Source: Verrucomicrobiota bacterium | GTDB lineage: Bacteria > Verrucomicrobiota > Verrucomicrobiia > Verrucomicrobiales > DEV007 | DNA length: 64,000 nucleotides | Reading direction: 5' to 3' | Assembly: GCA_024277195.1 (NCBI GenBank) | Contig: JAJRVS010000139.1 | Location: 1-64,000 of the forward strand | In this document: positions 1 through 64,000 of the stretch, piece after piece | Layout: the number at the start of each line of letters is the position of its first letter | Position numbering within the stretch: position 1 is the stretch's first letter | Translations under genes and position numbers: made by a program | Notes under the pieces: model-generated | What the model was told of the DNA's origin: nothing | The model's input: the letters and a program-made list of their open reading frames with translations, nothing else | Databases searched by the model: none

Positions 1-2670
1 AGGGCCTTTGGTAAGCGCTCCCTCTGAACCAGCGCCAGTAGTGGATGGCGATTTGCCCGTCAGACTGGAGATGAAATCCATGAACAATTCCGGCAACTGC
101 TGATAATGGACTGGCCCGTAAACCGCCAAAGGGCGGATGCCCGCCTTGCGGTTCGAAGGGTTGTTGCGGCGTCCTGCCAAAACGGCGTGCACTGGATTCA
201 ACACCGGTTTGTCCAAGGGAATACGACGGAAAAAGCGCGATCCAACCTCTGCCATATATTCCGCCATAGGGTTCTGCAGGTCAGGACGATTCTGCAGGTA
301 ACGCGGGTTTTTGCTGGCCTTGCCATCTACCAGGCGAGGATGCGCGGAGGAGACGGTGTATTGAGGCGAATAATCAAGCTCGGCTTCCGCGAAGTCTTTC
401 AGCGTACGCTTGAGTGGATCGGAAAAATACCCGAACCGAATGGAGTCGGCGACCAATTCGCGACTCTGTTCGCGGGTTTTAGGTTCGTAGTTAGAAAAGA
501 AATTTCCGCCACTTGAAAAATCGAGCTCGGTTTGTTTGTCGTAACCACGATGAATCGCATCATCCGGACGTTGAAAAAGCCTGAATTCGCAATTTTCAAT
601 GAACTTATACGCCGGAAATTTCACATCCGGGTGCATGCAGCTGTGATCAACCTTACTGGCCGGAACCGTAACCGATGCGGTGATGTCATCTTCCCGTTGC
701 AATTTCATTGCCGGAGAGAAATCCTTGCGTAAACCAAACATGCGCCAGGAGCCGTCCGCTTCGAAACCAATGCGCAAGTAGCGGGTCTTCACCGTAGCGT
801 GACGGTATTTCAACAGTGAGCCTGGTTTACCATTAATAGAATCCACCTGGAAACGACGGCGCCAATTATCGCCCCAATCCGATTTCCAGTACCTCTTCAA
901 AGTGAATAGAAAGTCGCGCACCGTTTGTGGCACGGTGGAAATAAAAGCATTGTATTCCTCGGTGAACTCTCTCGAAGGAGAGAACAGCCGGATCACTGAA
1001 CCTAAAGAACGGTCCGGATCCAGAATAGCGCGACTTTGAGCTTTTCGACGTTTGGGGTTTTTATACCGCTCGGCATAATCGCGGTGAAGCAGTTCATCGA
1101 CCTGATCCATGTCCTCTTCGAAATTGGTCATGATCACCGGCCCCTCTTCCATCGCATCACTCAATGACTTGGAAATCTCAGACTTCCCTCCACCTGAAAC
1201 GGTACAGGGTTTATGACAAAAAGTGCCTTCCGCATTAGTGCCCACCAGACGCCAACGCTGACCCTCCGAAGGTTTTTGCATCTGCACCTTGTAACCGGAA
1301 GGCATCACGTAGGTGCAATCAGGCGATAAGCGAATGGAATGGTCTCCCCATTGGATCGACTGGGCATGCAAATCGATATAAACATTTTCCGGCAAATAAA
1401 TGATACTGGGAAATTTGATATCAATACCGTAACCCTCGGGCTGCAGATTCATGATCTCACCATAGTGCTTCACCACAAAATCAAAGGTATGATCCACCTC
1501 GCGCCGATACGTGCTGAGATTAAAATCTTCACCCAAGTCGAAACGAGGAAATACCAGCGCTCCGCCGGCGTGCTCCTCTTCAGCCAGGCCATACAAATTC
1601 GCCGAAAAACTGATCTGGGTTTTTACCTCTTTTTTGCAATAACCGAAATAATTATCAGCAATCAGAGTAACGATCACTCCTTTGTGATCACGCGCGGTGA
1701 TCTTGAAAGCTCCACCGTCGTTGTAAAGTTCGTCCTCGTTTTCCCAGCACATTTTCTGTGCCTTTTGCATATCAGTGGCCTCGCTGATGTGAGGCAGTCC
1801 GACATCTTTCTTTTTCAGAGTGGTCAACTGCGGCGCGAGAATGACACAACCACTATGACCCGTCCAATGGCTCACTTCCAGGCGAGCATCATTTTCCGGC
1901 AAAAACGGATCCCCGGCGTTACCGAATATCGATTCCACAAAATCGAGATTAGCCATCAAATTACCCGGCGCAAAAAAGCGCGTCTCGAGGGATTTTTTAC
2001 GGGTGAAACCCGGCACCTCTGGGCATACCACTGGTCGCAACAGAATCGAAGCAAAGGCATGCACCGGCTCCTCCTCTTCAGAGGTGTAAGGCAAAACCAT
2101 CAAATCTTTTGGCGGGTTCACCGCCGCTTTCAGCATGTGGGCAAAAGTGATGCGCGGCACGGAAAGTTTGTCGCCGGCGATTGGCAGACCACCCTCGGCA
2201 ATATGAAACACCCCTTTAGTGGTGCGCCGATCCTTGGCAGGATTGTGCAGGACTCCTTGCCAGGTGCGGTAGCTGCTGACAATATCCGATTCAAATTTAT
2301 CCGAATTTGCCGGCAAGGAAAGCAAGCGTGACAAGCCGTGTTTTTCCAGAATCAGAGCGTCGGGCAACATCGATTCATCTTTGCCAAAAACCGCTTCAGC
2401 GTCTTCGCCGAGGTAGTTTTGCAACCAGTCATGGATGTGCTGATCTGCCGGACAACGGTAATCCTGTAACAAGCGCATTTTTTCCTGAAAATTCAGGATC
2501 ATCGAACGCCCCATTTCAAGAAAAGGGTAATCCGCCTCCTCACCGACGATCGAGTATCCCCGCGACGCAAATTTCAGATTGATATAATCGCAAAGGTTTT
2601 TCTCTACCGACTTGCCTGGTTTTCTTCCCGGTTTGAAACCAATACTCTCCTCGCTTGTTTTGTTTTTCAA
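1..2670 (-). CDS. PPi-type phosphoenolpyruvate carboxykinase (C-terminus cut by window edge)
   Basis: An open minus-strand frame of about 890 codons runs off the left edge. It resembles the large pyrophosphate-dependent PEP carboxykinases described in Propionibacterium and Entamoeba (about 1150 residues), which interconvert PEP and oxaloacetate using PPi/Pi instead of a nucleotide. Seen in order are SDIVSSYR, HNPAKDRRTTKGVFHI, IFGNAGDPFLPENDA, TGHSGCVILAPQLT, FGYCKKEVKTQIS, EEEHAGGALVFPR, STVSGGGKSEISKS, FQRPDDAIHRGYDKQ, LNPVHAVLAGRRNNP and TGKSPSTTGAGSEGALTKGP. From my memory of the family these match closely. The start is uncertain: similarity reaches nearly to a TTG at 2670 with no clear ribosome-binding site, and the first ATG (2514) would drop conserved sequence. 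Roughly 250 C-terminal residues lie outside the window. Confidence 0.85.
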   Translation of the reverse strand, partial: MKNKTSEESIGFKPGRKPGKSVEKNLCDYINLKFASRGYSIVGEEADYPFLEMGRSMILNFQEKMRLLQDYRCPADQHIHDWLQNYLGEDAEAVFGKDESMLPDALILEKHGLSRLLSLPANSDKFESDIVSSYRTWQGVLHNPAKDRRTTKGVFHIAEGGLPIAGDKLSVPRITFAHMLKAAVNPPKDLMVLPYTSEEEEPVHAFASILLRPVVCPEVPGFTRKKSLETRFFAPGNLMANLDFVESIFGNAGDPFLPENDARLEVSHWTGHSGCVILAPQLTTLKKKDVGLPHISEATDMQKAQKMCWENEDELYNDGGAFKITARDHKGVIVTLIADNYFGYCKKEVKTQISFSANLYGLAEEEHAGGALVFPRFDLGEDFNLSTYRREVDHTFDFVVKHYGEIMNLQPEGYGIDIKFPSIIYLPENVYIDLHAQSIQWGDHSIRLSPDCTYVMPSGYKVQMQKPSEGQRWRLVGTNAEGTFCHKPCTVSGGGKSEISKSLSDAMEEGPVIMTNFEEDMDQVDELLHRDYAERYKNPKRRKAQSRAILDPDRSLGSVIRLFSPSREFTEEYNAFISTVPQTVRDFLFTLKRYWKSDWGDNWRRRFQVDSINGKPGSLLKYRHATVKTRYLRIGFEADGSWRMFGLRKDFSPAMKLQREDDITASVTVPASKVDHSCMHPDVKFPAYKFIENCEFRLFQRPDDAIHRGYDKQTELDFSSGGNFFSNYEPKTREQSRELVADSIRFGYFSDPLKRTLKDFAEAELDYSPQYTVSSAHPRLVDGKASKNPRYLQNRPDLQNPMAEYMAEVGSRFFRRIPLDKPVLNPVHAVLAGRRNNPSNRKAGIRPLAVYGPVHYQQLPELFMDFISSLTGKSPSTTGAGSEGALTKGP

Positions 2671-2921
2671 AATTCTAAACGTTGTATGATAGTGCAGAAA
2701 CTTAATCCCCCTCTGTATTTGCCACGTGCTTGATGAAGCAAAAGAAGTGCCAAATGGAACACTTCTATATAACTTAGCCTGCCTAGCTGATCAAGGCTGA
2801 AGCTCAAGCTTAACTTGCACAGTGCCAAACTCCATGTCAGGATAGAATTCACCAGAGCACAGACCGCTCCGCTGCTTTTGCCAGCAGAGCCTATTTGTTT
2901 TATCCTTATTCTTTATATAAG

Positions 2922-3004
2922 GCCAGGATGGCGGAACTGGTAGACGCGCTGGATTTAGGATCCAGTGGGCTTAGCCCGTGCAGGTTCGATCCCTGTTCCT
3001 GGTA
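2922..3004 (+). tRNA. tRNA-Leu (anticodon UAG)
   Basis: A class II tRNA cloverleaf. The acceptor arm GCCAGGA (2922-2928) pairs with TCCTGGT (2997-3003), with a G-U first pair. The anticodon loop ATTTAGGA reads UAG. The long variable arm has a GGGC/GCCC stem, and the T-loop is GGTTCGATCC. The discriminator is A3004. CCA is not encoded. It stands alone between the PEP carboxykinase and rtcR. Confidence 0.95.
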
Positions 3005-3083
3005 CTTCCTCCCCACTCCCAAAAAGGGGTCAGGCAACAATAATCAAAAACCGCCTGCTGCGACGATTTTTCATCGCTAAAGA

Positions 3084-4676
3084 TCAAGCTGTGATTGTTT
3101 TCCAATCCAGATCAAACTTAGCGAGATATTTCCTTACCCTGTCGCTATCATTGGTCGCTTTACGTCGTGAGCGGGAAGCGGCGAACAGGTAACGTCCGGC
3201 AGCTGATAGGTTTTTCGACTTTCTACAAACGGCTATCACTTCAGCGAGTTGCACTTGATCAAAGTGATCGATCTCTGCCACTTTGTCCTCACCCAATACC
3301 TGCTCAAGCAAGTTCACGTCAAAGCTCTGCTCAACCGATTTTTCCCTCCGCCATAGGTTTTTGAGCCGCTCGATTTCCTGTTCAACCAACTCGCGCCCGA
3401 TGCGATGATTACCTGCTAAGGTGGACATCCGGGTAATGGCCGCATTGAGGTCACGAAAATTTCCCGACCAGCTGCTCTCCGGATGATGAGCAAATTTGAG
3501 AAAACTCTCGTAACCCTCTTTATTAAATGAAATATGCCGCCCGCTCAGCTTGGATTGCATTTCAAGTTCATACGCAATGTTAGGCTCTATGTCCTCTTGC
3601 CGATTGCTCAATCCCGGTAACTCAAATAACCAGAGATTCAGGCGTGCAAACAAATCAGCGCGAAAGTTCCCCTCAGCTACTTGATCAATGAGATCACGGT
3701 TGGTCCCGGAGATAAGCTGAAAATCGCTCTCAACTTCCCGATCCGCGCCCAATGGCAAAAACCGTTTTTCTTCAATAGCCCGCAATAACATACTTTGCTC
3801 ATCACCGCCGAGCTCGCCTATTTCATCGAGAAATAACAACCCCCCGTGGGCAGATTTCAACAAACCTGCACGCGCCGAGGCGGCACCGGTAAAAGCCCCT
3901 CGTTGATGACCAAACAAAGTAGACATGGCGGTATCTCCCCGCAGAGTGCTGCAGTTCAATTCGACAAAGGGCCCCTCGATTTGATTACGTTGTTTTTTTA
4001 GATCATAAATACGGCGAGCCAATCGAGACTTGCCAGCACCCGTCGGGCCAGTAAGTAAAATAGGTGCCGTCGAACGAATCGATACCTGCTCGATCTGCTC
4101 GATCATTTGATTAAAATCAGGATTTCGGGTTTCGATGCCTGACTTCAAAAAACTGGCCGCTTCCGACGCTTCCTTATCAAAGCGGGTAGCCAAACGATCA
4201 TAACGGCTCAGATCCAAATCGATAATGGAAAACTCCCCGAGATCCACCCCTTCACGTTGTTTGCGGCGAGGTGGGGAGAGCTGCAACAAACGTCCGGGAA
4301 AATGACGGCTCTCGGTTAACAGAAAAAGACAGATTTGTGCCACATGAGTGCCGGTGGTGATATTGATAAGGTAGTCCTCCTTATCCACGTCAAAGGGGTA
4401 ATCACGGGCAAATTGAAAAAGTGATTCAAAAACTTGCTCAAAGTTCCACGGATCAGCGGGTTCCAGATAGTGGCAATTGACCTGCGTTTCTGGAGAAACA
4501 TTCGCCAGATCGTCCATCACCACCGTGGTCAATTTGGCAAACTGCTGACGACTGAATAGCTCAATACGATCCACCAGCAGATTGGGAAACTGCCCCATGG
4601 CAACATTGGGACGCCATTTTCGCCAACGCCCTTCGTGGGTAGGGGTGTCAAGAGTGCTGCCAAGGAAGCTGAGCAC
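3084..4676 (-). CDS. rtcR: RtcR, sigma-54-dependent activator of the rtc RNA-repair operon
   Basis: The N-terminal half (to about residue 180) is the RtcR regulatory domain, a CARF-type ligand sensor, with DYLINITTGTHVAQ and LSRYDRLATRF as in E. coli RtcR. The AAA+ domain follows, with Walker A GPTGAGKS (210-217), the sigma-54 contact loop GAFTGA (260-265) and Walker B LLFLDEIGE (280-288). The C-terminus carries the usual DNA-binding region. It is divergent from rtcA, whose upstream region carries a -24/-12 promoter, so it should switch on rtcAB when RNA damage ligands appear. The GTG start used here (4676) truncates the first beta strand. The frame continues upstream as KKRTVV, matching the E. 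coli N-terminus, up to an ATT codon at 4694. No ATG, GTG or TTG lies between it and the stop just upstream. Confidence 0.93.
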   Translation of the reverse strand: MLSFLGSTLDTPTHEGRWRKWRPNVAMGQFPNLLVDRIELFSRQQFAKLTTVVMDDLANVSPETQVNCHYLEPADPWNFEQVFESLFQFARDYPFDVDKEDYLINITTGTHVAQICLFLLTESRHFPGRLLQLSPPRRKQREGVDLGEFSIIDLDLSRYDRLATRFDKEASEAASFLKSGIETRNPDFNQMIEQIEQVSIRSTAPILLTGPTGAGKSRLARRIYDLKKQRNQIEGPFVELNCSTLRGDTAMSTLFGHQRGAFTGAASARAGLLKSAHGGLLFLDEIGELGGDEQSMLLRAIEEKRFLPLGADREVESDFQLISGTNRDLIDQVAEGNFRADLFARLNLWLFELPGLSNRQEDIEPNIAYELEMQSKLSGRHISFNKEGYESFLKFAHHPESSWSGNFRDLNAAITRMSTLAGNHRIGRELVEQEIERLKNLWRREKSVEQSFDVNLLEQVLGEDKVAEIDHFDQVQLAEVIAVCRKSKNLSAAGRYLFAASRSRRKATNDSDRVRKYLAKFDLDWKTITA

Positions 4677-4838
4677 GACTGTTCGCTTTTTAATGATTCA
4701 TAATTCTAAATTAATAGAAAAATAAATCAATAAATTAGATTTTAGATAACCCCTGAAATGAAGTGTTAAAAAATAAATAATTTATAATCCCTTCATAGTA
4801 AATGGATTATTGGAATAATTAAAATCAGAGAAACGCAC

Positions 4839-4854
4839 TTGGCACGCGCTCTGC
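4839..4854 (+). promoter_or_regulatory. sigma-54 (-24/-12) promoter of rtcAB
   Basis: TTGGCACGCGCTCTGC fits the TGGCAC-N5-TTGC consensus with one mismatch (CTGC). The GG at 4841 and the GC at 4853 have the exact 10-bp separation needed. It lies 30 bp before the rtcA ATG and downstream of an AT-rich stretch (4695-4838) suitable for RtcR enhancer sites and DNA bending. The divergent gene encodes a sigma-54 activator. Confidence 0.88.
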
Positions 4855-4883
4855 GATAGGAAAAAGAGAATAAAAAAGAAATC

Positions 4884-5915
4884 ATGAAAACCTTGCAGAA
4901 AAAATGTGGAATCGATCTTGATGGTTCAACCGGTGAAGGCGGAGGTCAAATTCTCCGCTCGGCCTTGAGTTTGTCAGCGATCACTGGCAGGCCCTTTGCC
5001 CTTAACCGAATCCGAGCCGGGCGCAAACGCCCCGGATTGATGCGGCAACATCTGACCTGCGTGCAGGCCGTCGCAGAAATTTGTGGCGCAAAAACCTCCG
5101 CCCTGCAATTGGGCGGAACTGAGTTGATGTTCGAGCCAGGATGCATCCAAGCTAGCCAAGGTCATTTTGAGATCGGCACCGCAGGAAGCACCACGCTTCT
5201 GCTGCAAACCATTTTGCCGGTATTGATGCACGCACCACAAGCTTCACAAGTTCAATTGTCAGGTGGAACCCATGCGATCAAAGCGCCGTGTTTTGAATAC
5301 CTCGATGAAGTTTTTTTGCCGCGACTGGCACAGATGAATGCTCGAGTGCAAGTAGATCTCAAACGAGTTGGATTTTTTCCTGCTGGCGGCGGCCGACTTT
5401 CCCTTACAGTGGAACCATCCTCTTTGCTGCCTTACCAATGGCATGATTGCGCTGACAAAACAGCCCTGTCCGCTGAAGTGTTGACCACTGCAGAGATCCC
5501 CAAATCTGTCGCAGAGAGAGAACTGCAAAAAGCATGCAAAGCCTTCGCTCTCACTCAGGAAGACGTCTGGGTGCGCGAAATCACAAGCGCCGCCTGCCCC
5601 GGCAACGCCTTGCTGATTCGCAGCGAAGGAAGCTTGTCTTGTGCCTACGGAGGTCGAGGCAAACGTGCCGAGCAAGTTGCCAAGGATGCCATTTGGGACA
5701 TGCAACGTTACCTGAACTCTCCGGCCCCTATTGATGAACACCTTGCTGATCAGCTCTTGCTTCCACTGGCCTTGGCCGGCGGTGGTGGTTTCACCACACT
5801 TGCTTTGACGCCTCATTTTCACAGCAACGTGGAAGTCATCGAAGCCTTCCTTGAAATCAAAATCAAAACTGAAAAACTGGATCGTCACACCTGGAAAGTG
5901 ACCATCCTCAGCTAA
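4884..5915 (+). CDS. rtcA: RNA 3'-terminal phosphate cyclase RtcA
   Basis: Converts RNA 3'-phosphates to 2',3'-cyclic phosphates using ATP through a covalent enzyme-AMP. The 343-residue length is normal. The N-terminal signature DGSTGEGGGQILRSALSLS, the RAGRKRPGL motif and FEIGTAGSTTLLLQTILPVL are all present, as is the late region HLADQLLLPLALAGG that holds the nucleotidylated histidine (HLADQ). It is first in the sigma-54 operon, and rtcB follows 22 bp later. The order rtcA-rtcB is the reverse of E. coli rtcBA. The ribosome-binding site is weak (AAAGAA upstream of ATG). Confidence 0.95.
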   Translation: MKTLQKKCGIDLDGSTGEGGGQILRSALSLSAITGRPFALNRIRAGRKRPGLMRQHLTCVQAVAEICGAKTSALQLGGTELMFEPGCIQASQGHFEIGTAGSTTLLLQTILPVLMHAPQASQVQLSGGTHAIKAPCFEYLDEVFLPRLAQMNARVQVDLKRVGFFPAGGGRLSLTVEPSSLLPYQWHDCADKTALSAEVLTTAEIPKSVAERELQKACKAFALTQEDVWVREITSAACPGNALLIRSEGSLSCAYGGRGKRAEQVAKDAIWDMQRYLNSPAPIDEHLADQLLLPLALAGGGGFTTLALTPHFHSNVEVIEAFLEIKIKTEKLDRHTWKVTILS

Positions 5916-5937
5916 CTTTTAATATAGAAAATATACC

Positions 5938-7314
5938 ATGAAAATAACAGAACTACACCAACTCGGAATCCCTAAGGGAGATGCCATCCTGAGAGCAATC
6001 GACTTGTTGCGCTCACCTAAAAACCACTCGGCACGTTTTGCCGAAGTGGCACAAAATCCTGAAACCTTCAGCCATGACAAGGTTTTTGGACCGCTGGCTA
6101 CTGCCATCATTGATGCCTCGGGCGAGGCCTATATTCCACGCAGCGAGCCCGCTCCATGGAAACAATGGGGGAAAGACCTCGATGAAAACGCTGTTCAACA
6201 AATGCGAAACGCCTGCGACCTGCCGGTAGCGGTGGCCGGAGCATTGATGCCTGACGCGCACCTTGGTTATGGATTGCCTATTGGCGGCGTGCTTGCCACG
6301 GAAAATTGCGTCATCCCTTATGCGGTTGGAGTGGATATCGCTTGCCGTATGAAAATGACGGTGCTCGACCTGCCCCTGAACTGGTTGGATGAAAACCGTG
6401 ATAAATTGAAAAGCCAACTGTCCCGTGATACCAAATTCGGAATTGGCGCGAAGTTCTCAGAGCCTCATCAACATGAGGTGATGGACGCTGACTGGTCGGT
6501 ATCGCCGATCACGCAGCGGTTCAAAGACAAAGCTTGGAGCCAACTTGGATCAAGCGGAAGCGGCAATCACTTTGTTGAATTCGGAGTATTGAAAATTGCT
6601 CAAGCTCAGCCTGAATTTGACATCGAAGCAGGGGAATACCTCGCGCTGCTTTCTCATAGCGGAAGCCGTGGAACCGGTGCCAATGTCGCAGCGCATTACA
6701 GCAAGCTCGCTCAAGCGCAACACGCCGACCTGCCGCGTGAACTGATGCACTTGTCGTGGCTCGATCTCGACTCGCAAGCCGGTGCCGAATATTGGGCAGC
6801 GATGAATTTGATGGGCGAATACGCCGCCGCCAACCATTGCTGCATCCATCGCTCGCTTGCTAAAAGTCTCGGCGCAGAAGTGCTACTCGATATCGAGAAC
6901 CATCACAACTTTGCCTGGAAGGAAACTCATTTTGGCAAGGAGGTGATTGTTCACCGTAAAGGAGCGACTCCTGCAGGTGAAGGGGTTCTGGGTATCATTC
7001 CCGGCTCCATGGCCACCCCGGCTTATGTGGTGCGCGGTAAAGGTAATGCGACCTCCTTGAACTCCGCTGCTCACGGCGCGGGTCGAGTCATGAGTCGAAC
7101 CAAAGCAAAAAAAGTTTTTGATTGGCCTACTGAAAAGAAGCGCATCGAAGAGGCGGGGGTCACCTTGTTGTCCGCCGGTCTCGACGAAGTGCCGGGAGTT
7201 TACAAGGACATCCACAGCGTGATGGCCGCGCAACAAGATCTGGTTGAGCCATTGGCTCAATTCGATCCAAAAATTGTGAAAATGGCCAAAGCCGGAGAGC
7301 GTCCGGAAGATTGA
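5938..7314 (+). CDS. rtcB: RNA-splicing ligase RtcB
   Basis: Joins 2',3'-cyclic phosphate or 3'-phosphate RNA ends to 5'-OH ends with GTP and Mn2+. The conserved blocks are all seen: DAHLGYGLPIGGVLA, GVDIACRM (metal-binding Cys), GSSGSGNHFVEFG, LLSHSGSRGTGA, ENHHNFAW, the guanylylation-site region HRKGATPAGEGVLGIIPGSM, and NSAAHGAGR. The 458-residue length fits the longer bacterial form. It shares the operon with rtcA under RtcR/sigma-54 control. The pair could repair RNAs cut by ribonuclease toxins, and a PIN-type toxin gene lies just downstream on the other strand. Confidence 0.96.
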   Translation: MKITELHQLGIPKGDAILRAIDLLRSPKNHSARFAEVAQNPETFSHDKVFGPLATAIIDASGEAYIPRSEPAPWKQWGKDLDENAVQQMRNACDLPVAVAGALMPDAHLGYGLPIGGVLATENCVIPYAVGVDIACRMKMTVLDLPLNWLDENRDKLKSQLSRDTKFGIGAKFSEPHQHEVMDADWSVSPITQRFKDKAWSQLGSSGSGNHFVEFGVLKIAQAQPEFDIEAGEYLALLSHSGSRGTGANVAAHYSKLAQAQHADLPRELMHLSWLDLDSQAGAEYWAAMNLMGEYAAANHCCIHRSLAKSLGAEVLLDIENHHNFAWKETHFGKEVIVHRKGATPAGEGVLGIIPGSMATPAYVVRGKGNATSLNSAAHGAGRVMSRTKAKKVFDWPTEKKRIEEAGVTLLSAGLDEVPGVYKDIHSVMAAQQDLVEPLAQFDPKIVKMAKAGERPED

Positions 7315-7337
7315 AGACAGCGTAAAACAAAATGCTG

Positions 7338-7369
7338 AGGGCGTGTTCACGAAGCAGTGGGCATGCCCT
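7338..7369 (+). terminator. possible terminator hairpin after rtcB
   Basis: AGGGCGTG (7338-7345) pairs with CATGCCCT (7362-7369) through one G-T pair, leaving a 16-nt loop. It starts 23 bp after the rtcB stop. Only a short pyrimidine-rich tract follows, so intrinsic termination would be weak. Confidence 0.35.
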
Positions 7370-7460
7370 TTCGCCTTATTACATACTGCCGCCAGGTTGA
7401 TAGGAAGTCTGAACTCGTAGAGATGCTTGTAGCATCTAACATGGTAGGCCACTACCCTCT

Positions 7461-7853
7461 TCAATAAATTTTGTCGGTTGCATCGATCCCAGGAATGTCA
7501 TTGAAATGTTTGTCATACGTTAAGATGACCGCCCCGATATGGGAGGCGCAAACCGCAATGTGTATATCCTGCAAAGGCAAGGTGATGCCTTGCCGATCCA
7601 ATGACCATGCCAGATTCATTGTTTCATTCCATCGTTCAAAATCGGAGTCCACGTAAAGCATGACATCCCAGGCTTTTGCGAATTTTTTAAACCGCGCAAA
7701 ATTCTTAATCCCTCGTCCAACTTCTGTTTTGATCACCCCGCAGGTAGCTATGTCCCGGGACTCAGCCAAGTATGACAAAGTTTTCAAAGGATCAATCCCA
7801 TCACGAAGCTGGGCAATATACCAGCAACTGTCAACCATCACGGGGCGGCTCAT
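7461..7853 (-). CDS. VapC-type PIN-domain toxin
   Basis: 130 residues with the PIN nuclease pattern of spaced acids: an early Asp in VDSCWYI, Glu in KTEVGRG, Asp in LQDIHIAVCA and a late Asp in LTYDKHF. VapC proteins are ribonucleases that cut tRNA or rRNA and are held inactive by a partner. The gene lies 11 bp downstream of a small antitoxin-like gene in the same direction, the normal antitoxin-first order. Its target cannot be read from sequence. Confidence 0.87.
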   Translation of the reverse strand: MSRPVMVDSCWYIAQLRDGIDPLKTLSYLAESRDIATCGVIKTEVGRGIKNFARFKKFAKAWDVMLYVDSDFERWNETMNLAWSLDRQGITLPLQDIHIAVCASHIGAVILTYDKHFNDIPGIDATDKIY

Positions 7854-7864
7854 AAATCGTCACT

Positions 7865-8125
7865 TTATTCAGCTACCATCGAGACAGAAGCGGACGTATC
7901 TGAGCCGTGCTCACATTTCTCCCTTGCCGGGGCAGAGCTCGGGTCAAACATCGATTTCAACTCTGCCTCAGAAGCTCCCAAACCTTCGCGCAAAATCTCC
8001 ACCAATCGGGCTTTCCTTTCTATTTCTCTCAACGCCTTCATGATCGCCTCCGTTTTCGTGGTAGCTCCGGTTATTTTTACGACATTATTTAAAACCTCTT
8101 CATCAAGGTTCACGGTGAGTTTCAT
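7865..8125 (-). CDS. VapB-like antitoxin
   Basis: 86 residues. The start MKLTVNLDEEVLNNVVKITG followed by TKTEAIMKALREIER is the ribbon-helix-helix pattern of small antitoxins that bind their own promoter. The rest is polar and probably disordered, as expected for a toxin-wrapping tail. It is immediately upstream of the PIN toxin. The 235 bp above it (8126-8361) are partly AT-rich (TATACAAATAG, GTATAAATAATG) and probably hold the autoregulated promoter. No operator was defined by eye. Confidence 0.75.
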   Translation of the reverse strand: MKLTVNLDEEVLNNVVKITGATTKTEAIMKALREIERKARLVEILREGLGASEAELKSMFDPSSAPAREKCEHGSDTSASVSMVAE

Positions 8126-8361
8126 GCTTTAATTTCTCACATCTCTAGCAGATTTCAACGTGAATCCGCATTTATACAAATAGTTCTGTATAAATAATGT
8201 ATCGAGTGTGTATGACTCGGAATTCACTCTTTTGCCCTCCCTTCTTAAACCTGCCCCATGGGAATGCGCACCTAAATGCTGATTGCCCCCATCTTCATTT
8301 CGGCTAAACTCTCACCATGAAAGCACTGCTTTCATCGCAATCGATCCCAGTCTGCTGATCC

Positions 8362-9675
8362 ATGGTGAACCATCGCTTAAAAAAAATCACAGCCGCCTTG
8401 ATCCTGATGATCTTTGCAGGCTGCGATGCACAACCGGATACCACCGAGACCAGCTGGCCAGCCCGACCGATAAAAGTGATAGTTCCTTTTGGTGAGGGCG
8501 GCGGTAGTGACATTTTTGCCCGCCAACTGATTCGGGCGATCGAAAGTGAAGGGCTGTTAAAACAGCCGATGGTGGTCATCAATGTCGGTGGGGCCGGCGG
8601 AACGATTGGCAGTCGCCGGGTGCGGGACGCACGCCCCGATGGTTATACGATGCTGATGTTGCACGAGGGAATTTTTACCGCACACTTTGCCGGACGCACT
8701 GCCTACAGCGCGGATGCTTTTGAGGCAGTCGCTGGAACCGGGCGGATGGGAATGGTCGTTGCGGTGGAAATAAATTCTCTGATAAAAAACCTCGGTCAAC
8801 TGATGCAGGAATCCGCCGCAAAACCGGAGAGCTTGCTTTTTGCCGCCAACATCGGAGCGCCTAGTCATTTCGGCGGATTGATGCTGGAAAAAACCACACC
8901 CGGCTCGGTTTTTCGTTTTGTCCAATATGGCGGTGGAGCGGATCGTTTCACCGCGATCTCGGGAGGACACGCAGATGTGAGTGTTTTTTCGGTGGAGGAA
9001 TACCTCCGCTATCGTGAAAGTGGTTTACGGGCGCTTGCGGTATTTTCATCGACACGGCTTGCTGGAATACCGAATATCCCGACGGCGAATGAGCAGGGCT
9101 TTGAGGTGCTAAATTCCGCCATGCACTTTTGGTGGATGCCCAAAGGAACCCCAACAGCCATCTGCGAGACGATGGCTGATGTCATTGGAAAAGCGATGCT
9201 TAGTTCGCAAATGCAAAAGGTCATGGCTGAAAGCTGGACCAAACCAGTGATGCTGCGAGGACAGCCATTGCAGGATGAGTTGAACCTACGCACAAAGAGT
9301 ATTGGCAGTGTTTCGCTGAGAAAAATCACCGTGCTACCCGATTTCCCATTCTGGATAGGGTGCATCATTGCTGTTCTCGCAGCGATTGTTTTACTCAAAA
9401 AAATGCGTTGCGCAAAAGCCGGGCTGAGCTCCCCTGCCGTGTTTAACCGCCTATCACTGATCTCATATTTTCTGCTAGTCGCTTACGTTTTGGTTCTGGC
9501 TATGAACTGGACGAGCTATGCAATGGCAACAGCGGTTTTTATTTTTATCAGCGGGAGTCTAATCGCTCCACGATGGAAATCAGTGATGCTGCCACTCGCA
9601 GCGATGGCTCTGGTCACGGGTTTTGGTTTGTTTTATTTGTTCACAAAAATCCTCGTGGTGGACTTGCCCGGGTGA
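8362..9675 (+). CDS. fused TctC-type binding lipoprotein and TctB-type membrane subunit
   Basis: Two parts of a tripartite tricarboxylate transporter in one polypeptide of 437 residues. Residues 1-21 are a lipoprotein signal (LIFAG then C21). Residues 30 to about 315 form a complete TctC-type solute-binding protein: WPARPIKVIVPFGEGGGSD, INVGGAGGTIGS, and a late PTANEQGFEV. From about 325 onward come hydrophobic segments (FWIGCIIAVLAAIVLL, a LISYFLLVAYVLVLAM block, AMATAVFIFISGSLI, MLPLAAMALVTGFGLFYLF) matching the four-helix TctB subunit. No separate tctB gene is nearby. The stop is 10 bp before the tctA start. If read correctly, the binding domain is tethered to the transporter. Confidence 0.82.
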   Translation: MVNHRLKKITAALILMIFAGCDAQPDTTETSWPARPIKVIVPFGEGGGSDIFARQLIRAIESEGLLKQPMVVINVGGAGGTIGSRRVRDARPDGYTMLMLHEGIFTAHFAGRTAYSADAFEAVAGTGRMGMVVAVEINSLIKNLGQLMQESAAKPESLLFAANIGAPSHFGGLMLEKTTPGSVFRFVQYGGGADRFTAISGGHADVSVFSVEEYLRYRESGLRALAVFSSTRLAGIPNIPTANEQGFEVLNSAMHFWWMPKGTPTAICETMADVIGKAMLSSQMQKVMAESWTKPVMLRGQPLQDELNLRTKSIGSVSLRKITVLPDFPFWIGCIIAVLAAIVLLKKMRCAKAGLSSPAVFNRLSLISYFLLVAYVLVLAMNWTSYAMATAVFIFISGSLIAPRWKSVMLPLAAMALVTGFGLFYLFTKILVVDLPG

Positions 9676-9685
9676 AAACATTGTT

Positions 9686-11155
9686 ATGTTTGTCCATACT
9701 ATAGAATATTTGTTTTCCCCTTGGACGTTGCTTCTTATTGCCTTAGGAACATGGCTAGGAATTGTGGTCGGCGCTATTCCGGGGCTGACGGGAGCAATGT
9801 TGATTGCGCTGAGTCTGCCACTGACTTTCGCAATGGAAGGGATGGATGCCATGGTGCTGCTGATCGCGATGTATGTCGGCTCGGTAAGCGGCGGACTGAT
9901 CACAGCGACCTTGTTGAAAATGCCCGGCACACCTGCCTCTATCATGACGACCCTGGACGGGTACCCAATGGCGGCGGGAGGGAATCCTGGCCGGGCATTG
10001 GGATTGGGAATCGCGGCGTCCGGTGTGGGCGGGATTATTTCCTGGTGTTTCCTAATCTCGGTAGCCGTTCCTTTGTCAGCGGTTGCTCACCAGCTCGGGC
10101 CGTATGATTTTTTCGCCCTTATTATGATGGCGATGGCACTGATCGCGTTGGTGAGTGATTCTGTGATAATGGGATTATTATCCGGCTTCTGCGGGATGCT
10201 ATGTGCGATGCCGGGCGCCTCACCTGCGACCGGTGAAATCCGGATGACGCTCGGTTTTGCACAAATGAATGACGGATTCAAATTACTGCCAGTCATGATC
10301 GGACTCTACGCGATGGGTGAAGTGATCATCATGTTGAAAACAGACAAAAAAAAGACCGCAAAGGTGAACATGGATCGCAAAGGGATGTTGATGTCGATCT
10401 CTGATTGGAAACGACACGGGGTGAATCTGTTGCGCTCCTCTTTGATTGGCACCTGGATTGGTGCGCTGCCGGGGATCGGCGCTAATGTCGGATCAGTGGC
10501 CGCTTATACCGTGGCTAAGAAATACTCCCAGAACCCGCAGGATTTCGGTAAGGGCAGCGAAGAAGGGATCATTGCATCCGAGTCGGCTAACAACGCAACC
10601 GTGGGCGGCGCTCTGATTCCTTTGTTGGCAATGGGCGTTCCTGGAAGTGTGATCGATGCCATTCTGCTGGGGGCGATGGTGATTCACGGTCTGCAACCGG
10701 GGCCGCTCTTAATGACGCAAAACCCGCAGGCCGTCTGGTCGCTGGCCGGAGCCCTGTTGCTAGCCAATTTATTGATGACAGGGCTGATGGCGATGAGCGT
10801 TGGTTGGCTGTCGAAGCTGGCGAAAGTGCCGCGACATTACCTGATCCCGGCGATCATGGTTTTTTGTGTGATCGGATCTTATGGGCTGGCCAATCGCATG
10901 TTCGACGTTTGGGTAATGCTGGCCTTCGCTTTGATCGGACTGTTTATGCGGCGGATAAAATTCCCTCTCGCCCCATTTATCATGGGTTTTGTCTTGTGGC
11001 CAATTGCGGAGGAGAAACTCGGAGCGGGACTGATGACTTACGGCGGAAGTTTATCGCCGCTGTTTACTCATCCCGTTTCCTGCACGATGATGATTCTTTC
11101 TTTTCTCATGGTGCTGATTCCTGTTTGGAAGAAATTAAAACCCCGGAAAATTTGA
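9686..11155 (+). CDS. TctA-type large membrane subunit of a tripartite tricarboxylate transporter
   Basis: About 489 residues with many membrane helices. Family motifs are seen near the start (VGAIPGLTGAMLIALSLPLTF, MYVGSVSGGLITATLLKMPGTP) and in the middle (GALPGIGANVGSVAAY, SANNATVGGALIPLLAMGVPGS). It carries out ion-driven uptake of an organic anion delivered by the binding protein. The start chosen is ATG 9686, after the stop of the fused tctCB gene, because an earlier ATG at 9623 would add a non-homologous tail overlapping that gene. The stop overlaps the sulfatase start (TGATG), which suggests translational coupling. Confidence 0.93.
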   Translation: MFVHTIEYLFSPWTLLLIALGTWLGIVVGAIPGLTGAMLIALSLPLTFAMEGMDAMVLLIAMYVGSVSGGLITATLLKMPGTPASIMTTLDGYPMAAGGNPGRALGLGIAASGVGGIISWCFLISVAVPLSAVAHQLGPYDFFALIMMAMALIALVSDSVIMGLLSGFCGMLCAMPGASPATGEIRMTLGFAQMNDGFKLLPVMIGLYAMGEVIIMLKTDKKKTAKVNMDRKGMLMSISDWKRHGVNLLRSSLIGTWIGALPGIGANVGSVAAYTVAKKYSQNPQDFGKGSEEGIIASESANNATVGGALIPLLAMGVPGSVIDAILLGAMVIHGLQPGPLLMTQNPQAVWSLAGALLLANLLMTGLMAMSVGWLSKLAKVPRHYLIPAIMVFCVIGSYGLANRMFDVWVMLAFALIGLFMRRIKFPLAPFIMGFVLWPIAEEKLGAGLMTYGGSLSPLFTHPVSCTMMILSFLMVLIPVWKKLKPRKI

Positions 11156-12561
11156 TGAAAAACCGACGCCCAAATATATTGTGGTACTGCACCGATCAAC
11201 AGCGTTTTGATACCATCGCAGCCCTCGGCAATGAGTATGTCCAGACGGCGACTCTGGATGCCCTGGTTGAAACCGGGGTGAGTTTTACCCATACCTATTG
11301 CCAAAGCCCGATTTGCACTCCGAGCCGCTCCAGTTTCATGACGGGACTCTATCCCACCCGAGTTCACAATACGCGCAACGGCAACGACACCCTCGACAAT
11401 CATCCACCGCTGATTTCACGCCTGATCGCCGATGCCGGATACGATTGCGGAATGGTCGGGAAATTTCATTTACTCAGTTCCGGCAATCGAACGGAGCCAC
11501 GCCTTGATGATGGTTTTTCGTTTTGGAAATTCAGTCATGCTCCACGAGATGATTGGCAGCAAGGGCATGACTACGCCGATTGGGTGCGTGAGCAAGGAGG
11601 TGATTTGGATAAAATGCGGAAAAGCGAAGACCAGGTGTCGCCCCATTTGCATCAAACCCATTGGGCAACGAATCGAGCGATTGAGTTTATTGATCAGCAA
11701 CGGAATCCCGACCAACCATGGATGGTGAACATCAACGTCTATGATCCTCACCCACCCTTTGTTCCGCCAAAAGAATACGCACAGCGTTTCAATCCCAACG
11801 ACATGCCGGGACCGTATTTCCGTGACAGCGATCTCGCCCAACAAGCGAAGCTGGCGGATTGTGATTTTCAGGGGGACGTGCAAACACCCGATGGTCACCA
11901 AGCAAAAAAATGCCAGGCACTCTATTACGCGATGATCGCCCAGATCGACGATCAGTTTGCCCGACTGCTCGCGCATCTCGATGAGACCGGACAGCGCAAA
12001 GACACGGTGATCATTTTCACTTCCGACCACGGTGAGACGCTGGGTGATCATGGTTTGATGCAAAAAGGCTGCCGCTTTTACGAAGGGCTGGTGCGAGTCC
12101 CCTTGATTATTTCATGGCCGGGGCATTTTCAGCAAAACCTCAGAGCTGACGGTCTGGTGGAACTGCTCGACATGTCCGCCACCCTGCTCGACATAGCCGG
12201 AGTGGAGCTGCCTGACTATTTTCAAGGCCAATCTCTGTTGCCGATTTTGAAAGGCCAGACTAAAGCTGGAAAGTTCAGAGAAGCCGTGCGAAGCGAATAC
12301 TTCGACGCCCTCGACCCGCAGTTCACCGGCGGCAGCGGGACCTTCGCCACCATGTATCGGGATTCGCGGTATAAGTTAGTGATCTATCACAACAAAGAGC
12401 TAGGGGAGTTGTATGATCTCAAGAAGGACCCGTGGGAATTCAATGACCTCTGGGACGATCCACAATCACAGCAGGTGAAAAATGAACTGATCTACAAGAG
12501 TTTCAATCATCACGTAGTGAACACCACCGACATGGGATCCGAGCGAATTGCTCCGATGTGA
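11155..12561 (+). CDS. type I sulfatase, predicted cytoplasmic
   Basis: 468 residues of the alkaline-phosphatase-like sulfatase family, which hydrolyses sulfate esters with a formylglycine residue made from Cys or Ser. Seen are the N-terminal metal site PNILWYCTDQQRFDT, the activation motif C54-T-P-S-R-S-S with TGLYPTR, VNINVYDPHPPFVPP, FTSDHGETLGDHGL and ELYDLKKDPWEFNDLWD. No signal peptide precedes PNILW, unlike most exported sulfatases. Its start overlaps the tctA stop, so it probably acts on what the transporter imports. The substrate class (choline sulfate-like, aryl or another small sulfate ester) cannot be fixed from sequence. Confidence 0.92.
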   Translation: MKNRRPNILWYCTDQQRFDTIAALGNEYVQTATLDALVETGVSFTHTYCQSPICTPSRSSFMTGLYPTRVHNTRNGNDTLDNHPPLISRLIADAGYDCGMVGKFHLLSSGNRTEPRLDDGFSFWKFSHAPRDDWQQGHDYADWVREQGGDLDKMRKSEDQVSPHLHQTHWATNRAIEFIDQQRNPDQPWMVNINVYDPHPPFVPPKEYAQRFNPNDMPGPYFRDSDLAQQAKLADCDFQGDVQTPDGHQAKKCQALYYAMIAQIDDQFARLLAHLDETGQRKDTVIIFTSDHGETLGDHGLMQKGCRFYEGLVRVPLIISWPGHFQQNLRADGLVELLDMSATLLDIAGVELPDYFQGQSLLPILKGQTKAGKFREAVRSEYFDALDPQFTGGSGTFATMYRDSRYKLVIYHNKELGELYDLKKDPWEFNDLWDDPQSQQVKNELIYKSFNHHVVNTTDMGSERIAPM

Positions 12562-12797
12562 TGCGAAAATTCATCTTGCCATCGGACTACTGCTAGCAGT
12601 TCGCTTTTACACCTCACCTGCCCATACGGTGCCCGAAGAGGGTGGTGTTCAACATGAAACACTACAGCCTTTTTTTTGACGGCAGTTATAGATCAATTAA
12701 TCCTTCAGGTTCGGAGTGCTCCTAGGTTCGTCACCATACCCAAATAGGGTTCTTGGTCATTTAGTAGCGACGCAAAGTTTTGACTAATAGTTGCCAC

Positions 12798-13346
12798 TTA
12801 TTCCTTATCCATTTCAGCTTTACCCTTCTGCATTTCCTTATCAGCTTCCTCTAACCCCCTTCGTCTGATAAAGTTTAGCGCATCATTAAATAGTGTGAGT
12901 TTTCCCGACGGCACATACTGCTTTCCATCATATTCTATTACTCTAAGAATATGACTATTGAAGTATACGGCAGATCCACCAGAGGAATACTCAAACTGTT
13001 TAAGATCGTCTTCGTATAGAAATAAAAAATATTGATCACCTTGTTTCAAATGAAGCCGCGCAGTGGAATGAAATTTGGAGATAAAATCAATACTTTTGGA
13101 ATTAATTATATTTTCCACTTCAAACAAACCGTCGCTATTTATCTTAATCAAACCCACATACGAAGCCCCCTCGCACAAATTTGATAAATAATAATCTGAT
13201 TCAGAATAAAAATTCGGCTCCGGCGGAACTATATTTTTTTCTACAGCGCTTTTCTTCTCATCTTTTGAACAACCTATCGAAGCCAGAAACATGCCAAGAG
13301 CTAGCAATGGCAGTATCCGTTTTAATGCTGAGAATTTAACCGTCAT
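12798..13346 (-). CDS. hypothetical lipoprotein
   Basis: 182 residues, function not recognised. The N-terminus MTVKFSALKRILPLLALGMF ends in a lipobox LASIGC, so the mature protein should be lipid-anchored at a membrane. The body is soluble-looking, with short beta-rich stretches. The tail (ADKEMQKGKAEMDKE) is charged and helical. It precedes three hydrolase genes on the same strand, but whether it belongs with them is unknown. Confidence 0.7.
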   Translation of the reverse strand: MTVKFSALKRILPLLALGMFLASIGCSKDEKKSAVEKNIVPPEPNFYSESDYYLSNLCEGASYVGLIKINSDGLFEVENIINSKSIDFISKFHSTARLHLKQGDQYFLFLYEDDLKQFEYSSGGSAVYFNSHILRVIEYDGKQYVPSGKLTLFNDALNFIRRRGLEEADKEMQKGKAEMDKE

Positions 13347-13403
13347 CCCACGCCCTTCATTCTGACCTCACCAGCGCGGATGTATCGAGCGCCTTATTCC
13401 GCT

Positions 13404-14231
13404 TTATCGATTTGCCACGATGAATTCTACGGCTCGCTTTATATGCTCTGGCAATAACGTGAAATGGTGTCCTTTCGATTTTTCAGTCCCCTCTTTCACA
13501 ACCGTCACACTCATTTTACCCCCCAGTTTTTCGTAACGTTTTTGCAGCACGTAAGTATTTTCATCAGGAGGAACCACTCGATCATTTTCGGAAACAATAT
13601 TCATCAGGGGAACTCCCTGTTTTGCAATGGGAGCAAGCACATCAATCGGGTTCTCTTTAAATTCCAGAGCCTGCTGCTCCGTCATCTGATATTGCTCGAG
13701 CAAATTCTTCCAAGTAACTGCACTTCCTACTCCCTTACCTCTCCCCCCAGGCCAACTCTTAAAATCACACACCGGCGTATCTGCGTAGATACACGTGACA
13801 CGCTGCGGATGCCTCGACGTCCAACGATAAGCAAATAACCCGCCACGGCTGATTGCCTCTATTGCCATACGCTTTGCCAGACCTCGCTCACCTGTCATGT
13901 GATCATAAAATTTATCCCAATGTTCCATGGCAGTGGGACTGCCCAACATCCCCGCAGTATTGATATGGGCGATGTGGAATCCCCGCTTCAATAACTCGAT
14001 ATCGATTTCGGAGTGAAACCCTGGAAACCTTGCTCGCCACACCCATGGTTTCCCTTCCGCAGGCGTCTTGGGTGCCACCAAAAAACAGGCCTGTGAACCG
14101 AGTTTGAAATCGATACGCTGGTATCCTTTCCACACGGAAACTTTGTCTTCTGCATCGGCTGCTCTCGCATAGCCCTGCGTCAGAATTACTGTAAAAATAA
14201 ATGCTACTACGGTGTTTTGAAATAGGTTCAT
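13404..14231 (-). CDS. exported alpha/beta hydrolase
   Basis: 275 residues with a signal peptide (NTVVAFIFTVILTQGYARAA). The fold is alpha/beta hydrolase. The nucleophile elbow is AISRGG, a variant of GxSxG, followed by LFAYRW. The later acid is in SENDRVVPPDENT and the catalytic His in KGHHFTLLPEH. The layout recalls polysaccharide-associated esterases and peptidases that use this elbow. It lies 6 bp downstream of the next esterase gene in the transcription direction, so the two are probably co-transcribed. The substrate is unknown. Confidence 0.78.
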   Translation of the reverse strand: MNLFQNTVVAFIFTVILTQGYARAADAEDKVSVWKGYQRIDFKLGSQACFLVAPKTPAEGKPWVWRARFPGFHSEIDIELLKRGFHIAHINTAGMLGSPTAMEHWDKFYDHMTGERGLAKRMAIEAISRGGLFAYRWTSRHPQRVTCIYADTPVCDFKSWPGGRGKGVGSAVTWKNLLEQYQMTEQQALEFKENPIDVLAPIAKQGVPLMNIVSENDRVVPPDENTYVLQKRYEKLGGKMSVTVVKEGTEKSKGHHFTLLPEHIKRAVEFIVANR

Positions 14232-14237
14232 AGGTTT

Positions 14238-15335
14238 TTATCGAAAAAGTTTAGGTGCAAAATTTGCGAGGTAACCACGCCAGACCGGCCAGCTGTGTTT
14301 GCCTTCTGTCACAATAAATTCGTGCTCGATTCCGTTTTTCTTTAGGGCACTGATAAACTCCTTATTCTCCCCCAACAGGAAATCGTCTTTACCGCAGGCG
14401 ATCCACAGTAACTTCAATTGCTTGTTTGTTTTAGCAGAATCCTCCAAGACTACTTTCACCGCATTCTGCTCTGGCACCGCAGCACTGAAAGCCCCCACCC
14501 AGGCAAAACTGTCCAACTCATTCAAACCAATCGTCAGTGAGTGTAATCCCCCCATCGACAATCCAACGATAGCTCGATTTTCACGACCTGACTTCACTCG
14601 ATAAAGTTTCTCCACCATCGGCAATGCGGCTTCCATCAGATCGCGCCGAAGCTCTTCAGTGTTCGCCGGATCCCGCCCGTTGCCATAAGATTCCGGAATC
14701 GGATGACCGTCCGCCATCAGCACAATCATCGGTTTTGCTTTGCCGGAGGCGATGAGATTATCGAGAATCCAATGCGCTTTCCCATAACCAAACCAAGAAG
14801 CAAAGCTATCGCTGTGTCCGTGTTGAAGAACGAGTAAAGGATAATCCTGCTTGCTCGTTTCGTATCCTGGAGGTGTGTAAACCTGCATTTCTCGCAAACG
14901 ATTGATCGGCTTGGAATGGTATGCGTGATAGTGAACCGTTCCGTGAGGGACGTCCTTAAAGTCATAGGACGCGTTGCCAGGAATATACAAGATACTGGTT
15001 TTTGGAGAGCGTCCCGGCTTGAGATTCATGTTGCCGGGATCGATCATACCCACGCCATCGATATTAAAACTGTAGCCGTAAAGACCTGGTCCAACTGACT
15101 CTAGAGTCACACTCCAGATACCGTCATCGCCGCGCACCAAGATGTGTTTTCCTGCTTCGCCGGTAACCATCACATTTTTCGCTTTCGATGCCTTAATCCG
15201 AAAGGTAACCTTTCCGTCAGCATGAATCGTCGGAGATGTGACGGGGCCGGGTTTCTTTTTCTGAGCCTCAAGCGAAACGAAAGAGAGCGCCAGAATGGTA
15301 AATGAAAGAAAAAACAAGTGGAGAAATTTATTCAT
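14238..15335 (-). CDS. exported esterase of the feruloyl-esterase-like (CE1) group
   Basis: 365 residues from the ATG at 15335, chosen because a signal peptide (MNKFLHLFFLSFTILALSFV) begins there. The frame is open further upstream without a plausible start. Residues about 35-115 form an immunoglobulin-like or CBM48-like module (VTFRIKASKAKNVMVTGE, DGVGMIDPGNMNLKPG). The catalytic domain follows: QVYTPPGYE, LLVLQHGHSDS, nucleophile IVGLSMGGLHSL, acid in ACGKDDFLL, His in EGKHSWPVWR. This module pairing is usual in exported enzymes that release acyl groups from plant or algal polysaccharide. The actual substrate is inferred only. Confidence 0.87.
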   Translation of the reverse strand: MNKFLHLFFLSFTILALSFVSLEAQKKKPGPVTSPTIHADGKVTFRIKASKAKNVMVTGEAGKHILVRGDDGIWSVTLESVGPGLYGYSFNIDGVGMIDPGNMNLKPGRSPKTSILYIPGNASYDFKDVPHGTVHYHAYHSKPINRLREMQVYTPPGYETSKQDYPLLVLQHGHSDSFASWFGYGKAHWILDNLIASGKAKPMIVLMADGHPIPESYGNGRDPANTEELRRDLMEAALPMVEKLYRVKSGRENRAIVGLSMGGLHSLTIGLNELDSFAWVGAFSAAVPEQNAVKVVLEDSAKTNKQLKLLWIACGKDDFLLGENKEFISALKKNGIEHEFIVTEGKHSWPVWRGYLANFAPKLFR

Positions 15336-15589
15336 AATATAACATTTCTTAGGGGCGCGGCAGTTAATTGATACCCCGAAATGCGCAGGATTTTTGTTTT
15401 CCATTAAGGCGAAGTTTTTGATTAGCGAGCTATTTGAAAAAATTTGAACGCAGATGGAGATCAAAAAAACACGTCGGTTGGGGTGTTTTATTTTTACCGT
15501 GACCCTTGAATTGTGTATTCGCAAAACCGTAATCAATCAAGCCTGAAATCATATATGAAAATCGTAGAAGGTATTGTTTGTCAAACCGC

Positions 15590-16825
15590 CTACATCCCGA
15601 ATTGCTTTGCTAACCATGGCACCGCGCGTTTCGGGCGGAAACAATGCTCGGCCACTTCCACGTTGGCGTATTCCAGATACTCTTCTCCGCTCAAGCCTTC
15701 AGGGAGAGGCTTGAAATCATGGATGCGGGCCTTCGGGTCGATGTATTTGGTGTATTGATAGACTTTCATCTTTTTCTCCACGCCATTGAGCCGGAAAGCT
15801 GCGCGAACTTTTTCCAGTTGGTTGGCCCGTCCGCCTTCGGTGAAAAGAAGGGGCCTCGGCGCAATGGATGCCTGCCAGTCAGTGGCGTCGAACCACTGAA
15901 ACATTCCCGGAATCAGATGATGCGCCGGCGGCACGTTCCCGTTGGTAGCGATGGATCGCTCAATCCAGTTACAGCAGAAATCATTGTGAATGACGGCTTT
16001 GATCAGCTCCGGATACAGCACGCCGATAATGTCGGTCGGCTCCGATCCCAGTGAATGGCCACAGACGGCAATCCGTTTTTTATCGACGAGCCTCTGCTTG
16101 CTGACCCACTCCAGAATGTGTGCTTTTTGAAATGCCGAAATACTGAGGTAACTCCGCCCCATCATCATCGCGTTCATGGCGACACTGGACCGTCCGAGAA
16201 TCGGACTGTCGGTGTCGTTGGTTGCGGGGTTGGCGATGGCTACGGCGACCATCCCTCTTTTGGCAAAATGAAGCGCCATGCGGTTGTCTTCCGTTTTCCA
16301 CTTGGGGGTTCGTTTCGCCTTGAGTCTGGCCTTGGGGAAAATCTCTGGTAAACCGACGAGACTTTCCAGACTTCCCGTAGATCCCGGAAAACACAGAACC
16401 GCCGGGGCAGGAGAGCTCTTTATAACTTTGTCGGGAACAACCATCATGAACGGAACCACGCTGCCCGGTTCGGGATAGGCCTCCCATTTCTGAATTTGGT
16501 ATCCGTCTTTTTTACGAAGCCAGAGACGTTTCGGAGCAGGCTGTTCCAGAACCTCGGGGAAAGCCATTAGCTCCAGGAGTTTTTCCCGCAGAGCCGTTTG
16601 CCAGGCGGGGAAATCGGCGGCTTTCATTTTCGGATCAAAAGCCAGCTTCGGCGGGTTGTTTTTCAGCGAATATTGCAGAAACCCGGCGGTATCCTGAAAG
16701 CGCCCGTCCGCTCGTTTACTGATAAATTGTTTCCTTTTCGGTGGAACCGCCGCCGCCGATGCTCCCGCAGCAGGCTTTGATTTTTCAGCAACAGCCGATC
16801 CAGAAATTACAGCCGTTGACCCCAC
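15590..16825 (-). CDS. Tat-exported alpha/beta hydrolase, start unresolved
   Basis: The visible part from GTG 16825 is 411 residues of an alpha/beta hydrolase with VLCFPGSTGS, nucleophile CGHSLGSE, acid near APRPLLFTEGG and His in KARIHDFKP. It resembles dienelactone-hydrolase or acetyl-xylan-esterase-like enzymes. The frame continues upstream of this GTG as LPRRDFFLSALAV, a twin-arginine signal. No ATG, GTG or TTG occurs between that and the upstream stop. An ATG at 16908 opens another frame, so there is either a frameshift (an A7 tract lies at 16841-16847) or a non-standard start. The true 5' end is probably near 16890-16908. Confidence 0.8.
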   Translation of the reverse strand: MGSTAVISGSAVAEKSKPAAGASAAAVPPKRKQFISKRADGRFQDTAGFLQYSLKNNPPKLAFDPKMKAADFPAWQTALREKLLELMAFPEVLEQPAPKRLWLRKKDGYQIQKWEAYPEPGSVVPFMMVVPDKVIKSSPAPAVLCFPGSTGSLESLVGLPEIFPKARLKAKRTPKWKTEDNRMALHFAKRGMVAVAIANPATNDTDSPILGRSSVAMNAMMMGRSYLSISAFQKAHILEWVSKQRLVDKKRIAVCGHSLGSEPTDIIGVLYPELIKAVIHNDFCCNWIERSIATNGNVPPAHHLIPGMFQWFDATDWQASIAPRPLLFTEGGRANQLEKVRAAFRLNGVEKKMKVYQYTKYIDPKARIHDFKPLPEGLSGEEYLEYANVEVAEHCFRPKRAVPWLAKQFGM

Positions 16826-16974
16826 AGCAAGCGCCGAAAGAAAAAAATCACGCCGGGGAAGCGATGGAAATGGCGCAGGGTCCTGTTGAATGGAAAAGGG
16901 AGCTTCATATCTTTGTGTTCACCTAAATCGAAGCCGAAAGAATTTCAAGAAATAGCGGATTTTACTTCAGCTCG

Positions 16975-18780
16975 TTAAATCGGCATCTCAATGACTTCGA
17001 GTATCTTCAAAGCATTTGTGGTTGTGGCGACCCCAGGGCGAACTTTGTAGTCAAATGTCATCTTCGGTTTTCCATCGGGATCGCGTTCAAAGTGTTCGCG
17101 GAAGTGAATCAAATCGGCATGCTCTGTGAGTTCTTCCACCTCGGCCAGCGCAAGGTCATGGGTAGTGATCGCTCCCATCGCATGGTTGCGGACAAGGTGT
17201 GCAATAACACGTTGCACGATTTCCCGGCGCTCCACAGTATTCGTCCCCTGAAGGATTTCATCGAGCAGAAAAAGCACGATGCGTCCCTTTTTATTCTCTT
17301 CAATGGTGAGGTTTACGATCTGTTTGATACGTTGAAGTTCTGCCATGAAAAAAGAAACTCCGTCAGCCAATGAATCCTGGACGCTCATGCTGGTTGCAAT
17401 CGTCAGCGGCGGAGTAATCAGAGAAGCCGCACAAACCGGCGCCCCGACACGGGCCAGAATGGTGTTCAAACCAATGGAGCGCAACAAGGTGCTTTTTCCT
17501 GCCATATTGGACCCGGTCACAAGAAGAAACCTGCCCTCAGGACCAAGCGAGACATCGTTGCCAACCCTTGAATTTTCGTAAATCAAAGGGTGTCCGAGAT
17601 TTTTTGATTGCAACCCGCCTGACTTCTTAAAATCAGCTAAAGTCCAATCGGGTTCATCGTAGTAGAGATTGGAAATGCTCGTCAGAGCTTCAATCTTGCC
17701 AAGGGCTTCGAACCAGGTGGAGAGCTTTTTCCCGTAACTTGTCTGCCAACTTTCAAGTTTCTTTACAACTTGCAAATCAAACCCGGCAACAGCATTGAGC
17801 AGAGGGTGTATGAGCGATCCCCGAGCAGCTGCGCCGGTGGCAATCGAATTGAACTCTAGCATCGCTTCACTGGCTTCATTAATTTCCGGAATTAATGTTT
17901 CGATTTCCCCAGCCTTAACTGGACAGGACTTTATGTAGTTAAAAATTTCCGCGTAGCTGCGAATTTTTTGATCCACTTTCGCAAGACCCGCGAGGGATTC
18001 ATTAATCGCGACCTTATACTTACAAACGATCGTTATATTTATTCCGATCACAATTAACGCAAAAGGAATAGGAGTTAAAATAAAGGTTAATATAATCGAG
18101 AGCAAGGTGAGCCACGGGGCAAATCGAAGGTATTTGATGAGGGTGTTTTTTTGCGTCAGCCAGATTTTTCTGATCATCCATTGCGGAATGATGACGGCTT
18201 GGTCCACTGCGAGAGTCTCCCCGATCACAGCGAGATTTTGCCTCCAGTCGAGATGTTCGCTGAGAGCTTTTGCAGAAACTTGTCGAAGTCCGATTTCTTC
18301 CGCAGGAGGTTGGTCGATTATCCACTGGGCAAGTGTAGCGCGCCCCTGAGGGGTTCGCTGAGTGGACAAAAGATGGAACAAAGATGCCGGGCCGAACAAA
18401 TCCAAATCCTGGGACTCGGGAAGCTGGCATAATTTGTCGGGCGCCTCAGGAACGGGGAATGCACTCCATTCCCTCCTGATACGATGAAGGGAATGTTGAT
18501 TGAGTTCCGTGAGGATGCGAAACCGGCCTTCTTCCTTAGTGACTTTCCGGTGCTTTATCACCAGAACAACAAACACACAAAAGCACAGCGCACTCATGGC
18601 ATACAAAGCCGCTGCGAACACTGGATGACCATTCCCTAATGTTGCAACAACGCCTGGGGGTAACGCTGCAAGAAAAATTATGAACCGATAGTTTGAAAGT
18701 TTCCCCGACTGGGCAGTGAATTCTTTTTTGCAATCAGAGAATTTTTTGATTCGAGATTGATAGACGGTTTCGCGGAACAT
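16975..18780 (-). CDS. membrane-anchored MutS-family ATPase
   Basis: 601 residues. The C-terminal half is the MutS ATPase domain: Walker A TGSNMAGKST, a following SIGLNTILARVGAPVCA, Walker B LFLLDEILQGTNTVERR, and TTHDLALAEVEEL. The N-terminal part lacks mismatch-recognition domains. It has one hydrophobic pair at about residues 30-75 and another at about 215-250, which would anchor it in the inner membrane. Such membrane MutS homologues are found in several phyla but their job is not known. It is not MutS1 or MutS2 (no Smr domain). The gene is isolated, with a 464-bp gap above it. Confidence 0.87.
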   Translation of the reverse strand: MFRETVYQSRIKKFSDCKKEFTAQSGKLSNYRFIIFLAALPPGVVATLGNGHPVFAAALYAMSALCFCVFVVLVIKHRKVTKEEGRFRILTELNQHSLHRIRREWSAFPVPEAPDKLCQLPESQDLDLFGPASLFHLLSTQRTPQGRATLAQWIIDQPPAEEIGLRQVSAKALSEHLDWRQNLAVIGETLAVDQAVIIPQWMIRKIWLTQKNTLIKYLRFAPWLTLLSIILTFILTPIPFALIVIGINITIVCKYKVAINESLAGLAKVDQKIRSYAEIFNYIKSCPVKAGEIETLIPEINEASEAMLEFNSIATGAAARGSLIHPLLNAVAGFDLQVVKKLESWQTSYGKKLSTWFEALGKIEALTSISNLYYDEPDWTLADFKKSGGLQSKNLGHPLIYENSRVGNDVSLGPEGRFLLVTGSNMAGKSTLLRSIGLNTILARVGAPVCAASLITPPLTIATSMSVQDSLADGVSFFMAELQRIKQIVNLTIEENKKGRIVLFLLDEILQGTNTVERREIVQRVIAHLVRNHAMGAITTHDLALAEVEELTEHADLIHFREHFERDPDGKPKMTFDYKVRPGVATTTNALKILEVIEMPI

Positions 18781-19245
18781 GTGATATTGGTGCGTAATCC
18801 TGTTTATTGGGCAATTTTCCCTGTGCCTTTTACCCCGAACAAAGCAGGAGTCAAAATAGCAGGAGAAACGATGTCAAAAAATGGGAATCAGAAGGTTCTT
18901 GCAATTCATTCACCCATTCTTTGATGCAATCTCCTTTGTTTCAGACTCTTTTCAAGCTCTCGCTATGCTCGGCAACCTTTGATGATGCGATTCATATCCG
19001 AGGTAATTACTCAGTTGTTTTGCGTGAGCTATACTCCTTCATTGTTTTCCTCCACTGCAGAAAACTCTTCAGATAAGACCACCGGAAATTTTTTTTCTTG
19101 CGGTATTTCATATCCTAGATCAGGGGTCAAACCCCATCTATTTTACTTCTTGTGTAGTTTTTCCGCACCACTGCCACGCCTTCTGCCTAATCCACTTTAA
19201 ACAAAAGCGGTTTGTCTCGGGCTTCTTCGCGGCTAAGCTCTCCCC
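18781..19245. other. intergenic region between the mutS-like gene and priA
   Basis: 465 bases between two divergent genes, presumably holding both promoters. The only structure I can support is the short palindrome at 19123-19136, listed separately. Open frames here (for example 18807-19076) look random in composition and have no recognisable motif. Confidence 0.5.
19123..19146. repeat. REP-like palindrome copy
   Basis: GGGGTCAAACCCC followed by ATCTATTTTAC. The GGGG/CCCC palindrome plus a following AT(C/T)T tract resembles two copies at 50861-50885 and 50951-50975, suggesting a dispersed intergenic element. Confidence 0.45.
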
Positions 19246-21504
19246 ATGCAAGCGGCTGCTTACATTGTGATCGATGGCTCTTCCGACCTCGAATTTGACT
19301 ACGCGATTCCCGACGAGATGAAGGAGAACATCGCGGTCGGTTCGCGAGTCGAAGTGAAGCTGCGCAACCGTCCCGCCACCGGCACGGTTTTGGAGATCAA
19401 AGAAATCGATGAACTGGAGTTGTCATTCAAACTCAAACCAATCAGCCGCTTATTAAGCGCCAAACCGGTGCTCACCGCTCCATTGCTCAAATTAGCCCAT
19501 TGGTTATCGGACTATTATTTATCCCCGCTGGAAACTGTCATCCGCAGCATGATCCCACAAGCGGCGCGCGAAGGTGAGGGTGGCGAAAAAACGCGCAAGG
19601 TGGTGCGCCTGATCAAAACTCCATCCGAGGAAGATCTCGCCAAGCTCAAAAAGCGCGCACGGCGGCAGGCGGACGCGCTGGATTATCTGGCTGGACTAAA
19701 ACCCGAGCCGGTCATGACGCTGTCCGAACTGGTCAATTCAATGGGCATCTCGCGTCCCTCGATCAAGGCTCTGGAAGAGCGCGGCTGGGTGCAGATCGAA
19801 ACACAAACTGTACAGCGTGACCCCTACGCTGGCGAAGAATTCCTACCCAGCCCCCCCTTGACTCTCAACCCCGAACAAAAAGTCGCGCTCGACGCAGTTC
19901 TCGCGGCGAAGAAAAACCCCAAGCGCAAACCCATTCTACTCTCCGGAGTGACCGGATCGGGAAAAACCGAAGTTTATCTGCAGGCGATCCAACACTGCAT
20001 CGACCAAGGCAAAGGAGCCATCGTATTAGTGCCGGAAATTTCCCTGACCCCGCAAACTGCCGAACGTTTCAAACGCCGTTTTGCGGCGATTCAGGATCAG
20101 GTCGCTATTTTACACAGTCACCTCTCGGCAGGCGAACGCCTCGATGAATGGCGTAAGGTGCTCGCTCGCAAAGCGCGCATCGTCATCGGCGCGCGCAGCG
20201 CGATTTTTGCCCCGGTCGATAATCTCGGTCTGATCATCGTTGATGAGGAACACGAAAATTCCTACAAGCAGGAAAGTCCACCGAGATACCACGCGCGGGA
20301 TCTCGCAGTGGTGCGCTCACATATCGAAGACTGCCCGGTGGTACTCGGCAGCGCAACACCCTCTCTCGAATCCTGGAACAATGCCCTGCACGGCAAATAC
20401 GATGTGGTTAAAATGAAGCTGCGTGTCGATGACCGCGAGTTACCGCTGATCCGCGTGCTCGACCTGCGCATGGAATCTCGCCGTGGCGGTGCGCGTTCCG
20501 GCCCGGCCATCCTTTCATTAAAACTGCGTCAAGCCATCGAAAAGCGTTTGGAAAATGATGAGCAAACCATCCTCTTCCTCAACCGTCGGGGATTCTCAAG
20601 ATCTCTGTTATGCCCTGAATGTGGCAAAGTGGTCGAGTGCCGTCATTGCAGTCTGCCGATGACTTTTCATCGCAAGGAAGAACGCCTCACTTGCCACGTC
20701 TGCGGATTCGCCCGCATCGTGCCCAAACGCTGTCCCGAATGCAAGGCCCGCGCCATCAGTCTGGTGGGATTTGGCACGGAAAAAGTCGAAGAAGTTTTGC
20801 GCAAGGTTTTCAGCGATGCTCGCATCGCACGGGTTGACACCGATACGATGAAACGCAAAAACCAATTGAAAGACACCCTCAGTGCTTTTAAGGCTCGCAA
20901 GATCGACATCCTGATCGGCACTCAAATGATCGCCAAGGGACTGCACTTTCCCAACGTCACTCTAGTCGGCATCCTCAACGCCGACATCGGTCTGCATGTG
21001 CCTGATTTTCGCGCTGGTGAACGCACCTTTCAACTGCTGACCCAAGTCGCCGGACGCGCCGGACGCGGCGAACTCTCAGGCGAAGTGGTGGTGCAGACTT
21101 TCACCCCCCACCATCCCTCGATCGCCTATGCCCGTCACCATGATTTCGAAGGTTACGCCGAGCAGGAATTGGAATTCCGCAAGCAGTTCAACTTCCCACC
21201 CTACCCGCACATGGTCATGCTCACCGTGCGTTCCACCCACATGACCCGCGCCGAGTTCTCGCTCAAAACCCTACACCTGCGTCTCACCAAAGCTCTGCCG
21301 AAGGACAACCCCGATCAGATCATCATTTCCGATCCGGTGCCATCGCCACTGGTCAAATCCCACGACCAGTTCCGTTTTCAGATCACCCTGCGCGCTAACA
21401 ATGCGCGCAAAATGACCGCACTGATCCGTGGAGTGATGAAAAAAATGTCCTTCCCTGCGGATGTGATTGCCACCGTCGATGTCGACCCTTATTCTTTAGG
21501 ATAA
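19246..21504 (+). CDS. priA: primosomal protein N' (PriA helicase)
   Basis: A 3'-5' DNA helicase that restarts collapsed replication forks. At 752 residues it is close to E. coli PriA. The N-terminal 3'-DNA-binding domain begins AAYIVIDGSSDLEFDYAIP. Walker A is GVTGSGKTEVY, and the DEEH box is VDEEHENSYKQ. Two zinc-binding clusters are seen (CPECGKVVECRHC and CHVCGFARIVPKRCPEC). Late helicase motifs are GTQMIAKGLHFPNVTLVG and TQVAGRAGRGE. The aspartate-containing stretch NADIGLHVPDFRAGER is typical. The start is the only reasonable ATG. It appears to be a single-gene unit. Confidence 0.96.
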   Translation: MQAAAYIVIDGSSDLEFDYAIPDEMKENIAVGSRVEVKLRNRPATGTVLEIKEIDELELSFKLKPISRLLSAKPVLTAPLLKLAHWLSDYYLSPLETVIRSMIPQAAREGEGGEKTRKVVRLIKTPSEEDLAKLKKRARRQADALDYLAGLKPEPVMTLSELVNSMGISRPSIKALEERGWVQIETQTVQRDPYAGEEFLPSPPLTLNPEQKVALDAVLAAKKNPKRKPILLSGVTGSGKTEVYLQAIQHCIDQGKGAIVLVPEISLTPQTAERFKRRFAAIQDQVAILHSHLSAGERLDEWRKVLARKARIVIGARSAIFAPVDNLGLIIVDEEHENSYKQESPPRYHARDLAVVRSHIEDCPVVLGSATPSLESWNNALHGKYDVVKMKLRVDDRELPLIRVLDLRMESRRGGARSGPAILSLKLRQAIEKRLENDEQTILFLNRRGFSRSLLCPECGKVVECRHCSLPMTFHRKEERLTCHVCGFARIVPKRCPECKARAISLVGFGTEKVEEVLRKVFSDARIARVDTDTMKRKNQLKDTLSAFKARKIDILIGTQMIAKGLHFPNVTLVGILNADIGLHVPDFRAGERTFQLLTQVAGRAGRGELSGEVVVQTFTPHHPSIAYARHHDFEGYAEQELEFRKQFNFPPYPHMVMLTVRSTHMTRAEFSLKTLHLRLTKALPKDNPDQIIISDPVPSPLVKSHDQFRFQITLRANNARKMTALIRGVMKKMSFPADVIATVDVDPYSLG

Positions 21505-21577
21505 CCTGCCCAGGAAATATTGGCAGCTGAATTTTCCGCTCAAAAAATACGGGTGGGAAAGCCTTTCCTGCTTTGCC

Positions 21578-23959
21578 TCAGAGTTTTGGCCCCGTAGCCC
21601 CGATCAATAAGTGACGCAGATCCTTTCCCGTTAGTTGGTCGTAAGCGCGAATCACGGTTTCAGTATTGGTACGGTTCCACTGGGTTTGATTGATTTTCGA
21701 GATCCAGTTCGCTATGAATTTTGTATCCCGGCCTTTGGTCGCTTCCAGCAGAGCTTTGGTGGCATAATGATAATACGCAGCACCGAGCCCTTCCGCCTCG
21801 GCGACAGATTCGTTTTCCACTTCGGCTGCAGCCCATTTGAGTAGGTTTACTTTGCTTAGGTGCCGCTTCGATTCTTCTTCTGGAAACATGGAAAAAAAGG
21901 TTTCCATTCCCACCTTCTTTCCAAAGCGACGGTCACATTCACGAATTGCGATCACATTGGCCAGGCCATCACAAAACCATCGGCGATCATCGCTTGCAAT
22001 CGTATCACGGAGCAGGTCGGCCTCGACCACCCCATGGACCACCACGAAAAAAGACTGCTCGTCCGTGAGCAGGCGTGTAGTTTTCCCGGTCAACTGTTCC
22101 GGAGTGATGGTATCAGCTGATTCGGTCAACTGTTTCACCATAACATCACCTTTCCTGATCGCCGCGATTTGCTCCTCGATGGATCCCTTCACAACCTTTC
22201 CCGCCTCTTTGATTACCACTGGAAAAAATTTCGACGGAACCGAATCAATAGCAGCCACCACATCATCAACGGTAGCCGATGCTCCATAACTGAATTCAAA
22301 ATTATACAACACGGTGTCTTCCTCTTTGTTCAGGGTGAAATCCGGAACATCAACTCCCAGCTTGATTAGACTTTTCAGATCTTGCTTGAACCAGATTTGA
22401 ATTTCATTGCCGTCAAAAACACGAACCACAAGTTGCCCTAAATTTGCCATCACGGCAGCTTGAGTCGCCCACAATCGCATTTCTTCTTCGCTCCCTGTGA
22501 AGCCATATTGTTGGAGCGACAGACTGTCTTGCTTGCTGATTTTTATAGGCTGAACCAAAGGCGCATCAAAACGCTTTTTGATCTCTTGCCGTGCTACAGC
22601 TAATTTCTCCGCCCACTCCGGCCCTATCTTTTCTACGGCTTCTGACAACACTCTGGGGAATGAAAGCGTCAGCCCGCTGATTTTGCGTTTGATATAGTCA
22701 TCAGGCCAAACAAACGGTTTTTTCTTTTGCTCTCCTTTTTCCAGAGACTCATTCTCCACCATTTCTATCAGGCGGGCTTTCGTCTCCGACAGATGTTTTT
22801 CAATGTTCGGGTAAGTTTTATGCAGGGCTGAAACGAATTCTTCGCGGTTCAACCCTCGCTCGGGGATCACAATGCCGTGTTTTCTGAATTCAACAAAAAG
22901 GGCTTTGTCATTGTCCGAATCCTGCGCCGCCATGAACACGGCCATCATGATGACTCGTCCTGCCGCATCGATTAGTTCAGGGTCGTCCGTACGCAGTGGA
23001 TTCATCTTGGTGATTTTCTCTAACAGCATCGCCGTATTTTCGCCATTATCCGGAGGTTGAAAATAGAATAAAGGCCCCATTAATTGAGAGAAATTTTCCC
23101 TTTCGGATAGTAGTATATGCAAGAGCAAGTAATAACGGGCAACTCCACGGGTGAACGATTCCGGTGTATTTTCGGCAAAATACCGAGCCTCTATTTCATG
23201 CCGGAGCAAGCTTTCGATCACTTCTTTAAAAACCAAATAGGTAGCAAGCTGAGTTCCCATCCGGTCTTGTTGCTGGGAGATAACGAGTAATAATTTAGTG
23301 AGGTCTTCCGCAACGGTTTCAGCGGATTTGCCAGGTTTCCCCAACAGTGGAATATCCAGACGAAACGCTTCCAGTTTTTCAATACTCGGGCGCAGCTTGC
23401 CAATTCCAATACCCAGCTCTCCCACAAAGGGAGGAAACAAAGAAATATTAAAGCTCCCGTCCGGATCCGGTAAAAACTGAATCTCCGGAAATGTGATTTC
23501 ACGGGTATCAGTATTCAGAAAGGGTTCGAGCGTTGCATGATTCCACAAGTGGATCTCCCGCATATCCCCGGACCACCGAATCCACTGATGGGAGATTTTT
23601 TGAACCTTCAACAGCTCTTTTTCGAAAGCGTCGCTGAACCCTGCGCTGACTTCATCTATTCCCAGTAACTTTTGTATAAGCTTTTTGAACTCCGGTTCGA
23701 GGCCGGGAAATGTTTCGTTCATTTCCTTCGCCACCATCGCAGCATGCTCCTGCCGAGCATCCTGGTGGATTTTAAAAACCGGCAATAAAAGCTGAATCAA
23801 ATCTTCTTCATCGACAGGAAAGACAATTTTCATCCCATCGATGACGATGGTTTTTTCTCTCTTCGTTCCTAGACCTGAAAGCGAATTTGTGAAATTTTGA
23901 GCTGTTGCTGGCACAATGAATACCAGCAAAATAACTCCGATATACAATAGCTTCTTCAT
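21578..23959 (-). CDS. large exported protein with a degenerate metallopeptidase-like C-terminus
   Basis: 793 residues from ATG 23959, where a signal peptide starts (MKKLLYIGVILLVFIVPATA) after an AAAGG ribosome-binding site. The family is not recognised. The middle is helical and rich in charged residues. Near the C-terminus HGVVEADL (H642) followed about 20 residues later by RRWFCDGLANVIA resembles the HExxH and W-x-x-E-G-L-A pair of peptidase-MA-like zinc peptidases. Here the first catalytic Glu is Gly, the second His is Glu, and the third-ligand Glu is Asp, so zinc hydrolysis is unlikely. The resemblance is an inference from two short motifs. Confidence 0.8.
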   Translation of the reverse strand: MKKLLYIGVILLVFIVPATAQNFTNSLSGLGTKREKTIVIDGMKIVFPVDEEDLIQLLLPVFKIHQDARQEHAAMVAKEMNETFPGLEPEFKKLIQKLLGIDEVSAGFSDAFEKELLKVQKISHQWIRWSGDMREIHLWNHATLEPFLNTDTREITFPEIQFLPDPDGSFNISLFPPFVGELGIGIGKLRPSIEKLEAFRLDIPLLGKPGKSAETVAEDLTKLLLVISQQQDRMGTQLATYLVFKEVIESLLRHEIEARYFAENTPESFTRGVARYYLLLHILLSERENFSQLMGPLFYFQPPDNGENTAMLLEKITKMNPLRTDDPELIDAAGRVIMMAVFMAAQDSDNDKALFVEFRKHGIVIPERGLNREEFVSALHKTYPNIEKHLSETKARLIEMVENESLEKGEQKKKPFVWPDDYIKRKISGLTLSFPRVLSEAVEKIGPEWAEKLAVARQEIKKRFDAPLVQPIKISKQDSLSLQQYGFTGSEEEMRLWATQAAVMANLGQLVVRVFDGNEIQIWFKQDLKSLIKLGVDVPDFTLNKEEDTVLYNFEFSYGASATVDDVVAAIDSVPSKFFPVVIKEAGKVVKGSIEEQIAAIRKGDVMVKQLTESADTITPEQLTGKTTRLLTDEQSFFVVVHGVVEADLLRDTIASDDRRWFCDGLANVIAIRECDRRFGKKVGMETFFSMFPEEESKRHLSKVNLLKWAAAEVENESVAEAEGLGAAYYHYATKALLEATKGRDTKFIANWISKINQTQWNRTNTETVIRAYDQLTGKDLRHLLIGATGPKL

Positions 23960-23996
23960 TGGAACCTTTGGGGGTCGGAGACAAAATTCCGGCAAT

Positions 23997-24266
23997 CTAC
24001 TTCTCCAAAACTTCGGCATCATATCCATCGAGAGTAGCGCTTAAAGCCAGCTTAATTTTTGCGCTGGACGGAAACGCCTCTTTCCAACCTGCCGCCCAAC
24101 TGCTGGAAATTTGCTTTTTTACCTCCCCTGCTCTCTTGCCCACCATAATATGAGCGAAAGAGATTTGTTTACCGAAGCGTGGTTGGAGGGGGGCACCAAT
24201 GTGGAAGCAGTGAATCCAGTTCATTGCTGAAATTACAACACAGGAGATTTTTTTCGTCAAGCCCAA
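23997..24266 (-). CDS. small hypothetical protein, doubtful
   Basis: An 89-codon frame 37 bp upstream of the large exported protein, in the same direction. The C-terminal half (AGWKEAFPSSAKIKLALSATLDGYDAEVLEK region) looks protein-like, with alternating helix and charge. It may be the end of a decayed gene rather than a working one. No family is recognised. Confidence 0.25.
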   Translation of the reverse strand: MGLTKKISCVVISAMNWIHCFHIGAPLQPRFGKQISFAHIMVGKRAGEVKKQISSSWAAGWKEAFPSSAKIKLALSATLDGYDAEVLEK

Positions 24267-24374
24267 TGCCCATCCAAATCAGGATTCTCGGAACCTTTCA
24301 AATTGATCACCCTTCCCTTCGTATGTGATCACCATCATCGATGTCGATCCTAATTCTTTGAAACAAAGAGGCAC

Positions 24375-24406
24375 TTGACTAATAACTTGACTTATAGTTG
24401 ACTAAT
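24375..24406 (+). promoter_or_regulatory. triple direct repeat TTGACTWAT at the fic start, candidate operator
   Basis: TTGACTAAT (24375-24383), TTGACTTAT (24387-24395) and TTGACTAAT (24398-24406) repeat at 12- and 11-bp steps, about one helical turn. The last copy overlaps the TTG proposed as the fic start. The Fic protein ends in a winged helix, so self-regulation is plausible. Confidence 0.55.
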
Positions 24407-25417
24407 CGTGTGTCTTACCAACCACAATTTGAAATCAGTGTCGAGCTTCTCTCTTTAGTTGAAGAGATCACCACCTTGCGTGAGCGTATTCAAGGCGCAT
24501 CGGTGGCACTATCATGGATTCCAGCACTGCAAAAGGACACACGAACTCGAAATGTCCATGCTTCAACAGCAATCGAGGGCAACCCTTTAACCTTACCACA
24601 AGTTCGCGCGATTGCAGAAGGACGGGAACTAGCGGGATCCGATATTCATTCTCAACGCGAAATAACTAACTATTTTGCGGGACTGCGTTTTGTGGAAAAA
24701 AATGCACAGCTTAAAGCGATTAGCCACGAACACCTGTTTAGATTGCACCATATTTTAGCTGAAGGTGTTATGGATCAAGGTGAAGCCGGTCGCTATAGAA
24801 GCATTGCTGTGCAAGTAGGAAATCATCTGCCGCCTGCAGTAAATGATGTATCGCCCTTGATGTTCGAACTTCTTGAATGGTGGAATAATTCCACATCAAA
24901 AATATCCCCTATTCTGAGCTCGGCTATTTTGCACTATCGTTTTGAGCACATTCATCCATTTGCAGACGGCAACGGTCGAACGGGTCGAGCTCTTGCCTTA
25001 TGGGAACTTTATCGCCGGGGATTTGATTCCCACCATATTTTTTCAGTTGATGAATACTACTGGGAGGATCGTTCAGCCTATTACGCCGCTCTTGATCAAG
25101 TTCGTCTCGCTGGAGAAAATTTGACTGGATGGTTGGAGTATTCTGCGAAAGGCTTAAAACAAACGTTGCAGCAAGTTTGGTTGCGTTTACAACGGTTCCA
25201 AAGTCGCGATTTAAAAAAAATCACCCTCACCCCCCGTCAGGAAACACTGCTCGAATTGTTACAAGATCATGGCAGTATGGCTCCTAACGAAATATGGGAA
25301 ACTCTCAAAATCTCCAGACAGGGCGCGATGAATTTGATCAACCCTTTGCTCGAAACCGGATTGATTGAGAAAAAAGGGACAAAAAAGTCAGGGCGCTATT
25401 TTTTAACCCAGCGATAG
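24398..25417 (+). CDS. Fic-family protein with winged-helix C-terminus
   Basis: 339 residues from TTG 24398. GTG 24410 is an equally possible start, and there is no ATG. The Fic core motif HPFADGNGRTGR (186-197) is intact, so AMP or another nucleotide group can be transferred to a target protein. An inhibitory motif STAIEGN (56-62, Glu60) precedes it, marking a self-inhibited class II Fic protein with no separate antitoxin. Residues about 275-337 (ITLTPRQETLLELLQDHGSM, LKISRQGAMNLINPLLETGL) form a winged helix. The upstream triple repeat suggests autoregulation. It is followed closely by yicC but probably has its own control. Confidence 0.92.
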   Translation: MTNRVSYQPQFEISVELLSLVEEITTLRERIQGASVALSWIPALQKDTRTRNVHASTAIEGNPLTLPQVRAIAEGRELAGSDIHSQREITNYFAGLRFVEKNAQLKAISHEHLFRLHHILAEGVMDQGEAGRYRSIAVQVGNHLPPAVNDVSPLMFELLEWWNNSTSKISPILSSAILHYRFEHIHPFADGNGRTGRALALWELYRRGFDSHHIFSVDEYYWEDRSAYYAALDQVRLAGENLTGWLEYSAKGLKQTLQQVWLRLQRFQSRDLKKITLTPRQETLLELLQDHGSMAPNEIWETLKISRQGAMNLINPLLETGLIEKKGTKKSGRYFLTQR

Positions 25418-25427
25418 AAAAACATTT

Positions 25428-26303
25428 ATGAGAAGCATGACAGGATACGGCAGGGCCGAGCAGACGATCGACGGTTGGCAGATCACCATCGAGATCGCAG
25501 CGGTGAATCGCAAACAAACGGACATCGTTTTGCATTTGCCTTCGGGACTAGCGGCACTTGAGGCCGATTTGAAAAAACAAATCGCACAACAAGTGCTGCG
25601 CGGACGAGCCACGGCGCGCGTTACGATTGAGTCCACTGACAGCGGTTCGAGCGAAATCCATCTGGACGAAAGTCTTGCCACTCAATATCTGACGCTCATT
25701 CAGTCCTTGGAAAAACAAAGCGGTCGCGCCATCCTGACTTCCGGCGCGGATCTGTTACGGGTGCCTGGCGCTTTTACTTTCGAATCCAAAAACCTGCCCG
25801 CTGATGAACTGCAGGACAGTATCGGCAAAGTCCTCACTGAAGGTCTTGATGCGTTAATAAAAATGCAGGATGCCGAAGGGAAAAATCTACATGAAGACCT
25901 GGAAGCCCGGCTGAAATTCATAGAGAACAAACTCGAACAAATTGCCGCCGCCTCTCCCGCCGTGGTCGAACGCTACCGCAAAAATCTACACCAACGTCTC
26001 ACCGAAGCCGGGCTCGATTTAGATCTCAATGATGAACGTTTATTAAGGGAAATCGGACTTTTTGCCGACCGTTGTGACGTCAGTGAGGAGATCACACGTG
26101 CCAAAAGCCACATCAAACAGTTCAGAACTTACATGAATGCGGAAGACGCCGTCGGCCGCTCACTGGATTTTCTTTGTCAGGAATTTAATCGCGAAGTCAA
26201 TACCATCGGCTCCAAAGCCAATGACGCCCAACTCGCCCAACATGTGGTCGAAACCAAGACAGAGCTGGAAAAAATACGCGAGCAGGTGCAGAATATCCAA
26301 TAA
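25428..26303 (+). CDS. yicC: YicC-family endoribonuclease
   Basis: 291 residues beginning MRSMTGYGRAE, the family's hallmark N-terminus. The C-terminal block is also typical: ERLLREIGLFADRCDVSEEITR, KSHIKQF, GRSLDFLCQEFNREVNTIGSKA. YicC proteins are RNA-cleaving enzymes implicated in small-RNA turnover in E. coli. It lies 2 bp before gmk, a neighbour arrangement common in bacteria, so the two are co-transcribed. Confidence 0.95.
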   Translation: MRSMTGYGRAEQTIDGWQITIEIAAVNRKQTDIVLHLPSGLAALEADLKKQIAQQVLRGRATARVTIESTDSGSSEIHLDESLATQYLTLIQSLEKQSGRAILTSGADLLRVPGAFTFESKNLPADELQDSIGKVLTEGLDALIKMQDAEGKNLHEDLEARLKFIENKLEQIAAASPAVVERYRKNLHQRLTEAGLDLDLNDERLLREIGLFADRCDVSEEITRAKSHIKQFRTYMNAEDAVGRSLDFLCQEFNREVNTIGSKANDAQLAQHVVETKTELEKIREQVQNIQ

Positions 26304-26305
26304 TC

Positions 26306-26929
26306 ATGGAAAACAACTCACAACGACGAGGCATCCTCTGTGTGGTATCCGGACCTTCAGGTTCGGGCAAAACCACTTTGTGCCGCGCCTTCAACGATGA
26401 AGACCCCGAGTGCAGCTACGCCATCTCCTGCACCACCCGTCCTATGCGTGAAGGCGAGGTCAACGGCAAGGATTACCATTTCCTCGATGAAAAAGAATTT
26501 CTGGCGCGCGTCGAAGCGGGCGATCTACTTGAGCACGCCCGCGTCCATGGCAATCTCTACGGCACACTCAAATCATCGGTAATCGAACAAGTCGAACGCG
26601 GCCAGGACGTGCTGATCGACATTGACGTGCAAGGAGCGGCGCTCATCCGTGAGCATCAGGATCCTGGCATACAAGCTTCCTACATCGACATTTTTGTGAT
26701 GCCTCCCTCGCAAGAAGAATTGGCAGCGCGCCTCGGTGGACGCGGCACAGAGTCCGAACAAGACTTTGCCCTGCGGATGAAAAACGCCCAAGAAGAAATC
26801 GACCAATGGCCGCACTACGCCTACGCCATCGTCAGTGGCAGCCGCGAGCAAGATTTGCAAAAATTCCGCAACATCATTCATGGCGAACGCAATCGAGCTT
26901 CCCGCCTGATCATCCATCAATCCGCATAA
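26306..26929 (+). CDS. gmk: guanylate kinase
   Basis: Phosphorylates GMP to GDP with ATP. 207 residues with P-loop VSGPSGSGKTTLCRAF, the GMP-binding block SYAISCTTRPMREGEVNGKDYHF, DVLIDIDVQGA and the lid region with RLGGRGTESEQ. It sits between yicC and coaC with gaps of 2 and 6 bp, indicating one transcript. Confidence 0.97.
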   Translation: MENNSQRRGILCVVSGPSGSGKTTLCRAFNDEDPECSYAISCTTRPMREGEVNGKDYHFLDEKEFLARVEAGDLLEHARVHGNLYGTLKSSVIEQVERGQDVLIDIDVQGAALIREHQDPGIQASYIDIFVMPPSQEELAARLGGRGTESEQDFALRMKNAQEEIDQWPHYAYAIVSGSREQDLQKFRNIIHGERNRASRLIIHQSA

Positions 26930-26935
26930 CCTACT

Positions 26936-27505
26936 ATGTCAGCAGAAAATATCAGCTCAGGGAAAACCATCCTGCTCGGCGTGACGGGTTCCATCGCCGC
27001 CTACAAAGCCGCCGACCTCGCGAGCCAACTGGTCAAACTCGGACATCAAGTTCATGTGATCATGACCGGCGAAGCTCAAGAGTTCATCACCCCGCTGACG
27101 CTACAGACGCTCTCACGCCAAGCCGTCATCACACGTCTCGCTGATGAAAAAAACTCCTGGCAACCTGGGCACATTCATCTCGCCGACAGCGCAGACCTGT
27201 TACTCATCGCCCCCGCCACCGCCAACATCATCGCCAAGCTCGCCCACGGCATCGCCGACGACGCCCTCAGCTCCATCGCCCTAGCCACCCGCGCACCGCT
27301 GCTGATCGCTCCCGCGATGAACGGCAACATGTGGCAGCACCCCGCTACCGTCTATAATGTGGAAATCCTTTCCGAACGCGGCACTCACTTCATTGGCCCC
27401 GAAAAAGATGGCATGCTCGCCTGCGGCTACGAAGGCGCCGGACGCCTATGGCCCGTCACAGGCATCCTCGAAGATGTAACAAAAACACTAAGCGCAAAAA
27501 AATAA
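26936..27505 (+). CDS. coaC: phosphopantothenoylcysteine decarboxylase (stand-alone CoaC)
   Basis: FMN flavoprotein that decarboxylates phosphopantothenoylcysteine in coenzyme A synthesis. 189 residues with [15 protein letters not shown], the active-site His segment [29 protein letters not shown], and the substrate-lid Cys in [14 protein letters not shown]. In most bacteria this is fused to CoaB. Here the two are separate genes with 111 bp of repeat-bearing DNA between them (27506-27616). Confidence 0.92.
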
Positions 27506-27525
27506 GCCCTTTCTCCCCGTTTCTT

Positions 27526-27600
27526 ATTCCCATTCGTGTGAATTAGTGTCCATCTTGACAGCCGTAGCCTTGGCGAAGGATGTTCGTGGTTCCCTCTCCC
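27526..27600. repeat. intergenic GTGT/ATT repeat interrupted by a palindrome
   Basis: CATTCGTGTGAATTAGTGTCCAT (27531-27553) and TTCGTGGTTCCC (27583-27594) read as one degenerate array of ATT-GTG units. They are split by about 29 bases containing the near-palindrome CCTTGGCGAAGG. It looks like one small repeat inserted in another within the coaC-coaB gap. Confidence 0.4.
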
Positions 27601-27616
27601 GTGAATTTTTTCCAAC

Positions 27617-28267
27617 ATGAAAATACTCATCACCGCCGGCCCCACCCGCGAAGCCATCGACCCTGTGCGCTACCTCAGCAATCGCTCGTCTGGCAAGATG
27701 GGCTACGCACTCGCTGAGGCAGCCGTGGCTCGCGGACACGAAGTGCTACTGATCTCCGGTCCAGTGTCCCTGCCCGCTGTAGAAGGCGCAAACACCATCA
27801 AGGTCATCACCGCCAGCGAAATGTATGATGCGGTGCAAGCTCACATCGGCGAAGCGGTCGATGCAGCGATTTTTTGCGCAGCGGTGGCCGACTACCGCCC
27901 TGCGTGCGTGGAGGAGCACAAGATAAAAAAGGACGACAACGAGCAAATCACCCTCGTCTTGGAAAAAACCGCCGACATCCTCGGCAGTGTGCGCGGAAAA
28001 ATGGACTTCACCGGCTTGCTGATAGGTTTCGCCGCTGAAACAGAAAAGCTCGAATCCTACGCTCGCCGCAAACTGCAAAGCAAGCAGTGCGATCTCATCG
28101 TCGCCAATCATGTCGGCGATGCGCAAACGGGATTCGACGCCGATGACAATCAACTGCAGCTTTTTTTTGCCGACGGTCAGCAACAAAAACTTCCGCTCCA
28201 AACAAAACGTCTGCTCGGTGAGAAAGTGATCGAAATCATCGAAAAAATGGGCGAACCTAAGACATGA
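27617..28267 (+). CDS. coaB: phosphopantothenate-cysteine ligase (stand-alone CoaB)
   Basis: Joins 4'-phosphopantothenate and cysteine in coenzyme A synthesis using a nucleotide triphosphate. 216 residues with ILITAGPTREAIDPVRYLSNRSSGKMG, the CTP-contact region CAAVADYRP followed by KIKKD, LVLEKTADIL and GFAAETE. The length equals the CoaB half of the usual CoaBC fusion. Its stop overlaps the next start (ATGA). Confidence 0.93.
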   Translation: MKILITAGPTREAIDPVRYLSNRSSGKMGYALAEAAVARGHEVLLISGPVSLPAVEGANTIKVITASEMYDAVQAHIGEAVDAAIFCAAVADYRPACVEEHKIKKDDNEQITLVLEKTADILGSVRGKMDFTGLLIGFAAETEKLESYARRKLQSKQCDLIVANHVGDAQTGFDADDNQLQLFFADGQQQKLPLQTKRLLGEKVIEIIEKMGEPKT

Positions 28268-29016
28268 ATGAACATCTGAAAATCGCGATCGAAGCAGCCC
28301 ATATAGCCGGAAACTTGCTGCGCGAAAATTACGAAACTGATCTAGTGGTCGATGCTTTGCACGATCACGACATCAAACTCGCCCTCGATGTTCGCGCTCA
28401 GGATTTGATCACCGACTGTCTGCTGGGAGCTTTCCCCGAGCATGCGCTCTATGGAGAAGAAGGTATCGCTGGCAAACTCGACAGCGATTGGCAATGGGTG
28501 GTCGATCCGATCGACGGCACGGTGAATTATTTTTATGGCATCCCTCACTTCTGTGTATCCATCGCGCTGCGATATAAAAAAGAGATCGTGCTCGGTGTCA
28601 TCTACGACCCCATGGCCGATAGCCTGTGGGCAGTGGAAAAAGGCGGACGCCCGACTTTGAATGGCAAGGAAATCCAGACCAGCTGCCGTGATCAATTAAA
28701 AGACACCGTGATGACCATCGGCTTTTCCAAAACCAAGGAATCTATGGACGCCGGATTGCAGCGCTACAAAAACATCGCCTACAAAGTTCGCAAGACCCGC
28801 ATGATGGGCAGCGCCGCTTTGGCTCTTGCTTACATCTCCTGCGGTCGCCTCGATGCTTACATCGAAGAAACCATCAGCCTGTGGGATGTCGCGGCAGGGA
28901 TTTTACTAGTAGAAAGTGCGGGCGGAAAAATCGAACTCACACCCGCCGAAGGCAGTGAAGATAAATTTGGCATCGTAGCGACCAACGGTAAGGTTGTTAT
29001 TGAAGACTTAATATAA
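28264..29016 (+). CDS. inositol-monophosphatase-family phosphatase
   Basis: 250 residues of the Mg2+-dependent IMPase family. Metal-binding motifs are YGEEGI (Glu), VDPIDGTVNYFYGIPHFCVSIAL (Asp, Asp) and the late WDVAAGILLVESAGG. It hydrolyses inositol 1-phosphate or a related phosphate such as a nucleotide or sugar phosphate, and family members cannot be separated from sequence alone. It overlaps coaB by 4 bp and is followed by ispF after 31 bp. Confidence 0.9.
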   Translation: MNEHLKIAIEAAHIAGNLLRENYETDLVVDALHDHDIKLALDVRAQDLITDCLLGAFPEHALYGEEGIAGKLDSDWQWVVDPIDGTVNYFYGIPHFCVSIALRYKKEIVLGVIYDPMADSLWAVEKGGRPTLNGKEIQTSCRDQLKDTVMTIGFSKTKESMDAGLQRYKNIAYKVRKTRMMGSAALALAYISCGRLDAYIEETISLWDVAAGILLVESAGGKIELTPAEGSEDKFGIVATNGKVVIEDLI

Positions 29017-29047
29017 ATTCATTTTTCATTTCAACCCAACATAAATT

Positions 29048-29527
29048 ATGCAGTGCAGTGGAATAGGATACGACGTACATCGGTTTGCAACAGGCAGACC
29101 GCTCATCCTCGGCGGAGTGGACATCCCGCATGAGCGCGGATTAGAAGGCCACTCGGACGCCGACGTTTTGTCACACGCCATCGCCGACGCAGTTCTCGGG
29201 TCGTTGGGCTTGAATGATATCGGTTTTTATTTCCCCCCTGAGGACGACAGCATCGAAGGCATCTGCAGTTTGGACATTCTAAAAAAAGTGCGCCAACTGG
29301 CAGAGGGGAAATCCGCTTGGATTCACAATATCGACAGCACTCTGATCGCCGAACGCCCCAAGATCATGCCGCACGTAGAGCGGATGAAAATTAAAATCGC
29401 CGATGCGCTGGGCATCAAGCCTTCCCAGGTAGGTGTCAAAGCCACCACCAACGAGTTGATGGGTTTCATCGGTCGCGAGGAAGGCATCGCAGCGATGGCC
29501 GTAGCGAGTGTGGAAATCCGCGAGTAA
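29048..29527 (+). CDS. ispF: 2-C-methyl-D-erythritol 2,4-cyclodiphosphate synthase
   Basis: Fifth step of the MEP isoprenoid pathway: cyclises CDP-methylerythritol 2-phosphate with release of CMP. 159 residues, normal length. Zinc ligands are in GIGYDVHRF (Asp, His) and EGHSDADVLSHAIADA. The C-terminal nucleotide-binding stretch GVKATTNELMGFIGREEGIAA is present. ispD is not adjacent. Confidence 0.97.
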   Translation: MQCSGIGYDVHRFATGRPLILGGVDIPHERGLEGHSDADVLSHAIADAVLGSLGLNDIGFYFPPEDDSIEGICSLDILKKVRQLAEGKSAWIHNIDSTLIAERPKIMPHVERMKIKIADALGIKPSQVGVKATTNELMGFIGREEGIAAMAVASVEIRE

Positions 29528-29559
29528 CGCAAGGCCCTCCGCCTTACCCACCTTCCACC

Positions 29560-30402
29560 ATGTTCTGGCATTGCGGCAAACATCATCGACTTGATCTCGG
29601 CAAGCAGGGGATCATTATGGGCATCTTGAATGTCACGCCAGATTCCTTCTCGGATGGAGGTAGTTTTAATTCCGTGTCGCAGGCTGCGGAACATGCTTTG
29701 CACATGTTCGATGAAGGGGCGGCCATCGTCGATATAGGCGGTGAATCGACCCGCCCCGGAGCCACTCCAGTGAATGTTAGCTGTGAAATGGAACGTGTTA
29801 TTCCAGTGATCAAATCGATCATCCGACAACGACCACAGGCATTACTTTCCATCGACACATCGAAGGTGCTTGTGGCTCGCGCTGCTTGTGAAGCAGGCGT
29901 AGCCATCATCAACGATGTGACCGGCCTGATGGGAGATGCCACGATGGCATCCGTGGTGGCCGAAACCGCAGCGGGTTTGGTCATTATGCACACACAAGGC
30001 GACCCTCGAACCATGCAGGACAACCCCAGTTACCAGGATGTTGTCAAAGACGTGCGTGTTTTTTTTCAGCGACAGGTTCAGATTGCTATCGATGCCGGAG
30101 TGAAGCCCGACGCCATAGCCCTGGATCCCGGCATTGGCTTTGGCAAAAGCGACGAACACAATATCGCGCTTCTCCGGCATTTATCCCAATTGATGATAGA
30201 ACCACATCCCTTGTTAATCGGTGTTTCAAGAAAATCCTTCATCGGTCGTTTGCTCAATCACGAGGATCCCGATAACCGCGCCGCCGCCACCTGTGCCCTG
30301 ACTGCCTTAACCCGATCTTCAGGAGCCGTTATTCATCGTGTCCACGATGTGCTAGCCAACCTCGATGCACTGCGCATGGCAGAGGTGTTGCTGGGGGAAT
30401 AA
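29560..30402 (+). CDS. folP: dihydropteroate synthase
   Basis: Condenses dihydropterin pyrophosphate with p-aminobenzoate in folate synthesis. 280 residues with MGILNVTPDSFSDGGSF, DIGGESTRPGA, ISIDTSK-like SIDTSKVLVARAACEAG, INDVTGL, LDPGIGFGKSDEHN and GVSRKSFIG. The target of sulfonamides in other bacteria. It ends 4 bp before the convergent TPR gene stop, so the two transcripts must terminate inside each other's genes. Confidence 0.97.
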   Translation: MFWHCGKHHRLDLGKQGIIMGILNVTPDSFSDGGSFNSVSQAAEHALHMFDEGAAIVDIGGESTRPGATPVNVSCEMERVIPVIKSIIRQRPQALLSIDTSKVLVARAACEAGVAIINDVTGLMGDATMASVVAETAAGLVIMHTQGDPRTMQDNPSYQDVVKDVRVFFQRQVQIAIDAGVKPDAIALDPGIGFGKSDEHNIALLRHLSQLMIEPHPLLIGVSRKSFIGRLLNHEDPDNRAAATCALTALTRSSGAVIHRVHDVLANLDALRMAEVLLGE

Positions 30403-30406
30403 TGAA

Positions 30407-32938
30407 TCACTCCTTACCTGCTTCAAAAACCGGGTATTTCTCCTTGAGCTTAGCTTTCAGCTGAGCGGCCTTGTCTGCCTGCCCCGATTTATCAAAAGCC
30501 ACCGCCGCCTTGTGCAGAGCCTCGGGAGTGATCAGCGGATCGACAAAAATCTGGCTAACGATCAAATATAATCTGGCCGCTCCCTGGGCATCGTTGTTAG
30601 CAAATGCGATGTCACCCAGCAACATGCGCGCCGTGGCATTGATGCGTCCTTCTTTTTGCAATCGCAAGGCTTCGTTTGCGGATTTTTTGGCCTCTTCAAA
30701 ATCCTTGATACCCAGCTGGGCCTTGCCTTTGTTGACCAGCGTTTTTGCCCTGAGGGAAGGGCGCTCAATGAATTTCAGATAAAAATCAAATGGAGCGACC
30801 GCTTTGGCATAATACCCAAGTTTGAGATTGGCTTGTCCCAGATAGTTCCACACTTCCGGACGAGTTTGGCCGGGCGAACCCGGGCTGCTGGCCAACTCCA
30901 AAAAACGCGCAGCACGTTCAAACTGACCATCTTCAAATAGTTTGATCCCCATGTAGGTGAAGATAGGCACTGGAATCGTCAGTTTGCGCTTGGTGGAAAG
31001 AAAGGTCTCGGTTTCGCTAGTCATTTTTTCGAGCTGCTCAAGCTGATACGCAGCCAGAATAATGCGACGGGTGGCCACTTCGTAATAGGTTTTTTCATCT
31101 TCCTTGCGGGCTTTTTCGAGGAAGGGTATCGCTTGCTGGTATTTTTTCTGCTGGATATAACCACTGCCAATCCAGAAGTGCGCTTCGGCCAGAACCGATG
31201 TTTGAGGAAATTTTTCTAACAAGTCGATGAAGGCCTTCACCATCGCCTCGGTATCTTTCATTGCCAGTTGGATGACCGCAATCTGTTGCATGGCAAACTC
31301 AAGTTCTTTGGAGGAACTGTATTTGCTGGTCAAAGTTTGATAGTCTCTCAAAGCCCTTTTTGGGTCTTTAGTGAGCTGATAAACACTCGCCCGTTTTGCC
31401 AGAACAGACGAAGCCAGAGCATCATCTGGATATTGCTTGAGAAATTTACCGAGAGTGGAAATGCCCTCTTCCACCTGACCGCCCTCAAGTTGAGACCAAC
31501 CGAGCTTGTATAACCAGGCGATATGATGCTCCTGAGGAATGTTTTCCGTGCGAATAGCGGCATATGCCTTGGCCGCGTCAGCGTATTGACTGTGTTCAAA
31601 ATGCCACTCGGCTTTCATCAAAAGAGCGAGATCGATGTATTTGACCGAGGCGTCGATTTTCTGTTGTTGTTCGACATATCGAGCGGCGAGCACCGCCAGG
31701 CCTCCATCATTGAGAGAATTCAGGCACTGCAGGCGACGGTAACCCGCTTCGATACCTTCCTCACGATCCCGGTAATTTCTTTCTACAATGGCATAGACAT
31801 TGGCCGCTTGTTTCAAGTCCTTGGTTAGACGATAGGAATGGGCCACCAGTAAGAGCATCTGGGCACGGCTGTCAGCAGGCGCATCGTAAATACCGCGACT
31901 GTAACTGCGAATAACCGCTTCATAATCCCCTGCCGAAAATTGATTGAAAATCAAGCCGATCTGCGCCAGCGCTTTCCAGGTTTTGCCGGATTCACTTTGC
32001 AACACCTTGTCGAGCATCTGATTGCTCTCTTCACGTTTGCCCAGCTTGGCGGCGATCAGTCCGCCACGGGCATAAGCTTCATCAAGTTCGGCTGCATCTT
32101 TGGAATGGGCAATGACATTTTTCAAAGCTTCAAAAGCTTTTTCATTGTTATCCAGTTCGACATAAAGGTGCGCAATCGCCGAGCGGGCATTACCCGCAAA
32201 AGGATTTTCCTCCCCCTGCCCTCTGGTGACCAGCAGTTGTTCATAAGTCTCCACCGCTGCTTGTTTTTTGCCTGTCAATTGCAGGCAACGCGCTCGGTAA
32301 TAATAAGCCTGTTCTTCCAGCTTAGGGTTGGCGATATTCTTTTCAGCGATCTCAAAATACGGAATGGCCTTGGCAAAATTTTTCTCATTAAAATACAACG
32401 TCGCCAGACGGAAGGCGGCTGAGCCGGAATAAACTCCGGTTTTGTATTGTTTGATCAACCGCTCGTAAGCTTGTTTGGCCTGCACCAGTTGTGGCAACTG
32501 CAAATAACACTCGGCGAGACGGAAAGCTGCGCTGGCTCCATTAGGACTCTGCGGGTGGTTTTTCAAAAACAACTCATACTGGCGAATCGCAATCGCGTAC
32601 TGCTTGTGACTGAACAAAAGATTGGCATAAGTCAGATCATCTTCCAACACCGGGCCTTTGCCATCCTTTTCCTTGGCGTCGGGATTCATCTCGATCGGTT
32701 TGGCTTTGATAAAAGCAGTGCCTTTTATCGGTGTCGCTTTACCAGCGACAACCGGAGACGCCTTGCCAGCGGTCACCGGCGTGGCCTTCACCGATCCCGG
32801 AGCCGCAACAACGGGACGAGCAATCGCTTTTTTATCGCCATTGCTCTGCGCAAGTACAAGCGAAACGTTTGCCAGCAATACCCATACAGCGACAACAACT
32901 TTTCTTTTAACAAGACAGCTAGGAGAACAGTCGATCAT
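30407..32938 (-). CDS. exported TPR-repeat protein of the ExbB/ExbD operon
   Basis: 843 residues. A signal peptide (VVVAVWVLLANVSLVLA) is followed by a Lys/Thr/Pro/Val-rich low-complexity stretch with repeated GKA(S/T)P units (about residues 40-75). The rest, about 90-830, is tandem tetratricopeptide repeats (for example YANLLFSHKQYAIAIRQYELFL, RLAECYLQLPQLVQAKQAYERLI). TPRs form a protein-binding superhelix, here in the periplasm. The start overlaps the exbD stop by 4 bp, so the protein probably works with the ExbB/ExbD motor, in the position that YbgF/CpoB-like proteins hold in Tol systems. Confidence 0.88.
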   Translation of the reverse strand: MIDCSPSCLVKRKVVVAVWVLLANVSLVLAQSNGDKKAIARPVVAAPGSVKATPVTAGKASPVVAGKATPIKGTAFIKAKPIEMNPDAKEKDGKGPVLEDDLTYANLLFSHKQYAIAIRQYELFLKNHPQSPNGASAAFRLAECYLQLPQLVQAKQAYERLIKQYKTGVYSGSAAFRLATLYFNEKNFAKAIPYFEIAEKNIANPKLEEQAYYYRARCLQLTGKKQAAVETYEQLLVTRGQGEENPFAGNARSAIAHLYVELDNNEKAFEALKNVIAHSKDAAELDEAYARGGLIAAKLGKREESNQMLDKVLQSESGKTWKALAQIGLIFNQFSAGDYEAVIRSYSRGIYDAPADSRAQMLLLVAHSYRLTKDLKQAANVYAIVERNYRDREEGIEAGYRRLQCLNSLNDGGLAVLAARYVEQQQKIDASVKYIDLALLMKAEWHFEHSQYADAAKAYAAIRTENIPQEHHIAWLYKLGWSQLEGGQVEEGISTLGKFLKQYPDDALASSVLAKRASVYQLTKDPKRALRDYQTLTSKYSSSKELEFAMQQIAVIQLAMKDTEAMVKAFIDLLEKFPQTSVLAEAHFWIGSGYIQQKKYQQAIPFLEKARKEDEKTYYEVATRRIILAAYQLEQLEKMTSETETFLSTKRKLTIPVPIFTYMGIKLFEDGQFERAARFLELASSPGSPGQTRPEVWNYLGQANLKLGYYAKAVAPFDFYLKFIERPSLRAKTLVNKGKAQLGIKDFEEAKKSANEALRLQKEGRINATARMLLGDIAFANNDAQGAARLYLIVSQIFVDPLITPEALHKAAVAFDKSGQADKAAQLKAKLKEKYPVFEAGKE

Positions 32939-33384
32939 GGCGCCGTGCCGGATTTTTTGGGAGTCGGGGCTTCTACAGGTTTGGTGGTCGCAAAAGCTAT
33001 GTTCCAGATGTTAGCTTTTTTACACACATCGAGAATATTGATGATGTGTTGAAAACTCGCTTTGCTGTCTCCTCGCAGGATCACCGCCTGGTCGGGATAC
33101 TCCTCCGAAATGGCGTGCAGGCGGACGAGCAAATCATCTTCGGTGACCACCGCACCATTCACCACGATCACACCGTCTTTGTCCACATTCACAATGATCT
33201 CACCAACCTGGCGCTCCGGATCGGCGCCCTCTTCCGCAGCGGGAACGGATACATCGACGTTGCGTTCCTGTTGGGCGGAATTCCAGGTGACGATGAAAAA
33301 AATGAGCAACAGAAACACCACGTCGATCATCGGCGCGAGTTCCATTTCCGCTTCTTGCGGCGTGCTGTAATCCCGAAAGTTCAT
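32935..33384 (-). CDS. exbD: ExbD/TolR-family biopolymer transport protein
   Basis: 149 residues from ATG 33384, placed so that the short cytoplasmic tail (MNFRDYSTPQEAEMELAPM) precedes the single helix IDVVFLLLIFFIVTW, whose Asp carries protons in this family. The periplasmic domain follows, with VILRGDSKASFQHIINILDVCKKA. It forms the stator with ExbB and uses proton flow to drive outer-membrane processes. It lies between exbB (59 bp upstream) and the TPR gene (4-bp overlap). Confidence 0.93.
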   Translation of the reverse strand: MNFRDYSTPQEAEMELAPMIDVVFLLLIFFIVTWNSAQQERNVDVSVPAAEEGADPERQVGEIIVNVDKDGVIVVNGAVVTEDDLLVRLHAISEEYPDQAVILRGDSKASFQHIINILDVCKKANIWNIAFATTKPVEAPTPKKSGTAP

Positions 33385-33443
33385 CGTATCAAGGAAGAGA
33401 AATAAGTGGTCGTAAAAGGTAAATAACAAACAGGTGAAATAAG

Positions 33444-34361
33444 CTAGAGACTACGCGGTTCATGGGAGGCACCAAAATCACCCTGCTCGGCATCCCTTTC
33501 ACTGCGACGAGCCGAAGCACGGTAGTTGGCGCGTTTGTATTGCGCTGCCAACAACGCCATGATGTGTGTGGCCGCCGCTTCCATTTCAGCGATCAGTTTT
33601 TGCACCTTGCCACGAAAGATCGAATAAAAAATCATCGAGGGAATACCGATAACCAAACCGGTAGCGGTGGTGATCAGCGCCTGGGCCACCCCCGGTGCCA
33701 GTTCCATCTGCTGCACCCCGACTCCGATGTTGTTAAAAGCTTTGATCATCCCGATCACTGTTCCCAGCAAACCAACCATCGGAGCGATGCGCCCGATATC
33801 AGCGAGGTAAATAATGCGTTGATTCAAAATACTGGCTTGGCGGGACCCTTCCGCTTCGGTGACTTCGCGGACTTCATCAAAGGAGGCGGTAGGATTTTTT
33901 GTAGCAAAATCAAGCGCCTTGTGAACGATACGGGCGATGCATTCGTTCTCACGGTTGCAGACCGCGATCAGGCCGAGGTAATCCTGTTTGCGGATCAAAG
34001 CGTCGGCAGCGTTCATGAATTTATCACTCACCACCGATCCCTGACGGATGGTAAAAAAGTAAAAAATGATCAACAGCATGGCGACGAAGGACAGGATGGC
34101 CAGCGGAATCATCACCAGCGCGCCGCCTTTCATCAATATGTCGAGAAAGGTCTCAGTGGCCGCGACCGCCGCCGGATCGCTGGCTACAGCTGCTGGCACG
34201 GCGCTCATCGTAGAGGTTGCGGTGCCCGTTGCGGGTGGTGCAGCAGGTACTGGCGCTGCCGCAGGCGTAGCGGTCTGCGCCAAAATGAATGCTGCGCTGC
34301 AGAAAAACAGCAACAAGCCAGATGCAATGAGGGGATGTAAATAGGACCTTAGTCGATACAT
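33444..34361 (-). CDS. exbB: ExbB/TolQ/MotA-family proton channel
   Basis: 305 residues. An N-terminal signal-like helix (LIASGLLLFFCSAAFILA) is followed by an Ala/Pro/Thr-rich linker (to about residue 65). Three family helices then follow: LDILMKGGALVMIPLAILSFVAMLLIIFYF, GRIAPMVGLLGTVIGMIKAF and ALITTATGLVIGIPSMIFYSIF, with the conserved Pro-Met-x-Gly-Leu-Leu-Gly-Thr and Thr-Thr-Ala-Thr-Gly motifs. It pairs with ExbD. The extra N-terminal helix and Ala/Pro linker are common in larger ExbB forms. No tonB or tolA gene is in the window. Confidence 0.93.
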   Translation of the reverse strand: MYRLRSYLHPLIASGLLLFFCSAAFILAQTATPAAAPVPAAPPATGTATSTMSAVPAAVASDPAAVAATETFLDILMKGGALVMIPLAILSFVAMLLIIFYFFTIRQGSVVSDKFMNAADALIRKQDYLGLIAVCNRENECIARIVHKALDFATKNPTASFDEVREVTEAEGSRQASILNQRIIYLADIGRIAPMVGLLGTVIGMIKAFNNIGVGVQQMELAPGVAQALITTATGLVIGIPSMIFYSIFRGKVQKLIAEMEAAATHIMALLAAQYKRANYRASARRSERDAEQGDFGASHEPRSL

Positions 34362-34448
34362 AGTTTATTGTTGTGAGCCATGGGTTAGGTTTGCGCAAGC
34401 AAAACCCGCGGCTAATCTACAGGTTTCAGTGATCCTTGCAAATACTCG

Positions 34449-36035
34449 ATGGCAACTCCCGAAAAACCCGACTTTCAGAAAATGCTGCACCAAGTGCCGC
34501 ATGAGCCGGGGGTGTATTTGATGCGCGACCGACTGAAACGCGTGATCTATGTTGGCAAAGCACGTGACCTGCGCAAACGGCTGGCCTCCTACTTCACTCC
34601 CTCGCGCAAAAAAAAGGCTGAATTAAAAACCAAGGCCTTGATCGACAGTATCTGGAATTTCGAAATCCATACAGTGCGCAACGAACCCGAGGCCTTGTTG
34701 CTGGAAAGTAAGTTGATCAAAGACTACCGCCCGAAATACAATGTCAGCTTCCGTGACGACAAACGCTTTCTGATGGCCAAGGTGAATCTCGCCGAACCCC
34801 TGCCGCGCTTTCAGTTGGCGCGGGTGCGCAAGGGCGATGGGGCCAAGTATTTCGGACCTTTTGTGCATTCAGCGGCTTTAAAACAAACTCTGAACTGGCT
34901 CAGTCTGGAATTCGGCCTGCGCAGCTGCCGACCGCTGCAGCCCAATGAAAACGACTACAAACACTGCCACGACGATGTCATTCGCAACTGCTGCGCTCCG
35001 TGTATTGGCAAGGTCAGTGAGGAGGAATACCGCGCCAAAGTCGAACAAGCCTGCGAATTCATGAAAGGCCGCTCGCGGGAAATGGTCGCAGAAATCGAAA
35101 GCGAGATGTTAAAAGCTGCTGGACGCCAGGATTTTGAGCGCGCCGCGGAGTTGCGTGACATGGCGGACAGCATGAAAAAAACGCTGCACAAGGCGCGCAA
35201 CTTTTTACATGTGCCGGGGGTGCCGGGAGCTCCCGCCGGTTCGGTGATCGATCCGCAGCAGGATGTGCTCGAGTTACAGGAAGTGCTGTCCATTACACGT
35301 CCGCCGAAGGTAATGGAGTGTTTTGATATCTCGAACATCTCCAATACCTACTCGGTGGCATCGATGGTGCAGTTCCGTGAAGGTCGCTCCAAGAATCAAA
35401 ACTACCGCCGTTACCGGATTCGCACCGTTAAAGGGCAGGACGATTTTGCCAGCATGGCGGAAGTGGTGAAACGCCGTTACTCGGGCATTTTGCGAGCTGC
35501 ACGGGAGAACATCGGCGATGAAGCCAGTGATATGAACCAACAATCCCCCTTGCAGGCGATGCGGGACCTGGAAAAAAAACTGCCAGTGGGGGCTAGATTG
35601 CCGGATCTGGTGATCGTCGACGGAGGCAAAGGTCAGCTCAGCTCGGCGATGAAGGAGCTGCAACGACTGGGGCTGCATGAACTACCGATCATCGGCCTGG
35701 CCAAGGAGCGCGAGGAAATTTATCGTCCGAATTGCTCCGAACCGATCGTTTTGTCCCACGAAACCGGTGCTTTGAAGCTGCTACAGCGAATCCGTGACGA
35801 AGCCCATCGTTTTGCCAACGGTTACCACCAATTGCTGATGAAACGCCGTATCAAAGAAAGCGTGCTCGACGATTGCCCGGGCATCAGTCGTACCCGCAAG
35901 GAACGTCTGTTAACGGCTTTTGGCTCTCTTGCCCGTCTGCGCAAGGCTGAAATCGAAAAAATCGCTGAAGTGAAAGGCATCAGCCTGAAACTGGCTGGTG
36001 AAATCGCGCAATTCCTGAAAACCCACGGCTCTTGA
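34449..36035 (+). CDS. uvrC: UvrABC excinuclease subunit C
   Basis: Makes both incisions in nucleotide excision repair. 528 residues, shorter than E. coli UvrC (about 610). The GIY-YIG domain is at the N-terminus (EPGVYLMRDRLKRVIYVGKA). The UVR motif is DFERAAELRDMADSMKK. The RNase-H-like second nuclease is seen in MECFDISNIS and DLVIVDGGKGQLSSAM, with the later HRFANGYH. Helix-hairpin-helix repeats close the protein (LDDCPGISRTRKERLLTAFGSL). A possible terminator follows at 36045. Confidence 0.96.
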   Translation: MATPEKPDFQKMLHQVPHEPGVYLMRDRLKRVIYVGKARDLRKRLASYFTPSRKKKAELKTKALIDSIWNFEIHTVRNEPEALLLESKLIKDYRPKYNVSFRDDKRFLMAKVNLAEPLPRFQLARVRKGDGAKYFGPFVHSAALKQTLNWLSLEFGLRSCRPLQPNENDYKHCHDDVIRNCCAPCIGKVSEEEYRAKVEQACEFMKGRSREMVAEIESEMLKAAGRQDFERAAELRDMADSMKKTLHKARNFLHVPGVPGAPAGSVIDPQQDVLELQEVLSITRPPKVMECFDISNISNTYSVASMVQFREGRSKNQNYRRYRIRTVKGQDDFASMAEVVKRRYSGILRAARENIGDEASDMNQQSPLQAMRDLEKKLPVGARLPDLVIVDGGKGQLSSAMKELQRLGLHELPIIGLAKEREEIYRPNCSEPIVLSHETGALKLLQRIRDEAHRFANGYHQLLMKRRIKESVLDDCPGISRTRKERLLTAFGSLARLRKAEIEKIAEVKGISLKLAGEIAQFLKTHGS

Positions 36036-36044
36036 TCCCAACCT

Positions 36045-36072
36045 GAAAATCACCGCAAATTGCGGGTTTTCG
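36045..36072 (+). terminator. probable terminator after uvrC
   Basis: GAAAATCACCGC and GCGGGTTTTC form a hairpin with loop AAATT, ending in GTTTTC. It starts 10 bp after the uvrC stop and before the PBP2 gene. Confidence 0.5.
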
Positions 36073-36131
36073 ACAAGGATGAAAGATGGTAGGGTTTCAG
36101 TCCGTATAAAGGAATAAAATAAATTCCAAAG

Positions 36132-38375
36132 ATGAAACCATCCGTCCAGCAAAAAAAAAATCAATCCCGCCAACGACCCGCTACGGGCAAAGGGCGGCGA
36201 CCCGTGTGTATTTTGCTTACGCTGGGTTTGATGTCTTTTGGGACTCACGGCAAAGCTCAGGAGAATAAGGCGGTTCCTGATAAAGGCAGGGAAGTGGCGC
36301 CGGGGATTTTTGCTCCCAAGGCTGCAGAAACAAAACAAGCGGTGGTGACGAAAACGGACGCTGATGGCAAAGTTGCCATCAAACCACAGCTCATCGAAAA
36401 AGACGACGTGGTGCCTGCCACAAAAAAGGCCGTGCCAAACTTCCAGCCGACGCTAAGAGCAAAAGACGTGATCGGCTCTTCACTGGAAACCAAAACCGAA
36501 GCCCGCACCTTCACGCTCACCGTTCCCGCTCCGCGTGGACAGATCATCGACCGCAATGGTTATCCGTTGGCTCAGAGCCGGGTGGCCTATTACGCGGCAA
36601 TTAATTTCCCCCAGCTTCCCGACGCCAGTGACAAAGACATCGCCCGTTACGCTTTAGAACGAGTCAACATAGCCAATCAGGTGCTAGGCGGCAATTGGGA
36701 CATCAAATACAAAACCGTGCTAGAGCATTACAAAGAGCGGCGTTGGCTACCCTTGGTATTCTCTTCTCCATTAAATGAAGCCCAGGCGAGAAAATTAAAG
36801 CCCGAATTGATCAAAGGACTGATGCTGCACCCTTTTTATCAACGGGTTTATCCACAGCGCTCACTCGCTTCACATATTGTGGGTTATGTCGGCAGAAGGC
36901 CTCCCCGGCGCACCGGCCCAGTAGACGATGGCGAATCAATCTGGCCACAGGCCAAAGGTGTGGACGGACTGGAGCAGTCTTTTGACAAAGATCTCACCGG
37001 GCGCCCAGGGAAAATTAACATCCTGTTTGATTCCGACGGCACCAAGCTAACAGAAGAAATGATCCAACGCCCCAAACCGGGCAAGACCGTGGTGATGGCT
37101 CTCGATCTAGAGATTCAAATGCTCGCCGAAGAAGTGCTGCAAGAGAAAACCAAAAGTGGAGCTTTTGTGATCATGGATGTGCGCACCGGCGACATCCTGG
37201 CGATGGCCTCATGGCCGCAATACGACCCGAACATTTTCATCCCTGCCATTTCACAAACGGACTATTCCAAGCTGCAGAACGACCCCGCCAAACCTCTTTT
37301 TGCCCGTGCTTTTCGTGGCGCCTACCCGCCGGCTTCCACTTTCAAAACCACCGTAGCGCTGGCCGTTCTTGATGCAGGCACGGTGAGGGAAGACACTTTG
37401 TTTTCCTGTCCGACAGGGTTGGCGATCGGTGACCGGGTATTTCACAACTGGAACAAAAAAAGCGAAGGTTCGATGAATGTGATCGGAGCACTCACTCGCT
37501 CCTGCAATACCTGGTTTTATCAGGCCGCTTTGAAAACCGGAGCCGCACCGATCACTGAAATGGCCATGCGTCTGGGTTACGGCAAAAAAACCGGACTTCC
37601 TCTTCCAGCTGAAGCCAAAGGTTTTATCACTTCAGATCGCTGGTCACGGGAAAAATACGGTCACCCGATCCTCGATGGAGATCTGGCCAACATGGCGATT
37701 GGTCAGGGCACCATATTAGCCAGCCCGCTGCAGGTCGCCCAGGCAATGGCCGCCATCGGCAGCCGCCGTCGAGTGGTCAGACCGAGACTGGTGCTGCAAG
37801 TTCAAGACGTCAATGACTCGGTGACCCGCACCTTCCGCGTCAGAGAACGCATCCCGCTTAATATCGATCCCTACAATATGGAACTTGTGGTGCAGGGCAT
37901 GATCGACGTGGTGAATGCCGGCAACGGCACCGCTCGCCGCGCGCGCAATGAACACATCACGGTGGCAGGTAAAACCGGCACCGGCCAATGGAAACCCCAT
38001 CTCGAACAAAACGTCGCCTGGTTCTCTGGTTTTGCCCCGGCAGATTATCCCATTTTCGCTTTTGCTGCTGTTTATGAAGGCAGCCCCGGCGAGCGTGTTG
38101 GCGGCGGCAAAAATGCCGGACCGATCATCGGTGCCTTTTTTGAAAAATACCTTAAAGATGAAAAACGCCTGGCCGAGTTCAAACGTCAGGTCGAAGACGT
38201 GGAGTTGGCTCACAATGATCAAGGCATTGTCAGACCAGAGATCGCCGGATCCATTTTCAAAAATACCAGTGCCGAAAGTAAAGTTCGTAAAGCAGTCAAT
38301 GAAAAGAAAGACATTGAAAAAGCCGAAGCCGGCGGCCTGCTGAAATGGTTTCGCGGATTCCGCAAGCGTCCTTGA
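36132..38375 (+). CDS. mrdA: penicillin-binding protein 2-type transpeptidase
   Basis: Class B PBP that cross-links peptidoglycan during rod elongation. 747 residues: a basic cytoplasmic tail, one helix (PVCILLTLGLMSFGTHG), a Lys/Val/Ala-rich linker, the dimerisation motif RGQIIDRNGYPLAQS, and the transpeptidase domain. Active-site motifs are S402-T-F-K405, SCN in LTRSCNTWFYQAAL and KTGTGQ. The C-terminus is unusually charged (KVRKAVNEKKDIEKAEAGG). Usual partners mreC, mreD and rodA are not adjacent. Confidence 0.93.
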   Translation: MKPSVQQKKNQSRQRPATGKGRRPVCILLTLGLMSFGTHGKAQENKAVPDKGREVAPGIFAPKAAETKQAVVTKTDADGKVAIKPQLIEKDDVVPATKKAVPNFQPTLRAKDVIGSSLETKTEARTFTLTVPAPRGQIIDRNGYPLAQSRVAYYAAINFPQLPDASDKDIARYALERVNIANQVLGGNWDIKYKTVLEHYKERRWLPLVFSSPLNEAQARKLKPELIKGLMLHPFYQRVYPQRSLASHIVGYVGRRPPRRTGPVDDGESIWPQAKGVDGLEQSFDKDLTGRPGKINILFDSDGTKLTEEMIQRPKPGKTVVMALDLEIQMLAEEVLQEKTKSGAFVIMDVRTGDILAMASWPQYDPNIFIPAISQTDYSKLQNDPAKPLFARAFRGAYPPASTFKTTVALAVLDAGTVREDTLFSCPTGLAIGDRVFHNWNKKSEGSMNVIGALTRSCNTWFYQAALKTGAAPITEMAMRLGYGKKTGLPLPAEAKGFITSDRWSREKYGHPILDGDLANMAIGQGTILASPLQVAQAMAAIGSRRRVVRPRLVLQVQDVNDSVTRTFRVRERIPLNIDPYNMELVVQGMIDVVNAGNGTARRARNEHITVAGKTGTGQWKPHLEQNVAWFSGFAPADYPIFAFAAVYEGSPGERVGGGKNAGPIIGAFFEKYLKDEKRLAEFKRQVEDVELAHNDQGIVRPEIAGSIFKNTSAESKVRKAVNEKKDIEKAEAGGLLKWFRGFRKRP

Positions 38376-38405
38376 GTTTTTCTCATCTGCCATTTTAGTG
38401 GCGGC

Positions 38406-40148
38406 ATGAGGAAATTTTCCAGACTGAAAAACTGCGTGACGCTTATTGCATTATTGGGCTTATCTACAGGGTGGACCCAGGCAGCAGATCAACAAGAGCC
38501 TGCTGATACCATTTTTCTCAATGGTAAGCTATTAACTGTAGACGCTAAGCAGACGGTAGCTTCGGCGATCGCAATCAAGGGGGATCGCATCGTGGCCGTG
38601 GGCAGTGATAAGCAAATCAAAGCTTATCAGGGAAGCTCCACCAAAACTATTCAACTCGACGGCAAAACCATGATTCCGGGTATCACCGAAGCCCATGTGC
38701 ATTCGATCTATGTAGCCAAAGGCATGCTCGGTCGCCCTTATCGGGATTACTCCAGTATCGAAGAATTGCAGCAAGTCATTCGTTGGTTGGACGAAGAGTT
38801 GAAAGACGGCGAGTGGATCAGCGTGCCACGGGTGCCAATCACCCGTTTGAAAGAACGTCGCCATCCCAGCACCGCAGAGCTCGATGCCGCTTGCACCACC
38901 CATCCGGTGGTATTCACCTCGACGCGCAAAAGCGCACTGAATTCCCTCGCTTTGAAAAAGCTGGGGCTCGATGGGGAAAACTTCCCTGACGGCTTGGAGG
39001 TGGTCAAGGATGAGGCAGGCAACATCCGTTTGCTGGGAGGCTCCATCGGCAGCCTGATCAGAAAAGCGAATCCCGGAAAAATTCACAAATCGGAAGACGT
39101 GATCGAAGCCCTGGGCAAAGTGCATGCGATCTACAACTCGGTGGGCATCACCAGTATTTTTGAAAGAGCCAACAGCAGAGAGCAATGGGATCAATTCCAA
39201 ACATTGCGTGACAGTGGTAAAATGACCGTGCGTGCGACGCTGACCTTTCGTCGTCAGATGAAAAGCGCGGCAATGGTTAAACAATTTGTCGCTGACCTTG
39301 CATTGAAACCCCGTGAAGGTGATGACTGGTTGCGGGCCGGGCCGTTGAAGATCACCGCTGATGGAGGCATCCATTGGGGAACCACTTATCTGAGTGAGGC
39401 TTTTGGCAAAAAACGCACTGACTTTTACGGACTCAAGGATGATCCGGAATACCATGGCAATTTGACCTTCCCTGTGGATCAAATGGCTGAAGTATTTGCC
39501 GAAGCCACACGTCTGGGCTGGCAAATGTCCGCCCACATCACCGGCGATCTGGGCATCACCCGAGTCTTAGATGCTTTGGAAATAGTAAATGAAAAACAAG
39601 CGGTGGCAAAAATGCGCTTTCACCTCATCCATGCATACTTCTCAACTCCCGACATTCTCGAGCGCGGCAAACGCCTCGGAGTTTGTGTAGATACCCAGGC
39701 TTACCTGTATCTGAAGGATGCGGATTTCATTGCCAAGGTTTATGGCAAGGACTGGGCCGAGCGTTTCATTCCACTTGGCGACTGGACGCGGGCAGGCATT
39801 CCCCTGGCGATCAATAGTGACCACATGGACGGCCTCGACCCGGATCATTCGATCAACTCCTTCAATCCCTTTTTAATGCTCTATGCGGCCGTGGCCCGCA
39901 AAGATGATTTTGGCCATGTTTATGGCGAAAATCAAAAACTCACCCGGATGCAGGCTTTGCAAGCAGTCACATTGAACCCGGCTTTCCTCTCATTTGATGA
40001 GAAGATCAAAGGTTCGCTGGAAGTGGGGAAATTAGCGGATTTGGTAGTACTCGACCGCGACTACATGAATTGCCCCGAACAAGAAATCCCCGAGATCAAA
40101 CCCACCCTGACCATGGTTGGCGGCAAGGTGGTTTTTGAGCAAAAATAG
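38406..40148 (+). CDS. exported amidohydrolase of the YtcJ type
   Basis: 580 residues with a signal peptide (LKNCVTLIALLGLSTGWTQA), so it acts outside the cytoplasm. The metal-dependent hydrolase fold shows TVDAKQTVASAIAIKGDRIVAVG at the start, the HxH site TEAHVHSIY, ITADGGIHWGTTYL, SAHITGDLGITR, HLIHAYFS and the late Asp in INSDHMDGL, ending with the typical KLADLVVLDRDYM. Family members hydrolyse amide or cyclic-amide compounds, and the substrate here is unknown. It follows the PBP2 gene by 30 bp. Confidence 0.88.
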   Translation: MRKFSRLKNCVTLIALLGLSTGWTQAADQQEPADTIFLNGKLLTVDAKQTVASAIAIKGDRIVAVGSDKQIKAYQGSSTKTIQLDGKTMIPGITEAHVHSIYVAKGMLGRPYRDYSSIEELQQVIRWLDEELKDGEWISVPRVPITRLKERRHPSTAELDAACTTHPVVFTSTRKSALNSLALKKLGLDGENFPDGLEVVKDEAGNIRLLGGSIGSLIRKANPGKIHKSEDVIEALGKVHAIYNSVGITSIFERANSREQWDQFQTLRDSGKMTVRATLTFRRQMKSAAMVKQFVADLALKPREGDDWLRAGPLKITADGGIHWGTTYLSEAFGKKRTDFYGLKDDPEYHGNLTFPVDQMAEVFAEATRLGWQMSAHITGDLGITRVLDALEIVNEKQAVAKMRFHLIHAYFSTPDILERGKRLGVCVDTQAYLYLKDADFIAKVYGKDWAERFIPLGDWTRAGIPLAINSDHMDGLDPDHSINSFNPFLMLYAAVARKDDFGHVYGENQKLTRMQALQAVTLNPAFLSFDEKIKGSLEVGKLADLVVLDRDYMNCPEQEIPEIKPTLTMVGGKVVFEQK

Positions 40149-40190
40149 CACCAAGGTTTTTTGAAAACTCGGATTTTCCACGCCTATCGC

Positions 40191-41603
40191 TCAAAAAGCA
40201 TAAGAATAATTCAAAATTATCCGAAAATCTTTCCTATCATTTCCGCCCCTGGCCGAATCTTGATTATTAAATGCGTACCGAATACGCAACCAGAAGTCAT
40301 CCAATAGCTTGACCGGTGGCCGGTAATCCAAGGTAGCCGAATATTCCTGTTCACTGGGTGAGGCGATACTACCAGTGTCAGGAGTATTAGCATGCAAAGA
40401 ACCCAGATCAGCAGTGAGCCCTTTAGCTCCCCAGTGGTCAAGGCCATAAGTAACTCCCAATCGCACTGCGCGCTCTCCAGCCCGATCCTGATCGGAAGTC
40501 TGAGACGACCGAAAAGTAGGCGATCCGCCCCAAGGGTTACGCACGTCACCCCCGCGAGATGTCGCAACAAAAGCTGCCGAGGCCACCAAGTCACGCAAAC
40601 CTACAGCCAATCTCACCCCCCCTGCCTGAGTGCTGAATTCACCAAGCAGCTCATCCCCAGCACTGCGTTGATCGGTGAACTGTGTGCCCAGCCTGATACT
40701 GAAATCATCTCCTAAGTCATAGAATCGACTGGCCTCGGCATAAAAGGTGTTGAACATATCCCAGCCATATTGGTTCACTGCCCCGATATGGGAATCTTTG
40801 GAAAAGTTGTAACGCAGGCCGACAAATGAAACTCCTCGATCCGGCCCATCTACGCCGGCACGTTGCGACATTGATTCAAAACTGCTGCGGTTGCGCCATT
40901 TGATTTTGCTCAAATGGCCTGCGCCCAATTGAAAATTACGAATCGAATGAATACTGAAACCCACCCATTCAAATGTATTGGGTGTCATACGGATGTCATA
41001 GGCATTGATGTAGGGCAGATCAATTCGCGTTCGTCCCGCCCGTGCTTTGAGCGCTCCTAATTTGATCTCGGCAAACGCTTCCCCCAAAACCGTGTAACTC
41101 TCTTGCCCCTCACGCAGCGAGGTGCTGCCATCGCGGTCTTTCGGCCCATACAGTTTTTGCGAAGTATAGGCGGTTAAATTGAGACGCAAAAAATCCCTCC
41201 ACCAGCCACTCTCGAGCGCCAAGGCCCCTCCGAGAGCTGCGCTCTCTGCAATTCCCACATTTTCTGTATCACGACGAAAATAGTAAAATCGAGGGCTCAC
41301 TGAAAAAATAATGTCATCAAAAAAAGGCGCGCCCGAAACGGGAATGTGTTGATCCCATAGGCGAGGCAAAACTTGATCCGGAAGAGTGGTTAAAAAGCTT
41401 CGTTCTTCAATCCAACTCTGGGGGCTATAACCAATCGTGTCTGTGGGAGCAGCAGAATCCCGCAACTTAATCACCAAGGGAGCTTTCACCTTTATATACT
41501 CCGGACTGTCAGCTGCCCGCAGTGACGCAACGGAAATGAACATCCCTACCACGGCGGCTCCCTGCGCCAAATAATTGGCCAATATTAAGCTTTTTTTGTT
41601 CAT
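40191..41603 (-). CDS. OprD-like outer-membrane porin
   Basis: 470 residues with an N-terminal export signal (LANYLAQGAAVVGMFISVASLRAA) and a long run of alternating amphipathic strands ending in aromatic Phe (NYSYAF), as outer-membrane beta-barrels do. The segment RAGRTRIDLPYINAYDIRMTPNTFEWVG matches the pattern of OprD-family porins, where the D-R/R-M-x-P-x-T-F-E-G block is conserved. It probably admits small organic acids or peptides. The gene is convergent with the amidohydrolase. Confidence 0.78.
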   Translation of the reverse strand: MNKKSLILANYLAQGAAVVGMFISVASLRAADSPEYIKVKAPLVIKLRDSAAPTDTIGYSPQSWIEERSFLTTLPDQVLPRLWDQHIPVSGAPFFDDIIFSVSPRFYYFRRDTENVGIAESAALGGALALESGWWRDFLRLNLTAYTSQKLYGPKDRDGSTSLREGQESYTVLGEAFAEIKLGALKARAGRTRIDLPYINAYDIRMTPNTFEWVGFSIHSIRNFQLGAGHLSKIKWRNRSSFESMSQRAGVDGPDRGVSFVGLRYNFSKDSHIGAVNQYGWDMFNTFYAEASRFYDLGDDFSIRLGTQFTDQRSAGDELLGEFSTQAGGVRLAVGLRDLVASAAFVATSRGGDVRNPWGGSPTFRSSQTSDQDRAGERAVRLGVTYGLDHWGAKGLTADLGSLHANTPDTGSIASPSEQEYSATLDYRPPVKLLDDFWLRIRYAFNNQDSARGGNDRKDFRIILNYSYAF

Positions 41604-41793
41604 TTCCTACTCGCACAGTGACACTCCCGCCCCTTCTCACAAGAGCCGATTTGCGAGAATTCCACAAAATTTGATAAATTATATTTTTGCTCGCAAAAAT
41701 AGCTCTCTCCCCTAGAATCAACAAATTATGAATGAACTTGCTATTAGCAATTATCTCTTTATAAATAATTTTTCTACCAACCCATCATACCAT

Positions 41794-42579
41794 ATGAAAT
41801 TAAAAATCCTGCTCTCCAGTCTTGCTGCTTTTGTGGCTATCTCTATCCCCACATCTGAAATCATAGCTGGCGAGGTGCCCACAGAAGCCATTGCACCAGC
41901 GGTGGACGACTCGTCATTTTATATCTACACTGACCTTTGGGCGGTTGGCATCAATGGTGATGTGGGCATCGGAGGGTTCTCCAATCCTGTCGATGTGGGT
42001 TTCGATGACATCCTCGACAATCTGGACGCAAGCCTTGCCGGCGGGTTCGGATTTCAAAAAGGGAAGTGGGGATTTCTGACTGAGGCGCTCTGGTTGAAAA
42101 TATCTACCGATGCCCCGACTCCTGGCGCACTGTTCCGCAAGGCTGATATTGGAGTCGAGCAATTTATGGCGGACGGACATATCAGTTACCGTATTTTCGA
42201 ATGCTCCAAGGGCAAAGGGTATCTCGACGTGATTGGAGGCCTGCGTTACACTTATTTAAAAACCAGCCTCAGCTTGGCCCCGGACCGTGCTCCACGCAGA
42301 GTCAGTGTGGTAGGAAGTAAAAGCTGGTGGGACGGTTATGGCGGTCTCAAAGGGCGTTACAACTTCACCGATAAATGGTTCGCCCCTTTCCGTGCTGATG
42401 TTGGCGGAGGCGGCTCAAGCCTGACTTGGCAGGCAATGGCGGGAATTGGGTATCAGTTCACCCCCGGCTTTGACATGAAATTGGCTTATCGTTACTTCGC
42501 TGTGGATTACAGTGATGGAGGTTTTCTTTACGACGTAGCCACCTCGGGCCCGATTCTGTCTTTAGGTTACAAATTCTAA
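41794..42579 (+). CDS. outer-membrane beta-barrel protein
   Basis: 261 residues from ATG 41794, where the signal peptide begins (MKLKILLSSLAAFVAISIPT). The frame is open further up but lacks a signal there. The mature protein starts with DDSSFYIYTDLWAVGINGDVGIGG and continues with strand-turn repeats (GFGFQKGKWGFLTEALWLKI, GYLDVIGGLRYTYLKTSLSL, DMKLAYRYFAVDYSDGG), ending in SLGYKF with the C-terminal Phe used by the barrel-assembly machinery. It resembles small barrels of the OmpW/Opa-like size class. The function is unknown. A terminator follows. Confidence 0.8.
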   Translation: MKLKILLSSLAAFVAISIPTSEIIAGEVPTEAIAPAVDDSSFYIYTDLWAVGINGDVGIGGFSNPVDVGFDDILDNLDASLAGGFGFQKGKWGFLTEALWLKISTDAPTPGALFRKADIGVEQFMADGHISYRIFECSKGKGYLDVIGGLRYTYLKTSLSLAPDRAPRRVSVVGSKSWWDGYGGLKGRYNFTDKWFAPFRADVGGGGSSLTWQAMAGIGYQFTPGFDMKLAYRYFAVDYSDGGFLYDVATSGPILSLGYKF

Positions 42580-42606
42580 TTTTAGTTATATTTTCACAGC
42601 GAAACC

Positions 42607-42640
42607 AACCCGGCGCTTGCTAAAGGCGCTGGGTTTTTTT
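42607..42640 (+). terminator. intrinsic terminator after the barrel gene
   Basis: AACCCGGCGC (42607-42616) pairs with GCGCTGGGTT (42626-42635) through one G-T pair, loop TTGCTAAAG, followed by a run of seven T. It begins 28 bp after the stop codon. Confidence 0.9.
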
Positions 42641-42705
42641 GTCCGTATTTCCTCGCAATCTCCATCGAATTTCGGCACACTTGTTTACAAACAAAACAAC
42701 CCATC

Positions 42706-42996
42706 ATGGAAGCAAACAAAGACCCCCTCGACAAAGCCCTCAATCTTATCAAACAAGGCCGCGATGAAGTGAAACTCAAAATGCACCTTGGAAGCAAAGA
42801 TGCACAAGACGAATGGAGCAAACTGGAAGCGCGCTGGACCGATCTGGAGCAAAAAACCCAACCGCTTTCCGGAGCCGTCAAAGAAGCGGCGGAAACCAGT
42901 GGTGAACAAGCCAAAAATGTAGCACGAGCAGCTCTTGACCTGACTGCGCAGGAGTTAAACGAAGGATACCAAAAGCTACGCAAGCTGTTGGAGTAG
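42706..42996 (+). CDS. small coiled-coil protein
   Basis: 96 residues, almost wholly helical and charged (LDKALNLIKQGRDEVKLKMH, EWSKLEARWTDLEQKTQPL, AKNVARAALDLTAQELNEGY), with heptad-like spacing. No signal or membrane segment. The composition is coding-like and it has its own space after a terminator, so it is probably real. No family is recognised. Small proteins of this look often bind other proteins or act in stress responses. Confidence 0.7.
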   Translation: MEANKDPLDKALNLIKQGRDEVKLKMHLGSKDAQDEWSKLEARWTDLEQKTQPLSGAVKEAAETSGEQAKNVARAALDLTAQELNEGYQKLRKLLE

Positions 42997-43010
42997 CCGC
43001 GGCAGAGCAA

Positions 43011-43056
43011 CCGTCTTACAAGACGGATAATTGTAGGGCGAGCGCTTCGCTTGCCC
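43011..43056. repeat. tandem hairpins between convergent genes
   Basis: CCGTCTTACAAGACGG (43011-43026) is a 7-bp stem with a 2-nt loop. GGGCGAGCG (43036-43044) pairs with CGCTTGCCC (43048-43056) around CTT. They fill the 70-bp gap between the two convergent stops and could act as a two-way terminator or be dispersed palindromic repeats. Confidence 0.6.
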
Positions 43057-43066
43057 AGCTATAGAC

Positions 43067-43918
43067 CTACTCCTGATCCCAAGCGTCGCGGATATATTGA
43101 TAACCAAACTCGTAAACCTCTTCCGTATTCGGAAAAAAGTCACGCCACACCCGAGTCGCAGCTGCTAGATCCGGCAGGGAGCGGCCAAAAGCTTCGATCA
43201 CCATCCACTGATCGTAACCTCCTTTTTTGAACAGTTGAATCGTCTCGATAATCGGTGTGTGGTCTTTACCCGGCGTTCCCCGATCATTGGCTGAGATGTG
43301 CACATGGTTGATCACATCCAAATTGGGAGTGATGATGCCGAGCGGATCTTTTTCCTCAATGTTCGCGTGAAAGGTGTCATACATCGTTGAAAAGTTCGGA
43401 TGATTGACCTGCTTCACGTAGGCCGAAGCTTGTTCCATCGTATTGAGAAAGTGGCATTCGAAACGGTTGAGGTATTCAATCGTCAACTGAATACCCGCAT
43501 CCTGAGCCACCTCGGCGATAATGCGGTGGCCCTCCGCTGCGTGCTCGCGTTCGGTGTCTGTGGGAGATTCTCCGGTGAAATTTCCCAGCTCCTGATAATA
43601 GGGGCCGCAAAGGTTTTGCACTCCGGCATTGTGTCCACATTCGATCACCCGCTTGAGGTGATCCACTGCTCCTTGACGATCCGCTGCATTGGGACTGATG
43701 AGGCTATGAGCTTGATCCGGGCAAACAGTCACCGCTGTGCACTCGAGGCCATTGTCCTTGATCGCCTGTCCAATTGTTTTGAAATGAGCAGGATCACTGA
43801 CGTCAAACAGGGGAATTTCTACACCGTCGTAACCAGTGGATTTGAGGGCTTCCAAGAGTGGGAAATTTTCTTCGACCACATGGCCTGTCCAGAGAAGGAG
43901 ATTAAAACCGATTTTCAT
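43067..43918 (-). CDS. sugar-phosphate isomerase/epimerase-like TIM-barrel protein
   Basis: 283 residues of the AP-endonuclease-2/xylose-isomerase-like fold: MKIGFNLLLWTGHV, STGYDGVEIPLF, TIEYLNRFECHFLNT (metal Glu), STMYDTFHANIEE (Asp, His), VHISANDRGTPG and WMVIEAFG (metal Glu). This Glu-Asp-His-Glu set is that of D-tagatose 3-epimerase and related ketose epimerases. The real substrate is not determinable. It is predicted cytoplasmic. Confidence 0.88.
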   Translation of the reverse strand: MKIGFNLLLWTGHVVEENFPLLEALKSTGYDGVEIPLFDVSDPAHFKTIGQAIKDNGLECTAVTVCPDQAHSLISPNAADRQGAVDHLKRVIECGHNAGVQNLCGPYYQELGNFTGESPTDTEREHAAEGHRIIAEVAQDAGIQLTIEYLNRFECHFLNTMEQASAYVKQVNHPNFSTMYDTFHANIEEKDPLGIITPNLDVINHVHISANDRGTPGKDHTPIIETIQLFKKGGYDQWMVIEAFGRSLPDLAAATRVWRDFFPNTEEVYEFGYQYIRDAWDQE

Positions 43919-44064
43919 GATGGTTTTTAATACCGAATGACAAGCCCTCTTGCAAGGGGAACTTGCTCGTTACGAAATTTTTAATCGAGGATTTCTTGAC
44001 TGAATTCGCTCAGGTGTAAGCTTTGCCGATGCCGGCCGTCTGCCAGACCCATAAAATTCAAGTC

Positions 44065-45252
44065 ATGAGCATATCCCAATTAGATCGCGAAACTATTTTT
44101 GATCCCAAAAAACGGAAATTTCCCGAATTCAGCCTGACCCGCCTACTCGGCACCGTATTCGATCCCACAGAGGGTTGCCGAATTTGCATCCTGACCGATT
44201 TACAAGATACCAGCCTGATGAAAAATTTTGCTTTTTTGCAAGCAGACGGACATGCCGTGCAGAAAAAAGCTCATGAAAAGTTCTATCTTGGATTAAAAAA
44301 CGGTGTGCTTGACGAGCTGGGAATGAGCGGCGGCGAAATGTTTGCCTTCAAGGCAAGCGGAGGATCCAACCTGGACCTTACCGACCCTTGCTGGGATGCC
44401 GAGGGCAACGAACTCAGCTTGGATCGCGATATTTATACCAAGTATGACATCGTGCTGTGCATCTCGGATTTTTCAGCGACCGCACCTCTGACCGCCAAAT
44501 GTAAAGATTTTGGTTTCCGTGGGGCTACTCTACACGGTGTGAACGACATCATTCTGGCTAGCGGCCTATCAGTTGACTACAATGTGGTCAGTGCCGATAC
44601 GGAAAATGTACGGCTGGCGATGTCCGGTGCTGACGAAATCGAAATTGACTTTGCCCTCGATGACGGGCAAACCCTCACCATAACCATATTACTCGGCAAA
44701 CAGTTGGCACAGAAATCGCACGGTTTGAGTCAGGGGGACGAGCCTGATGTGGCCAACTTGCCAGCCGGAGAAGTTTATTATGTGCCAATAGATGCTCACG
44801 GCCAGTTTCCCATGGTCTATGCCGACGGCACCCTCGGGCTGATGGAAGTAAAGGATCGTGACATCATTCACGCTACTTTGATCTCTGGTAACCAAAGCAC
44901 CATTGACGAGCAAAATGCCCGACTCGAAGATGACCCAATGACCGGCACGCTCGGTGAATTAGGGTTCGGAACCCAGGTGCTGCCCGTTTCAGGAGCAGAT
45001 ATTCAAGATGAAAAAATCCTCGGCACTTGCCATATTGCCACTGGACGGGATGACCACCTCGGGGGTGACATCGAACCCGGCATGTTCAAAAAACACGAAA
45101 ACTCAACTCACGACGACATTCTTTTTGCACCGCATAAAAACCCTGGCATCGACCTGGCTCAAGTGAGGATGAAACGCGGAGACCAACATGAAATTCTGAT
45201 CGAGCACTACCGCCCCAGTGAATATTTGCTCAAGGCGCTGGGCGTGGATTAA
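44065..45252 (+). CDS. M29-type aminopeptidase-like metallopeptidase
   Basis: 395 residues from the ATG beginning MSISQLDRETIFDPKK. An in-frame ATG 42 bp earlier is possible. The C-terminal half shows the thermophilic-aminopeptidase pattern: NLPAGEVYYVP, GELGFGTQ (metal Glu), DEKILGTCHIATGRDDHLGGD (metal His) and THDDILF (metal His, Asp). M29 enzymes are cytoplasmic aminopeptidases with two Co2+/Zn2+ ions. The N-terminal half diverges. It is 11 bp upstream of the methyltransferase, implying shared transcription. Confidence 0.78.
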   Translation: MSISQLDRETIFDPKKRKFPEFSLTRLLGTVFDPTEGCRICILTDLQDTSLMKNFAFLQADGHAVQKKAHEKFYLGLKNGVLDELGMSGGEMFAFKASGGSNLDLTDPCWDAEGNELSLDRDIYTKYDIVLCISDFSATAPLTAKCKDFGFRGATLHGVNDIILASGLSVDYNVVSADTENVRLAMSGADEIEIDFALDDGQTLTITILLGKQLAQKSHGLSQGDEPDVANLPAGEVYYVPIDAHGQFPMVYADGTLGLMEVKDRDIIHATLISGNQSTIDEQNARLEDDPMTGTLGELGFGTQVLPVSGADIQDEKILGTCHIATGRDDHLGGDIEPGMFKKHENSTHDDILFAPHKNPGIDLAQVRMKRGDQHEILIEHYRPSEYLLKALGVD

Positions 45253-45263
45253 TATTAATACTT

Positions 45264-46025
45264 ATGAGTGAGGGATACGAAAGTCAGCGCCTGCTGCATC
45301 AATACCTGCTGTTTCACTACGGCAGTGACGAGCAGATATTGGAGGGGGCGACCGCTTTCCAAGGGCAGGAGGAAGTTGAAGGTTTGCACTTTGCCGAAGC
45401 CACCGTGTGGAGCGCCTTGATGCTCGACCGCTACGAGGAAAAAGACCAAGGTCAGCTGCGGGCTCTTGATATAGGCTGCGCGGTGGGGCGCTCCAGCTTT
45501 GAGTTGTCACGCCTGTGTGCTGAAGTGGTGGCGATTGATTTTTCCCAGGCTTTCATCAATGCCGCCAAACAATTGCAAGCTGGGCAGGAGATTCCTGTGC
45601 AGCGTTATGATGAGGGACAACTGCCAACGGAAATCAGCCTAAGCTGCCCCGAAGCGGTAAATCCTGAGCGTGTGAAATTCGCTGTCGGTGATGCAATGGA
45701 CCTGCCCGATGACCTTGGTCCATTTGATATCGTGCACGCCGCCAACTTGTTGTGCCGCTTGTCCCAGCCTCAGCTTTTTTTGCAACAACTGCCCGACTTG
45801 GTCAAATCCGGTGGACAGTTGATCATGGCAACCCCTTGCACCTGGTCGGAAGAGTTCACTGCGCAAGAAAATCAACCGCAGGGAAGCACGCTGGATTTCA
45901 TCCGTTCTTCTCTGGCCGGTACATTCAAATTGCAACGGCAAGTCGAATTGCCTTTTGTGATCCGCGATCACGCGAGGAAATTTCAAATCAGCACTTCGCA
46001 AACCAGCACGTGGGTGAGGAAATAA
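45264..46025 (+). CDS. ovothiol-type 4-mercaptohistidine N1-methyltransferase (stand-alone)
   Basis: 253 residues of a SAM-dependent methyltransferase that matches the C-terminal domain of OvoA. N-terminal QYLLFHYGSD, SAM-binding LDIGCAVGRSSFELS, FDIVHAANLLCRLSQP, the diagnostic MATPCTWSEEFT, and the closing PFVIRDHARKFQISTSQTSTW all fit. That domain adds the final N-methyl group in ovothiol synthesis. The sulfoxide-synthase part of OvoA is absent here, so the partner enzyme must be elsewhere or the substrate differs. It pairs with the upstream peptidase gene and converges on the next gene with 10 bp between stops. Confidence 0.83.
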   Translation: MSEGYESQRLLHQYLLFHYGSDEQILEGATAFQGQEEVEGLHFAEATVWSALMLDRYEEKDQGQLRALDIGCAVGRSSFELSRLCAEVVAIDFSQAFINAAKQLQAGQEIPVQRYDEGQLPTEISLSCPEAVNPERVKFAVGDAMDLPDDLGPFDIVHAANLLCRLSQPQLFLQQLPDLVKSGGQLIMATPCTWSEEFTAQENQPQGSTLDFIRSSLAGTFKLQRQVELPFVIRDHARKFQISTSQTSTWVRK

Positions 46026-46035
46026 GACCTCTAGG

Positions 46036-46734
46036 CTACTCACCCAAAAACTTGGACCAAAAGCCGAAGGTGGCCACCAGCACAATGCTGACAAAAACCC
46101 CTGCGTAACCAAGAATGACCCCGATCAAAGCCAGCGTATGACCCGGAGCGGGTTGAATCCGACTATGGCGAGCCTTGGCGAGTGCGATGTGACCCATGAT
46201 GATAGCCGCAGGCGAACAGATCAAAGACGCTCCAAAAGGGAAAAACAGCAGTCCAAGGATTCCAAATACCATCGCCAAAACACTCTGCAAGGTCGAAGGA
46301 GGCTCCTCTTCGGGCTCAGCTTCCTTCGCCGCATTCATCGCCGCGTTCAGGGCTCCAATACGATTGGCATCCTGCGTGACGATGTTCTCCGGCAACAGAG
46401 GGATCGAAGTCGTTTGAACAGAAGGCGCATCCGTTGCATAATCACCCAAGGTCGGCATCCCGGCATCGCCTTGCCCGGGAGTAGCCGCAGCATTGTCTGC
46501 ATTGGGATTGACCGGTGAACTTTGAGATGCTTGTTCCTGCGCCGGGGAGGGTTGGGATGCTGGTTGAGTCGGAGCTTGTTGTGAGGCTGCTGGGGTCGTC
46601 GCTCCCGTTTGAATAGGTTCAGGGAACGCGATGATGGAACTGCACACCGGACACTCAACTGTAGTGCCGTAAAAGCTTTCATCGCCGGATACCCGTTGAC
46701 CACACTTGGTGCACGCTATTTTAATGACTGCCAT
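46036..46734 (-). CDS. zinc-ribbon membrane protein with Pro/Gln-rich linker
   Basis: 232 residues in three parts. Residues 1-40 form a zinc ribbon (CTKCGQRVSGDESFYGTTVECPVC). Residues 45-150 are a Pro/Gln/Ala/Ser-rich linker. The last 80 hold two long hydrophobic helices (LAMVFGILGLLFFPFGASLICSP, LALIGVILGYAGVFVSIVLVATF) of the DUF4190 type, with GHIALAKAR between them. Probably an inner-membrane protein with a cytoplasmic ribbon. No function is known. Confidence 0.82.
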   Translation of the reverse strand: MAVIKIACTKCGQRVSGDESFYGTTVECPVCSSIIAFPEPIQTGATTPAASQQAPTQPASQPSPAQEQASQSSPVNPNADNAAATPGQGDAGMPTLGDYATDAPSVQTTSIPLLPENIVTQDANRIGALNAAMNAAKEAEPEEEPPSTLQSVLAMVFGILGLLFFPFGASLICSPAAIIMGHIALAKARHSRIQPAPGHTLALIGVILGYAGVFVSIVLVATFGFWSKFLGE

Positions 46735-46810
46735 AAATTTTTTCGCCTTCTATAAGAGTCGAAGCAATCTGCGACGTGTCAAGTCTGTGACGCAAATGGA
46801 TTCATATCTA

Positions 46811-49243
46811 TCAAATCTGACGAGGAAACCAAACGATGCCCACTGATTTTGCCGAACAGTTTTTCTTCAACGGAGTGATACGAACCTGCTCAAGCTTTTC
46901 ATTCATCGGATCCAGCGATTCTTTCAAGTCAGCAATTTCCCTGCTCGCTTCAGCTTCCAACTCCTTCAACTCCTCATTCAAGCGATCCACCTTTTCTTCA
47001 GCGCGCCCCACGTCCCCTGATTCTTTCCAAGCCCGCGAAGCACCGGCCATAGCGGTGCGACCTTTGGTCATAGAGAACTTTTTGCCAAACACAGCTCCCA
47101 GTAATGCACTGCCAATGCGGATGGCTCCGTCCAACTTGGCGCTGGTTGCCTGCCCTTCTTGCTCAGCCAAACGCTCCTTAGCTCGCTGCACTCCATCCTC
47201 CTGGCTCTGAATTTTCTTTTCAAAACGCTTTTGTAAATCGGCTACTTTTTCATCACGCAGCTCACGGGCACTATGCATCAGGCGGGTTCGAAAATCATTT
47301 TCACTCTCATCCATAGCAGAATACATGTCTGCCGCAGGACTGCGGAAAAGAGTCACCGAATCATTGGAATATAACCAATCGATCAATTCTTTTCTCAAGC
47401 TGGTGTATAGTTTGGATTGAATCAGATCCGTCGGTAAATCTGCAAATGAAGCGCCGTAGAGAGCTTCGCGTGACAACTGGTTCGCTTGAATTTCGTCGGG
47501 CAAATCAAGGCTCTTGTTCCAGTTGATACTCCCCCGCTCCGCATCGATGGCATTGATCAATGTAAGTTTGCGCATCCCGTTGATCGATTTTTTGCTGTCT
47601 GCGTAACGCACTTCCCCCAAGCGAATGAGCGCCGGAATGTAACGGATATTGGCTCCATTGGCACCGGGTTGAGCCGGCACAAAATATTCGTCAGCTCGTC
47701 TCGGCAAGCGCGGACGAACGGTGACCTTTTTTGCATCAGGCTGCGGCGGCGTTGCTTCAACTGGCACTGCCGCCTGCGCAGCCACACTGTTCTGCAATCG
47801 CTGCGTCACTGCCTCGCGTTTGTCAGCCATCAACCGCTGGATTTGCTTTCTCGACATCGGTCCGCGCAGATAACTCATCACCCAACGCACATGAAAAGTC
47901 TCAGGGCCATCATCATGCACGTTGTTCATCAAAAAAACCCGCGCGCCCAGAGCCGACAAGCGATTCTCCATTGCCTTGCGGTCAAAGGCCTGATTCTGGC
48001 TGGCCGAGGCACCGGAAAGGCCGTCGAGCACCCGCATTTTATCACGCTCGGTTTGCAATCGCCCCAAAAACCAGGTACCGATGTTAGAGAGCGCTTTGTA
48101 GTCGAGATCCACTGGGTTTTGTGTAGCAAACAAAAGCCCCACACCAAAAGCACGGGCTTGTTTCAGCATCGTCATCATCGGCTTTTTCGAAGGAGGATTG
48201 GCTGTTGGAGGCAAATAACCATAGATCTCGTCCATATATAACAAAGCCCGCAAACTGCTGGTTCCCGTCTGGGCACGCATCCAGCCCAACATCTGATTCA
48301 TCAGCAACGACACAAAAAACATGCGTTCACTGTCATTAAGATGGGCAATCGAGAAAATTGAAATGCGCGGCTTGCCTTCCGCAGTGTATAACATGCGCTG
48401 AATGTCGAGCGCCTCCCCGCTGAGCCATGTAGAGAAACCGGGAGAAGCAAGCAGGTTGTTCATTTTCATCGCCAAACCCAGGCGCTCTTTTTCCGGACAA
48501 ACCGTATCCAAGCTCATCACTCCGATTTTATCAAAAGGCGGCGTCTGAATAAAACGAATCAAGGTTTCCAAAGTGATGCCGGTATCATCCATCCAACAGT
48601 GACTAAAAATATTCGATAACAAAATGTGTTCCCAATCCTGAATCGGATCAGCATCCACCCCGATCAATGATAACAGGCTGGAAACCGTACTTTCAATGCG
48701 TTCCGAAAACAACTCGTTGTCATCGAGGATCTGCTGGGTCGGCACCTCCAGTGAACTCAAAATCGAAACCGGCACTCCTGAATTGCTGCCTGGCGTGTAA
48801 ACCGTCAGATCCACCTTGTCTCGAAAACTGCGAATACGATCCGCACTCTGCCCCCAATCCTCCAAGCCCTTGCGCCAGGTTTCTGCCTGATCAGCAGCAA
48901 ATTCATCCGGACTGATTCCCTTTTTACGCGCATCATCCTCATTGATCCATGGTCGAAAATCCTCCGCCGCCAAATCGGGGAAAGTCAGTAATAAGTTGCT
49001 GATATCACCTTTGGGGTCGATGACGATGGCCGGAATATTATCCATCGCCGCCTCTTCCAATAAAGCAAAACACAAGCCAGTCTTGCCCGAGCCCGTCATG
49101 CCCAGCACCACCCCATGAGTCACCAAATCCTTTGAATCATAAAGCACCAGCTCCTCTTCGAGCTTCTTCTGCTCTAGGTCGTAATTGCGTCCCAGATAAA
49201 ATTTTCCCAGGCTTTCGTAATCTTCAGGTTGAATATTCATCAC
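46811..49243 (-). CDS. HerA-like DNA-pumping ATPase family protein
   Basis: 810 residues. Walker A is VLGMTGSGKTGL at about residue 50, followed by VIDPKGDISNLL, and a Walker B-type LLYMDEIYGYLPP is near 345, with ATQNPVDLDYKALSNIGTWFLGRLQT after it, as in HerA and VirB4-like ATPases that move DNA through a hexameric ring. The C-terminal 200 residues are coiled coil (RFEKKIQSQEDGVQRAKERLAE, VDRLNEELKELEAEASREI). HerA normally works with the nuclease NurA, and none is adjacent. The gene stands alone, divergent from alr. Function in this organism is unknown. Confidence 0.85.
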   Translation of the reverse strand: MMNIQPEDYESLGKFYLGRNYDLEQKKLEEELVLYDSKDLVTHGVVLGMTGSGKTGLCFALLEEAAMDNIPAIVIDPKGDISNLLLTFPDLAAEDFRPWINEDDARKKGISPDEFAADQAETWRKGLEDWGQSADRIRSFRDKVDLTVYTPGSNSGVPVSILSSLEVPTQQILDDNELFSERIESTVSSLLSLIGVDADPIQDWEHILLSNIFSHCWMDDTGITLETLIRFIQTPPFDKIGVMSLDTVCPEKERLGLAMKMNNLLASPGFSTWLSGEALDIQRMLYTAEGKPRISIFSIAHLNDSERMFFVSLLMNQMLGWMRAQTGTSSLRALLYMDEIYGYLPPTANPPSKKPMMTMLKQARAFGVGLLFATQNPVDLDYKALSNIGTWFLGRLQTERDKMRVLDGLSGASASQNQAFDRKAMENRLSALGARVFLMNNVHDDGPETFHVRWVMSYLRGPMSRKQIQRLMADKREAVTQRLQNSVAAQAAVPVEATPPQPDAKKVTVRPRLPRRADEYFVPAQPGANGANIRYIPALIRLGEVRYADSKKSINGMRKLTLINAIDAERGSINWNKSLDLPDEIQANQLSREALYGASFADLPTDLIQSKLYTSLRKELIDWLYSNDSVTLFRSPAADMYSAMDESENDFRTRLMHSARELRDEKVADLQKRFEKKIQSQEDGVQRAKERLAEQEGQATSAKLDGAIRIGSALLGAVFGKKFSMTKGRTAMAGASRAWKESGDVGRAEEKVDRLNEELKELEAEASREIADLKESLDPMNEKLEQVRITPLKKNCSAKSVGIVWFPRQI

Positions 49244-49342
49244 AGTAATTTATTCGACTCTGAAAGAATGGGCTGGAGCGACACGTAATGCAATGCTGTA
49301 GTGCTTCTGTTATAAATAAATTCACCCAACTGATTGCCCTGA

Positions 49343-50494
49343 ATGCCCAAGCCTGAAAATAGACCCAGCCGTTGCCTAGCCCGGATTGACCTGTCCGCAA
49401 TCGAGCACAACGTCCGTGCATTGAAAAAATGCTGGGGAGCTGAGCGCCCATTGATGGCCGTGGTCAAGGCAGATGCCTACGGACACGGTATTGAGGCCGT
49501 CGCCGACGTTTTGTCTGATCAGGTAGAAATGTTTGCTGTGGCGAGCCTAAACGAAGCCCTTTGTCTGCAACAAAACTGCGCAGCAGCGGCAGCGGCAAAA
49601 GATATTTTTCTCCTAGGGCCTGCTTTACCTGGCGAATATCAAGAAGTGATCGATAACAACCTGATCGCACCGATCTCCAACTTACAGGAAGCGGAGTCTT
49701 TTAACCGCTTGGCAGCAAAACACAACACCCGGCAAAGAGTGCACCTCGCCATTGATACCGGCATGGGGCGAATCGGTACAGATTCAGACAATACCGCTGC
49801 ATTTTTTGACCAAGTTAAAGTTTTTGAAAACCTGTCCATCGAAGGTTTGTTCTCTCACTTCCCCTGCGCCGACGAGTCAGATGAATCCTTCACCCTTGCC
49901 CAAATCGGACAATTCAAACAGGTGAGCGAGCTTTTCCACCAACACTACCCAGCTGCCAAACACATCCACATCGCCAACAGCGCTGGACTTCTGCGTTTTG
50001 CCGAACAACTGGACTTCACCACTGTAGCACGCTCTGGTCTGGCTTTGTATGGAGTAGCTCCAGGAGGCTACGGTCAAGCGCAACTGAAACCTGCGATGAC
50101 CCTGAAAACCCGGATCACCCTGATCCGAGAACTGCCCTGTGGCCAAAGCATCAGTTACGGCAGAACGTTTACCACCAATCGTCGACCCACAACAAGAGTG
50201 GCCACTTTAAGCGTCGGGTATGGGGACGGCTACTTGAGGCAGCTGTCCGGAAAAGGAGCCGAGGTTTTAATCACCGGCCAGCGCTGCCCATTGCTCGGCA
50301 CGATCACCATGGATCAAATCATGGTGGATGTCAGTGATCTGACAATCAGTGCCAAGGTCGGAGATGAGGCCATTCTACTCGGTTCGCAAGGGGATGAACA
50401 AATCACCGCCCTTGAGATGGCAGGAAAAGCCGACACCATCGCGTGGCAAGTGTTCACCTCGATCAGCAAACGGGTGAAGAGGGTTTATGACTGA
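49343..50494 (+). CDS. alr: alanine racemase
   Basis: PLP enzyme that makes D-alanine for peptidoglycan. 383 residues: ARIDLSAIEHNVRALKK, PLP-lysine motif MAVVKADAYGHG, AIDTGMGRIG, SGLALYGVAP, LSVGYGDGYLR with the catalytic Tyr region, and TITMDQIMVDVSDL. Normal length. The divergent neighbour is the HerA-like gene, 99 bp away. Confidence 0.96.
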   Translation: MPKPENRPSRCLARIDLSAIEHNVRALKKCWGAERPLMAVVKADAYGHGIEAVADVLSDQVEMFAVASLNEALCLQQNCAAAAAAKDIFLLGPALPGEYQEVIDNNLIAPISNLQEAESFNRLAAKHNTRQRVHLAIDTGMGRIGTDSDNTAAFFDQVKVFENLSIEGLFSHFPCADESDESFTLAQIGQFKQVSELFHQHYPAAKHIHIANSAGLLRFAEQLDFTTVARSGLALYGVAPGGYGQAQLKPAMTLKTRITLIRELPCGQSISYGRTFTTNRRPTTRVATLSVGYGDGYLRQLSGKGAEVLITGQRCPLLGTITMDQIMVDVSDLTISAKVGDEAILLGSQGDEQITALEMAGKADTIAWQVFTSISKRVKRVYD

Positions 50495-50503
50495 TTTGTG
50501 ATT

Positions 50504-50698
50504 TCACGCCCAAACCGTCATCGCCGCGGCAAACAACCAGAAAAACGATCCGATCCACTCCGCCACCGGTGTTTCTGCATCGTCGTCCAATCCCCAGGCA
50601 ATATCCACCTTACCCAGAGTGACCAGCCTCACAATCACGGACCCCGTCCACCCACAGATAATGTAGAATATTACTCTAATCAAAAGTTCGATAATCAT
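50504..50698 (-). CDS. small membrane protein
   Basis: 64 residues from the ATG before IIELLIRVIFYIICGWTGSV. A longer start at 50743 adds a polar tail. Two hydrophobic stretches (IELLIRVIFYIICGWTG and AEWIGSFFWLFAAAMTVW) surround an acidic loop. It is convergent with alr (9-bp gap). No family is recognised. Confidence 0.55.
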   Translation of the reverse strand: MIIELLIRVIFYIICGWTGSVIVRLVTLGKVDIAWGLDDDAETPVAEWIGSFFWLFAAAMTVWA

Positions 50699-50860
50699 AT
50701 CAGGCGAGGCCCCCTCTCTCAACAAGCTGCAAGCAACCCCCATTTAGATGCACTGCAATAAGCATCTGATCCCACTCTATAAAAGCTCCCGCCAACCCGC
50801 CATTACAAAACCCCTACCATTTTGTAATACCAATAAAATCCGCACAAGAAACAAATTCTT

Positions 50861-50975
50861 GGGGTCTGGCCCATTTTATCGACACCCGCTTGGCCTGCGC
50901 AAAAACCACACAACCCGACTTCTGGTCACACACAAGTAACATTTATGTATGGGGCTAGGCCCCATTTCTAGACAC
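50861..50975. repeat. two copies of a REP-like GGGG-CCCC palindrome
   Basis: GGGGTCTGGCCC then ATTTTATCGACAC (50861-50885), and GGGGCTAGGCCCC then ATTTCTAGACAC (50951-50975). The copies start 90 bp apart and share the palindrome, the ATTT tract and the GACAC end. A diverged third copy is at 19123. The 250-bp gap they occupy separates the small membrane gene and the AMP-ligase gene. Confidence 0.6.
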
Positions 50976-50997
50976 ATTTCCACCTGGGAGGCCCTTG

Positions 50998-52287
50998 TTA
51001 CAGGGATAGATAGCGCTGGCGCCACTCGGAGCGGGGAAATTTGCCGCGTGCGTTGGGGGTCAGATCGGGACAAAACCACCAGTGGCGGGGCATTTCAAAA
51101 TTCTCCAGATAGTGGGCAAGGCTGGATTTGAGCTGAGCGGGTTGTCCCGGCGACTTCGTTGCCGATACGCAGGCGACCACTTCTTCGACTCGTTCGGGAT
51201 CCTTGCTAGGCACACCGAATACCAAACAATAGTCTAAACTAGGATTCGCCTTCAAAATGGCCGCTTCGATTTTTCTCGGAGCCACTTTGCGGCCAGCTAC
51301 ATTGATCGTATCCGAGTGACGATCATGCAGCAACAGCTCTCCGCCCGTGCTTTTGATCTCCGCACGGTCGGCGGTCACAAATTGACGGCTCTGCAATGGC
51401 CCTCCCCCTACTGACGGCGGCCAGTAAGATTCTCCAACGGCTTCACTGCTGACGACCAAACAGCCGTCTTCACTGCGAATCTGTAAGTCCACACGATCCA
51501 TAGCCGTGCCCACGCATGCCTGATCACTACGTGGGCTATCACTGCGGTCATAAGCTATGCCTCCACATTCACTCGACCCATAAAAATTATGCACCTTGAG
51601 GCCCACTTCTTCATACAAGCGCTGTTCAAGCTCCAGGGACAACGGCGCTCCTGCCGAAATAGCCAGTTTCACGTCGGCGCCCTTAAGTGCGCCGGCTTGC
51701 AGCCAGACTCGCCACATCGCGGGAACCGCGGGCAATGTGCACGGGCTTTTTATTTCTGAAAAAATCGCCTCCATCTTAGCCGGCAATGGATCTCCCGACC
51801 AAATCAAGGGAATTCCATGCAACAGCAAGGGGGTGACCAAATTGGAAAAACCATACGAATGCGCCATTGAGATCACTCCCAGGTTCGGCCAACCAGTTCG
51901 CAAGCCCATCGTAGAGACAATGTTCGCCGCGTCAGCGGCCAGTTGCTCAGCGGTGAAAAGAACCAACTTAGGCTGCGCGGTGCTGCCTGATGTCATTTTC
52001 ACATGCCCGATCTGCTCCGCTACATCCTCAAATTGAGCGGCATCCGGTGGATCTCCCTCCACCGGACAGAACAAACAGCCATCACGCCAGGCTCGTAGAG
52101 TTTCAAAGATCAAATCAACCGTCCAGGCGTTAGCAGACAACATTTTTTGAGCTTTCGCCGATGGCAGCCGGTCCACTTCCTGCTGCAACTGACCAAATGT
52201 CCACGCGCGACCGGATTTCCAATCGAGCAGTGCTTGCTCTTCCGAAAATTGATCTGCAATACTCTGCCAACGCTGGTATAAATTCAT
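50998..52287 (-). CDS. AMP-dependent acid:CoA/carrier ligase
   Basis: 429 residues of the ANL adenylating family: P-loop MTSGSTAQPKLVLFT, the YGSSECGGIAYD motif, HDRHSDTINVAGRKVAPRKIE hinge region, and the C-terminal catalytic Lys in LTPNARGKFPR. It is shorter than typical members (about 500), mainly at the N-terminus. It should activate a carboxylic acid as the acyl-adenylate and pass it to CoA or a carrier protein. It is divergent from the ketosynthase gene with only 54 bp between starts, so it probably supplies the starter acid of that cluster. Confidence 0.9.
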   Translation of the reverse strand: MNLYQRWQSIADQFSEEQALLDWKSGRAWTFGQLQQEVDRLPSAKAQKMLSANAWTVDLIFETLRAWRDGCLFCPVEGDPPDAAQFEDVAEQIGHVKMTSGSTAQPKLVLFTAEQLAADAANIVSTMGLRTGWPNLGVISMAHSYGFSNLVTPLLLHGIPLIWSGDPLPAKMEAIFSEIKSPCTLPAVPAMWRVWLQAGALKGADVKLAISAGAPLSLELEQRLYEEVGLKVHNFYGSSECGGIAYDRSDSPRSDQACVGTAMDRVDLQIRSEDGCLVVSSEAVGESYWPPSVGGGPLQSRQFVTADRAEIKSTGGELLLHDRHSDTINVAGRKVAPRKIEAAILKANPSLDYCLVFGVPSKDPERVEEVVACVSATKSPGQPAQLKSSLAHYLENFEMPRHWWFCPDLTPNARGKFPRSEWRQRYLSL

Positions 52288-52341
52288 CTGGAATGAAAAA
52301 CTGTTTCTGTATCACCCAGAAACTGCTACAGCTTTATTGCC

Positions 52342-53601
52342 ATGCCGACGGGAAACGGTCAACTCCATAGAAATCAATCATACAATCGCGTTGTGATCAG
52401 CGGTGCTGGCATCGTCACGTCGATGGGGCTCGGCTGGGAAAATAGCACCGATGGATTCCGTGCGGGCACACAAGCTTTCCGCGACATCACTTTATTCGAT
52501 ACTTCCAGACAAAGAGTTCATCAAGCCGGCCAAGTAATGCTTCCCGACCACTTGCCCAGCACTCGTTTGAAAAAACGCCAGTTGGCTCGTATCGACCGGG
52601 CATCCCAACTGCTCATCCACGTCACGGCGGAAGCGCTCAAACAATCTTCTTGGAGCGCTGACGACTTGGGCGAGGACATTGCCATCTCGCTTGGCAGTTC
52701 GGCTGGAGCGATGTTTTGCGGGGAAAAGTTTACCCAAAGTGCCATCGAACAACCCAATCACCGAGTCGGTCAGGCTTCGCGGATTCATCTCTATCAAACC
52801 CAGCATCAAGCCCGCACCCTCGAAGATGCTTTTGGAATCCAAGGGCTGGTCAATATCATTTCCAACGCCTGCGCTTCCGGAGCCAATGCCATTGGACACG
52901 CATTTCGCCTGCTCAAATATGGGCTTCACCAAAAGGCAATCGCTGGTGGCTACGATGCTTTGAGCCAACTGGTTTTTGCTGGTTTTGACTCCCTCCAGGC
53001 ACTCACTACCACCCTGCCTCCACGCCCCTTCGATGCCAACCGTGACGGACTCGCTCTCGGCGAAGGCGCAGCAGTGCTGGTTCTGGAAACACTCGACTCT
53101 GCGCGACAACGCAACGCCGATATATTGGCAGAAATTTGCGGCTACGGCACGGCTACGGATATCCATCACCTTGCCCAACCTCACCCGGAAGGAGACGCGG
53201 CTCTCTCTTCAATGAAAAGCGCCTGCCACGAAGCTCAACTCAATCCGCAAGACATCCAATATATCAACTCCCACGGAACCGGCACCCCGAAAAATGATAT
53301 CGCCGAAGGACGTGCTATCCAGCGGTGGGCGGGAGCCCACTGCAACCAGGTCTGTGTCAGCTCCACCAAGGCATCCATCGGCCACTTGCTCGGCGGTGCC
53401 GGCGCGGTCGAAACCGTGATCTCTCTGATGGCGCTGCAAGGCCAATGGCTGCCTCCCACCACCACCATCCATACGCCTGACCCGGTTTGCACTTTCGATC
53501 TGGTAAGAGAATCACGTGATGCCCGGCTCGATGCCGTGCTGAGCAACTCCTTCGGTTTTGGCGGAGCCAACGCCACTTTGATTCTAAAAAAATTTGCTTG
53601 A
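52342..53601 (+). CDS. FabF-like beta-ketoacyl synthase (condensing subunit)
   Basis: 419 residues with a complete catalytic set: C177 in SNACASGANAI, H311 in INSHGTGTPKND, K343 and H348 in STKASIGHLLGGAGAVE. It catalyses decarboxylative chain extension on a carrier protein. It sits first in a tight row with a Cys-less ketosynthase partner, ketoreductase and ACP, so it is probably the KS-alpha of a dedicated pathway rather than housekeeping FabF. The next gene starts 3 bp after its stop. Confidence 0.94.
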   Translation: MPTGNGQLHRNQSYNRVVISGAGIVTSMGLGWENSTDGFRAGTQAFRDITLFDTSRQRVHQAGQVMLPDHLPSTRLKKRQLARIDRASQLLIHVTAEALKQSSWSADDLGEDIAISLGSSAGAMFCGEKFTQSAIEQPNHRVGQASRIHLYQTQHQARTLEDAFGIQGLVNIISNACASGANAIGHAFRLLKYGLHQKAIAGGYDALSQLVFAGFDSLQALTTTLPPRPFDANRDGLALGEGAAVLVLETLDSARQRNADILAEICGYGTATDIHHLAQPHPEGDAALSSMKSACHEAQLNPQDIQYINSHGTGTPKNDIAEGRAIQRWAGAHCNQVCVSSTKASIGHLLGGAGAVETVISLMALQGQWLPPTTTIHTPDPVCTFDLVRESRDARLDAVLSNSFGFGGANATLILKKFA

Positions 53602-53604
53602 ACC

Positions 53605-54681
53605 ATGTCCTCTCTTTCAACTAAACAGCAAATACTGATCAGCGGCGTCGGCGCCGTTTCCCCCGCCGGGTGGTCGGCAGATGAGCTGGTGACTGCCACT
53701 TTGGCTAACAAAATTCTGCCTCACCAAGAACTCACCAGGGAAGGATGCGAGCACAGTTGCAAAATCAGACGAGTTCCCAAACCCCAACAAAAACAGTCCT
53801 TTGCCCGCCATCCGCGCCTGCGCCGCGCCAGCGCAATCTCACGATACGTCGCCGCAGCTGGACTCGAAGCGCTCGGAGATACCCGCGCCACTGCAGTGAC
53901 GGAGGAAAAACTCCGACTCGGCATCATCGTGGTATTTGCTACCGGCTGCGTGACTTACACCCGGCGCTTTTTTGAGGAAATGCTCGATGACCCGTCACTG
54001 GCGAGCCCTATTTTATTCCCCGAGACCGTATTCAACGCACCCGCCTCTCACCTATCTGCGATACTGGGATCCACCGGAACCAGCTACACCTTGCTCGCTG
54101 ATTCAGCCGGCTTTCTTTCTGGCTTGCAACTTGCCCGGGACTGGTTACTTACCGATCAATGTGATGGCTGCCTGGTGATCGGCGCGGAAGAAACCGACTG
54201 GCTGATCAGTGAAGCAGTGCATTTATTTTCCCGCGAAGCCATCCTAGCTGAAGGTGCGGGTGCGCTCTACCTTGAAAAATCCGAATCCCCCGCATCTTCC
54301 ACCAGTCCCAAAGCACAACTTTGCCAACTCACCCCGCCGCTGCTATACACCAACCGACAGGATAAAAAATCAGCCGCCGCTAAAATGCGGGACTTGCTGG
54401 AAATCAACCCCTCACAAGAAAAACAAACCCTGCTAGTCGATGGCCTGCAAGGAGTCCGGGCCAGCGATCAAATTGAAGCGGGCACTTGGCAGGATTGGCA
54501 AGGCCGACGATTATCACCACGCCGCCTTGTGGGTGATGCCTTAGGCGCATCGGTGGCCTGGCAATGCGTCAACGCCGTCACTCTACTTGACAACTCTTAC
54601 CACGACTGCTGCTCAGCGATTGTCAGCGGTATCGGGCTCAATCAACAAAGCCAGGCAGCTATATTTTCATCCCACTACTAA
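53605..54681 (+). CDS. Cys-less ketosynthase partner (chain-length-factor-like)
   Basis: 358 residues of the thiolase fold, related to but distant from the preceding KS. The N-terminal strand ILISGVGAVSPAGWS and the central DSAGFLSGLQ elbow align with KS enzymes, but the active-site Cys is Ser (S167). The His motifs HGTGT and GH are missing because the C-terminal half is shortened. This is the arrangement of a KS-beta or chain-length factor, which forms a heterodimer with the active KS and sets product length. Gene spacing (3 bp before, 1 bp after) suggests translational coupling. Confidence 0.82.
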   Translation: MSSLSTKQQILISGVGAVSPAGWSADELVTATLANKILPHQELTREGCEHSCKIRRVPKPQQKQSFARHPRLRRASAISRYVAAAGLEALGDTRATAVTEEKLRLGIIVVFATGCVTYTRRFFEEMLDDPSLASPILFPETVFNAPASHLSAILGSTGTSYTLLADSAGFLSGLQLARDWLLTDQCDGCLVIGAEETDWLISEAVHLFSREAILAEGAGALYLEKSESPASSTSPKAQLCQLTPPLLYTNRQDKKSAAAKMRDLLEINPSQEKQTLLVDGLQGVRASDQIEAGTWQDWQGRRLSPRRLVGDALGASVAWQCVNAVTLLDNSYHDCCSAIVSGIGLNQQSQAAIFSSHY

Positions 54682-54682
54682 C

Positions 54683-55408
54683 ATGAAAACTATCCTCATC
54701 ACCGGAGCTAATGGTTCCCTGGGTCAGGCCATCGCGCGGGAGTTCCTCACCAGCTGCGAAGATGCGACTGTCATACTTGGCGTTCACCACAAACGTGAAC
54801 AAGCCGAAGCACTGGCTGCGGAATTCCCTCAACGAACTTCTCTAGCAGTCTTAGATGTCACTGATGCCAATGCGTGGCCCACAACCATCAATGATATTCT
54901 CGAGCAATACGGACAAATCGACGTGCTGGTCAACAACGCAGGATTTCACCGTGATCACCTATTGGCCAACATGCCCGATAAAGATTGGTCCGAAGTCCTA
55001 AGCGCCAATCTGGATGCAGTTTTCCATGGCTGCCGTGCGGTGATTAAAACCATGATAGCACAGCGTTTTGGCCGCATCATCAATATCGCATCGCTCAGCG
55101 CACTGCTCGCACCCGCTGGCCAGACTAATTATGCCGCCGCCAAGGCCGGCGTGGTGGCACTCACCCAATCGCTCGCCAAAGAAGTCGCTCGTGCCGGTAT
55201 CACCGTGAATGCGCTCTGCCCCGGTTACATTGATACCGGCGCCCTTGATGGCATCGACCCCGATAAAAAGAAGGCACTCATTCGCCAAATCCCAATGCGT
55301 CGCCTCGGCCGACCTGAAGAAATCGCAGCGGCTGTAGTATTTCTCGCTTCGACAAAAGCTGGCTATATCACCGGCAGCACCTTGAAAATCGACGGCGGCA
55401 TTTTCTGA
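54683..55408 (+). CDS. FabG-like ketoreductase
   Basis: 241 residues of the short-chain dehydrogenase family from ATG 54683, 1 bp after the preceding stop. NADP site TGANGSLGQA, NNAGFHRD, catalytic Ser137, Tyr150 and Lys154 in the block IASLSALLAPAGQTNYAAAKAG, and a C-terminal GSTLKIDGGIF. It reduces the 3-keto group of carrier-bound chains. Its place in the cluster, not sequence alone, points to a secondary product. Confidence 0.93.
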   Translation: MKTILITGANGSLGQAIAREFLTSCEDATVILGVHHKREQAEALAAEFPQRTSLAVLDVTDANAWPTTINDILEQYGQIDVLVNNAGFHRDHLLANMPDKDWSEVLSANLDAVFHGCRAVIKTMIAQRFGRIINIASLSALLAPAGQTNYAAAKAGVVALTQSLAKEVARAGITVNALCPGYIDTGALDGIDPDKKKALIRQIPMRRLGRPEEIAAAVVFLASTKAGYITGSTLKIDGGIF

Positions 55409-55436
55409 AGAAAATGCGTAGCCATTTGTACAATTC

Positions 55437-55733
55437 ATGGTTGAATTCAATTACCCAACCATGACAAACAGCGAATCCAATCCAGACGACCTCAAGCTAC
55501 GAATCAAACAAGTGATGATCGAAGAACTCATGCTGCAGGACAGCGTCGAGGACATCAACAATGAGATGTCTCTTTTTGATCCTGAAGGGCTCGGTTTGGA
55601 TTCGGTCGACGCATTGCAACTGGTGGTCGGGCTAGAGAAAAATTTTGGCCTCAAAATCCCCGATGCCGAAGCCGCCAAAGAAATATTAAACAGCGTCAAT
55701 ACCATCACTGCCGCCATCCAGACAATGGATTGA
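55437..55733 (+). CDS. acyl carrier protein
   Basis: 98 residues from ATG 55437. A second ATG at 55461 gives 90 residues and is as likely, since neither has a clear ribosome-binding site. The phosphopantetheine site is S56 in GLGLDSVDALQL. The helix pattern (LKLRIKQVMIEELML, LVVGLEKNFGLKIPD) is that of discrete ACPs of the aryl-polyene/type II kind. It carries the growing chain for the cluster's KS pair and ketoreductase. Confidence 0.93.
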   Translation: MVEFNYPTMTNSESNPDDLKLRIKQVMIEELMLQDSVEDINNEMSLFDPEGLGLDSVDALQLVVGLEKNFGLKIPDAEAAKEILNSVNTITAAIQTMD

Positions 55734-55763
55734 TTGCAGCTATGATCTAAATTACCTGCCACC

Positions 55764-57020
55764 ATGCATTACGACGTTGCCATTATCGGAGGCGGCCCAG
55801 CCGGGTCGACGGCGGCAACGTATCTAGCAAAAGCGGGCAAGCGGGTTCTGATTTTAGAAAAAGAACATTTCCCACGTTTTCACATCGGGGAATCCCTGTT
55901 GCCCTACAACATGCCCATTTTCGAGGAAATGGGAGTCCTGCCCGCGTTGCAAGCGGCCAACTTCATGCCGAAAAAGGGCGGGCGTTTTTCTCTCGCCCGA
56001 GGTGATCAGGAAAATGCGATCACTTTTGCTGAAGGCACGTTCACCGAAGAGCCAATTGCGATGCAGGTCGAACGTTCTATTTTTGATAAGATTCTACTCG
56101 ATCACGCGCGTGACTGCGGAGCTGAAGTTCGCGAGGGTTGGACCGTGGAAAGTTATGAAATTTCCACTGACAACAAAAGCGAAGGTGTGACCATCACCGC
56201 CAGTAGTGAACACGAAGAAACATTCCACGCTTCATTTTTGCTCGATGCCTCCGGACTGGTTAACTTCACCGCTAATCGGGAAAAACTACGCCAGTATTAT
56301 CCCCATCTACAAAAAATTGCCCTCTACGGTCACTTCACTGGAGTAGATTTCTCCCAAAGAGAACAGCAAAAGACCGAAACCCACATCGCTTGTTTCGGCG
56401 ACTCCTGGTTCTGGATCATTCCCTTCAGTGAGAAAAAGGTCAGTATCGGCTTGGTTTTGGATCGCTCCTTTGTCAAAGAATCCGACCTGACTACGGAACA
56501 GATTTTTCAACAAGCGCTCAAGTCAAGCCCCGGCATCAGCCAGATGATGGAAAACTCTGCCCGCATTGGCCCGCTGCATGTGACCAGTGATTATTCTTAC
56601 AGCAATGACAAGCTGGTCAGTCCGCGCTTGATGCGCATCGGCGATGCCGTCGGCTTTCTGGATCCGGTGTTTTCCTCGGGGGTGTATCTAGCATGTGTCA
56701 GCGCCCGCGATGCCTCGCAGGCAGTCATCGACGCGCTCGATTCCGGTCGGGCGATGACTACCTCAATGAAAAACTATGAAAAACAAACGCGAACTAACTT
56801 AAACCGTTACCGCGAAGTCATCGAGCTATTTTACCAGCGCTCCTTCATTGAAATTCTGATGCAGCCTGAAGGCGTGCTAAGCTGGCCGTGTGCTATCAAT
56901 GCGATTTTGGCAGGCCGACTCGATCTGCCCTGGGCCTTGCACTGGCGGATCAAAACCTTTTTGTGGTTTGCACGTCTGCACCATCGTTTTGGGCTCGTAA
57001 AACGCTTGGATTTCGGTTAG
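55764..57020 (+). CDS. flavin-dependent halogenase-like oxidoreductase
   Basis: 418 residues. FAD site IIGGGPAGSTAATYLAKAGK, then FPRFHIGESLLP typical of carrier-acting phenol/pyrrole halogenases. A Lys pair (K70, K71) in NFMPKKGGRF lies where the halogenase catalytic Lys sits. The W-x-W-x-I-P motif is intact (W215-F-W-I-I-P220). GDAVGFLDPVFSSGVYLA closes the FAD site. The family includes true halogenases and desaturase-like relatives. Its position directly after the ACP suggests a carrier-bound substrate. No dedicated flavin reductase is in the window. Confidence 0.85.
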   Translation: MHYDVAIIGGGPAGSTAATYLAKAGKRVLILEKEHFPRFHIGESLLPYNMPIFEEMGVLPALQAANFMPKKGGRFSLARGDQENAITFAEGTFTEEPIAMQVERSIFDKILLDHARDCGAEVREGWTVESYEISTDNKSEGVTITASSEHEETFHASFLLDASGLVNFTANREKLRQYYPHLQKIALYGHFTGVDFSQREQQKTETHIACFGDSWFWIIPFSEKKVSIGLVLDRSFVKESDLTTEQIFQQALKSSPGISQMMENSARIGPLHVTSDYSYSNDKLVSPRLMRIGDAVGFLDPVFSSGVYLACVSARDASQAVIDALDSGRAMTTSMKNYEKQTRTNLNRYREVIELFYQRSFIEILMQPEGVLSWPCAINAILAGRLDLPWALHWRIKTFLWFARLHHRFGLVKRLDFG

Positions 57021-57032
57021 AATGCCTGTCCT

Positions 57033-57680
57033 ATGAACTCGATCACCCCGACAGCTACCGCCTTCATCCGAAATGCCTGCTTTGCAGTGGCACTTTTATT
57101 TTTATCTTTGTGCCCGAGCCAAGCTGCTGAGGACAACAACCCGGCGGATAAAAACGCGGTCAAATCCAAAGACGTGCTCGACTCATGGTTCATCGATTTT
57201 GACACCGCGGGTTTGTGGAAAATCACCAATGTCACCGACTTGAACTATGTGGTGCTACCGCAAATCGTATCATGGCGCAGCCGTCAAATTTTTCGCTGGG
57301 ATCTGGCTGGTGGAGATCTGGTCGTGCGTAACCGGATCAGCCTGCTGGCCGAATATTTTGTCGAAGGGGCCGAAAGCTACTATTTGGGATTCTCCGGCAG
57401 CCCAGCTCTAGAATGGTGGAATGCCGAACAGGATTTTTCACTCTATTTTTATGTCGGCGGCGGAGCCGGTTTTGTCGACTCGACCAATATCGAAGGGGGC
57501 CAAGGACAGGACTTTGCTTTTAACTGGTTTGTGCAAACCGGCGCCCGTTTCCGCTTGAGCGAAAATTTGCTAATTACTGGAGGGTTGCTGTTTCAGCATA
57601 TCTCCAACCAAGGACAATCCGACCGCAACCCAGGACTCAACTCACTGGGACCGACTCTCGGCCTGTCTTGGGAGTTTTAA
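57033..57680 (+). CDS. PagL-like outer-membrane acyl hydrolase family protein
   Basis: 215 residues with an export signal (FAVALLFLSLCPSQAA) and a small beta-barrel ending in Phe (LGLSWEF). The segment FQHISNQGQSDRNPGLNSLG carries the H-x-S pair (H189, S191) of the lipid A 3-O-deacylase family. The position of the third PagL residue (Glu) is Asn203 by simple spacing. It starts 12 bp after the halogenase-like gene stop, so it is probably in the same transcript, which is unusual for a biosynthetic row. Confidence 0.8.
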   Translation: MNSITPTATAFIRNACFAVALLFLSLCPSQAAEDNNPADKNAVKSKDVLDSWFIDFDTAGLWKITNVTDLNYVVLPQIVSWRSRQIFRWDLAGGDLVVRNRISLLAEYFVEGAESYYLGFSGSPALEWWNAEQDFSLYFYVGGGAGFVDSTNIEGGQGQDFAFNWFVQTGARFRLSENLLITGGLLFQHISNQGQSDRNPGLNSLGPTLGLSWEF

Positions 57681-57729
57681 AAATGCGTGCCGCGCGCGCG
57701 CTACCACGTTTAGTTCAGAGCTAGAAAGA

Positions 57730-58215
57730 CTAGAACGAGTCCATCATCGCTTCGCGCGCCATCGCCACCTTTTCGTTGGTTTTGCGCAAGCGTTTGCTCA
57801 ACTGGGTAGCAATACCGACTAATACGCGTGCCGCCGCATTGGGATTCTCTTCCAAAAACTGCTCGAGTGAAGAACGATCGATCTTCCACGCTTGTGACAA
57901 ACTATGCGCAGTGATGTTAGCACTGGCCAAGCCGGGATCAAAAATATTCACTTCGCCCATCATGTTACCAGCTTTGAGTTGCCCTAACAACACTTCACGG
58001 CCGGTGGCTTGAGTAGAAACATGGAAATTTCCTGATATCACCAAGAACAAAGAATCCTGCGGCTGGCCTTCCTCGATCAAATGCTCGCCCTCATTCACGG
58101 TCACAAATTGACCAAACGCTCCTAATGCGGTGCGCGCGGCTTCATCTAAATCTGCTGCAAATCCAAGAGTTGGAAGTTGGGGTGTGGCGTTGTCACTCAT
58201 AGTTCGATAATCCAA
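57730..58215 (-). CDS. cyclic-nucleotide-binding-domain protein without HTH
   Basis: 161 residues. One CRP-type sensor domain fills the protein: FGQFVTVNEGEHLIEEGQPQDSLFLVISGNFHV, LLGQLKAGNMMGEVNIFD, then a C-terminal helix. No DNA-binding domain follows, so it acts through protein contacts. The phosphate-binding cassette seems incomplete (GEVN instead of GExA plus Arg-Thr/Ser), so nucleotide binding is doubtful. It is 89 bp downstream of clpX on the same strand. Confidence 0.83.
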   Translation of the reverse strand: MDYRTMSDNATPQLPTLGFAADLDEAARTALGAFGQFVTVNEGEHLIEEGQPQDSLFLVISGNFHVSTQATGREVLLGQLKAGNMMGEVNIFDPGLASANITAHSLSQAWKIDRSSLEQFLEENPNAAARVLVGIATQLSKRLRKTNEKVAMAREAMMDSF

Positions 58216-58304
58216 TATTACGGGTCGCTAAGTCTCTAGTGGGCATAGCTCCAATGACAATTACCACAGCTCGGCTGGCTTTTGAAGCCTTAAATGCAGG
58301 AATC

Positions 58305-59630
58305 TCACGCGGCGTCTTTGCTGGCCGACTTGCGTTTCATTTTCACCTCGCTGGAACCTTCTACCATCGCCTTGGTGATCACTACCTTGCTCTCACCTTT
58401 ACGGCTGGGACATTCGAACATCACGTCAAGCATCAGCTTTTCAAAAATAGAGCGCAAAGCCCGCGCACCAGTCCCACGTTTGATCGCTTCTTTGGCCATC
58501 GCCTCCAAGCCATCCTTGCGAATTTCCAGATCCACCCCGTCCATCGACAGCAGTTTACGGAACTGTTTCACCATCGCATTCTTGGGCTGGGTCAGCACCT
58601 CCACCAATTGCTCTTCGGTCAATTCATCCAAAGCAGATATGATCGGCAAACGACCGACAAACTCGGGGATCAGACCAAAACCCAACAAATCCTCCGGAGT
58701 GACTCCGGCCACCGGATTGATAACTTTCTCATCCTCGACTTTGCTCTTCGCTTCACTCGCTTGCTCCTCTTCAACCGTAGCGCCAAAACCGAGCACATTT
58801 TTCCCTGCCCGACGGGCAATAATATCTTCAAGCCCGACAAAAGCCCCGCCACAAATGAACAGGATTTTCTCGGTATTCACCTGGATATACTCTTGCTGCG
58901 GATGTTTACGCCCACCCTGCGGTGGAACGTTACAAACCGAGCCTTCCAAAATTTTCAACAAACCCTGTTGCACGCCTTCCCCTGACACATCGCGCGTGAT
59001 GCTGACATTTTCTGTTTTTCGACCGATTTTATCAATCTCATCGATATAGATGATGCCATTCTCGGCGCGTTCCACATCGTAATCAGCTTGCTGCAGCAGC
59101 CTCAGGATTATGTTCTCCACATCGTCCCCGACGTAACCCGCTTCGGTCAGCGTAGTAGCATCGGCGATGCAAAAGGGCACATCCAAAATCCGCGCCAGCG
59201 TTTTAGCCAAAAGAGTTTTGCCCGAACCGGTCGAACCAATCAACATGATGTTGCTTTTTTCGATCTCAACATCGGCAAATTCCGCCAAAAACCGATTGGC
59301 GGCATTTTTTTTGCTCATGCCCGGCAAATTGCTCTGCGCAACCGTGCGTTTGTAGTGATTGTGCACTGCTACCGCCAAAACTTTTTTGGCGTGATCCTGA
59401 CCGATGACAAATTTATTGAGCTCGGCAAACAGCTCCTTGGGTTTGGGCACATAAAAACCCTTGCTGGTCTTCTTTTCTTCATCTTCGCCCAATTCCTTGT
59501 CCAAAATCCCCCGGCACACATTGATGCAGCCATCACAAATATACACCCCCGGACCGGCAATGAGCTTTTTCACCTCTGCATGGCTTTTGCCGCAGAAGGA
59601 ACACATCGTTAAATTGGAAGGACGAGCCAT
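58305..59630 (-). CDS. clpX: ATP-dependent Clp protease ATP-binding subunit ClpX
   Basis: 441 residues. Zinc-binding domain [19 protein letters not shown]...CDGCINVC, Walker [18 protein letters not shown], pore motif GYVGDDVE, Walker [11 protein letters not shown], and IGF-like loop region [12 protein letters not shown]. Unfolds substrates and feeds them to ClpP. clpP and tig are not adjacent. The C-terminus is a Ser/Lys-rich extension. Confidence 0.96.
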
Positions 59631-59778
59631 GATTAAAAAATTCTAAAATTTGTCAGTGTGAGACTATAACCGAATGACAGCTCTCCACCGTTGCACTGAA
59701 CATAGCCTTTTTTATCACAAAATCCAGCGGATTCCCCCGATAATACCAACGGGTCATGCTCCTCTCTTGCCTACCCGT

Positions 59779-61242
59779 TCAAGTCCCGCAAAAAGTAGCT
59801 TGCACCACCTCATCCGGCTGTGGCGGATTCTCATATTCGGCCAATTTACATTGTTCGCTGAAAGGGTTTTGCAAAATCTTGAGCAAACGATGAAACGGCT
59901 CAAAATCCTGTTTGATGCCCGCCTGAATCACTTCTTCAATGCGATGATTACGGGGAATGAAAACCGGATTGACCTTCCTCATCAGAGCAAGGCCAGAGTC
60001 CGTGCCCCCTTCATTTTTTGCCAGACGAGCACGCCATCTTTCCAGCCAGTCCCCGATAGCGGCTAAATCCTTAAAAAGCCCGGTGAACCGAGCCTCATCG
60101 CCAGAGGCCGCTTGCAACAAATATCTGAAAGTAAGGGTGAAATCCACCCGCCCGAATTTCATCAACTCCAAAAGCGACTGCACCATCAACCAATCGGCCT
60201 CTTCCGCATCCTTGATACCCACTTTGGCACAAAAACCTGCTACCAAAGCACTTTGAAATATATCGGAATAACGACCCAATGCACTTTTGGCCGCCTCAAT
60301 CGCATCCTCTTCTTTATCACCCAGCAAAGGCAAAAGTGTTTCAGCCAGGCGGGTCAGATTCCAGTGCGCGATCGCTGGCTGGTTCTCATAAGCATAACGC
60401 CCTTGTTGATCTATATAACTGAATTTTTTGGCCGGATCATAATCATCCAGAAAAGCACAGGGACCATAATCAATCGTCTCACCGGAAATACTCATGTTAT
60501 CTGTATTCAGCACCCCATGGATGAACCCGACTTGCATCCACCTAGCGATCAGTTGCGCCTGATTCCTGATCACGCCATCGAGCAGACCTAGGTAGGCGTT
60601 CTGCCTTTCACGCGCTTCGGGGTAATGGCGATCCATCGCGTAATCCGCGAGCAAGCGAATATTTTCATGATCCTGCTTCGCGGCAAAATATTGAAAAGTG
60701 CCGACACGCATATGAGAGCTCGCCACCCGGGTGAAAACCCCGCCAGGCTCATAAGCCTCGCGCCTCACCTGATCTCCGCTCCACACCGCCGCCAAAGCAC
60801 GGGTGCTAGGAACCCCCAGCGCCGTCATCGCTTCGGACAACAGATATTCGCGCAACACCGGTCCCAAAGCCGAACGCCCATCCCCGCGACGGGAGTAAGC
60901 CGTCGGACCCGCGCCTTTTAATTGTATATCATAGCGGCGGCCATTTTTATCGAGCACTTCCCCCAGAAGAATAGCCCGACCATCCCCCAATTGTGGCGAA
61001 AACCCGCCAAACTGATGACCCGCATAAGCCATTGCGAGCGGCTCGGCACCGAGCGGATTCTGATTCCCAGACAAATAAGCCAGACCCGTTGACGAATCAA
61101 GCAGTGCCAGATCGAGCCTCAAATCTTTCGCCAGTTCTCGATTGAGCATGATCCATTGCGGAGCACTGACTGGCGTGGCGTCTGTTTTAGAGAAAAAATC
61201 CGCAGGCAGACGGACGTAGGAGTTATCAAAAGGAAAAGGCAT
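59779..61242 (-). CDS. selO: SelO (YdiU) protein adenylyltransferase
   Basis: 487 residues from ATG 61242 (a start 33 bp earlier is in frame but adds a non-family tail). SelO is a pseudokinase-fold enzyme that AMPylates proteins on Ser/Thr/Tyr. Typical blocks are LAYLSGNQNPLGAEPLAMAYAGHQFGGFSPQLGDGRA, QLKGAGPTAYSRRGDGR, GVFTRVASSHMRVGTFQ, GVLNTDNMSISGETIDYGPCAFLDD, and RNHRIEEVIQAG near the end. E. coli SelO ends in a Sec- or Cys-containing motif. Here no C-terminal Cys-rich tail beyond ATFCGT is seen. Confidence 0.95.
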   Translation of the reverse strand: MPFPFDNSYVRLPADFFSKTDATPVSAPQWIMLNRELAKDLRLDLALLDSSTGLAYLSGNQNPLGAEPLAMAYAGHQFGGFSPQLGDGRAILLGEVLDKNGRRYDIQLKGAGPTAYSRRGDGRSALGPVLREYLLSEAMTALGVPSTRALAAVWSGDQVRREAYEPGGVFTRVASSHMRVGTFQYFAAKQDHENIRLLADYAMDRHYPEARERQNAYLGLLDGVIRNQAQLIARWMQVGFIHGVLNTDNMSISGETIDYGPCAFLDDYDPAKKFSYIDQQGRYAYENQPAIAHWNLTRLAETLLPLLGDKEEDAIEAAKSALGRYSDIFQSALVAGFCAKVGIKDAEEADWLMVQSLLELMKFGRVDFTLTFRYLLQAASGDEARFTGLFKDLAAIGDWLERWRARLAKNEGGTDSGLALMRKVNPVFIPRNHRIEEVIQAGIKQDFEPFHRLLKILQNPFSEQCKLAEYENPPQPDEVVQATFCGT

Positions 61243-61299
61243 TATGTTTATATCCAAACTCGCACTGCACGACAAAAAATATTTGTATCTATTCAGGTC

Positions 61300-61535
61300 T
61301 CAAGAGTTATTGACGAGTGATTTTCCTGGATTCTCGAGGAAATGGATCACTTGAGTAAGTACGTCGATGATTAGGTGAGATTGCTTGCGCACCGTTGAGA
61401 TCACACTTCGAAGGTCACAAAACGCTCGAGCATTATCCTCTCTTCGAAAAGTTCCACTGATTTTTTCCCGCGTTTTCATCATGCGAATATCTCGTTCAGC
61501 CTGATTATTATCAAAAGGCACACTCCCGTCTATAT
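61300..61535 (-). pseudogene. IS66-family transposase remnant (C-terminal end)
   Basis: 73-codon frame with VPFDNNQAERDIRMMKTREK and SGTFRREDNARAFCDLRSVISTVRK, the C-terminal signature of IS66 transposases. The N-terminal remainder is missing, with a stop in frame just upstream near 61540. No terminal repeats or accessory tnpB genes were seen. It marks a decayed insertion at the left edge of the cassette region. Confidence 0.9.
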
Positions 61536-61600
61536 TTTAGCCCGTTGTCGCCTGTTCTTCTTGTAGTGATAGATTGCACTAGGTTCCATATCTTTTTTAT

Positions 61601-61660
61601 GACTAACGCTTACAGCAAGCGCGTGAGGAACGACCGTCGCTTTGCCTGTGTTTGTTAGGC
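61601..61660 (-). other. attC recombination site of the left cassette
   Basis: A 60-bp imperfect inverted repeat beginning 3 bp after the stop of the cassette gene. On the minus strand it begins GCCTAAC and ends GTTAGTC. The arms match after one unpaired 4-base spacer (AAAC against GCTT): ACAGGCAAAGCG against ACAGCAAGCG, where two extra bases are unpaired. Unpaired spacer and extrahelical bases are typical of integron attC sites. The outer cores fit CTAAC/GTTAG. Confidence 0.82.
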
Positions 61661-61663
61661 ATT

Positions 61664-61954
61664 TTATTTCTCATGATTTTGACGGATTAATTCCCAATTT
61701 AAGTATTTCTCAAGCTTTGGCCAACTCTCAATGCGAGAACACAATGCATTACGCTCAGCAATTGACCAACCTATTAAAACTAATGGAAGTATAGAGTAAA
61801 TTGGATTTAATTTATGAAACAACATATAAGCAACCAGAAAACTCAATAACAAGCCAAAAAATAGAAGCGTATTTTTAGCTTTCTTTGCTTTTAAAAGACC
61901 TCCATTTTCTTTTAATGTGAGCCAGGTTTGAAGTATTTGTTTTTCATTATTCAT
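61664..61954 (-). CDS. integron cassette gene: small membrane protein
   Basis: 96 residues, function unrecognised. A charged N-terminus (MNNEKQILQTWLTLKENG) is followed by two helices (TLLFFGLLLSFLVAYMLF, IYSILPLVLIGWSIAE) and a charged tail. GTTAGGA (61962-61968 read on minus) lies 8 bp before the ATG, and an attC starts 3 bp after the stop, so the gene fills one cassette. It is AT-richer than the rest of the window. Confidence 0.75.
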   Translation of the reverse strand: MNNEKQILQTWLTLKENGGLLKAKKAKNTLLFFGLLLSFLVAYMLFHKLNPIYSILPLVLIGWSIAERNALCSRIESWPKLEKYLNWELIRQNHEK

Positions 61955-61961
61955 TTTAATT

Positions 61962-61992
61962 TCCTAACGTTTCGAGTGAGCTGACCACCTAC
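61962..61992 (-). other. attC-like half-site, 3' arm of the split site
   Basis: On the + strand TCCTAACGTTTCGAGTG and then AGCTGACCACCTAC. It matches the complement of 63477-63507 (GCCGAACAAACGAGTGG, AGCGAACCACCTAC), sharing CGAGTG, AGC, GA and CCACCTAC, with the unpaired GTTT/AAA spacer expected of attC. The two arms are about 1.5 kb apart, with a group II intron between them. Confidence 0.7.
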
Positions 61993-62086
61993 TGGCAGCG
62001 AGCTTTCGTAATCAGATTAAGGGTTAAAGTTTTCATGTAGGTTTGTAGAGTAGGGACGGCTCCGACTTGGAGCCATCCCCCTCATC

Positions 62087-62120
62087 AAACCGGACGTGCG
62101 GTTCTCCCGCATCCGGCTTT
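62087..62120 (-). ncRNA. group II intron domain V hairpin
   Basis: A 34-base hairpin on the minus strand: the AAGCCGGA arm pairs with TCCGGTTT, then TGCGG pairs with CCGCA around GAGAA. A two-base CG bulge precedes TCCGG. The catalytic AGC triad and the bulge are in the standard places for domain V, and the intron 3' end follows about 45 bases later. Confidence 0.85.
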
Positions 62121-62141
62121 CCGAAGTGATTCACCAATTCG

Positions 62142-62851
62142 CTATCGATTTCTCCAAGCCGCTTGTGGTGGTAACATATACAATCCGTATTCTTTTTGCA
62201 ATACTACTTCAGTATAGCTCTTGTATTTACTTATGCTTTTGCCTCGTCGCTTATGCTTCTTGGCCAGCCATGTTCTCGTCCGGTTGCCTAGCCAGTGATT
62301 CAAGACTCGGAAAGTTTCCGGACTGTGTCCGTAGTGGAAATAATTTCCCCACCCCCTCGTTATCCTGTTCACTCTGGCTATTGCCACCGACGAGTCTCGC
62401 CACGTGCTCCAATGATGCAGCTCCCCCCTTATCTTGTCCCTGAACTTAAGCTGTGATTTCTTGCTCGGTCGTCGATGAATATACCGATTTCCCGTTTCAG
62501 GAGAGCATCTTTCACTGTCGGGAAACCCAGTTTGCGCTCGCCCCCATTGGGTTTCGGGATGCTTATGCGTTTCACCGGACTCGGACCATAGGTCTTTTCC
62601 CGCAGTTCTTTCTGAAGGCTATCCCGGAAGTTATCCCAATCTGCCTCCATGGCTTCCACCGTATAACCATCCACGCCACTTCCGCCTCGGTTGCTCAGGA
62701 TTCGGCTCATCGCCTCCTCAATGAACTCCTTGCGGCACAAGTCTGCGTATAGGCTCCACGCTTTCCACTTTGGTTTCTTCTTCGCTTGTTGGTAGAGTGT
62801 TCGTTGAAGCTTCCGAACTTTCGGATGAGTTAATATCTGTTTTCCAGCCAT
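62142..62851 (-). pseudogene. broken group II intron reverse transcriptase/maturase
   Basis: The N-terminal fragment (62429-62851, 140 codons) holds the start region and RT-0/1: LYADLCRKEFIEEAMSRILSN, GGSGVDGYTVEAMEADWDNF, ISIPKPNGGERKLGFPTVKD. It then ends at a stop. The C-terminal fragment (62142-62387), in another frame, holds the maturase region: RVNRITRGWGNYFHYGHSPETFRVLNHWL. The catalytic part with the YADD box, roughly 200 residues, is missing. So there is both a deletion and a frame change, and the enzyme is inactive. Confidence 0.88.
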
Positions 62852-63476
62852 CTCTCCTCCTTTGCTTCTCTGTTCACATCCACTAAGTATGGCTCCTTTG
62901 CTCCACGCTCCATTACAGAGGTTTCAACACTACTATGAGCCACTCCGACTTCCTGATAAACCAGCGCACCCTTGCCGTAATGACTTGTGATGCGTGTTGT
63001 TTTGGCTGGCTCTCCAGCCTCGACATTCATCAGGATTTGCCATCGCGTTGCTCGCCCTGCGGGCAGCCTGCGGCTGGCTATCTTCGCTTCGCTCCGGTTC
63101 CCTGCTTGTCTCTATATCACTTCTTTGCATTCCGACCACGCAGACCCCGCCATGACGATGACTGGACGCATAATACCTATTGTTCTTGGATGCTGAAGCT
63201 CTCCGCGCTTTGCGCGACAAGCTATTGCCAAGTCTTATCCAGTCCCAGCGACCTTCTCTGCGAGTCGAACAGATCAGTTTCATGGAAGTTCGCCTTTCGA
63301 GGCTCATTAGATGTGGTTCACTTTCGTTTCGGACTACTCTTTAGAACTTGGGTTACTCCCCACAAAACATTTCCATCTTGCAGTTACCGGTTCTTCTCAA
63401 TCGAATAGGTTAAGGATTAAGGTGGAACTTTCATCCACGTAATATAGCCTTCACAGGCGTACCAACTCAGGACGGG

Positions 63477-63507
63477 GTAGGTGGTTCGCTCCACTCGTTT
63501 GTTCGGC
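63477..63507 (-). other. attC-like half-site, 5' arm of the split site
   Basis: On the minus strand it starts GCCGAAC 10 bp after the stop of the next cassette gene, then CAAACGAGTGG and so on to CCACCTAC. Its complement matches 61962-61992. The first seven bases are the complement of GTTCGGC, the core at 63901-63907 that begins this cassette, as expected because both came from the same circular cassette. Confidence 0.7.
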
Positions 63508-63517
63508 GATTTTAGTT

Positions 63518-63889
63518 TCATGAGTGTCCTTCTCCTTTGACGACGGCATCCCCTGATTCATCGAAACCAATGCAGTAATACCAATTCATGCCATTGATCC
63601 ACAGAAGGTATTCTACGGCATTCGAATGTTCAGCTGCATCGAAGTAATGTTCAAACCCTTGTTTTTGAGGTAGGTTGAAAGTTTCACTCTTCGTATGTGG
63701 CTCTCCAAGGGAATCAATTGCACTCCTCTTGCTTGAGCCAATCGCGACCTGTTCATAGTCTCGCTGCAAGCTTCTGTCGAAACCTGCAAAAAGGCTGCGG
63801 GGGCCGCGAAGCATTTCATAGGTGCCCAGCCCAATGACAACTGCAGCAATCAAGGTGGTGGCTACCATGGCTGAGCGTCTTTGTTTCAT
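63518..63889 (-). CDS. integron cassette gene: signal-anchored hypothetical protein
   Basis: 123 residues from ATG 63889 (the frame is open upstream but that part overlaps the attC). A basic start (MKQRRSAMVATTLIAAVVIGLGTYEML) makes an N-terminal anchor. The body contains SKRSAIDSLGEPHTKSE, EHYFDAAEHSNAVEYLLWINGMNWYYCIGFDESGDAV, which recalls small lipid-facing or SmpA/BamE-like domains (a G-x-P turn after a helix), but no family assignment is safe. It is preceded by a core site GTTCGGC 11 bp before the ATG and followed by an attC-like arm. Confidence 0.7.
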   Translation of the reverse strand: MKQRRSAMVATTLIAAVVIGLGTYEMLRGPRSLFAGFDRSLQRDYEQVAIGSSKRSAIDSLGEPHTKSETFNLPQKQGFEHYFDAAEHSNAVEYLLWINGMNWYYCIGFDESGDAVVKGEGHS

Positions 63890-63900
63890 GGTTTTTCTTG

Positions 63901-63953
63901 GCCGAACGTGAAGGCTAGCTATCCTCAGCGGGAGTGATGCTAGCTTGGTTAAT
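63901..63953 (-). other. probable attC of a further cassette
   Basis: AAGGCTAGCTATCCTC (63911-63926) pairs with GGAGTGATGCTAGCTT (63931-63946) with a few mismatches and an extra base. Core GTTCGGC is at 63901-63907 read on the minus strand. The outer 5' core is unclear (GTTAAT at 63948 or GTTAGGGC at 63965). It would end an upstream cassette beyond the window. Confidence 0.55.
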
Positions 63954-64000
63954 AATGTATCAAAGTTAGGGCGGACTTTCAACTGCAAACAGGCTGAGGA

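Follow-up and report, generated by a model that had tools for sequence, protein, structure and literature searches.

Sequence evidence for a decayed group II intron in the terminal loop of an integron attC site in a Verrucomicrobiales bacterium

The DNA analysed here, referred to as the window, is the stretch of 64,000 nucleotides that opens contig JAJRVS010000139.1 (C69 below) of a Verrucomicrobiota bacterium (assembly GCA_024277195.1). Comparison with other attC sites of the same genome places a group II intron of 1,418 nt, oriented like the cassettes, in the terminal loop of an attC site towards the right end of the window, where it splits one attC of 127 nt. We regard it as very likely that this region is the distal part of a chromosomal integron array, that an IIB-like intron reverse-spliced into an attC loop there, and that its reverse transcriptase (RT) decayed afterwards. 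The integron itself is ordinary; the unusual part is the intron residing in the loop in the sense orientation.

Results

The sequence supports the right end of the window as the distal end of an integron cassette array, with minus-strand cassettes, in a Verrucomicrobiales chromosome. The cassettes read leftwards toward chromosomal genes (SelO-like and ClpX) and the remnant of an IS66 element, all lying to the left of the array on C69, an arrangement that fits a distal end and leads us to expect the integrase to the right, as the initial annotation had proposed. The remnant is the C-terminal part of an IS66-family transposase (61300..61521, minus strand; Pfam PF03050, E 2e-6; NCBIfam NF033517, 60 bits, model positions 326-385 of 387). 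This transposase tail directly adjoins the last attC, and the remainder of the element is missing there.

The last cassette (61607..61967, minus strand) carries a single gene (61664-61954) for a protein of 96 aa with hydrophobic stretches, which has no match in Pfam, no match near the cut-off in NCBIfam, and one relative, at 29% identity, among 388 genomes of the phylum. Its attC is short, 60 nt (61601..61660, minus strand), with R'' GCCTAAC at 61654-61660 and R' GTTAGTC at 61601-61607. When folded as bottom-strand DNA, the inverted repeat that had been recognised there forms an attC-like hairpin, in which a spacer is left unpaired and some bases are extrahelical (z -2.2; equalled by 9 of 200 shuffles).

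The cassette upstream of it, which bears the intron, starts at GTTCGGC (63901-63907) and encodes a protein of 123 aa (63518..63889, minus strand). We place the start of its gene at the ATG at 63889, inside the cassette, and not at a TTG farther upstream. The protein has an N-terminal hydrophobic segment and a weak BamE-like similarity that stays below the cut-off (PF04355, E 0.027). It is a near-orphan, with no homologue in the 58 other genomes of the taxonomic family. Both cassette proteins had been called unassigned; both are near-orphans, and neither has a Pfam or NCBIfam match above cut-off. The attC of this cassette runs from GCCGAAC (63501-63507) to GTTAGGA (61962-61968) and so spans 1.5 kb. 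The start core GTTCGGC is the exact complement of R'' GCCGAAC of the same cassette, and GTTAGGA agrees with the complement of GCCTAAC at 6/7 positions, so that the correspondence previously noticed between cassette-start cores and their own attC cores holds, once exactly and once nearly. Further right lies the attC of the previous cassette (63900..64000 and on to C69:64023, minus strand), which extends 23 nt beyond the window. The interval 63901-63953 to which it had been assigned does belong to an attC, but covers no more than the 3' arm and a portion of the loop; the complete site is C69:63900-64023.

The initial annotation had proposed an attC model search, and a search for further repeats and an integrase in the flanking DNA. 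A covariance model, R1, was built from 13 attCs located elsewhere in the same genome, on other contigs, and contains no window sequence; it is mostly sequence-driven, RNAalifold having given 8 base pairs only. R1 matches both long sites, 61961-62076 (52.5 bits, E 1e-11) and C69:63900-64023 (41.2 bits), and genome-wide it finds 38 sites, two of them on C69, spread over 14 contigs. Within the taxonomic family, 37 of the 59 genomes contain this attC family. A complete integron integrase was found in the same genome at C9:605-1609 (TIGR02249, 383.5 bits; cut-off 265). It is divergent from a first cassette, the attC of which is also recognised by R1; such a divergence of intI from the first cassette is the usual integron arrangement. 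The array proposed from the window is thereby borne out. Because C69 stops 141 bp past the window end, we infer, rather than read from a continuous contig, that C69 and C9 belong to a single array whose integrase lies to the right of C69.

A second integron integrase, split into two overlapping frames, lies on another contig (L014, C187, 18458-19557). In contrast to the divergent layout on C9, it points in the same direction (18461-19383, minus strand) as the neighbouring cassettes, whose attCs lie at 17724, 16931 and 14017 on the minus strand; this second integron has probably been inactivated. C187 also has, between attC sites, an ORF of 338 aa (L014 15003-16019) that is encoded on the other strand from the cassettes and resembles by eye an IS110-type transposase.

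The terminal loop of an attC has no fixed sequence and is usually free to vary. In the genome studied here, the window stretch 61989-62044 occurs 11 times on seven contigs, the window copy included, and the 3' exon of the split site (see below) shows matches of 56-86 bp to attC loops on C187, C22, C80, C203, C328 and C219. On alignment, the copies all prove to be attC sites, some 120-130 nt long, that have the loop sequence TTTAACCCT.AAC in common. This loop motif is conserved across the attC contigs (L017, L018, L020 and others). The 56 bp of 61989-62044 were also considered as a separate mobile repeat, a candidate that was rejected, the stretch being the conserved attC loop.

The arms at 61962-61992 and 63477-63507 are complementary, with a score reached by 0 of 2,000 shuffles. 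Their complementarity had been noticed before, but they had been read as a repeat standing loosely around a gene, whereas they are the halves of one attC split by an intron. In the minus strand, domains V and VI of a group II intron are matched by Rfam RF00029 (50.5 bits, 62045-62121), the match ending exactly at 62045. The 3' end of the intron, CTCTAC, is shared with the introns of L106, L108 and L109, while the DNA downstream of those differs; its 5' end, GTACGCC, is shared with an uncultured Rubritalea (L043) and reads GTGCGCC in L108. These ends, the Rfam match and junction scoring define an intron of 1,418 nt at 63462..62045, minus strand (GTACG...CTCTAC). When it is removed, the flanks read CCACCTACCCCGTCCTGAGTTG^AAACCTACATGAAAAC and align without gaps to other attC loops, for example CGCTACTAGTCTCCAGTCGAAATCTAAATGAAAAC; the predicted intron-free junction is CCTGAGTTG^AAACC. 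The joined flanks reach 69.3 bits with nhmmer and a profile of 13 attCs from other contigs, and the predicted junction ranks first among the 289 tested within 8 nt either side. The 5' exon (63463..63507, minus strand, from the joined-flank nhmmer match) holds R'', L'' and the first loop bases, and the 3' exon (61962..62044, minus strand, from R1) the larger part of the loop together with L' and R'. Because the insertion lies in the loop, it has left both arms and the integrase boxes untouched. There was no target duplication and no target bases were lost; a clean insertion of this kind is what is expected of a group II intron. The 5' end, GTACG instead of GTGYG, counts against our explanation.

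The region had been described as two cassettes and nothing further. That reading, an ordinary distal array end in which plain cassette DNA fills the 1.5 kb separating the arms, is correct in that the array, the cassette boundaries and the integrase are real. It leaves out, however, the RF00029 match, a maturase X domain and an RT N-terminus, and removal of 63462..62045 exactly restores an attC loop. We consider it extremely improbable, and retain the group II intron that it had missed.

The intron is single-copy: a search with RF00029 found no further copies in the same genome, and a search of plasmids with the intron gave short matches only, covering 4-5% of the query. Inside the intron there is also a REP-like repeat, CGGAGCGAAGCGAAGATAGCCAGCCGCAGGCTGCCCGCAGGGCGAGCAACGCGATGG (window 63043-63108), which has matches of 80-96% in many genomes of the order and is missing from the corresponding position of the Rubritalea intron.

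At the RNA level, the cmscan alignment shows domain V (62087..62119, minus strand) with an AGC catalytic triad and an intact helix. RNA folding gives domain VI (62048..62083, minus strand) a long stem in which a single A, close to the 3' end, is bulged and is a candidate branch point; the two domains together fold at -47.8 kcal/mol (z -6.5). EBS1 (CGACUCG; 63261..63267, minus strand) lies in a domain-I hairpin loop that was placed by a weak RF02005 alignment. It pairs at 7/7 positions, two of them G-U, with IBS1 TGAGTTG (63463-63469), the seven bases with which the 5' exon ends. For the Rubritalea intron, the eight equivalent exon bases pair perfectly with that intron's own domain-I loop, and when the exons are swapped between the two introns the pairing falls to 2-3 bp. 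The chance rate per fixed position is 0.4% for a run of 7 bp and 0.2% for one of 8 bp. Domain I scores weakly (RF02005, 17 bits; gathering score 49) and may therefore have diverged or partly decayed.

The intron-encoded protein survives in two parts, in different frames. The N-terminal part (62486..62851, minus strand), from RT0 to about RT2, is matched by TIGR04416 positions 2-82 at 62486-62728, and NCBIfam thus recognises a group II RT N-terminus upstream of the X domain; its identity is 72% to the protein of the uncultured Rubritalea and 37% to that of G079. The C-terminal part (62142..62492, minus strand) is matched by TIGR04416 positions 275-353 at 62253-62492 and contains the maturase X domain (PF08388 GIIM, E 6e-14, 62142-62387). 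Between them, TIGR04416 positions 83-274 (about 192) are absent; these comprise RT3 to about RT6 and include the RT active site. The loss of the active site makes autonomous movement very unlikely now, and the intron is probably immobile by itself. The assembly yielded no intact intron protein. A short second fragment of a group II RT was observed at G000:C181:2514-2723 (TIGR04416 positions 206-277, 27 bits).

The bottom-strand folding that the initial annotation had suggested, carried out for the short site as described above, was extended to the split site. A partition function of the whole 1,545 nt gives 21.3 expected arm-arm pairs, against 21.9 without the intron. Among ten controls with shuffled arms, eight had fewer than 0.2 expected pairs and the other two 4.6 and 15.2. 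The attC stem is thus predicted still to form around a loop of 1.4 kb at equilibrium, the calculation being one of equilibrium that leaves out kinetics and single-strand-binding protein. Natural attC sites are 57 to 141 bp long, with most of the variation in the loop (PMC5371416), and the intron-bearing site lies far outside this range.

Discussion

The history that we propose would begin with a non-IIC, IIB-like group II intron (a tentative placing, as the intron has lost the RT core and matches D1D4-6 weakly), which would have reverse-spliced in cassette sense into the terminal loop of a long attC. The insertion would have been guided by the pairing of EBS1 with the loop motif TGAGTTG^AAA, and could have taken place in this genome or, ahead of the cassette's transfer, in a different one. 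Loss of some 192 RT codons would have followed and left the intron without self-movement.

The second of these routes deserves weight as a rival to retrotransposition in this cell: the intron may have arrived by homologous recombination, or within a captured cassette that was already interrupted. Cassettes do move between genomes; the genome holds no second intron copy and the RT is dead; and the gene of the host cassette lacks homologues in the 58 other family genomes. Nothing speaks directly against such an arrival. The interrupted loop belongs to the attC family of the host, yet this family is itself spread over more than half of the family genomes searched (37/59). We regard an earlier interruption or recombination as conceivable, though less likely than not.

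By either route, the split site would probably still fold as single-stranded DNA and, provided that it still recombines, could let the integrase move gene and intron together, a single cassette of about 1.9 kb. Intact domains V and VI, the branch A and the EBS1-IBS1 pairing would also make splicing possible in trans, so that the intron could still be removed from the cassette transcript with a maturase supplied from elsewhere. Splicing may also be dead, since the intron is single-copy and the assembly contains no intact intron protein.

It is tempting to see in the attC loop a safe harbour, with an intron lineage adapted to loops, where it does no harm to cassette recombination, travelling as cassette cargo and splicing from cassette transcripts, but we think this doubtful. 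In the same genome, the motif AGTYG^AAA, which the EBS1 of this lineage fits, is present in 6 of the 19 attC loops examined, and the full GAGTTG^AAA in one. An unoccupied attC at L014 16931-17056 has a loop with GTGAGTTG^AAA, the insertion motif of the interrupted site. Around the relatives' introns no attC sites were found with R1, a model tuned to the attC family of this genome. Specialisation of the intron for attC loops is thus possible and weakly supported, because the introns of its relatives do not lie in attC sites of this family.

Whatever its origin, a sense intron residing in the loop leaves the recombination boxes and the arms intact, and with this position and orientation recombination at the DNA level and splicing at the RNA level need not interfere with each other. 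The site offers a natural test of the loop length that an attC tolerates before recombination by the integrase fails. It also has a practical side: attC finders limited in length will miss such sites and report a single cassette, with the second arm kilobases away.

The arrangement is an unusual pairing of two known elements, seen once and in a decayed state; in the open-access literature on attC loops and on Verrucomicrobia integrons, our search turned up no description of an intron lying within such a loop. As an integron, the system resembles sedentary chromosomal integrons such as the V. cholerae superintegron in its many cassettes, its long and similar attCs (~120-130 nt) and its one divergent intI, and differs from them in the host phylum, in the loop sequence (conserved TTTAACCCT here) and in the fragmented assembly. 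As an intron, it shares the 5' end GTRCGCC with the introns of Rubritalea (L043/L110) and G079 (L108, L109), and its 3' end with those of G079. Unlike the window intron, these relatives are not in attC sites by R1, and hence their lineage may not be attC-specific.

The known integron-specific lineage is that of the group IIC-attC introns, which insert into the bottom strand of attC at R'' (TTGT/T), in an orientation opposite to that of the cassettes, with a hairpin standing in for IBS2; group IIC introns carry a CGC triad in domain V (PMC7923331). S.ma.I2 and its relatives are like the window intron in that a group II intron interrupts an integron attC in a cassette array, and membership of this lineage was weighed for that reason. 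However, the window intron occupies the loop instead of R'', and reads in the sense and not the antisense of the cassettes; its domain V triad is AGC instead of CGC, and its IBS1 has 7 nt instead of the 3-4 nt that follow a stem-loop in IIC-attC introns. Its nearest relatives, moreover, lie outside attC sites of R1. The window intron fails the tested features of the IIC-attC lineage, and that it belongs there is very unlikely.

The nearest precedent for a non-IIC intron in a cassette array is provided by one paper, in which IIB introns (CL1, class E) were described in integrons and CALINs of halophiles, namely UHB.I2, H.ha.F1 and H.ha.F2 (Sonbol and Siam 2021, PMC7923331). UHB.I2 has the orientation of the cassettes and stands immediately after an attC, while the H. 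halochloris copies are decayed and lie within cassettes, H.ha.F1 being without RT3 and RT4 (PMC7923331). The window intron is thus like them in being a non-IIC intron in a cassette array, like UHB.I2 in its orientation and like the H. halochloris copies in its decay. Its host, in contrast, is a member of the Verrucomicrobiales that is not a known halophile, and whereas the halophile introns lie after an attC or within cassettes, the one described here sits inside the attC loop itself, between two intact arms.
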